From contig QCRS01000010.1 of NCBI GenBank assembly GCA_003211755.1, positions 1 through 33,847 on the forward strand: a DNA stretch of 33,847 bases. Reading direction: 5' to 3'. The number at the start of each line of letters is the position of its first letter. Position 1 is the first letter of the stretch. A model generated the notes under the pieces. That model did not search any database. It saw only the letters and a list, made by a program, of their open reading frames with translations, and was not told where the DNA came from. Source of the stretch: Prochlorococcus sp. AG-463-F15. Lineage in GTDB: Bacteria; Cyanobacteriota; Cyanobacteriia; PCC-6307; Cyanobiaceae. A program made the translations under genes and the position numbers. Positions 1-33,847 of the stretch are shown one piece after another.

Positions 1-1267
1 CTGCATTTGGAAAAACAGCAGTTCCAATATCCCTACCTTCAGCAACGAGACCTCCAGCAATTCCGATTTCCTTTTGCTGGGAAGTTAGTGCTTTTCGTAC
101 TGCATTTTGAGCAGCAACTATAGAAACTATTGAGGTAACTGTTGGAGAACGGATTTGATCAGTGACTTCATTTCCATTTATGATTACCTTTGGATTTTTT
201 CCGAATGGCTCTAGCTCGAGTTTTAGATTCTCAAGAGATTTCATTACTTTATTTTGATCTTTAGGGTCTATTCCTTTTTTTTGTATAAGCCAGGCGACAG
301 CTCTATACATTGCTCCTGTATCTAGGTAGAGAAGACCTAGTCGCTCTGCGAAAGCACGCGTGACTGTGCTTTTACCAGCACCTGCAGGTCCGTCGATGGC
401 AACAATTGGCTTACGAGTCATAAGAAAGGTGTGATCAATAAGACGGGTTGTTCCGCAGCGAACTGCTGCAGCTAAGAGAGAAAAGTGTTTAATAGTTTTT
501 AATGGTTGAAGGTTTTGTGGATCTACCACTTCTAAATATTCGACTTCTAAGCCCTTTTTTTCTAGGCAAGATCTTATTAAGCTCAAATCTATTGTTTTGC
601 CTTGATGTGCATCTTCAGCAGCTTTGGTGAGTTCAATTGGTAAGGATAAAGCTTTTTCTCGCTCTCCTTTACTTAGGTATTGATTTCGAGAACTATATGC
701 CAACCCATCTTGATCTCTAACAGTTGCAACTCCATGAACTTTTATAGGGAGACCAAGAGCTCTAATGAGTTCTCTAAGAATGACTAATTGCTGCCAGTCT
801 TTTTCTCCGAGCACCAAAAAGTTTGGTTTTACATGTTTTAAGAGGTGTACCATCACGGTTGCCACGCCATCAAAGTGACCATCTCGAAATGAGCCACATA
901 GATGAGATTGAAGGTTGGATGGAACTTTTAACTTGAAATTTGAGTCGCCCCCCCCTGGGAAGATTTGACTTGTAGAAGGCGCCCAAATTGCATTAGCTCC
1001 TGATTGCGATGCAATTTCAATATCTCGTTGAAGATTTCTTGGATAATTTTCGAAATCTTCTTGAGGACTAAATTGCAGAGGGTTTACAAAGATACTGACT
1101 AGTACCACTGGCTTATCTTTCAAGCTTGAATTATGAGCAGTTTTAATTAACTGACTATGACCAGGGTGGAGTCCTCCCATTGTGGGTACAAACCCAACTT
1201 CAGACTCTTGCTTCTTGCGCCAGAGCAGGAGATCAGCCTCAGTTCGAAGTACAGAAAAGTTCAACAC
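1..1267 (-). CDS. panC/cmk: Bifunctional pantoate--beta-alanine ligase / cytidylate kinase (PanC-Cmk fusion), truncated at window start
   Basis: Minus-strand reading from GTG at 1267 gives VLNFSVLRTEADLLLWRKKQESEVGFVPTMGGLHPGHSQLIK (PanC N-terminus). It continues in frame into TRLIDHTFLMTRKPIVAIDGPAGAGKSTVTRAFAERLGLLYLDTGAMYRAVAW (Cmk P-loop). Not in the ORF track because it runs off the window. Confidence 0.93.
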   Translation of the reverse strand, partial: MLNFSVLRTEADLLLWRKKQESEVGFVPTMGGLHPGHSQLIKTAHNSSLKDKPVVLVSIFVNPLQFSPQEDFENYPRNLQRDIEIASQSGANAIWAPSTSQIFPGGGDSNFKLKVPSNLQSHLCGSFRDGHFDGVATVMVHLLKHVKPNFLVLGEKDWQQLVILRELIRALGLPIKVHGVATVRDQDGLAYSSRNQYLSKGEREKALSLPIELTKAAEDAHQGKTIDLSLIRSCLEKKGLEVEYLEVVDPQNLQPLKTIKHFSLLAAAVRCGTTRLIDHTFLMTRKPIVAIDGPAGAGKSTVTRAFAERLGLLYLDTGAMYRAVAWLIQKKGIDPKDQNKVMKSLENLKLELEPFGKNPKVIINGNEVTDQIRSPTVTSIVSIVAAQNAVRKALTSQQKEIGIAGGLVAEGRDIGTAVFPNA

Positions 1268-1401
1268 AACTCCATGTGAATAATGTGAGATGTTTTGCGC
1301 TAGAAGTTGCCTTAATCCTCTAAAGGATTGAATGCATACTGGTCTAGTAGAAACTACTAAGGCAGTTCAGGTCATCTTCAACATAGGAATCATTTAAAAC
1401 T

Positions 1402-2439
1402 ATGGATTACAAGGCTGCTGGTGTTGATGTTGAGGCAGGAAGGGCTTTCGTTGATCGGATCAAATCTAGTGTTGAGGCGACCCATTCTCCTGGGGTTATT
1501 GGAGGTTTAGGAGGCTTTGGTGGGGTAATTCGTTTGCCTGAGGGGATTTCCAGGCCTCTTTTGGTAGCAGGAACTGATGGAGTAGGGACAAAACTTGAAT
1601 TAGCTCAGGAATTTCAAGTTCATTTTGGAGTAGGTATTGATTTGGTAGCCATGTGTGTAAATGATGTCATCACCAGCGGGGCCCAACCATTATTTTTTTT
1701 GGATTACATTGCAACTGGTGCTTTAAGTCCAGAGGCTATGACAGAAGTTGTCGAAGGAATTGCAGAGGGATGTCAACTCAGTGGGTGTGCATTATTGGGA
1801 GGTGAAACAGCTGAAATGCCAGGCTTTTATCCAGAAGGAAGGTATGACTTGGCAGGCTTTTGTGTAGCTGTAGTGGAGGAAGCTGATTTGATCGATGGAA
1901 GCAAAATCAAAACTGGTGATCAGATTATTGGTGTTGCAAGTAGTGGAGTTCATAGTAATGGTTTCAGCCTTGTCAGAAAGGTTTTAACTGCTCAAGAAAT
2001 CAATGAGAAGAGTGTTTTTGGACCAGAGCATTTGCCTGTGATTTCTACTTTGCTTAAGCCAACGACCCTTTATGGGGGTTTGGTTAAAGCTCTTCTTAGT
2101 GATCAGATTCCATTAAATGGTATGGCTCATATCACTGGCGGAGGATTACCTGAAAATCTCCCTAGGTGCTTGCCACAGGGCGTGCAAGCTTCAATTGACA
2201 TTAAAACTTGGCCAAAACCTGAGATTTTCAAGTGGCTCCAAGAAGTTGGTGATATCTCTGAGATGGATCTTTGGAATACCTTTAATCTTGGAGTCGGATT
2301 TTGTCTTGTGGTTTCTGTTGAAGTTGCAAATGCTGCACTTCAAGTATGCAGAGAACGTGGATTTGAAGCATGGATTATGGGGCGAGTTGAAGAGTCCAAT
2401 GTCTCTGAAAACAAAGACATATTGGGGCTCCCTGTTTGA
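1402..2439 (+). CDS. purM: Phosphoribosylformylglycinamidine cyclo-ligase
   Basis: 345 aa; AIR synthetase motifs [69 protein letters not shown]. Confidence 0.97.
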
Positions 2440-2599
2440 TTGAGACAGTTTTCACTTTATTTGAATCAAGGTCTATTGCTTCGGAGTTCTACAAGCGGAT
2501 GAGCTTGGTTCACAATCTTTTGGCTCCACTAGTAATATTAATCAAATGCAAGCTGAGTTTTTTTTAGCCACTGCGTAGTTAGATCTGTAATTTAGTTCT

Positions 2600-3250
2600 A
2601 TGCCTTTTGAGAATCCCCAGCGTCTTACGCGTCGGCGTAGTTCAGCAGGACCAGTTCCACCTAGACGTCCTTTGGGTAATGCTTTAGATGGTATGAATCC
2701 TCATAGACAAGGCCCTAGACCAACTTTTTTGACTCTTAGAGATCACGGAAAAGTCTATGTAGCTGATATGCCAAATTTGTCTGATGGGCAATTGGCTCAT
2801 ATAGGGAATGAAGCTGAAGAGGTTCTCACAAGCCTAGAGCGGCGTCTTAGTGACCTTGAGCGAGAGGCAGCAAATGGTTTGGGAGATAACGACACTTTGA
2901 TTAAGGCATCTACTAAGCGTGATGTCACCCTTCGTTTCATTAGAGCCATTCAAGATGAGCAGGAATATCGTCGCAATAATCCCGCACTAAAAAGTGCAGC
3001 TGCGGAATCTTTGCCGCGTACATTTCTTGAAGTTGCTCGCCATAGGTTGCCTGGGTCAACTTTTGATTCTTTACTTAGAGAAGCTTTGGAAGCCTGTTCA
3101 CAAGAAGAACAGACCAAAGACGAGGCCCCTACACCAGCAGCACCACCACCACCACCACCTGTCAAGGTGATCCCTATTCGCGCAAAGCCCGAAAGTATGC
3201 CTGTTGTAGTAAGTCCAGATCCAAATCTTACAAATACAACAATTGCTTGA
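2600..3250 (+). CDS. Conserved hypothetical protein with Pro-rich C-terminal tail
   Basis: 216 aa ORF with coding-like composition; PAAPPPPPPVK tract near the C-terminus; no recognised domain. Confidence 0.75.
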   Translation: MPFENPQRLTRRRSSAGPVPPRRPLGNALDGMNPHRQGPRPTFLTLRDHGKVYVADMPNLSDGQLAHIGNEAEEVLTSLERRLSDLEREAANGLGDNDTLIKASTKRDVTLRFIRAIQDEQEYRRNNPALKSAAAESLPRTFLEVARHRLPGSTFDSLLREALEACSQEEQTKDEAPTPAAPPPPPPVKVIPIRAKPESMPVVVSPDPNLTNTTIA

Positions 3251-3392
3251 CCCTCAATTATCAATATTTAGGCTCAGAATAGCCGGACTCGGCATTGTTT
3301 AAGCTCTGTCTATTTTTTGTTAAAAGTTCAAGGAAATCATCAATATAATATCACTTATAATAATGTTAATATTTTATAAAATTGCTTTATTC

Positions 3393-3560
3393 ATGGAAAC
3401 TAATCATAAAAATGATAAATTAATTAGCGCTAGAGATAAGCTCGAACCTGGAAAATTTGCATGCTCTAAAAGAGATGATGTACTGTGCAAACTTTGCGGA
3501 AGGACTTTAGAAAATGGAATTAGGTGTCTTGGAATGTGTGTTGCAGAAAGTGATTATTAG
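3393..3560 (+). CDS. Small Cys-rich hypothetical protein (55 aa)
   Basis: Start placed at the internal ATG (METNHKNDK...); C-terminal half CSKRDDVLCKLCGRTLENGIRCLGMC has 5 Cys. ORF track start is 3363. Confidence 0.55.
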   Translation: METNHKNDKLISARDKLEPGKFACSKRDDVLCKLCGRTLENGIRCLGMCVAESDY

Positions 3561-3946
3561 AATCAGATTATTAACCTTTTAAAACTAGAAAGATCTGATT
3601 ATTGGATGATCTAAATAGATAGAATAGGAGTGTTCAACATGCTCTGGGTTCTATGTTGAACTTTTCTTCAATAATTCTATGTATAAGATACTGACTCCAA
3701 GTTTGAATAGATTCAACTTAAAAAATATGTAGTTAAAGATTGACTCAATCCTATTGCATAAGATACTATTGCCGATTCTTTAGATGTATTATTTTCGACT
3801 GAAAAAATTATTTGATTATTAAAGGATTTAAGCAATTACTTTCAAATAGGCATAATCAATATTTTCAAGTGATTGCTTTCTAGTTATTTACCTTGTCAAG
3901 TTCCTCAAAATATTGCACTCTAGTATTTAGTTAAAGGCTTTTCATT

Positions 3947-4336
3947 GTGCCTGACCTAGAACCTTGTTCACGGTGTGGGAGACAGGTTCTGATTTCACAC
4001 TACTCATGGAGTAAGACTCTTGTTATATGCAAGGCTTGCAAAGAGTTGAATACACAGAAACCATCTATTGAAAGATACAATCAAACTTTTAGTGGTAGGG
4101 ATATGCTGGATTCACAATATAGTCCTGCCTCCGGTACAAGTGAACCAGGTTTATCCAGCAAGATTAATCAGCCTAAAAAGGTTCAAGGGGAGATACTTGT
4201 TACTTGGCATGTTTTATTAAAGTTCTCTCTTGTTGGACTATTGATAGCAATATTAGTTATTTCTGGGGTAATTATTAGAAATCATAAGAACAAGGATTTT
4301 CCACTCGAATCACAAATATCAATTGATAGTGATTAG
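3947..4336 (+). CDS. Hypothetical protein with N-terminal CxxC...CxxC zinc-ribbon-like motif and one C-terminal TM helix
   Basis: 129 aa: CSRCGRQVLISHYSWSKTLVICKACKE plus hydrophobic FSLVGLLIAILVISGVII; followed by a terminator hairpin. Confidence 0.6.
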   Translation: MPDLEPCSRCGRQVLISHYSWSKTLVICKACKELNTQKPSIERYNQTFSGRDMLDSQYSPASGTSEPGLSSKINQPKKVQGEILVTWHVLLKFSLVGLLIAILVISGVIIRNHKNKDFPLESQISIDSD

Positions 4337-4355
4337 TGCTAGCATATTTGATTTG

Positions 4356-4400
4356 AAAATATTCTTATGGAAAGATATAATTTCATAAGAATATTTTTTT
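4356..4400. terminator. Hairpin terminator between convergent genes
   Basis: AAAATATTCTTATG (4356-4369) and CATAAGAATATTTT (4384-4397) form a perfect 14-bp stem, followed by T's on +; lies between the + gene ending 4336 and the - gene ending 4399. Confidence 0.85.
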
Positions 4401-4830
4401 ATTCTAATGCGTCGATTATACCTTCAGTAATATAACGCGCCATTTGCATTATATTATTTTCAATTTGCCTTTTAGGTGTGCCCCACTTTGCGGCTATTTT
4501 TTTTGAAAGCTTATTATTTTTTGAGTACCTAATCATACTATTTGCAAGTAGAGGAGGAAGGTCTGCCTTGTTTTCTTCTGCTAGTTTATCCCAAGCCTCT
4601 TTGTCTAATAGGCCAATAGCCTGCATGTCTTCTGTTCCTGAATATTTATATAACTCCAATATTCCCACATATAAGAAACTTTCACCTAATTGATGCAAAG
4701 GACCTGTACTTTCTTCAGATGCTTCATATTGCTTTAACATTAATTCTAGCTCTGACCTTTTTCCCTCTTCACCTTCTTTGGCTGCATTTAGAACCCTATA
4801 AAACTTGCTGAATTCGACTGGTTTTTCCAC
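4399..4830 (-). CDS. Hypothetical protein (143 aa)
   Basis: Charged, soluble ORF MEKPVEFSKFYRVLNAAKEGEEGKRSELELMLKQYEAS...; no recognised domain. Confidence 0.65.
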   Translation of the reverse strand: MEKPVEFSKFYRVLNAAKEGEEGKRSELELMLKQYEASEESTGPLHQLGESFLYVGILELYKYSGTEDMQAIGLLDKEAWDKLAEENKADLPPLLANSMIRYSKNNKLSKKIAAKWGTPKRQIENNIMQMARYITEGIIDALE

Positions 4831-4888
4831 AATGGTGGTAAAGCAATATTGACCATACTACTTAAAGGAGGGATGTTTTCTTGCTAGT

Positions 4889-5074
4889 TCACTTTTGACG
4901 GTTTTCTATATAGAAGGGGTTCGGAATTTGGAAGTGCTTAGGGTTTTTTTGGGGAGAATCTTTGGGATCAATCCAGGTGGCAGTTCTTCGAAGACTATTG
5001 GCGGTAAATGCTCTCAAATCAGGGGAAGTCCAGATGATTAAAACAATGAAGGCTAGGAAGAGGTTTTTTAACAT
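4889..5074 (-). CDS. Small putative membrane-anchored hypothetical protein (61 aa)
   Basis: MLKNLFLAFIVLIIWTSPDLRAFTANSLRRTATWI...: N-terminal hydrophobic helix then a conserved-looking 'WTSPDxRxxTAxxLRxTA' segment. Confidence 0.55.
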   Translation of the reverse strand: MLKNLFLAFIVLIIWTSPDLRAFTANSLRRTATWIDPKDSPQKNPKHFQIPNPFYIENRQK

Positions 5075-5485
5075 GTCAGGTCATCCACTCAAAGGTCTTT
5101 GTTCGTTTCATTGAAGAAGAGATTTTCGTTTTTGTAAGTACTTTTAAGTCCATTCAATCGCCCCACCCTGTCCCTGTTAAACAATCTTTGGACTTGCTTT
5201 TAGCCTTCTCTTCAAGCAAGTTGATTTGAATTGGCTGAAGATCTAGCTCCCAAGCCATGTATGGCTCAACCCTGTTCCCTTCTGTCATAGAGGTGTTTAT
5301 CTATTGTTGTTCAACAATCATCCTTAGGATTTTGGATAGATCAAGCCCTGTTTGTTCTCGAAGGTTTTGTCCGACCCTTTAAATTAATTATCACTGCTTA
5401 TGCTTGGCTGAAATAATTTTGCAATTAATAATTCATCAATGGGAAAATTGCTGGCAGGGTTTCTGTATGAAGTTGAGTTGTTGAA

Positions 5486-5740
5486 ATGAATTCTTCTTTG
5501 CTTTGTGTAGTCAATCAAGTTAATTCAGCACCCTTTTCACTTGCAAGTAGCCACTTGTCCTTGACTGCCTTAATGGATTTTAGTTCGCTTGAATTTAGTG
5601 GTAGTTGGGTTGATCTCAAAAATTGGTTGGATGAGTTTTGTCTTGAAACCTTCTCAAACGGTTGTTTTTATGGAAAATTTGATGTTCTTAATCATACTAA
5701 AAAAACATGGTTTTCAGAACAAATAAGTCTTTTATGCTAA
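5486..5740 (+). CDS. Hypothetical protein (84 aa)
   Basis: ORF followed by a hairpin terminator on the same strand; no recognised domain. Confidence 0.4.
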   Translation: MNSSLLCVVNQVNSAPFSLASSHLSLTALMDFSSLEFSGSWVDLKNWLDEFCLETFSNGCFYGKFDVLNHTKKTWFSEQISLLC

Positions 5741-5794
5741 TGGGATTGGAAATAATTTTTATTGTTCTAAAAACCATTAGATTTCATAACATTG

Positions 5795-5832
5795 AATGGT
5801 TGTCATGAAAATCTTATTTCATGACCATTTTT
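5795..5832 (+). terminator. Candidate Rho-independent terminator
   Basis: TCATGAAA/TTTCATGA stem extended by ATGG/CCAT, followed by a TTTTT tract. Confidence 0.6.
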
Positions 5833-5974
5833 GGCTTTTATTTAGCTTGGGAAGGTTAAGCAGTATTTCATTCATTGAGACTTCTGTTCAAAAAAGCATC
5901 TTTGATTATCGAGTGAAAAGGGTAATTTCTTAAGCTCTTCTCAAGGAGATAAGGAGTTTTTGTTGGTGACAAAA

Positions 5975-6003
5975 TTGCAAGAAAGAATTAGAACTGTTAT
6001 ACG
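5975..6003 (+). promoter_or_regulatory. Candidate sigma70-type promoter for the sRNA at ~6006
   Basis: TTGCAA (5975-5980), 16-17 nt spacer, TG-TTATAC(G) (5997-6003); predicted TSS just upstream of or at ACTCCTCACAC. Confidence 0.45.
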
Positions 6004-6059
6004 ACACTCCTCACACAAGTCTGTCGGTATGGACGCTGCTCGATGAGGGCGTCCTTTTT
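6004..6059 (+). ncRNA. Candidate short sRNA with Yfr1-type motif and intrinsic terminator
   Basis: ACTCCTCACAC at 6006-6016 (the Yfr1 signature); GGACGC (6031-6036)/GCGTCC (6049-6054) stem with inner CTC/GAG, followed by TTTTT (6055-6059); no ORF here. Confidence 0.5.
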
Positions 6060-6241
6060 CATGCCTGATATGCGATTTGCTTAGAACACTTTCGCTATCC
6101 CTGGCTAGATGTAAATCTAATTAGGGCTTGGCTTTTCAGGAGATAAGCCTAGCCTGCATGGGGAATTCTCGTTTTTTATTCACGACTAGAGAAAATATTC
6201 ATAGTACTAGTATACTATAAGCATTAAGTGATCAATCCACT

Positions 6242-6496
6242 ATGAGAGCTCCTGAGGGCTGGATTCAGGACCCATGTGGAAATTGGACGATTCGTTTTCA
6301 TTTAGATCAAAATTCTTGGAGCAGAAATTTGTTTGTCTTTTTAGATCAAGGTAAGGCTATGGGGAATGGATATCCTGCTTTACTGAAAAGTAGGAAATAT
6401 GTGCCGAGAGCAGATGCTATTGCAATTTGGAACAAGTTGATTTCACAAGGATGGAAAAGAATTCAACCTCAATGGGGACTTGATGCGGAGTCTTAA
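6242..6496 (+). CDS. DUF1651-family protein
   Basis: GWIQDPCGNWTIRFHLDQNSWSRNLFVFLDQGKAMGNGYPALLKSRKYVPRADAIAIWNKLISQGWKRIQPQWG matches the remembered DUF1651 pattern of marine picocyanobacteria. Confidence 0.8.
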   Translation: MRAPEGWIQDPCGNWTIRFHLDQNSWSRNLFVFLDQGKAMGNGYPALLKSRKYVPRADAIAIWNKLISQGWKRIQPQWGLDAES

Positions 6497-6586
6497 GCTT
6501 TTCGTATTAATTGGATTAGCGTTGCAACACTTTTGTAATGACAAATCAATCGAATTTTAAAGAGATCCACTAATCCGAGCTAATAG

Positions 6587-6898
6587 GGACAAGGTATTAG
6601 ACGTAGAACTAGAGCATTAGGCAAGAGAAAGATTTTCTGTGAAAATGGTTTGCTTTTGTCAGGTGGTAGATCATGGACAACTATTCGCCATACGGCGTTA
6701 CGTCTAACCCTTGAAGAGGTTCCTGAGTTAGGTATCCGTCCTGACATCAATGCCTTTGCCTCTAATGCTCATACGAGTGCTTCGATGCTTAGAAAGACCT
6801 ATCTGAATTACATGGACGCAGAGAAAACTGCTGAGAAAGCACGAACAAAAATCAAACCAAGTGAATACTCACTGGTAGGTAACACCAAGGACAAATGA
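6587..6898 (+). pseudogene. C-terminal remnant of a tyrosine recombinase/phage integrase
   Basis: In-frame GQGIRRRTRALGKRKIFCENGLLLSGGRSWTTIRHTALRLTLEEVPELGIRPDINAFASNAHTSASMLRKTYLNYMDAEKTA: TIRHTALR box and candidate catalytic Tyr in MLRKTYLNYM. In-frame TAG at 6584-6586; no upstream catalytic domain. Confidence 0.6.
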
Positions 6899-7071
6899 TA
6901 CGTTTTCTTCTCATCGCTTTATTGCTTCTTCCCTTACCCGCTATGGCAGCAACCAAGTACTTCATTCAATACCAAGATCAATTTGGTAAATGGCGTGATA
7001 AACATACTAATTTAGTTAATCAAATTAAAGAAAATCAACTTGAAGATAAAATAGACTTAGATTGGCATTGA
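6895..7071 (+). CDS. Small putative secreted protein (58 aa)
   Basis: ATG overlaps the stop of the integrase fragment; MIRFLLIALLLLPLPAMAATKYFIQYQDQFGKWRDKHTNLVNQIKENQLEDKIDLDWH has a signal-peptide-like N-terminus (AMA-A). Below the ORF-track length cutoff. Confidence 0.5.
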   Translation: MIRFLLIALLLLPLPAMAATKYFIQYQDQFGKWRDKHTNLVNQIKENQLEDKIDLDWH

Positions 7072-7108
7072 ATTATAGAAGTTATTTATAGTTTAAGTAT
7101 TATTTATT

Positions 7109-7330
7109 TTATTTAAACTTTTCAAGAAGATCTCCAATATTTGAACATTTTGAGTATTCTTCATAAGTTAGGTTAGAATTAATTTCATCAGCAAGAGAAA
7201 CGAAAATATTCATATTAGCTAGAGAATCCCATTCGATTAGATCTTGTGGTGTTGTTGAATTATCAAGCTTCGAAATATCTATATCTAAAATGGAAGATAT
7301 AATTTCTAAAATCTTTTCTTTACTATTCAT
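7109..7330 (-). CDS. Stand-alone acyl carrier protein (PP-binding)
   Basis: 73 aa; MNSKEKILEIISSILDIDISKLDNSTTPQDLIEWDSLANMNIFVSLADEIN...: DSL phosphopantetheine attachment motif and ACP helical pattern. Confidence 0.85.
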   Translation of the reverse strand: MNSKEKILEIISSILDIDISKLDNSTTPQDLIEWDSLANMNIFVSLADEINSNLTYEEYSKCSNIGDLLEKFK

Positions 7331-8345
7331 CAGTATATTCCAAGTTGTATTGTTTTCTTAATTTTAACATGTGCATTGATGTTTGAGACTGAACTTCTTT
7401 CACTTTGAAATCAACATCAAATAAACCTTGCTTACGCAACTGACTAGAATCAATTATGACTTTCAAATAAGATATATATACGTCTTCTGATAACTTTTCT
7501 ATGAATGGTAAATCAATTGAAAATTCATTTGAAATTATGACTGGAAAGATTACAAAAATTCTATTACTACCGTTAAAATTAAGATAATGCCGCCATTTAT
7601 CTATAGCAATAAGCATGATTTTTCTCTTGGATTTGAAATTCTTCTTAGATGTTGGCCTGGATAAGTGGAAATAATCCGTAGGTCTATTTTTTATATTTTT
7701 TAAAATTTTATTGTCTTGACAAGTAATATTTATCTTGCCATTATATATATCTAAAGAATTGCAATGCGTAAAAAAATAATGAGCAGAATTTGTTGTTAGT
7801 AGCTCCCTGTCTTTCCATGATGAAAAACTTGCCGTTGTTTTTCTTAGATAACCATATTTAAGACCTGGATTTGTCCATCTTCTATTCAACCAAGTCAAAT
7901 GATTAACCCTATAAAAATATTTCTTCTTTGACTTCCTACTTATATAGTATTCGTTCATAACTATAGGTTTACGAATTAAAAAATTTAAAAAACTATCTTT
8001 CACTGTATCGGTTAATAATTTAAAAATAGAATAAATTTTATTATGTTTTTTATTTAGGTATGACTTTATTTTGCTAAATCTCTTTTGTTTAATGTAAGTG
8101 CTATTTTGTATCTTTTCATAAATCTTATAAATTATCGGAATTAGTCCTGAATTCTTACAATTTAGAGTTCCGATGTCTAATTTATTTACATTACCTTCAA
8201 TAATTGTATTCAGCAAATAACAATGAGCATCAAGATCTCCATAACAACCGTCGAAAAATGAAGGCTGTTCAATTTTATTACTTATAAGCTTAAAGAGACG
8301 ATGTGCAGAGCATCTATGCCCAATCGTTATCATATTTCGTTTCAT
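7323..8345 (-). CDS. Uncharacterised protein of the ACP/acyl-CoA-synthetase operon
   Basis: 340 aa; MITIGHRCSAHRLFKLI...PSFFDGCYGDLDAHCYLL...; stop overlaps the ACP start by 8 nt and start overlaps the upstream gene stop. Weak resemblance to the N-terminal Cys...FD pattern of DUF1796 (papain-like), not established. Confidence 0.8.
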   Translation of the reverse strand: MKRNMITIGHRCSAHRLFKLISNKIEQPSFFDGCYGDLDAHCYLLNTIIEGNVNKLDIGTLNCKNSGLIPIIYKIYEKIQNSTYIKQKRFSKIKSYLNKKHNKIYSIFKLLTDTVKDSFLNFLIRKPIVMNEYYISRKSKKKYFYRVNHLTWLNRRWTNPGLKYGYLRKTTASFSSWKDRELLTTNSAHYFFTHCNSLDIYNGKINITCQDNKILKNIKNRPTDYFHLSRPTSKKNFKSKRKIMLIAIDKWRHYLNFNGSNRIFVIFPVIISNEFSIDLPFIEKLSEDVYISYLKVIIDSSQLRKQGLFDVDFKVKEVQSQTSMHMLKLRKQYNLEYTDE

Positions 8346-10171
8346 TAGATCAGAATGAAATTATAATTAGAACCATCAAATCTATTTTTACCTTGAAATT
8401 TGTGCTTTCTATCTCTTAAATTAACTGCAAATTTATTCGCTTCTTTTCTGATATCTTTTCGAAGGATCTTCCCACTTTTGCTCTTAGGAATTTTTTGACT
8501 TTCATAAAACCTTCTAACTATAAAAGCTGAACTAGATGCAGTGCAAATATTTTTTCTAAGTTCACTTTTCAAAATAGATTTAGTATAGCCTTTCCTAAGA
8601 GTTAGTCCGATACATAATAAAATATTATCCATATCATCATGCATTGTAAAAGCGACTGCTTCCTGTATATGTTCATCTGTAGAAAGACAAACTGATTCTA
8701 TAAAAGTAGAACTAATATTTTTACCCTGAATTATAATTATGTCATCTGACCTTCCATTCACATATAAATAATTTTCTTGAATACTACCTATATCAGAAAG
8801 GCGATAGTATCCATTATTTGTTATGTATTTTTTAATTGAGCTGTATTCTCCAAAGAAATGATTTGCGCATCCTGGCCAAGGATTTTTTACGAGCAGTTCA
8901 GACTCTTCATATCTATCCTTGCTAGATATTGATAGGTAGTTAGATATGGGTCCGATTGCATCAGAAGGACATGTCTTATCCTCATTGGCTCTATTTGCAC
9001 AAAGAATCCCCCCTGTTTCTGTTTGAAAGTAAGTATTAACAACAGGTTGCTTTTTGTCGCCAAGATATGTTTTCGCATACCATTCTTTGAGGGATGGAGC
9101 TAAAGGTTCTCCCATAGAACCAATCGCTCTTATATGACTTAAATCATTCTCTATTGAACCAATGGATTTCTTTAATCTTATTAATGCTACAGGTAAGTAA
9201 AAACAATTTGCTTTTGTTTCCTTAATCACCATTGAGGATAAATCCACACCAGAAAGTGCACTTGGGTCATCAATTAAAATAGTTTTACCTCCACATAAAA
9301 GCGGTCCAAATAAGGAATATGTGTGACCATTTATCCATCCAGCATCAGAAGCGCAGAACATAGTTTCACCTGAAGAGAAGTTCCAGAAGTATTTAGTTGT
9401 GAAATATGAAAACAATAGATATCCTACTCGCGAGTGAACTATTCCTTTAGGCATTCCTGTTGATCCTGAAGTAAAAAGCGCAAACATTGATGAATTACTA
9501 TCTATTCCCAGAGGATTATCCTTTTTTATATAATCTAAACCTCTTTTATACATAATTAAATGAGATATTGAATCCTTACGATCAATTTTTTTAATTTCAT
9601 TAAAGCCAATTTCCATTAATTTTTGATGCTGGGATATGCTTGGATTTGCAGTAAAAATTATTGCTCTAGGAGACAACATTTCAACTCTTCTTATAATTTC
9701 TTCGGCTTGAATACTTCTAAAACATATTGAAAATATTACTTTTAGGGATGCTGAGGAAAGCATTAAGCCTGCCATTTCAATTCCATGGTCGCCTATAAGA
9801 AGAACTTTGTCATTACTTTGCAATCCTTCATTGTTAAACCAATTAGAAAAGTTTAAGACAATATTATTTAGATCTGAATAACTAAATTTTTCAATAGATT
9901 TACTCTTGGTTTTTACTGAATATATAGCTATTTCATTTGACCAGCCCTTTTCAATATACCTTTTGATGCATAATTCTATTGGGTTTATACTTTCTCCTTT
10001 AAACCATTGTCCAAAAGGAAAATTTAGTGTGGAAATATTATTGATTTTATTTGATTTTGGATTTTTATTTACTTGAGTATTTAAATCCCATACATTCGTA
10101 GGGTATCTCCCAACTAATTCCTTGAATTGTTCTTTCCAAAAATCCTTGGTTGTTGAGTCTATTTGGAACAC
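8345..10171 (-). CDS. AMP-dependent acyl-CoA synthetase/ligase, acetyl-CoA-synthetase-like
   Basis: 608 aa; AMP-binding motifs ALFTSGSTGMPKGIVHS, YFQTETGG, YRLSDIGSI...YVNGRSDDIIIIQGKNIS, C-terminal IPKSKSGKILRKDIRKEA; N-terminal GQWFKGESINPIELCIKRYI is ACS-like. Confidence 0.9.
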   Translation of the reverse strand: MFQIDSTTKDFWKEQFKELVGRYPTNVWDLNTQVNKNPKSNKINNISTLNFPFGQWFKGESINPIELCIKRYIEKGWSNEIAIYSVKTKSKSIEKFSYSDLNNIVLNFSNWFNNEGLQSNDKVLLIGDHGIEMAGLMLSSASLKVIFSICFRSIQAEEIIRRVEMLSPRAIIFTANPSISQHQKLMEIGFNEIKKIDRKDSISHLIMYKRGLDYIKKDNPLGIDSNSSMFALFTSGSTGMPKGIVHSRVGYLLFSYFTTKYFWNFSSGETMFCASDAGWINGHTYSLFGPLLCGGKTILIDDPSALSGVDLSSMVIKETKANCFYLPVALIRLKKSIGSIENDLSHIRAIGSMGEPLAPSLKEWYAKTYLGDKKQPVVNTYFQTETGGILCANRANEDKTCPSDAIGPISNYLSISSKDRYEESELLVKNPWPGCANHFFGEYSSIKKYITNNGYYRLSDIGSIQENYLYVNGRSDDIIIIQGKNISSTFIESVCLSTDEHIQEAVAFTMHDDMDNILLCIGLTLRKGYTKSILKSELRKNICTASSSAFIVRRFYESQKIPKSKSGKILRKDIRKEANKFAVNLRDRKHKFQGKNRFDGSNYNFILI

Positions 10172-10624
10172 TTGTCATATCCAATCGATAGCATTCTAAC
10201 CTGTAAATCTATAACATATTAAATTATTATTTTATCAGGACAATAGGTAGAATCTTTTTTCATTTTTTTAGATTTTCGAAGTCCCATCGTTTCAATCACT
10301 CGAAAATCTCCCAATAGAAAAGAAAAGGTGAAGAAGAACTTTTATGAATTCATACTTTTATTTAACGTCCAATTTAAAATAGTAAGTAGAAAAGATCTAT
10401 TTCAATATTAGATATGGGGTGACTTGTAGCATAGAGATAATTCGTTAGAGGTTTATTTATTGGATTGCATTCTCAAGAAATATGTTTTGAAGTCTTTATA
10501 CCCATCTTTGGTTAGAGAGGCCTTCTAACTCTGGTACTTGCTTTGGATTGAAACTAATTTTCCTAATAATGCAAAATGCAATTCTCCTGTATATCGAAAC
10601 AAGCCAGAGTGCAGGTAATGACTT

Positions 10625-10694
10625 GGTGGTACACAGACGGCATACTGAAAATAGGGCGATGGTACTAGCCGTGTACCACCTATGTACCACCACC
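10625..10694. repeat. Inverted/direct repeat cluster GGTGGTACAC ... GTGTACCACC TA TGTACCACC ACC
   Basis: GGTGGTACAC at 10625-10634 is the exact reverse complement of GTGTACCACC at 10671-10680; a third TGTACCACC at 10683-10691. Confidence 0.85.
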
Positions 10695-10780
10695 ATTTAT
10701 GGCGAAAAGAATTAGAAAAAGAGATCTAATAATTGAGTTCTTGCAACTGATCACAGGGATCGGTAACAAGAAAGGTAAGA

Positions 10781-10851
10781 AGGCGGCACCCAGATTCGAA
10801 CTGGGGATAAAGGATTTGCAATCCTCTGCCTTACCACTTGGCCATGCCGCC
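10781..10851 (-). tRNA. trnC: tRNA-Cys (GCA)
   Basis: Reverse complement GGCGGCA TG GCCAAGTGGTAAGGC A GAGGATTGCAAATCCTT TATC CCCAGTTCGAATCTGGG TGCCGCC T folds as a cloverleaf; anticodon loop TTGCAAA. Confidence 0.97.
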
Positions 10852-10905
10852 AACTCGGAATTTGTACTTCCACTAGCGGATCGTATCAGCCACTCAACTG
10901 AGAAT

Positions 10906-12126
10906 TTGTTATTTCTTTCGAATGGACATGGTGAAGATTTGATAGCTTTTCAAGTTTTGCAAGCTCTACATGAACTTCTTCCAAATCTTAATTTGGAGGT
11001 ATTACCACTGGTTGGTGAAGGCAAAGTATATGCACCTGCAATATCAGAAGGATGGCTTAGAAAAGTTGGTCCTTCCATCACCTTGCCAAGTGGGGGTTTT
11101 AGTAACCAGAGCATATTGGGATTTATCGACGACATCTATGCAGGGCTTTTTAAGCTCACTTCACAGCAATGGCGCTTTGTTCAAAGTTGTGGAGAGAGTA
11201 GAAGAGTAATTGTTGCAGTCGGCGATTTATTACCATTGTTTTTTGCATGGAGTAGTGGAACTCCTTTTGGTTTTATAGGGACACCAAAGAGCGATTACAC
11301 CTGGAGGAGTCGACCTGGCTCTGCTTTCAGCGACTACTACCACTTCTTGAAAGGCACTGAATGGGATCCTTGGGAATATGCATTAATGCGATCTGCTCGT
11401 TGCAAGATGGTTGCAGTCCGTGATCAATTGACGGCACGTGGATTAAGGAAACATGGAGTTGCAGCTCAAGCACCTGGCAATCCAATGATGGATGGTCTCC
11501 AGAGTGTTTCTTTGCCTGATGCTTTAAAAGGTTTTCGTCGATTGCTCTTGCTATGTGGTAGTCGAGGTCCCGAAGCACTGACCAATTTTAAACGTCTCAT
11601 TAAATCCACTCGATTAATTAAAAGTCAAACTCCTCTAGCAATTTTGGTTGCGCTTGGCTCTGAACCTTCTGTGAATCAAATTGAAGGCTTGTTGGCCAGG
11701 TTGGGATATCAGAAATCTTTATTCTTTGATAATGAAATCGGGGCTGAAGCTTGCTGGTTTAATGGTTCTTGCAATGTATTACTTGGGTCAGGGAAATTTA
11801 GTATTTGGGCTTCTTGGGCTGAAGTTGGGTTAGCTACAGCAGGTACAGCTACTGAACAATTGGTTGGACTTGGTATCCCTGCTTTATCCTTGCCAGGTGA
11901 AGGACCTCAGTTCAAGCGAGGGTTTGCTTTTCGTCAAAGCCGACTACTTGGTGGATCAGTGATGCCATACAGCAGTTCAGTTGACTTCGCACAAGGCATT
12001 GAAGAGTTACTAAATAATGAATCACTTCGTCAAAGTATGGGTTTTGTTGGTTCAAAAAGAATGGGAGTTAGTGGAGGCAGTACTTGCCTGGCAACCCTTA
12101 TTTCAAAATTTTTATTAGGCGATTAG
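10906..12126 (+). CDS. Lipid-A-disaccharide-synthase-related protein (TIGR03492-type)
   Basis: NLLFLSNGHGEDLIAFQVLQALHELLPNL...PLVGEGKVY... plus C-terminal GTATEQLVGLGIPALSLPGEGPQFKRGFAFRQSRLLGG. The track start (10699) runs antisense through tRNA-Cys, so the real start is downstream of 10851; TTG 10906 is an estimate. Confidence 0.8.
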   Translation: MLFLSNGHGEDLIAFQVLQALHELLPNLNLEVLPLVGEGKVYAPAISEGWLRKVGPSITLPSGGFSNQSILGFIDDIYAGLFKLTSQQWRFVQSCGESRRVIVAVGDLLPLFFAWSSGTPFGFIGTPKSDYTWRSRPGSAFSDYYHFLKGTEWDPWEYALMRSARCKMVAVRDQLTARGLRKHGVAAQAPGNPMMDGLQSVSLPDALKGFRRLLLLCGSRGPEALTNFKRLIKSTRLIKSQTPLAILVALGSEPSVNQIEGLLARLGYQKSLFFDNEIGAEACWFNGSCNVLLGSGKFSIWASWAEVGLATAGTATEQLVGLGIPALSLPGEGPQFKRGFAFRQSRLLGGSVMPYSSSVDFAQGIEELLNNESLRQSMGFVGSKRMGVSGGSTCLATLISKFLLGD

Positions 12127-12187
12127 ATATTTGATTAACAGGTTTGGCCTATGAAAGGGGATACTGATCTTCTACAGCATTACCGAT

Positions 12188-12457
12188 ATGGCACCGATTG
12201 AGGATCATGCTTATATGAAACTCTGCGCTGACTTGGCAAGTCGTTTGAGCATCAGTCTTTCTTCTGCGAAAAGAAAAGTAGAAGTAGTGGCTGCTCGTGA
12301 TGGATTAAAAGATTTGAATACTCGAAAGCTTATTGCAGAGCGTCTGCTTAAGGAGGCTCAAACAAGCAATAATTCAGTAGAACGTTCTACGTCGGCTCAA
12401 TTAGATAAATTGTTGAAAGCTTTAGCGGAAGAGGAAAACTTTATGGTTGAGGATTGA
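12188..12457 (+). CDS. Conserved hypothetical protein (89 aa)
   Basis: Helical, charged small ORF MAPIEDHAYMKLCADLASRLSISLSSAKRKVEVVAARDGLKD... Confidence 0.65.
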   Translation: MAPIEDHAYMKLCADLASRLSISLSSAKRKVEVVAARDGLKDLNTRKLIAERLLKEAQTSNNSVERSTSAQLDKLLKALAEEENFMVED

Positions 12458-12469
12458 AGTTTTGGAGCT

Positions 12470-13114
12470 TTAGTGCTCAAAAACTTGTGTGTAGCGCAAT
12501 CGATCTAGCTCAGATATTACTGGAATACAACGGAAACAACGTTGGGCTAATTCCCACCGACCTTCCCTTATTAACATGCTTTCAAGCTTTTTCTTTGCTT
12601 CTAATAGATACCGAACGTCGTTTGCTGCATATGCCAATTGTTTGGCACTTAGTTCATCTACTCTCCCCCAATCACTACTCTGTGCGTGTTTATCAAGATC
12701 TACTTCAACAAGTTCAGATATTACTTCCTTTAAACCATGTCTAGGACTATAGGTGCGTCCAATCTTGCTAGCAATTTTTGTACAGAAAATCGGCGCAACT
12801 TCAATGCCAAGACCGGTTGCTAGGGCGGCAACATCAAATCGTGCAAAATGAAAAACCTTTTCAACTGCATGGTTTTCCATGAGGTTTTTTAATTTAGGTG
12901 CCGATTTTTGATTGATCCCAATTCTGATACATGCAACATTGTCTTCCTCATCACAAATTTGAACTAGGCAAAGACGATCCCGGCCATGAATTAGACCCAT
13001 TGCTTCGGTATCGACTGCGATTGTTGAAGACATTGCAAATAGGTTCGCAATTTCTGTATCAAGGTCTTCATCGCAGATAGAAAAACTTGCTGGATTAAGC
13101 GGATAGTCAGGCAT
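12470..13114 (-). CDS. rnd: Ribonuclease D-like 3'-5' exonuclease
   Basis: DEDD motifs: IAVDTEAMGL, VFHFARFDVAALA, KQLAYAANDVRYLL. Confidence 0.92.
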   Translation of the reverse strand: MPDYPLNPASFSICDEDLDTEIANLFAMSSTIAVDTEAMGLIHGRDRLCLVQICDEEDNVACIRIGINQKSAPKLKNLMENHAVEKVFHFARFDVAALATGLGIEVAPIFCTKIASKIGRTYSPRHGLKEVISELVEVDLDKHAQSSDWGRVDELSAKQLAYAANDVRYLLEAKKKLESMLIREGRWELAQRCFRCIPVISELDRLRYTQVFEH

Positions 13115-13289
13115 TAGGCAAAAACCAAGGTTTTAGAACAGATCTATAGCATTCAAAGTAGTTGGTTGGCATACCTTGCAAGATCTGCGTTTAGTCAGGA
13201 TTTTATCGACCTTAGAAATCTTCAGAAAGAATTTTGCTGTCCTTCTAGTACGTAATTTCATGAAGAGGACATTTGAATTAAGTCTTCTT

Positions 13290-13325
13290 TACTGTTCTAA
13301 AGCTTGTAAAAGCTTTAGAACAGTA
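13290..13325. repeat. Perfect inverted repeat, 16-bp arms, 4-nt loop
   Basis: TACTGTTCTAAAGCTT-GTAA-AAGCTTTAGAACAGTA read directly from the sequence; no T-tract on either side. Confidence 0.95.
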
Positions 13326-13351
13326 AGAACTATCCATGCATTGCTTTTCAA

Positions 13352-13909
13352 ATGCAAATGGGTTTCTCCTCTGTACTTTTGCTGACTATTTTGTTGGCAA
13401 TTGGATTGGTTTTCTTTCTTCGTGCTGCGAGTAAAGATCGCACGACAGTAGTAGATGTTTGTTCACCCTTGCCTCCTTTAGAGGTCCTTAATGGGGTGAG
13501 CGTTTGGTTGGAAGGAAGGGGTTGGAAGAGTGATGGAGGCGATGCTGATAGACAAGTGCTGCGTTTTCAGGGGAATGTTGCATCTAGCGGGCTATTGGCA
13601 GTTTTGTTGTCAATGTTTGGTGGCCTTGGCTCTGCTTGTTTGGCCTTGGTAATCCGTCAGTTATATCCATCTCTTGATTGGTGGCCATTTTTGCTGGTAT
13701 TACTTGGGGGACCTGCCGCAGGCTTTATTTACCGAAGAAGAGCAGCTCGAATTGAATCATTCGAATTGCGGTTGATAAGTTCTGCTGACACTGAACAAAG
13801 TACTTTGCGTATTAGGGCTCATCGTGATGAGTTGATTGCTATGGAATTAGAGCTTGCTAAAAGTCTTCAGTTGGCAAGTGATGGTTCACTGCTTTCATCT
13901 CCGATTTAA
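13352..13909 (+). CDS. Cofactor assembly of complex C subunit B-like (CCB2/CCB4 family) membrane protein
   Basis: 185 aa; FLRAASKDRTTVVDV...LEVLNGVSVWLEGRGW...VLRFQG... and two TM helices match the remembered cyanobacterial CCB family pattern. Confidence 0.65.
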   Translation: MQMGFSSVLLLTILLAIGLVFFLRAASKDRTTVVDVCSPLPPLEVLNGVSVWLEGRGWKSDGGDADRQVLRFQGNVASSGLLAVLLSMFGGLGSACLALVIRQLYPSLDWWPFLLVLLGGPAAGFIYRRRAARIESFELRLISSADTEQSTLRIRAHRDELIAMELELAKSLQLASDGSLLSSPI

Positions 13910-13912
13910 GAA

Positions 13913-14692
13913 ATGAATAGAAGAAATTGTCCACATATAAATGTCTTTTTTTTGTTCTTAGGGGCTGTTGGTTTTTTTGGGATTTTTTCCGTTCTTTCGG
14001 CTACAGAGAAGTCATCTTTTAGCTATTTAGACCCTTTGTTAGGTCCCAGAGTGGATCTCAAAAGTGACTGGATTGGAAGGCATAAGGTCCCTGGATCCAT
14101 GCATTTTTTGATCATGGCAGGTCATGCAGACTCTCAAGGGATTTCTGGAGCAGGTACTGCTGGGGAGGCGGTTGCTCTTCAAGGGAAGTCACCAATGGAT
14201 TCCTCTATTAGTGATGAGCTTTATTGGAATTTGCTATTGCGTGATGCGATTGTGCATATAGGGAAAGAAAGAGGTCTACACATCACTGGATATGAGCCTG
14301 GTATTCGCAATGTTGACGATGGGAATCATCCCAGTACTAATTGGTCGGTTGGAGCAAAGCATGTAAAGAAAGGTGGATATGCATTAGAAATACACTTTGA
14401 TTCTTATGGGGAATATGGTTTTGGTTCAGGGTTAATTCCTGCTATTTCTCTGAACTTGAATGCTGTTGATGAGAGCCTTGCAAATAGTTTTGGCCGCTAT
14501 CCAATCTTTTTTCGTGGAGGACTTGGCGCCCCTAAAAGAGGTATAAGGATTCTTGAAATCGGTAAGCTAGAAGGAAAACTAGAGAAAAGCCTTAGGAATA
14601 AACAGTCAAGAAATAAGGTTATTGAAGATGTTTCTAATCGAATAGTGGATGCAATAGTTTTGGGAATTCAAGGAGAAAAAATACCTAATTGA
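13913..14692 (+). CDS. Putative secreted N-acetylmuramoyl-L-alanine-amidase-like protein
   Basis: N-terminal hydrophobic segment; [12 protein letters not shown]...GTAGEAVAL and [18 protein letters not shown] resemble amidase_3-type metal-ligand positions. Confidence 0.5.
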
Positions 14693-15797
14693 CTGCTTGA
14701 TGAGGAAGACATTTTTCCTCAAGTGTTCCATCATTAAACCAATCTTGTGGTTTAGTGAAAACCTCAGTCAAGAGTGATTCTCTTGAATTGGTTGGCGCTA
14801 CATAGCCATATTCCCATCGTGCCATTGGAGGTAAAGACATCAAAATGGATTCAGTGCGACCATTTGTTTGCAATCCAAAGATTGTGCCTCGATCCCATAC
14901 AAGGTTGAACTCGACATATCTACCACGCCGATAAAGCTGGAATTGACGTTCGCGATCACCGTATTGTTGGTTTTTTCGCTTTTCAATAATTGGTAAGTAA
15001 GCAGGTAAAAAAGCTTGGCCACATGATTGTGCTAATGCAAATAGTTCTTCCCATGTTTTTGGGCAAGACCCCAGCTCATTGGAAATCTTTGCAGCAGGAC
15101 CTTTAGGATTCTGTCCTTTATATAGGGTACCTGAGCCGTCTTGGTAGTCGTAGAAAATTCCACCTATTCCACGAGTTTCCTCTCTATGCCTTAGAAAAAA
15201 GTATTCATCACACCAAGGCTTAAAAACCTTGTGAAGTTCTGGACTTATGGAATCACATGCTTGTTGATGAACTCTATGAAAATGTCTAGCATCTTCTAAA
15301 TAAGGATAGAAAGGAGTTAGATCTGCACCTCCACCAAACCACCACACTGGTCCAGCTTCGAAGTAACGATAATTGAGATGAACTGTTGGGAGATAAGGGT
15401 TCCTGGGGTGCAACACCATTGATGTGCCAGTTGCAAACCAGCGGTGTCCTTTTGCTTCAGGTCGTTGATTAAGGATTGATGGTGGTAATTCGTCACCCTC
15501 AACCTCGGAGAAATTCACACCACCTTGTTCAAATATTCTCCCTTCTTTCATTACCCGTGATCTTCCACCACCTCCTTCAGGTCGTTTCCAAGACTCTTCT
15601 TCAAATTTCCCTTCACCATCAAGATTTTCTAGACCTGAGCAAATCTCATCTTGGAGTCCAGTGACCAGTCTCCTGGCTCGTTCCCGTGAATCTTTTGGAG
15701 GCATTGGGATGTTTATGTGTGTTGGTGATTTAGGAGTTTCTTGATTATCCACATCAGCAGAAGACTTTTTGAAACGCTTGGACAGGAAACTCAACAT
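14685..15797 (-). CDS. hemF: Oxygen-dependent coproporphyrinogen III oxidase
   Basis: [24 protein letters not shown]-type segment, [66 protein letters not shown]. Confidence 0.96.
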
Positions 15798-15841
15798 TGA
15801 AATTCTTGTAATTAATTCTTTTGGATTGATAGTTAAAAGCT

Positions 15842-15868
15842 AAAAGGCAAGAATTTTTGCCTTTTTTT
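15842..15868 (+). terminator. Terminator-like hairpin between divergent hemF and mrp
   Basis: AAAAGGCAA (15842-15850)...TTGCCTTTT (15857-15865) followed by T's to 15868. Confidence 0.65.
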
Positions 15869-15920
15869 AGAGTAATTCATAAGCTTTCACTCTTAGGATT
15901 GATTTATCAGATGGGAAGGT

Positions 15921-17000
15921 ATGACAACTGCCGAGCAGGCACGGATAGCTCTCAATAGAGTTAAGGATTCAGGAAGTGGTCGTTCAGTCATTGAACTTGG
16001 CTGGCTTGACCAGATCAGAGTCAATCCTCCTAAAGTTATTGTTCGCTTAAACCTACCGGGCTTTGCACAGAGCCAAAGAGAGCGATTAGTCCAGGAAACA
16101 AGAGGTTTTCTGCTTGAGATGGAGGATATCGAGGAAGTCCAGATAGAGGTTGGTAATCCTCCTCCTAGCAATGCACCTATTGGTCAGGCTGGGCATGGGC
16201 AAGCTATAGAACTAAATTCCATTCCAGGTGTTAAAAAAGTAATAGCTGTCAGCAGTGGTAAAGGTGGAGTTGGAAAGAGTACTGTTGCTGTCAATCTGGC
16301 GTGTGCACTGTCTCAACAGGGTTTGAAGGTTGGGTTGCTTGATGCAGATATTTATGGGCCCAATATCCCGACAATGCTTGGAGTGGCTAATCGCACACCA
16401 GAAGTTCTTGGAAGTGGTGCTGACCAACAAATCATTCCTATAGAAAGTTGTGGTGTAGCGATGGTGTCCATGGGATTGTTGATTGAAGAGAACCAGCCTG
16501 TGATTTGGAGGGGGCCAATGCTTAATGGAATTATTCGACAATTTCTCTATCAGACTCTTTGGGGTGAAAGGGACTTTTTGGTTGTGGATCTACCACCAGG
16601 TACTGGCGATGCCCAACTTTCTCTTGCTCAGTCAGTCCCTATGGCAGGTGTATTAATAGTTACTACCCCTCAAAAAGTCTCACTTCAGGATGCTCGACGT
16701 GGCTTGGCAATGTTTAAGCAAATGAATGTCCCTGTAATTGGCATAGTAGAGAACATGTCTTCTTTTGTTCCACCAGATCGGCCAGACAAAAGTTATCCTC
16801 TTTTTGGAATAGGTGGTGGGCAACAATTGGCTGATGAAACTGATGTTCCTTTACTTGTCAAGGTTCCTATTGAGATGCCATTGCAGGAGGGCGGTAATGC
16901 AGGTCAACCCATAGTTGATAATCGTCCGGACTCAATTAGTTCGGAGGCCTTTCAACGCCTTGCCAATAGCGTTTGCGCTTATGTACTTGAAACAACCTAA
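15921..17000 (+). CDS. mrp: Mrp/NBP35-family P-loop ATPase (Fe-S carrier)
   Basis: VIAVSSGKGGVGKSTVAVNLACALSQQGLKVGLLDADIYGPNIPTMLG plus N-terminal DUF59-like domain. Confidence 0.95.
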   Translation: MTTAEQARIALNRVKDSGSGRSVIELGWLDQIRVNPPKVIVRLNLPGFAQSQRERLVQETRGFLLEMEDIEEVQIEVGNPPPSNAPIGQAGHGQAIELNSIPGVKKVIAVSSGKGGVGKSTVAVNLACALSQQGLKVGLLDADIYGPNIPTMLGVANRTPEVLGSGADQQIIPIESCGVAMVSMGLLIEENQPVIWRGPMLNGIIRQFLYQTLWGERDFLVVDLPPGTGDAQLSLAQSVPMAGVLIVTTPQKVSLQDARRGLAMFKQMNVPVIGIVENMSSFVPPDRPDKSYPLFGIGGGQQLADETDVPLLVKVPIEMPLQEGGNAGQPIVDNRPDSISSEAFQRLANSVCAYVLETT

Positions 17001-17002
17001 TC

Positions 17003-18283
17003 ATGCCTTTAAGTTTCGACTTAAGGCGGAAGCAAAACTCTTTGTCTAGGAACAGACGGTTTGGATATAGGTGGACGCAGTTTGATTTTGTTTTATGGGT
17101 TGTGCCTTGCTCTTTGGTTCTTTTAGCAAGTGTTTTGATAGCAAGTACACAGCGTCATGTGAATTACGCCGATTGGTATCAACATTTGATTATTGCTGTA
17201 ATAGGGATTCTCATAGCCAGGGGCTTAGCTCAAGTACCTCTTGACAGAGTTCGTTCATTTTTGATGCCTATATATGGTTTAACAGTTGCAAGTTTGCTTG
17301 CAGTGCGTTTTGTCGGCACATCAGCTTTGGGTGCACAGCGATGGTTAAGTATCGCTGGTTTCAATGTCCAACCTTCAGAGTTTGCCAAGTTAATTGCGAT
17401 TATTGGTTTAGCAGCAGTACTTGATGGTCACCAGGTAACTAGGCCCATCAATTTATTGAAGCCTTTTAGTGTGATTTTGCCACTTTGGTTATTGGTTTTT
17501 TTTCAGCCTGATTTAGGCACTTCACTTGTTTTTGGTGCTGTTCTTCTCGCAATGCTTTATTGGTCTGGGATGCCATTGGAGTGGGTTCTACTTGTTATTT
17601 CAACAATATTCACAGCTGTTTTAGCTGGCTTGTTTCCTGTCGCTCTTTTCTTTTGGATTCCATTGATGGCAATCTTGGCCTTTCGGTCTTTGCCTAAAAG
17701 GAATTTTGCGGCTGCAATTACTATTGCTCTTCAATCTTTCATTGCTTGGATTACTCCATGGCTTTGGCTTAATGGATTAAAGGATTATCAAAGAGATCGT
17801 TTGGTTTTGTTTCTTGACCCATCTAAAGATCCTTTAGGTGGTGGCTATCATTTACTTCAAAGTACTGTTGGAATTGGATCAGGTGGTTTATTAGGAACTG
17901 GCTTACTTCAGGGGCAGCTCACTAAGTTGCGTTTCATTCCTGAGCAGCATACTGACTTCATTTTTAGTGCATTAGGCGAAGAAACGGGTTTCTTGGGAAC
18001 AATGCTTGTGATCATTGGCTTTTTTTCTCTCATGGTTCGACTCCTAACTATCGCTAGAGAAGCCAGGACTGATTTTGAGTCGCTTGTTGTAATTGGTGTT
18101 TTGGCAATGTTGGTTTTCCAGGTAATGGTAAATATCTCTATGACCATTGGTCTTGGACCGGTAACAGGGATTCCTTTGCCTTTTATGAGTTATGGACGTA
18201 CGGCATTATTGGTGAACTTTATTGCTCTTGGCCTTTGTAGTTCGGTCGCGCGACGTGGCTATACAGCAAGCAGAAGCTGGTGA
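17003..18283 (+). CDS. rodA: Rod-shape-determining protein RodA (SEDS family)
   Basis: Multi-TM; QPSEFAKL, QPDLGTSLVF, FIPEQHTDFIFSALGEETGFLG, GIPLPFMSYGRTALL. Confidence 0.95.
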   Translation: MPLSFDLRRKQNSLSRNRRFGYRWTQFDFVLWVVPCSLVLLASVLIASTQRHVNYADWYQHLIIAVIGILIARGLAQVPLDRVRSFLMPIYGLTVASLLAVRFVGTSALGAQRWLSIAGFNVQPSEFAKLIAIIGLAAVLDGHQVTRPINLLKPFSVILPLWLLVFFQPDLGTSLVFGAVLLAMLYWSGMPLEWVLLVISTIFTAVLAGLFPVALFFWIPLMAILAFRSLPKRNFAAAITIALQSFIAWITPWLWLNGLKDYQRDRLVLFLDPSKDPLGGGYHLLQSTVGIGSGGLLGTGLLQGQLTKLRFIPEQHTDFIFSALGEETGFLGTMLVIIGFFSLMVRLLTIAREARTDFESLVVIGVLAMLVFQVMVNISMTIGLGPVTGIPLPFMSYGRTALLVNFIALGLCSSVARRGYTASRSW

Positions 18284-19665
18284 ATTTATCTATTCCTCTG
18301 AGTGCTATTCAACATCGAATGGCTCAAGATGTTCCAATTGGCAGACTTGATGAACCTACTGTCCGTCGGCTCTGGTGGGGAGCTTTGGATACTTTGCAGG
18401 ATGAAATTTTGGGCAATATGGATTTAAAAAAAGGCTTGTGGATTGCATCACCTCTCCCTGCTCTTTACGAACCTAAATTGCTTGATCGACTTAAAGGGTG
18501 GGTTTGGGCACCTGAAGAATTGGAAACTCTACATATTTCACATTCCGCTTTATTGCCTCCGAGTCGAGTTAGGTCCATTCATGAATCTAATCAAACAAGT
18601 ATAGATAATTATTCTCGACTTCCTCTTAGAGACGAGGATGGCCAAGACCCTTTGTTGATCATCATTACATCTGAGGTTCAGTTTGCTCTTGCCTTGCAAG
18701 GCGAGCCAGGTAATAGAAGCTTACTTATGCGAAGTGATTCAGAAACGTTTCGAGATCTTTTAAGGATTCTGGATTTGAGGCTTGCTGATGAAAATTCTGA
18801 ATCGGCTATTGAACTTCGTGAGGCCTTAGCAAGTCTTGGGGAATTGCAAAATAAAGATGCTATTCAGAAATCTTTCTGGCCTCTACTTTCTGCAAGATTG
18901 GCAGGGATTGCTCCAAGTCTGACCCTGCAGGCTTTGCCAGATAAAACAATTGGAAATAAGCAAGAAAATGAATTTGACGGCGAATTGACGCTGCTTGAGG
19001 CTCTTACCCATGAGGTTCGAACTCCTCTCGCAACAATTCGGACATTGATTCGCTCACTATTGCGTCGTGAGGACTTACCAGAGTTAGTAACAGATCGTCT
19101 TTATCAAATTGATTCAGAGTGCACAGAACAAATAGATAGATTTGGTTTGATTTTTAATGCTGCGGAATTGGAGCGGCATCAACCAGAAGCATCAAGGCTC
19201 GCAAGTACTGATTTAGGCAACATGCTTGAAATGTTGCATCCAGTGTGGAGTCAGCAAGTAGAACGTCGTGGAATAAGGCTGTTTTTGGATATATCACCTG
19301 ACTTGCCACATGTCCTTAGCGATCCAGCGAGGTTAGAACTGATGCTGGGTGGCTTGATAGATAGAAATACCAGGGGATTAAAAACTGGAGGCAGTCTTTT
19401 GTTAGAACTTCGCCCTGCTGGTCATCGCTTAAAGCTCAAAATTCTGAGAAAGACAGATAATTCTCATATCTCGGAGATTGCTGATGAAACAAGTGAACAA
19501 AACTCTGATTTGGGACCGGTATTGAGTTGGAATCCCAGTACAGGAAGTCTTCAGTTGACTCAGGCAGCCACTAAACGCTTGTTGACTAGCTTGGGAGGCC
19601 GACTTGCCCTCCGTAGAGATAGTGGAATTACTATTTTCTTTCCTATTGCAGAAGCAAAATATTGA
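18280..19665 (+). CDS. Sensor histidine kinase-like protein with divergent ATPase domain
   Basis: LLEALTHEVRTPLATIRTLIRSLLRRED is a HisKA H-box; the C-terminal N/G boxes are poorly conserved. GTG start overlaps the rodA stop. Confidence 0.8.
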   Translation: MNLSIPLSAIQHRMAQDVPIGRLDEPTVRRLWWGALDTLQDEILGNMDLKKGLWIASPLPALYEPKLLDRLKGWVWAPEELETLHISHSALLPPSRVRSIHESNQTSIDNYSRLPLRDEDGQDPLLIIITSEVQFALALQGEPGNRSLLMRSDSETFRDLLRILDLRLADENSESAIELREALASLGELQNKDAIQKSFWPLLSARLAGIAPSLTLQALPDKTIGNKQENEFDGELTLLEALTHEVRTPLATIRTLIRSLLRREDLPELVTDRLYQIDSECTEQIDRFGLIFNAAELERHQPEASRLASTDLGNMLEMLHPVWSQQVERRGIRLFLDISPDLPHVLSDPARLELMLGGLIDRNTRGLKTGGSLLLELRPAGHRLKLKILRKTDNSHISEIADETSEQNSDLGPVLSWNPSTGSLQLTQAATKRLLTSLGGRLALRRDSGITIFFPIAEAKY

Positions 19666-19782
19666 TATTTTCAGCGTAATATTGTTGACGGGTGTGAAGG
19701 TTGACCTTCTTTAGTGCCATAGGGAACAAAATGCGGTGCTACTTTTCACTTAACCAAGGTTTGCTGAATTTCCAGTACAGCT

Positions 19783-20205
19783 ATGACAGAAGCTCTTAAA
19801 GGCAGTCTCCCTAAAGGCATTGGCAGCACCGGTGGTCTCCTTAATGCCGCCGAGACAGAAGAGAAGTATGCAATTACTTGGTCCAGCACCAAAGAGCAGG
19901 CTTTTGAACTACCTACTGGTGGTGCGGCTCTCATGAACTCGGGTGAAAACCTAATGTATTTTGCTCGCAAGGAGCAATGTCTTGCTCTTGGCACTCAGTT
20001 GAGGAGTTTCAAACCAAGGATTGAGGATTACAAGATTTATCGCATTTTCCCAGGTGGCGATACAGAATTTCTTCATCCTAAAGACGGAGTATTTCCTGAG
20101 AAGGTCAATGAAGGTCGTCCTCAAGTAGGACACAACGCACGCAGAATTGGTGAAAACCCAAATCCAGCAAGTGTGAAATTTACTGGCAGGAATACATACG
20201 AATAA
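19783..20205 (+). CDS. psaD: Photosystem I reaction centre subunit II
   Basis: [21 protein letters not shown]-type N-terminus (here [40 protein letters not shown]) and [30 protein letters not shown]. Confidence 0.98.
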
Positions 20206-20276
20206 TTCTTTTTTCCAACTTATCTTTAACTGGCTTGAAATTTCATGTTTACAGCTAGAGCTGCGATGATTTACTC

Positions 20277-21797
20277 ATGCACAGCTCTGAACGTGACTCA
20301 TTCTTAGAGGCAGCATCCTGTGGTGCAAATTTCATCCCTGTCTCTCATAGTTGGCCAGCAGATCTTGAGACTCCTCTTACTACATGGTTAAAGGTTGGCC
20401 ATGGTAAACCTCCAGGTGTTTTGTTGGAATCTGTTGAGGGGGGCGAAACTCTTGGTAGGTGGAGTGTTATAGCTACCAATCCTCTTTGGATTGCAATTGC
20501 TCGTGGAGATCAATTAACTCGTAATTGGCGAGATGGCAGAGTGGATGAGTTGAAAGGTAATCCTTTTAATGAACTCAAGCGATGGCTTGCTCCTTATCGA
20601 TCTATAACGAAACCTGATCTGCCTCCATTGGGACAACTTTATGGAATGTGGGGGTATGAATTGATCAGATGGATTGAGCCAACTGTGCCTATTCATTCAA
20701 GGCTTCCAAAAGATCCGCCAGATGGTGTTTGGATGTTGATGGATAGCATTTTGATATTTGATCAAGTTAAACGTCTTATTACTGCAGTCGCTTACGGTGA
20801 TTTAACTGCTAATCAGTCTGCGGATGTTGCATATAAACAAGCTCTAGAGCGGATTGAAAATTTGGAAAGACTTATGGCAGCTCCACTTCCTTCTATTGAG
20901 CCATTACGTTGGCAAGACCATTCGATATCTACGCCACGAACAAAGCGAAATTTTCGTAAATCTGATTTTGTGAATGCAGTCGAAAGATCAAAAGAACATA
21001 TTGCTGCGGGCGATGTGTTTCAACTTGTTCTTAGTCAGAAATTCGAAACGAAAATTGACCAGCACCCTTTTGAGTTATATCGCAGCTTGAGGATGGTAAA
21101 TCCTTCTCCATATATGGCATTTTTTGATTTTGGAGAATGGCAGCTCATTGGTTCTAGCCCTGAAGTTATGGTTAAGGCCGAACCAACTAAAGATGGTATA
21201 CGTGCAAGCTTAAGACCAATTGCGGGTACTAGACCTCGTGGCCGCAATGATCAGGAGGATCTCAAATTTGCAGAAGATCTTTTAGCTGACCCCAAAGAAC
21301 GAGCAGAACATGTGATGCTTGTTGATCTGGGTCGCAATGATCTTGGTCGTGTTTGTCAGCCAGGGAGTGTTTCGATTAAGGAGCTAATGGTTATTGAGAA
21401 ATACTCTCATGTTATGCATATCGTGAGTGAAGTTGATGGTGTGCTTGCTGCTGATAAGGACGTATTGGATTTGTTGATGGCTTCATTCCCTGCAGGAACA
21501 GTTAGCGGTGCACCAAAGATAAGGGCTATGCAGTTAATTCATGAGCTAGAGAAACAACCAAGAGGTCCATATTCAGGAGTTTACGGATCACTAGACTTGA
21601 ATGGGGCTTTAAATACTGCAATTACTATTCGCACAATATTTGTTCAATATCACCCTCAAGGTGGGTGGTTGATGAAGGTTCAAGCAGGAGCAGGTGTGGT
21701 TGCTGATTCAATTCCAGCGGCGGAATATCAAGAGACTCTAAATAAAGCTAAAGGCATGCTGACAGCTCTTGCCTGTCTCGGATCTTCAAATCCATGA
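20277..21797 (+). CDS. trpE: Anthranilate synthase component I
   Basis: IAAGDVFQLVLSQKFE, SPSPYMAFF-type (NPSPYMAFFDF), LRPIAGTRPRGRN, ERAEHVMLVDLGRNDLGRV, FPAGTVSGAPKIRAM. Confidence 0.95.
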   Translation: MHSSERDSFLEAASCGANFIPVSHSWPADLETPLTTWLKVGHGKPPGVLLESVEGGETLGRWSVIATNPLWIAIARGDQLTRNWRDGRVDELKGNPFNELKRWLAPYRSITKPDLPPLGQLYGMWGYELIRWIEPTVPIHSRLPKDPPDGVWMLMDSILIFDQVKRLITAVAYGDLTANQSADVAYKQALERIENLERLMAAPLPSIEPLRWQDHSISTPRTKRNFRKSDFVNAVERSKEHIAAGDVFQLVLSQKFETKIDQHPFELYRSLRMVNPSPYMAFFDFGEWQLIGSSPEVMVKAEPTKDGIRASLRPIAGTRPRGRNDQEDLKFAEDLLADPKERAEHVMLVDLGRNDLGRVCQPGSVSIKELMVIEKYSHVMHIVSEVDGVLAADKDVLDLLMASFPAGTVSGAPKIRAMQLIHELEKQPRGPYSGVYGSLDLNGALNTAITIRTIFVQYHPQGGWLMKVQAGAGVVADSIPAAEYQETLNKAKGMLTALACLGSSNP

Positions 21798-22936
21798 GAA
21801 AAGAACTTCTGCTTAAAGGATTTGAAGTGGAGCTTTTCACTGGATTAGCTACAGGAGAACATGTTGGGGTGTCGGCTGCTGTCGCTAATGAGCTTGCAGA
21901 TTTTGTAACAGAGCCAGATCATCGAAACCTTGAATACATTACAGATCCATTTCTTAATTATGGACATTTAAAAGAAGCACTTCTGGCTCCCAGAAGAAGA
22001 CTTAGAGAGTGGTTGTCCTTAAAGAAATTGACTCTGTTTCCAGGGAGTGCACTTGGCTTGGGAAATAGTAAAAAGTTTGAACGCTCTGATCCTTTAAACC
22101 CATATCACGATCTGATCGAAGCAACTTATGGGACAAAGGTAGTCACTACTAGTATTCATATCAATTTAGGAATTCAAGATTTATCGAAGTTGTTTTCAGC
22201 CCTTCGCTTAGTGCGTTGTGAAGGGGCTTTATTGCTTGCTTTGAGCGCTAGCTCGCCTTTTCTTGATGGGATACCAACTGGGGCTCATTCTCAGCGATGG
22301 CTTCAATTCCCTCTTACTCCAAAAAAAGTGCCTCTATTTTCTAACCATTCTCACTATGTGCAATGGCTAGAAGAAAAGCTTTCTTGCGGAATTATGTGGA
22401 ATGAACGTCATCTTTGGACGTCAGTTCGCCCAAATGGCCCTCGGCGCCCTTATGAATTAAATCGTTTGGAGTTACGTATTTGCGATTGCATTACTAATTG
22501 TGATTTACTCTTGGCAATAACGGCTTTGCTTGAACTTCGTCTTTTAAGTCTTTTTGACTCTCCCAATCAGCTTGATCCTCTAAAAATTAGTCGTCTTTCA
22601 GCGAATCAGCTTGCAGATCTAAGTGATATGAACGATAAGGCAGCCGCTCAAAACAGTCTTGATGCAACTTTGCATCACTGGATTGATGGAAAACCAGTGC
22701 TTTGTAGGGAATGGATATGCCAATTGCTTGAAGAGGTAATGCCTTTAGCAAATGATATGGATATGGTTGATTTGCTCGCCCCAATTCAGTTGGTTTTAGA
22801 TCAGGGCAATCAGGCTATGCAATGGTTAAAGAAATATTCTGCAGGTCAGTCAGTTGAAGATATTGTGCGGAAAAGTATTGTTGAGATGGAAGTTGAAGAA
22901 ATTTCATCCAGGAAGGCAGAGGTTATTTCAGAATAA
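21794..22936 (+). CDS. gshA: Glutamate--cysteine ligase, cyanobacterial type
   Basis: [43 protein letters not shown]; 4-nt overlap with trpE. Confidence 0.88.
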
Positions 22937-22938
22937 TT

Positions 22939-25900
22939 ATGGCCAAATTTGATTCCACTAGTCCGTCTATGCAGCAAGCCTCCGACCAATTGCAAGATGT
23001 TGAAGCTTGTTGTTCACCAGAAACTGATCATGATGCGAGTCGCCTTCTTCAGCAACGTCTGGAATTGGTTGAAGATCTATGGAAAACAGTTTTAAAAAGT
23101 GAATGTCCACCAGAACTGACAGAACGATTACTGCGATTGAAGCAATTGAGTGACCCAATTAATTTAGAAGTAAAAGACTCAACGACTACTGGTGATGCAA
23201 TAGTACTGTTAATTCGTGAGATGGATCTGGCAGAGGCTATATCTGCAGCTCGTGCCTTCTCCCTTTATTTCCAGTTGGTCAATATTCTTGAGCAGCGGAT
23301 TGAGGAAGATAGTTATCTCGCCAGCATGAGTTCCTCTCAAGAAAAAACTTCTCAAGATGAGTCTTTAGACCCTTTTGCGCCTCCTCTTGCGAGCCAGACC
23401 GCACCAGCAACATTTAGAGAATTATTCCAACGATTACGTCATCTGAATGTTCCACCCGCTCAGTTGGAGACGTTGCTTCAAGAAATGGATATACGCCTTG
23501 TCTTTACTGCTCACCCTACCGAGATTGTTCGACATACAGTCCGTCATAAGCAACGAAGGGTTGCGAGCCTTTTGCAGCAACTTCAGTCTGATTACTCTGG
23601 CGCTAGATCAGATCAGGGAAGCCTCAGACTCCAGTTGGAGGAGGAGATCAGACTTTGGTGGCGTACTGATGAATTGCATCAATTCAAACCAACCGTTTTG
23701 GATGAAGTTGATTATGCACTTCATTATTTTCAGCAGGTGCTCTTTGATGCAATGCCTCAATTGCGTCGACGTATTACTTCGGCTCTTTCAGATAGTTATC
23801 CGGACGTACAAATTCCTCAAGAAGCTTTTTGTACTTTTGGATCATGGGTAGGCTCAGATCGTGATGGGAATCCATCTGTGACTCCTGAAATCACTTGGAG
23901 AACAGCTTGTTATCAGCGTCAGTTGATGCTGGAACGTTATGTGAGTGCTGTTCAGAAATTAAGAGATCAATTAAGTATCTCTATGCAATGGAGTCAGGTC
24001 AGTACTCCATTGTTGGAATCTCTTGAAATGGATAGGCTTCGATTCCCTGAAGTTTATGAAGAAAGAGCTGCTCGCTATCGTTTGGAACCTTACCGACTAA
24101 AGCTTAGTTATACGTTAGAAAGATTGCGCTTGACTCAGGAACGTAATCAACAACTTGCAGATGCAGGCTGGAAGACATCACATGAAGGTATTAATTCGAT
24201 GAGCACTCATAATGCTCCTTCTGAAGGACTTCACTATGGTTCTATTGCAGAATTTCGTGGGGATTTGGAGCTGATTCGGAATAGTTTGGTGAGTACAGAT
24301 CTTAGTTGTGAATTACTTGATACTCTATTGACACAAGTCCATATTTTTGGCTTCTCATTAGCCAGTCTTGATATCCGTCAGGAAAGTAATCGTCATAGTG
24401 ATGCACTTGACGAGTTGACTAGATATCTCAATTTGCCTAAAGCATATGGCGATATGGGAGAGGAGGAGCGAGTGCAATGGTTAATGCAAGAATTAAAGAC
24501 ACGACGTCCACTAATCCCTGCTGCAGTGAGTTGGTCTAGCAGCACAGCCGAAACAGTGGCTGTATTTAGGATGTTGCATCGACTACAGGAGGAGTTTGGG
24601 AGTCGAATCTGCAGGACATATGTCATTTCTATGAGTCATACAGTCTCTGACCTTCTCGAAGTTCTTTTGTTAGCGAAGGAAGCAGGACTTGTTGACATCG
24701 CTGCTGGTACGGCTGATTTATTGGTTGTGCCTTTGTTTGAGACTGTTGAGGACCTTCAAAGAGCTCCGGCAGTAATGGAACAATTGTTTGAAGCAAGAAT
24801 TTATAGGAATTTGTTGCCTCGTGTTGGAGAAAATCTTCAGCCTCTTCAAGAGTTGATGCTTGGTTATTCCGATAGCAATAAAGATTCTGGCTTCCTCTCG
24901 AGTAATTGGGAGATTCATCAAGCACAAATTGCTTTGCAAGATCTTGCTAAGAGTCAAGGAGTAGGTCTACGTTTATTTCATGGTCGGGGTGGTTCTGTAG
25001 GTAGGGGTGGTGGCCCTGCATACCAGGCAATTCTTGCTCAGCCAAGTGGGACATTGCAAGGACGTATTAAAATCACTGAGCAAGGTGAAGTGCTCGCATC
25101 TAAATATAGCCTTCCTGAACTGGCTCTTTATAACCTTGAAACAGTAACTACTGCAGTACTGCAAAATAGTTTGGTAACTAACCAATTAGATGCCACACCA
25201 AGTTGGAATCAACTAATGAGCAGATTGGCTGCTAGCTCTCGTGCCCACTATCGGGCACTTGTTCATGACAACCCCGACTTGGTGGCTTTTTTTCAACAAG
25301 TTACTCCTATTGAAGAAATTAGCAAGTTGCAGATTTCAAGCCGTCCTGCTCGACGTAAAAGTGGTGCCAAGGATTTAGCTAGCCTTAGAGCAATTCCATG
25401 GGTGTTTGGTTGGACGCAGAGTCGCTTCCTTCTGCCTAGTTGGTTTGGAGTAGGTACAGCCCTTTCTAAGGAAGTTGAGAGAGATGCTGGCCAACTTGAT
25501 TTGCTGAGAAGATTGCATCAACGCTGGCCTTTCTTTCGTATGTTGATTTCAAAGGTCGAGATGACCTTATCAAAAGTAGATTTAGAGCTCGCTCATCACT
25601 ACATGATTAGCCTTGGCAGTTCGGATAATCGAGATGCATTTAATTGTATTTTTGACACGATCTCTACTGAGTACAGCCTTACAAAAAAATTGACTTTGGC
25701 TATTACAGGAAACAGTAGGCTTCTTAGTGCTGATCCTGCATTACAACTATCTGTTGATCTACGTAATCGAACGATAGTACCGTTGGGATTTTTACAAGTT
25801 GCCTTATTACGTAGATTACGTGATCAAAATCGACAACCCCCTATTAGTGAGACTTTGGGTGCTGAAGGTGAAGTAGGGCGTACTTATAGTCGTAGTGAAT

Positions 25901-25962
25901 TGCTTAGAGGTGCTTTGCTTACGCTTAATGGAATTGCGGCAGGTATGCGCAATACAGGCTGA
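22939..25962 (+). CDS. ppc: Phosphoenolpyruvate carboxylase
   Basis: 1007 aa; [78 protein letters not shown]-terminal RNTG. Confidence 0.99.
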
Positions 25963-25968
25963 ATATTC

Positions 25969-26418
25969 TTGTTCCCTTTTCGCCAGCAATCTCCGAGGCT
26001 ACCTTCTGGTTTTGTTTTGGACCTTGAGAATGCTCCATCTCCTTATGCTTTAAATAGACTTCTAGCTAGGTGCAATGAAGAAACTCATCCTCCCGAGAAA
26101 TTGGCTTTGGCAATGAAGAAGAGTGCTTTTCATTTGAGCATCTGGGAAGAATCGACTGGGAAGCTTTCTGGTTTTGTGAGAGCAACAAGTGATAAGGGGT
26201 TAAATGCAAACCTTTGGAATCTTGTCGCTGAACCATCTCTTAATCAGGGACAATTGCTAGCATTTTTGGTGTTTAGCTCACTGGGAATTCTTAAAAGGGA
26301 AATGCCGGGATGCAGTGTTTCAGTTTCAGCGCCTGTGATGGCATTAGAGGCATTGAAGTCAAATGGATTTTTAGTTGACCCTAATGGAATTCGTGCGATG
26401 GGTTTCAGGCTTCGTTAA
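25969..26418 (+). CDS. GNAT-family N-acetyltransferase-like protein
   Basis: 149 aa from TTG: GFVRATSDKGLNANLWNLVAEPSLNQGQLLAFLVFSSLGILKREMPGCSVSVSAPVMALEALKSNGF is GNAT-like. Confidence 0.65.
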   Translation: MFPFRQQSPRLPSGFVLDLENAPSPYALNRLLARCNEETHPPEKLALAMKKSAFHLSIWEESTGKLSGFVRATSDKGLNANLWNLVAEPSLNQGQLLAFLVFSSLGILKREMPGCSVSVSAPVMALEALKSNGFLVDPNGIRAMGFRLR

Positions 26419-26437
26419 TTAACGGAATTTGCAAAAA

Positions 26438-26511
26438 CGAGCATGGAGGGACTCGAACCCCCGACTCTCAGAACCGGAATCTGATGCTCTATCCAACTGA
26501 GCTACATGCCC
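26438..26511 (-). tRNA. tRNA-Arg (CCG)
   Basis: Reverse complement GGGCATG TA GCTCAGTTGGATAGAGC A TCAGATTCCGGTTCTGA GAGTC GGGGGTTCGAGTCCCTC CATGCTC G; anticodon loop TTCCGGT. Confidence 0.96.
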
Positions 26512-26595
26512 CAACATCCGTTTATACAGATGTATGAGAACTACTTTCTAGGAGTCTCATTAGAGTTAGCTTAGCCAAAAGATGCCCTAGGAAAG

Positions 26596-27702
26596 ATTAG
26601 GCTTCATCAGCTCGAGCTTCAATCATTCCGCAATTACAGTCGGCTGAAATTTGAGCTGACTGAAAAACGGCTTTTGGTTATTGGTCCTAATGGAGTGGGC
26701 AAATCAAACCTTCTAGAGGCAGTTGAATTACTGGGGAGTCTTCGCTCACACCGGTCTAGTACTGATCAAGACCTTATTAGTTGGGATCAGGACAGAGCTT
26801 TATTGCGTGCGACCGCTAATGACTCAGAACAACTTCAATTGGAATTAAGGAGAAAAGGAGGCAGGCAGGCACATCGAAATAAAAAGCCACTTTTACGTCA
26901 GCTAGACTTGATAGGTCCATTGCGTTGTGTTGGATTCAGTGCTCTTGACCTTGAATTAGTACGTGGTGAGCCACTTCTGCGACGCAATTGGTTGGATAGG
27001 GTAATTCAACAATTAGAGCCAGTCTATGCCGATCTGATAAGTCGTTTTGGGAAATTACTTCGTCAAAGGAGTCAGATATGGCGGCAATGGCAGCATTTTC
27101 CTGTTGAGGGCCGTGATGCTTTGTTAGATGCCTTTGATATACAAATGGCTTTAGTGAGTACACGCATTCATCGTCGCAGAAGCCGCGCTCTGAAGCATTT
27201 GCAACCACTTGCTGCTGCATGGCAAGAGAGGTTAAGTAACAGTAAAGAACATATAGAGCTTTCTTATTTGCCTGGGAGTCTTTTGGAAGGAAGTGAAGAG
27301 GAAGAGTCTTGGAGACTTTCTATTGAACAGCAGTTGTTAGAACAGAGAACTAATGAGGAGAGATTGGGTCGTTGTAAGGTCGGTCCACATCGTGATGAAG
27401 TAGATTTTTTGTTGAATGGAGTGGCAGCTCGTCGTTTTGGTTCGGCAGGGCAGCAGAGAACATTTGTTTTAGCTTTAAAGCTTGCTGAATTGGAATTGGT
27501 CGAAGAACTCTTTGGTGAGCCACCGATACTGTTGTTGGATGATGTCCTTGCTGAATTAGATCAGAATAGGCAGTTGCTGCTGCTTGACGCGGTTGGAGAA
27601 ACTCATCAGTGCCTTGTAAGTGCTACTCACTTGGAGGCATTTGAAGGCGACTGGCAAAGGCAATCACAAGTGTTAGAAGCTGAATTTCTTAGGAGCATGT
27701 AA
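26596..27702 (+). CDS. recF: DNA replication and repair protein RecF (probable ATT start)
   Basis: In-frame upstream translation gives [I/M][52 protein letters not shown]; also [42 protein letters not shown]. Track start 26674 omits the conserved N-terminus. Confidence 0.92.
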
Positions 27703-27741
27703 GAGGTCGGCTATGGTATATGGCTATTTTTTGATTTTCTA

Positions 27742-28233
27742 ATGGAGAAGATTTTTTCTTGTTTGCATCCGAACCCTGGATGGGAAACTAATGAGGTTCA
27801 ACAACTTTCTAGTTCAATAGATTCCGATTCAATCAATATGGTTGGAAAGCATTGCATTCTTGAACTTTATGAATGTGATGAATCCAAGCTCAATGATGAA
27901 GCATTTGTTAGGACCACAATTACTATTGCTGCAAAATTGGCTGGTGCGACTCTCCTGAACTTAATTACTCATCGGTTTGAGCCTCAAGGAGTGACTGGTC
28001 TGGCTTTATTGGCTGAGTCTCATATCTCTATTCATACTTGGCCAGAAAATGGTTATGCCGCGGTAGATGTTTTTACTTGTGGCGATCACACTATGCCAGA
28101 AAAAGCTTGTGAAATCCTACGCAAGGAACTCATTGCTCAACGGTTCTCTTTGAAAAGCTTTCAAAGAGAAACCCCTGAAGCATTGACCACTAAATTACGA
28201 AAACCACAAGGAATGAAGATGGCCCAGTACTAA
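27742..28233 (+). CDS. speD: S-adenosylmethionine decarboxylase proenzyme
   Basis: [28 protein letters not shown] (Glu-Ser self-cleavage motif). Confidence 0.95.
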
Positions 28234-28307
28234 GAACTTATTTCTTTTGGACTTCCTAGAGTCTTATGGCAGATATCTTTTTCTTGGATTTATATAAAGA
28301 ACTACTT

Positions 28308-29162
28308 TTACATAGTTAATTTATTTTCGGATTCGATATACCTATTTAGTTTCCCACTAACTAAGCCCTCTAGATCAATGCTGACAGAGCTAAATCCTAG
28401 AGATAATAAATAATTCACTATATTTTCTCGCTCTACATGAAGAATAAATTCTTCAATCCGATTCCTAGGTAGTTCAATTCTTGCTGTCAGGCCTTGAACT
28501 CTTACTCTCACCTCTTCAAAACCATTAGTTCTTATGCAGTCTTCCGCCATGCCTACTTGTTTGAGACGTTCTGCATTGATCTCCTCACCATATGGGAATC
28601 GTGAGGCAAGGCATGGTTGTGCAGGTTTATCCCACCATGGGAACCCCAATGCTCGAGATATTTCGCGGACACTATTTTTACTAATGCCTAATTCAGCGAG
28701 GGGGGATATCACACCAACTTGTCGTCCTGCTTCAATACCTGGCCTATATTCACCAAGATCATCATGGTTGACTCCATCAATTACCTGAAATCCATTTGCT
28801 TTTTGAGCTATTTCATTTAAATGATGATGTAATTCTCTCTTGCAGGCATAACAACGATTCTTAGGGTTTGTACTGTAAGAAGGATCCTGAAGTTCTTGGG
28901 TAATACATTCTTGGTGATGAATCCCTATCCACTGGGCTTGTCGACGGGCTTCCTCGCGTAAATGGTTCGCTAGTGATGAAGAAACACCAGTTATAGCTAT
29001 TGCTCGTTTGCCTAATTGCTCGTGGGCAATTGCAGCGACTAGAGAGCTATCCACTCCTCCTGAATAAGCTACACAAACGCTTTGAAAACCACGCAGAGTC
29101 TTGCGTAACAAATCCAGTTGATTTTGTTTTAAGTTGGACAAGGTCTCAAGCTGACGAAACAT
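28308..29162 (-). CDS. larE: LarE-like ATP-dependent sacrificial sulfur transferase (PP-loop ATPase)
   Basis: VAYSGGVDSSLVAAIA, NRCYACKRELHHHL, DGVNHDDLGEYRPGIEA, PAQPCLASRFPYGEEI. Confidence 0.87.
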   Translation of the reverse strand: MFRQLETLSNLKQNQLDLLRKTLRGFQSVCVAYSGGVDSSLVAAIAHEQLGKRAIAITGVSSSLANHLREEARRQAQWIGIHHQECITQELQDPSYSTNPKNRCYACKRELHHHLNEIAQKANGFQVIDGVNHDDLGEYRPGIEAGRQVGVISPLAELGISKNSVREISRALGFPWWDKPAQPCLASRFPYGEEINAERLKQVGMAEDCIRTNGFEEVRVRVQGLTARIELPRNRIEEFILHVERENIVNYLLSLGFSSVSIDLEGLVSGKLNRYIESENKLTM

Positions 29163-29237
29163 TTTTCTCCAGCATTTCGTTTGCAGACTATCTTCGCTCT
29201 CTGATCTAGTTAAGCTCCAAATGTTAAGAGGCCCGAT

Positions 29238-30428
29238 ATGGCGTCAAAGCCGCAAGAATCCAATACATTTCGAGGTGGGCGTGGCAGAGGTATCGGCATA
29301 GTTACTGCCGCAGATAGTCAGGAACGCAGTCATGGTCAATTACATATATACGATGGAGAGGGTAAGGGGAAAAGTCAGGCTGCATTGGGAGTTGTTTTAC
29401 GCACTATTGGTTTAGGTATCTGTGAGCAACGACGTACTCGTGTTTTGCTGCTTCGATTTCTTAAAGGACCTGGGAGGGCTTATGACGAAGATGCGGCCAT
29501 CGAAGCTTTGCAGCAGGGCTTTCCTCATTTGATAGATCAAGTAAGGACTGGGAGAGCAGATTTCTTTACTGCTGAAGAAGCAACGAAATTTGATGCACTG
29601 GAGGCTAAAAGAGGCTGGAATATTGCTAAAGGCGCTATTGCAAGTGCTCTTTATTCAGTGGTTGTACTTGATGAGTTGAACCCTGTATTAGATCTTGGGT
29701 TGCTTCCAGTAGAAGATGTTGTCACTACTTTGGGTGAGCGGCCAGAGGGAATGGAGATAATTGTTACTGGACGTGCAGCACCTTCTTCTCTAGTACAGGT
29801 TGCTGATTTGCACTCTGAGATGCGTGCACATCGACGTCCTGAAACTAACGGAAACAATATGATTCCTTCAAATGCCATCAGTGGCATTGAGATATATACC
29901 GGAGAAGGTAAGGGGAAATCTACGAGTGCTTTAGGAAAAGCTTTGCAAGCTATTGGACGGGGTATTAGTCAGGACAAAAGTCATAGGGTTTTAATTTTGC
30001 AATGGCTCAAGGGAGGCAGCGGCTATACAGAGGATGCTGCCATAGCTGCTCTTCGTGAGAGTTATCCTCATTTAGTTGACCATCTTCGTTCTGGAAGAGA
30101 TGCAATTGTTTGGCGTGGACAACAGCAACCAATTGATTACGTTGAAGCTGAACGTGCGTGGGAAATAGCAAGAGCTGCAATTGCCAGTGGTCTCTATAAA
30201 ACAGTAATTCTCGATGAATTAAACCCGAGTGTTGACCTTGAGTTGTTACCAGTAGAGCCAATAGTGCAAACTTTACTTCGAAAGCCTGCAGAAACTGAGG
30301 TGATAATTACTGGTCGATGTAAGAACCCTCCTTCTTATTTTGATCTTGCTAGTGTCCATTCTGAAATGGTATGCCATAAACATTATGCTGAACAGGGCAT
30401 TGACCTTAAAAGAGGAGTAGACTATTGA
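29238..30428 (+). CDS. Tandem-duplicated corrinoid adenosyltransferase-like (CobO/BtuR-type) protein
   Basis: Two homologous halves: LHIYDGEGKGKSQAALGVVLRTIGLGI...DELNPVLDLGLLPVE and IEIYTGEGKGKSTSALGKALQAIGRGI...DELNPSVDLELLPVE. Confidence 0.88.
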   Translation: MASKPQESNTFRGGRGRGIGIVTAADSQERSHGQLHIYDGEGKGKSQAALGVVLRTIGLGICEQRRTRVLLLRFLKGPGRAYDEDAAIEALQQGFPHLIDQVRTGRADFFTAEEATKFDALEAKRGWNIAKGAIASALYSVVVLDELNPVLDLGLLPVEDVVTTLGERPEGMEIIVTGRAAPSSLVQVADLHSEMRAHRRPETNGNNMIPSNAISGIEIYTGEGKGKSTSALGKALQAIGRGISQDKSHRVLILQWLKGGSGYTEDAAIAALRESYPHLVDHLRSGRDAIVWRGQQQPIDYVEAERAWEIARAAIASGLYKTVILDELNPSVDLELLPVEPIVQTLLRKPAETEVIITGRCKNPPSYFDLASVHSEMVCHKHYAEQGIDLKRGVDY

Positions 30429-30460
30429 TTGAATGTAAGGGCATTATTTTATGACTTAGA

Positions 30461-31615
30461 TCATGAAAGAATCTCTAAAATCCAAGCATCAATTCCACCA
30501 GTAACATTAATGCCGTTGATATTTTTTCTCTTAAGTATGGCCAATGCTTTAAGTGATCGCTTCCCACTTTTACAGTGAATATAAAGTTTTCTTCCGTTGG
30601 CCATTTCACGAATAACTTCAATTGATTCTCCATTTTCAATGCTCTTTAGAGGTATTAATGTTGCCCCTTTAATAGAGGCTATTTTGAATTCAGATTGAGT
30701 ACGTACATCTAATAGAACTATATTGTTGTTATCTCCTTCGATTGCTTCTTTTAGCTCTTGAACAGAAATACTTGGTATTGATAAAAATTCAGTTTCTAAT
30801 TGCGAATTCTCATTAGATTTGCAAAAAACTTCATAGTCAATCAGTTTATTTATTGCTGGCCTTTTATTTGGCTTCAGAGTTAATTCTCGAAATGTCATCT
30901 TTAAAGCATTGAAGATTAATAGTCTGCCGTTAAGAGTATTCCCTACACCTGTAATTATTTTAATGACTTCAGTTGCTTGAATTATGCCAATTAAGCCAGG
31001 AAGAACTCCTATGACTCCACCTTCAGAACAAGACGGTACCAATTGTGAAGGAGGTGGTTCAGGTAGCAAATCTCTATAGTTTGGGCTGTCTTTATTGAGA
31101 TTAAAAACTGTAGTTTGGCCTTCAAAATGAGCAATGGAGCCATAAACATTTGGCTTTCCTAAAATTAGACAAGCATCATTGATGAGATAACGGCTGGGAA
31201 AATTATCTGTGCAATCACAAATAACGTCGAACTCTTTGAGTATGTCTAGTGCATTGTCTGAAGTTAGCTGAGTCTCAAAGGTATCAACTTTGCAATTTGG
31301 ATTGATCTCAAGAATGCGGGCGCGGGCAGAATCAGTTTTAGGTTTTGCTATCCAGCTCATCCCATGGAGTACCTGTCTTTGCAGGTTTGATACTTCTACG
31401 CAATCGAAATCGACAATCCCTATACGTCCTACTCCTGCCGCAGCGAGATAAAGCAGTACTGGTGATCCCAGCCCTCCGCTACCTACACACAGAACTGAAC
31501 TAGCTTTCAGATGCTTTTGCCCAGAAACCCCTATCTCTGGAAGAGTTAGATGCCGCGCATAACGGGAGACCTCCTCTTCGTTCAAATTAATTCCATACAT
31601 TTCCTGGGATTGCAT
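30461..31615 (-). CDS. moeB: MoeB/ThiF-type E1-like adenylyltransferase with C-terminal rhodanese domain
   Basis: CVGSGGLGSPVLLYLAAAGVGRIGIVDFDCVEVSNLQRQVLH; VPSCSEGGVIGVLPGLIGIIQATE; rhodanese YIHCKSGKRS. Confidence 0.94.
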   Translation of the reverse strand: MQSQEMYGINLNEEEVSRYARHLTLPEIGVSGQKHLKASSVLCVGSGGLGSPVLLYLAAAGVGRIGIVDFDCVEVSNLQRQVLHGMSWIAKPKTDSARARILEINPNCKVDTFETQLTSDNALDILKEFDVICDCTDNFPSRYLINDACLILGKPNVYGSIAHFEGQTTVFNLNKDSPNYRDLLPEPPPSQLVPSCSEGGVIGVLPGLIGIIQATEVIKIITGVGNTLNGRLLIFNALKMTFRELTLKPNKRPAINKLIDYEVFCKSNENSQLETEFLSIPSISVQELKEAIEGDNNNIVLLDVRTQSEFKIASIKGATLIPLKSIENGESIEVIREMANGRKLYIHCKSGKRSLKALAILKRKNINGINVTGGIDAWILEILS

Positions 31616-31635
31616 TAGTCAAAGAAAATGCTCTT

Positions 31636-32166
31636 CTATGTCCTTACTTTAGGTGTCAAAATTCTCACCTCTTTTGGGTGGAAGTTTTGATCTGACTCCA
31701 TCCACCAAGCACGGACTTCACCCATCTTGTCAACAATTACCATTAAGCCTGCAGTAAAGGACCATAAACAATCCACTGAGGAAGGGATTGAAGCCCCCTT
31801 AGGATGAGAATGAGCGCTCCCTAAGATTTTTAAATTATGTTTTCTTGCCCAATGCTGAGCAAGAAGTTGTTCACGGGGATCGATAAGAAATCGATTTTGC
31901 TTCGATAATTTTTCTTCATGGTCACTATTTAGTTTTCGAGGAGATTCAATAAGGGTGAATGTATCTGGCTCCCAGACATTGCAACATGGCCAAATCATAT
32001 GAATTTCCAATGAATTCTCTTGTTTTAAGCAGATAGTTTGCTTGGAATTGCCAACTAGCAAAGCACAACCCTCATTTGGACTTACTGCTAGGAGACTATG
32101 ACTAAGAACTTTCAGGGAATCACCAACGAATTCAATGATCATTGGATTTTGATCTAGAAGATTCAT
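31636..32166 (-). CDS. JAMM/MPN+ metalloprotease (Mov34/PAD-1 family)
   Basis: GSAHSHPKGASIPSSVDCLW = HxHx7SxxD JAMM motif with upstream EGCALLVG Glu. Confidence 0.9.
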   Translation of the reverse strand: MNLLDQNPMIIEFVGDSLKVLSHSLLAVSPNEGCALLVGNSKQTICLKQENSLEIHMIWPCCNVWEPDTFTLIESPRKLNSDHEEKLSKQNRFLIDPREQLLAQHWARKHNLKILGSAHSHPKGASIPSSVDCLWSFTAGLMVIVDKMGEVRAWWMESDQNFHPKEVRILTPKVRT

Positions 32167-32274
32167 AGGTTCGGAATTCTCTATATGTAGGTTCGGAGTT
32201 ATCTCTATTTAGACCCTGGCATTTACTAGTTTAATTCGATACGCTCATTACAAATTGCATTCAGTGTTGTGTTC

Positions 32275-32664
32275 ATGAGTGACTCCAATCCTGAGGAGAA
32301 TCAAGCTCCTGACTTAAAAACACCTCCTATGGGCAATGCTGTCAGTGAAGGAGCAGACAATAGTATCTCTGACCGTTTCACTGAGGTAATGGGAACAGTT
32401 AATCAGACTCTAGGCAAGATCGACTGGAGTCAGATGGGTAAATATGGTAAAGCTGTTGGCATTATTGCAGTTGTTATTGTTGCTCAAGTAATCATTAAAG
32501 TAGTTATCGATACAATAAACTTCTTCCCTGTTGTGCCAGGTCTTCTTGAGCTTCTTGGAGTTGTAGTCCTTGGTCAATGGAGTTGGCAGAATCTATCAAC
32601 TAGTGAGAAGCGCAATACTGTCTTCGAGAGAGTTCAAAACTTAAGAAAGGAATATTTAGGATAG
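32275..32664 (+). CDS. CAAD-domain-like thylakoid membrane protein
   Basis: KYGKAVGIIAVVIVAQVIIKVVIDTINFFPVVPGLLELLGVVVLGQWSWQNLSTSEKRNTVFERVQNLRKEYLG; ATG 32275 preferred to track GTG 32269. Confidence 0.8.
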   Translation: MSDSNPEENQAPDLKTPPMGNAVSEGADNSISDRFTEVMGTVNQTLGKIDWSQMGKYGKAVGIIAVVIVAQVIIKVVIDTINFFPVVPGLLELLGVVVLGQWSWQNLSTSEKRNTVFERVQNLRKEYLG

Positions 32665-32680
32665 AGATTTATGAGTCGAG

Positions 32681-32708
32681 TTTAATTCTTTATGATGAAA
32701 GAATTAAA
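32681..32708. terminator. Hairpin between convergent genes
   Basis: TTTAATTCTTT-ATGATG-AAAGAATTAAA, perfect 11-bp stem, overlapping the minus gene end; weak or no T tail. Confidence 0.55.
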
Positions 32709-33586
32709 GCATCTATGTTTTTTAGATTTGATAGAGATTGAGCCTTATATGAGCCACCAAAAATATTTGCATGATTTAGTAGATGGTAAAGGTTGTATAT
32801 ATCAGTTCTAAACTTTGATGATGGAGGAAGAGGCCAAATGCTTTCATATCCTCTATAAAAATCATTAGAAAAGCCTCCAAAAAGTCTTGTCATTGCTAAA
32901 TCAACTTCTCTGTCGGCCCACCAAGTAGCAGGATCATAAATAACACCTCTTCCATTTTTTTGAATAGCAGCATTTCCACTCCATAGATCACCATGAACAA
33001 TTGTTGGAGTGGGTTTGTGCTTTTCGAGAAACACAATTAAGTATTCAAGAAGTTTCTCCCAATCTGAAATATTTATTCCCCATTTCGCTGCAATTCTTAG
33101 CTGTGGAATTAAACGAAGATGAATGAAACATTTACCCCATTTGTTGTCCCATCCGGCTGGCTGCGGCCCAGCTCCTATGAATCCTTCTAAATCCCATCCA
33201 AATTTTCCAGGATTTTCAACTGTGGATGCTTGATGAAGTAACGCTAGGCCTTTACCTAAATTTGCCTGATCACCTACCCCAACATCAAGCCAAGGCAGTA
33301 TCAATATTGAATGGTTGTTTAATTGTTTTAGCACTACAGGTGTGGGGATCTCTATAAAGTTTGGATTACTAAATCTATGCAGTAATTTGAGTCCATTTGC
33401 CTCAAACTTGAGCTTTTGAAAGTCTTTAGCAGGAGCTGTTTTGGCAAATAATTGACCTCCATCGTTCAATTTCAATCTCCAAGTCGTATTGATAAAACTC
33501 GTTGCTAAGCAATCAACTTCACGTATGTCTGTACTTGACAATGTTCTTTTTGATTCCTTGAGAGCTGCTTGCAGAATGTCATGCAT
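32690..33586 (-). CDS. Fructosamine kinase family protein
   Basis: LFAKTAPAKDFQKLKFEANGLKLL, PTIVHGDLWSGNAAI, VIYDPATWWADREVDLAMTRLFGGF. Confidence 0.9.
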   Translation of the reverse strand: MHDILQAALKESKRTLSSTDIREVDCLATSFINTTWRLKLNDGGQLFAKTAPAKDFQKLKFEANGLKLLHRFSNPNFIEIPTPVVLKQLNNHSILILPWLDVGVGDQANLGKGLALLHQASTVENPGKFGWDLEGFIGAGPQPAGWDNKWGKCFIHLRLIPQLRIAAKWGINISDWEKLLEYLIVFLEKHKPTPTIVHGDLWSGNAAIQKNGRGVIYDPATWWADREVDLAMTRLFGGFSNDFYRGYESIWPLPPSSKFRTDIYNLYHLLNHANIFGGSYKAQSLSNLKNIDALILSS

Positions 33587-33621
33587 TTGCTTTCTTCTCT
33601 TTCTGTCTGCAGGTTGAGGTG

Positions 33622-33847
33622 ATGTCTAATCAAAGGGTAATTGTTATTGGCGCTGGTATTGCTGGATTGACAGCTGCAGCCTTATTAGCCCATGAAGGTG
33701 TAGCTGTGACACTTTTGGAGGGGCATCATCAGCCTGGAGGTTGTGCAGGTACCTTTCGGCGAGGGCCATATATTTTTGATGTTGGAGCCACTCAAGTTGC
33801 AGGCTTAGGACCAGGTGGCACTCATGAACGCTTATTTAGGCATCTTG
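33622..33847 (+). CDS. FAD-dependent carotenoid isomerase/desaturase-like (CrtH/CrtI family), truncated at window end
   Basis: MSNQRVIVIGAGIAGLTAAALLAHEGVAVTLLEGHHQPGGCAGTFRRGPYIFDVGATQVAGLGPGG: Rossmann GxGxxG and PGGCAGTF. Confidence 0.85.
   Translation, partial: MSNQRVIVIGAGIAGLTAAALLAHEGVAVTLLEGHHQPGGCAGTFRRGPYIFDVGATQVAGLGPGGTHERLFRHL

Follow-up and report, generated by a model that had tools for sequence, protein, structure and literature searches.

Gene content of the tRNA-Cys locus

The window, the whole 33,847-nt stretch of DNA analysed here (contig QCRS01000010.1 of Prochlorococcus sp. AG-463-F15), belongs to a fragmentary assembly of 69 contigs that is 55% complete. Its tRNA-Cys lay in a frame that was conserved in the loci compared, with the order purM, grx2600 (our label only, for the gene at 2600-3250), a variable interval, tRNA-Cys, an lpxB-like gene and rnd. 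The frame comparison covered 80 loci taken at the lpxB-like gene, the majority of them from Prochlorococcus and Synechococcus, together with loci fetched for integrase matches. The features of the window at this site were as follows.

3363-5074: native block (o3363, zf3947, h4402, h4889), wholly or partly common to the same-genus loci L143, L146 and L147
5304-5369, minus strand: weak candidate for a small serine recombinase tail (22 aa at 59%, E = 5e-4)
5985-6060, plus strand: Yfr10-like sRNA candidate with a ACACTCCTCACAC motif in a stem loop, followed by a terminator (literature, PMC6778093)
6242-6496, plus strand: DUF1651 gene (PF07864, E = 5e-26), of a type frequent in islands at the tRNA-Cys site
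6656-6898, plus strand: C-terminal ~78 residues of an integrase (WTTIRHTALR ... NAHTS ... KTYLNY); ~385 N-terminal residues (~85%) of the ~470-aa enzyme are missing
6895-7071, plus strand: ORF for a small secreted protein, possibly a shortened element gene, whose start overlaps the integrase stop (ATGA)
7109-7330, minus strand: acyl carrier protein (ACP)-like, 73 aa (PF00550, E = 7e-4, just under the cut-off; NCBIfam ACP, E = 9e-5), 26.1% GC
7323-8345, minus strand: 340-aa protein without a family match, 27.5% GC
8345-10171, minus strand: AMP-binding acyl/acetyl-CoA-synthetase (ACS)-like protein, 608 aa (PF00501, E = 1e-41), 31.6% GC
10569-10617, plus strand: 3' tail of an element gene (..KCNSPVYRNKPECR); L040 has a long, intact version of it in this position
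10625-10633, plus strand: arm repeat GGTGGTACA in inverted orientation
10661-10669, minus strand: third, degenerate repeat unit GCTAGTACC in the same 11-bp register (match 10661-10680, 3 mismatches)
10672-10691, minus strand: candidate right-end arm-site pair GGTGGTACA-ta-GGTGGTACA, with 11-bp spacing, beginning 89 bp from the tRNA 3' end
10781-10851, minus strand: intact tRNA-Cys(GCA), 3' end at 10781 (ARAGORN and Rfam); the integration target, with its 3' half as the core att site; in intact relatives its final 22-33 nt recur at the distal end

The first-pass annotation had placed a recombinase remnant, AT-rich cargo and a repeat cluster all on the 3' side of tRNA-Cys, and the coordinates agree. 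It had also seen no partial copy of tRNA-Cys; a search at up to 3 mismatches returned tRNA-Cys itself as the sole match, and a second or truncated copy was absent from the window.

The integrase remnant and its family

The stub matched positions 386-463 of 465 in a profile built from 15 intact integrases (E = 3.3e-29), and its best relative was 71-72% identical over 65 aa. The recombinase C-terminal remnant proposed earlier at 6587-6898 was thus borne out, but the homology to the intact relatives started only at about 6656-6662, inside an open frame running from about 6587. The integrase relatives were in the same orientation and occupied either the interval from purM-grx2600 to tRNA-Cys or a place next to tRNA-Phe. 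In the integrase tree the target tRNA labels were more clustered than in shuffles (2 changes versus 6.0 expected); no placement was obtainable for the stub of the window in this tree.

Alignment of the integrases by eye showed that R282, K310, R388 and Y426 were invariant, that position 416 was mostly His, and that the residue before R388 where His is expected was Thr. Of this catalytic set, the final Arg, the His and the Tyr are all that the stub retains. Comparison of the family profile with seven ordinary tyrosine recombinases using hhalign gave no link, the AlphaFold model of an intact integrase (mean pLDDT 36) was discarded, and a PDB sequence search with the profile returned a chance match only, while the integrases of the intact relatives had no score against Pfam, PHROGs and NCBIfam models. 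Since hhalign was negative and the models were useless, the class was assigned from the order of the residues and the literature, which point to a tyrosine recombinase.

The small ORF overlapping the integrase stop shares the motif QYQDQFG..W with an element ORF of L136, and in the intact element L150 a related small ORF likewise overlaps the integrase stop. Another broken integrase was found near the same native genes in G003, a genome of the same genus. Elsewhere in the genome of the window, a canonical Phage_integrase gene was observed as a 353-aa open frame (G000:C36:8546-9016, L221; E = 4e-31). Separately, five larger-genome picocyanobacteria (L203-L207, with fragments also in L201 and L211) carry ORFs of ~235-265 aa next to tRNA-Phe that correspond to the N-terminal half of the integrase only; these may be a DNA-binding half that was kept, or a relic.

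Intact relatives carry att duplications and paired end repeats

An att duplication was present at all 18 loci that have a full-length integrase and a tRNA downstream of it (11 tRNA-Cys and 7 tRNA-Phe). The elements in these 18 genomes were 4.4-10.7 kb long, and at the far border, just upstream of the integrase start, the 3' end of the tRNA was repeated over 22-36 bp. A small serine recombinase was present in 13 of the 14 intact elements examined. Paired repeats of ~9 nt with 11-bp spacing were found at both ends in 16 elements, in most cases accompanied by an inverted copy. In most elements the left pair lay 76-80 bp inward from the distal att. The distances of the right pair from the tRNA 3' end fell into discrete classes of about 63-66, 84-97 and 118-120 bp, which suggests helical phasing. 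The repeat sequence was specific to the element, with a mean distance of 0.98 between the two ends of one element versus 2.94 between elements (0/2000 permutations). In the MIT 0701 element (L022; integrase at L022:3322-4701), for example, the arm pairs are GGAAGGTGA. The two ends of L126 differ, and L126 looks like a composite element.

Lambda Int has an N-terminal arm-binding domain and uses arm-type sites. The intact elements resemble the lambda type of integration in having a core site with paired and inverted repeats at both ends, and their ~470-aa integrase has an N-terminal region that appears large enough for an arm-binding domain. They differ from it in their tandem 9-nt candidate arm sites, which are element-specific and spaced at 11 bp. 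By analogy with lambda Int, the paired repeats would be bound by the integrase.

The right end of the element in the window

The sequence at 10672-10691 reads GGTGGTACAtaGGTGGTACA on the minus strand, for which 0 matches were expected in shuffles, and the score of the right end was unequalled in 500 dinucleotide shuffles of that end. The repeat cluster noted earlier at 10625-10694 therefore proved non-random (0/500 shuffles as good), with limits of 10625-10691. The +89 position and the 11-bp spacing of the pair fall into a class (86-89 bp) that also occurs in intact elements and mini-elements. Judged from its sequence, the cluster is the putative right-end arm site of the element of the window. 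No left-end arm repeats were found in the window by a repeat search and a shuffle-scored end scan.

The segment 10569-10890 was 94% identical in DNA to L040 (AG-409-L18), a distant genome, whereas the adjacent lpxB-like proteins of the two genomes were only 60% identical, which argues that the right end moved horizontally. The interior differs from that of L040 or was rebuilt later.

Between this cluster and the tRNA, a conserved segment of the plus strand (10699-10780) would encode M[AP]KRIRKRDLIIEFLQL.. and runs antisense to the 3' flank of tRNA-Cys. The M[AP]KRIRKRDLIIEFLQL.. stretch was observed at the same place in many loci, in elements as well as at some empty sites, and differences in this candidate ORF were overall not biased to synonymous ones.

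The probable cargo cassette

The three genes between the integrase stub and the right end had been described as AT-rich cargo at 7109-10171, and their composition agrees with this (26.1, 27.5 and 31.6% GC for the ACP, the 340-aa protein and the ACS); the neighbouring lpxB-like gene has 42.9% GC. The synthetase-like protein scored below every NCBIfam equivalog cut-off among the matches listed. The 340-aa protein had no Pfam, PHROG or NCBIfam match, was found only in its own genome among 400 genomes of the family, and gave no match against 72,556 plasmid records. A marginal match was seen in another cyanobacterial family (E = 1.6e-4, ~63 aa, two stops), and its AlphaFold model (mean pLDDT 32) was discarded.

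At the place of this cassette the intact relatives carry other, surface-modification genes, their variable large genes coding for GSCFA, arylsulfotransferase, sulfotransferase and acyltransferase-3/SGNH proteins. Cell-surface chemistry is a common cargo theme of the intact elements, and an acyl-activation cassette would fit it. The three-gene acyl-activation cassette is most likely the cargo of the element. The ACS/ACP cassette had been named cargo before; its position between the stub and the right end held up, and the claim is plausible. Since the cassette turned up in no intact element, its cargo status was judged from position and composition.

The cassette could also have entered an already dead element by homologous recombination or with another element, which we regard as possible but rather unlikely. 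At 26-32%, its GC content falls below the 44% of the integrase remnant and the 41.5% of the right end, it occupies the place where the gene intact in L040 was lost, and no relative of it was found at the tRNA-Cys site in other loci. Against such a separate entry, the cassette lies exactly between the stub and the right end, where the intact relatives also carry unrelated cargo (GSCFA, sulfotransferases, acyltransferase-3/SGNH), and the same site commonly holds mini-elements with a GC content of 26-32%.

The left boundary

The sRNA candidate had no Rfam match; it is conserved in L143 and occurs twice in L123, and the window was 90% identical to L143 over 5982-6067. The 3.5 kb interval of L143 contains the native genes and the sRNA segment but neither an integrase nor arms. 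The native part of the window therefore extends at least to 6067, with the sRNA segment as the last native chromosome marker left of the element, and the surviving element starts between 6068 and 6656. Homologs of the DUF1651 gene located in this range were found inside the elements L126, L130, L131 and L135. Further left, the serine recombinase tail at 5304-5369 was rejected as a firm call, being too weak (2.8 bits to the profile); if real, it is perhaps from an older element.

Variation at the tRNA-Cys site

Intervals shorter than 2.6 kb were found at 42 of the 77 distinct measurable loci; none of these 42 contained an integrase, and 39 of them had no arm-like repeats. Intact integrases were confined to long intervals among the 77 loci, a distribution with a partial bias, as the presence of an integrase was the reason for fetching some of the loci. 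The site is thus variable at tRNA-Cys across relatives, as the first-pass annotation would lead one to expect. Right ends without an integrase were also found in L029, L030, L033, L034, L045 and L144, which indicates that such decay recurs. In L030, a tandem accretion was observed: a copy of the tRNA-Cys 3' end lies 0.9 kb away from the tRNA gene, and a second right end, which is degenerate, comes after that copy.

Among the 77 loci, 14 long intervals had neither an integrase nor clear arms, so not all variation at the site comes from this integrase family. These intervals would suit a general recombination hotspot in which the stub and the repeats are relics unrelated to the present content. 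We consider this quite improbable for the window, given the 94% identity of its right end to that of a distant genome and the complete elements with att duplications at the same site.

The copy in the window is not mobile, as the distal att and the left arms are missing and the integrase is truncated. The best explanation, which we hold with high confidence, is that the 6.1-10.8 kb region is a decayed, immobile member of an integrase-defined kind of picocyanobacterial element that docks at the 3' end of tRNA-Cys, with the left end deleted and the integrase stub and likely cargo stranded. A degraded tyrosine-recombinase element at this position had been postulated from the window, and the intact relatives at the same site, with their att duplications and paired end repeats, substantiate it. 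In the proposed mechanism, the integrase would bind the paired repeats as arm-type sites through its N-terminal part in the manner of lambda Int, bring both ends together and recombine the tRNA-derived cores; integration would restore the tRNA and deposit a copy of its 3' end at the other border. In the window, the tRNA-side end would have been left intact and the opposite one deleted, together with its att copy, its arms and ~85% of the integrase, so that the stub and the three-gene cassette would remain stranded in the chromosome. Functional roles throughout are predicted from sequence. A chimeric join in the window may be present if the assembly is an amplified single-cell genome.

Relation to known mobile elements

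A novel integrase family of Prochlorococcus and Synechococcus, encoded beside tRNA-Phe or tRNA-Cys and often near a small serine recombinase, is described in PMC10187409, which treats it as distinct from the tycheposon integrases and gives the mobilization mechanism as unknown. The present elements resemble that element (EFAM cluster158946) in their divergent integrase missed by standard models, the tRNA-Cys/Phe site, the serine recombinase, the variable cargo and the hosts, and the integrase family analysed here fits the one in that paper by site, hosts, neighbours and invisibility to models. The tRNA beside the element required by that account is present in the window as tRNA-Cys; the copy of the window differs in lacking the left end and most of the integrase. 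The att copies and paired end repeats seen in the relatives are not mentioned in the available part of PMC10187409.

The first-pass annotation had called the element tycheposon-like. Tycheposons are described by a tRNA and a recombinase, with seven tycheposon tRNAs (PMC10872708), and a decayed tycheposon would match the Prochlorococcus-type host, the tRNA at the border (tRNA-Cys), the tyrosine-recombinase-like remnant and the variable cargo, features shared with the tycheposons of Hackl et al. 2023. The matching integrases, however, belong to a different clade according to PMC10187409, which sets the tRNA-Cys/Phe family with its nearby serine recombinase apart, and for this reason the tycheposon label is not supported. 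The failure of the intact relatives to score against Pfam, PHROGs and NCBIfam models also speaks against it, and a decayed tycheposon appears very improbable.

A remnant of a prophage or phage satellite is extremely improbable. Both typically integrate at tRNA genes, and L136 carries primase-like and superinfection-exclusion-like ORFs. Among the proteins tested from the element of the window and its relatives, however, no structural or packaging genes were found; an integrase relative was unconfirmed in the IMG/VR protein search, and 50,697 phage records gave only two DNA matches of ~73 bp, both at the tRNA stretch. A search of IMG/VR by the arm pattern returned 14 contigs, none (0/14) with integrase homology. 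The window contains the remains of an already known, little understood kind of mobile DNA.

Integrase-free mini-elements

A scan of 400 genomes of the family for copies of the tRNA-Cys 3' end identified a second copy 0.6-2.6 kb from tRNA-Cys, with no integrase homology inside, in 14 genomes of genus g18, a Prochlorococcus-type genus, and in 1 genome of another (L226-L239, L241; also L092). The cargo of these mini-elements, of which L228 for example is 1.1 kb long, is small and includes polysaccharide-export-like, TPR and secreted proteins. A left arm pair with at most 1 mismatch was found 78-79 bp inside the distal att in 12 of 15 mini-elements (shuffles: mean 0.05, maximum 1), and the left unit was recognisable at the right end in 13 of 15 (shuffles: mean 1.2, maximum 6). 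L226 shares its arm motif with L198, as do L230 and L236 with L197, L197 and L198 being integrase-encoding elements of the same genus. No same-genus integrase was found when searched directly in two mini-element genomes, a search run without a positive control, and the mini-element genomes were not listed in the search of the 400 genomes with the stub of the window.

As integrase-free DNA between two att sites, L226-L239 and L241 resemble CIMEs, the cis-mobilizable derivatives of ICEs. They differ from CIMEs in that no conjugative parent was seen and that some share arm motifs with integrase-encoding elements of other same-genus genomes. The window, having one end only, is not a CIME. The likeliest reading of their sequences is that the mini-elements are non-autonomous cassettes moved in trans; they may instead be deletion relics that can no longer move.

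Implications

These observations can be joined in a two-tier system at tRNA-Cys, to which we give about an even chance. Integrase-encoding elements with lambda-like, element-specific tandem arms would be accompanied by integrase-free 0.6-2.6 kb cassettes, which share the att and, for the most part, the arm geometry and would be moved in trans by integrases from the elements of other cells. Divergence of the arms would define compatibility groups for the cassettes, and where the far end is lost, as in the window, the cargo would become fixed in the chromosome. If this model is right, the att copies, the end repeats and the integrase-free cassettes predict the sequences that the integrase binds and joins, and the mobilization question raised in PMC10187409 becomes a testable model. 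The elements would then make small additions to, and deletions from, the gene content of Prochlorococcus-type genomes, a source of change that is overlooked by integrase-based searches, and the window would be one fossil of their movement and decay.

Follow-up and report, generated by a model that had tools for sequence, protein, structure and literature searches.

The analyses presented here suggest that three overlapping genes, which encode an acetyl-CoA-synthetase-like enzyme, an orphan protein and a stand-alone acyl carrier protein (ACP), form a horizontally moved acylation cassette resembling the Dlt system, a reading that we hold with moderate confidence. As we picture it, the enzyme (ACSL; both the clade and its name were defined in the present analysis) would use ATP to convert a small, probably polar acid into an acyl-AMP and would pass the acyl group to the phosphopantetheine arm of the adjacent ACP rather than to CoA. 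The protein encoded between them would then take the acyl group from the ACP and attach it to a surface glycan or to the sugar precursor of that glycan. The cassette lies in a stretch of 33,847 nt, analysed as a whole and called the window, which is one entire contig of a 1.08 Mb assembly that is 55% complete. Its features are as follows.

6102 to 10766, no strand assigned: variable stretch at tRNA-Cys carrying the cassette, delimited by comparison with genomes G052 and G145
7109 to 7330, minus strand: stand-alone ACP, ATG start, 73 aa, EWDSL motif with Ser36
7323 to 8345, minus strand: 340-aa orphan protein, ATG start, proposed acyl-transfer partner (role suggested by position only)
8345 to 10171, minus strand: ACSL, acetyl-CoA-synthetase-like adenylate-forming enzyme, GTG start, 608 aa, proposed acid:ACP ligase
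10781 to 10851, minus strand: tRNA-Cys bounding the variable stretch (ARAGORN and Rfam)

The first-pass annotation had described three overlapping minus-strand ORFs that were more AT-rich than the other genes, and both observations were confirmed. The ligase and middle genes share 1 nt at their junction (TAATG), and the middle and ACP genes overlap by 8 nt (ATGAATAG). The GC content was 31.6% for ACSL, 27.5% for the middle gene and 26.1% for the ACP gene, compared with 42.1% for positions 10900-33847 of the window; overall, the cassette is at about 30% and the remaining contig at 42%. The middle ORF is not a product of chance: across 2000 first-order Markov simulations of it, stop-free runs reached at most 129 codons, against the 340 aa observed, and it carries the purine excess at codon position 1 that is typical of coding sequence.

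The cassette starts 0.6 kb from the tRNA-Cys, which was found at the equivalent place in four genomes of the same genus. Between the syntenic flanks there are 4.66 kb in the window and about 0.66 kb in G052, a complete genome of the same genus, while G145 carries 11.7 kb of unrelated AT-rich cargo at the same tRNA-Cys (L173, reverse-complement 2222-13926). Because G052 lacks the stretch and G145 has other genes there, we regard the cassette as swappable cargo at a tRNA hotspot. By eye, the G145 cargo includes a serine recombinase, an ABC exporter, an acetyltransferase and methyltransferases. No att-like repeats of the tRNA-Cys end of at least 12 nt were detected within the window. Next to the cassette, an 82-aa ORF on the plus strand (6650-6898) looked by eye like the C-terminal end of a tyrosine recombinase (RHTALRLTLEEVPELG...MLRKTYL) and is a possible integrase remnant; it had no Pfam, PHROGs or phage match. 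The plus-strand ORF called at 10699-12126 begins upstream of the opposite-strand tRNA-Cys and reads through it, and its true start must be further downstream. A role of the cassette in anti-phage defence was considered and set aside, the PADLOC match being sub-significant, and neither ACSL nor the ACP was found in viral contigs.

The same site also bears on a second, rather doubtful explanation, that the cassette was once part of a larger glycan or metabolite cluster and was left stranded at a cargo-swapping site, with a middle gene that is an acceptor-specific part without its partner, or is decaying. The differing cargo among strains, an inserted stretch in which no glycan genes were recognised, a middle gene without homologues and the long branch of the window enzyme (1.72) would all fit such a fragment. 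It is opposed by the state of the genes: none of the three ORFs is interrupted, they overlap tightly, their codon positions are coding-like and the catalytic residues are conserved. Moreover, the assembly is just 55% complete, so partner genes may lie elsewhere.

The reading of the cassette as a functional acylation unit depends first on its ligase. The first-pass annotation had credited this enzyme with a full set of adenylate-forming motifs. Pfam AMP-binding indeed matched with E=1.3e-41 and the catalytic Lys is kept, but the A8 motif carries Asn in place of the Arg equivalent to R526 of Salmonella Acs. The nearest solved structures were acetyl-CoA synthetases and the best NCBIfam match was AcsA (TIGR02188), at 276 bits against an equivalog cut-off of 725. 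A search of 398 genomes of the family returned eight similar enzymes (33-37% identity) that outscored the housekeeping AcsA, the named carriers within the family being Prochlorococcus genomes, and one further enzyme came from an actinobacterial MAG. With the window enzyme this makes a small set of ten, drawn from a sample of genomes. They formed one clade with support of 100/100, separated from all AcsA rows by a branch of 2.15, within which the window enzyme, itself a long branch, grouped with those of loci L047, L034, L035 and L037 (92/87, with a long-branch warning). On these sequence comparisons, the first enzyme is not an acetyl-CoA synthetase and belongs to the separate ACSL clade.

The residues that set this clade apart concern the acyl pocket and the contacts with CoA. 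In Salmonella numbering, ACSL enzymes keep the catalytic K609, D500, R515, D517 and G524, whereas T311 is replaced by N, D411 by N, W413-W414 by Y-F and V386 by M or C, and R191, G164-G165 and A357 are missing. The window enzyme carries the N311/M-or-C386/Y413-F414 signature of the clade as well as a carrier protein nearby; specifically, M353, N281, P327, N379, Y381 and F382 stand in for the AcsA pocket and CoA residues, and the catalytic K568 is retained. It is known that W414 sets the acyl range of Acs and that R191 touches the CoA phosphates (PMC10455477). All ten ACSL enzymes have F at the first position and no Arg at the second; R191 is present in every AcsA row and missing from every ACSL row, in an alignment that is gapped near this residue. 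Judged from this alignment, ACSL is without the CoA-binding loop. The T311 to N, V386 to M/C and W414 to F replacements alter the acyl pocket, and this change speaks for a small substrate acid that is not acetate. Asn311 points to a probably polar one, such as a hydroxy acid or an amino acid.

Two other arginines were uninformative, as each of them is also missing from some true Acs enzymes of the tree. The R526 to N change, confined to the window enzyme while the other ACSL enzymes keep R526, was considered as a sign of decay and dropped; methanogen Acs also has Asn there, so this residue is not disabling in itself. Similarly, the loss of R584 was discarded as an argument against CoA use, since picocyanobacterial AcsA lacks it too, which leaves R191, the GG164-165 pair and A357 as the informative positions.

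The last gene had been annotated as an ACP with a DSL site, and this assignment held. Its product combines the EWDSL phosphopantetheine site (Ser36) and a length close to 75 aa with a match to PF00550 (PP-binding; E=6.8e-4) whose 20.3 bits fall slightly below the cut-off of 20.8. Its four-helix fold is indicated by profile only: the profile matched solved ACPs, the best PDB hit being 2lml, a putative ACP (1.2e-6). The window ACP is 41-44% identical to ACPs encoded directly after ACSL in Prochlorococcus L034, L035 and L037, and an ACP also lies directly downstream of ACSL in L047 and L041. In the window and for its four nearest enzymes (L034, L035, L037 and L047), ACP and ACSL belong to the same gene run. 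An ACP profile matched at 7 of the 10 ACSL loci and at none of the 22 true AcsA loci; five of the seven matching loci supplied the sequences for the profile, and the AcsA loci are shorter stretches. Among the three ACSL loci without a profile match, L036 has an ORF that resembles an ACP in its motif only, and L038 lies at a contig end. The assembled half of the genome yielded no carrier domain of the PKS/NRPS type. The contrast between the ACSL and AcsA loci indicates that ligase and ACP genuinely recur as a unit, one that an actinobacterial MAG carries as well.

This association weighs against the view of ACSL as an ordinary ligase that forms short-chain acyl-CoA from a new acid, with the ACP serving another pathway. 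Such a ligase would agree with the acetyl-CoA synthetases found as closest structures, with AcsA as best NCBIfam match (despite 276 bits against 725), with the R526 retained by the other ACSL enzymes and with the in vitro acceptance of CoA by DltA (PMC4176424). We nevertheless consider it unlikely given the ACP adjacency (7/10 against 0/22), the absence of R191 and of the GG pair from every ACSL and the start/stop overlaps that couple the genes. Thus, of the ACP-dependent acylation pathway proposed by the first-pass annotation, the ligase and carrier part was strengthened: both genes recur together, not beside true AcsA, and the CoA loop is lost. The assignment of the middle protein as the transferase gained no such backing.

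Indeed, the profile search and structure prediction that had been suggested for the 340-aa protein yielded no usable family. It had no match in Pfam, PHROGs or PDB and a sub-threshold one in NCBIfam, and a search of 398 genomes of the family and 210 of the phylum, and of phages, plasmids and viral contigs, found no homologues. Apparent genome matches were attributed to chance because they were short and almost all interrupted by stops. Folding from the single sequence did not succeed (pLDDT 32). Two candidate families were tried, of which the first was rejected and the second matched too weakly to be used. As an SGNH enzyme, the protein lacked the GDS, GxxN/D and DxxH blocks in proper order, and its hhalign score against the SGNH partner set fell within the range of shuffled sequences. 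As a member of DUF1796 (PF08795, papain-like), it offered a motif-level lead, a GxxC...(F)FD pattern in residues 5-57. There, the hhalign match of residues 4-57 was weak (P 0.03-0.05), above the shuffles with one profile and beaten by a shuffle with another, the HMMER score (-5.6) was no better than those of shuffles or unrelated ORFs, the best pairwise match was weak and a long insertion was required. As a separate observation, several cyanobacterial proteins of about 660-705 aa (L115, L117, L119, L123-L125, L131 and L133) combine a C-terminal DUF1796 with an N-terminal part that is SGNH-like by eye.

The middle protein may be a transferase by analogy with other cassettes, where an acyltransferase occupies its slot, a suggestion drawn from position only. 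L036 has a hexapeptide acyltransferase gene flanked by ACSL and the ACP-like ORF, in the same gene order as in the window. L047 carries an overlapping SGNH-ACSL-ACP triplet, and the 17 best PDB fold matches to the low-confidence model of its SGNH-type protein (pLDDT 55) were all SGNH enzymes (best E 2.8e-3). In addition, SGNH-type genes lie beside or near ACSL in L039, L038 and L041, L038 has an additional AT3-SGNH acyltransferase beside ACSL, and in L040 the enzyme sits within a nonulosonic-acid cluster (NeuB, epimerase and CMP-transferase) with a hexapeptide gene beside it. These acyltransferase-type neighbours and surface-sugar clusters agree with the surface-glycan context proposed earlier. 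The exact triplet was not found elsewhere; what recurred was the ligase-ACP pair with a varying acyltransferase, the slot being conserved. As judged from sequence, then, the nature of the third gene differs between ACSL loci. These neighbours also make it quite improbable that the middle protein is an acyl acceptor or an acid-making enzyme, an idea permitted by a sequence that names no transferase and a position compatible with any role, and countered by the hexapeptide transferase of L036 and by the SGNH or AT3 genes beside other ACSL ligases.

TPR-SGNH proteins were considered as obligate ACSL partners and dropped. Since they occur in genomes in which no ACSL was found, their association with ACSL is loose. 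L034, L035 and L037 encode several TPR-repeat proteins with similar N-termini and differing C-terminal parts, one of them SGNH-like, which looks like domain swapping. In L040 (7957-11066), ACSL has an extra C-terminal part of about 200 aa, and the next ORF carries a phosphopantetheinyl transferase domain.

If the acylation reading is true, streamlined ocean cyanobacteria would use small, exchangeable acylation kits to vary their surface sugars, the cell surface being under selection by phages and grazers, and the acetyl-CoA-synthetase branch would join the ligases that load carrier proteins. More tentatively, ACSL-ACP could be an undescribed mobile acid-loading module with interchangeable acyltransferases, found in picocyanobacteria and some actinobacteria, and the 340-aa protein a new acyltransferase family acting on ACP thioesters, possibly Cys-dependent and papain-like; we think this possible but not probable.

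Compared with known systems, ACSL shares with AcsA the fold family, ANL motifs, catalytic Lys and hinge Asp at about 27-31% identity, and differs in its pocket (T311N, V386M, W414F), in its changed CoA loop (R191, GG164-165, A357) and in being paired with an ACP. The middle protein shares its GxxC...(F)FD pattern with DUF1796, but has no HMMER support, scores barely above shuffles in hhalign and needs a long insertion. The window ACP resembles specialised stand-alone ACPs; its best PDB profile match is 2lml, which we take to be the Geobacter protein GmACP3. According to a title cited in PMC4847154, GmACP3 of Geobacter metallireducens is an atypical single ACP proposed for lipopolysaccharide synthesis. 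The proposed functional parallel is with Dlt (DltA, DltC, DltB/DltD), in which DltC is loaded by DltA (PMC4176424). Both have a stand-alone adenylating enzyme and a dedicated carrier protein, here the ACP at 7109-7330 encoded with the ligase; some ACSL relatives have an SGNH-type third protein, and surface-polymer acylation is the function proposed here. In contrast, ACSL belongs to the acetyl-CoA synthetase branch and not to the DltA/NRPS branch (DltA models scored 52-55 bits against cut-offs of 476-560, and AcsA models far better), neither a DltB-type MBOAT membrane protein nor DltD is among the three cassette genes, and the third protein here is an orphan that matches no family. Altogether, with the ligase type wrong and DltB/DltD missing, the best reading by analogy is that the cassette would work like Dlt rather than being a member of it.
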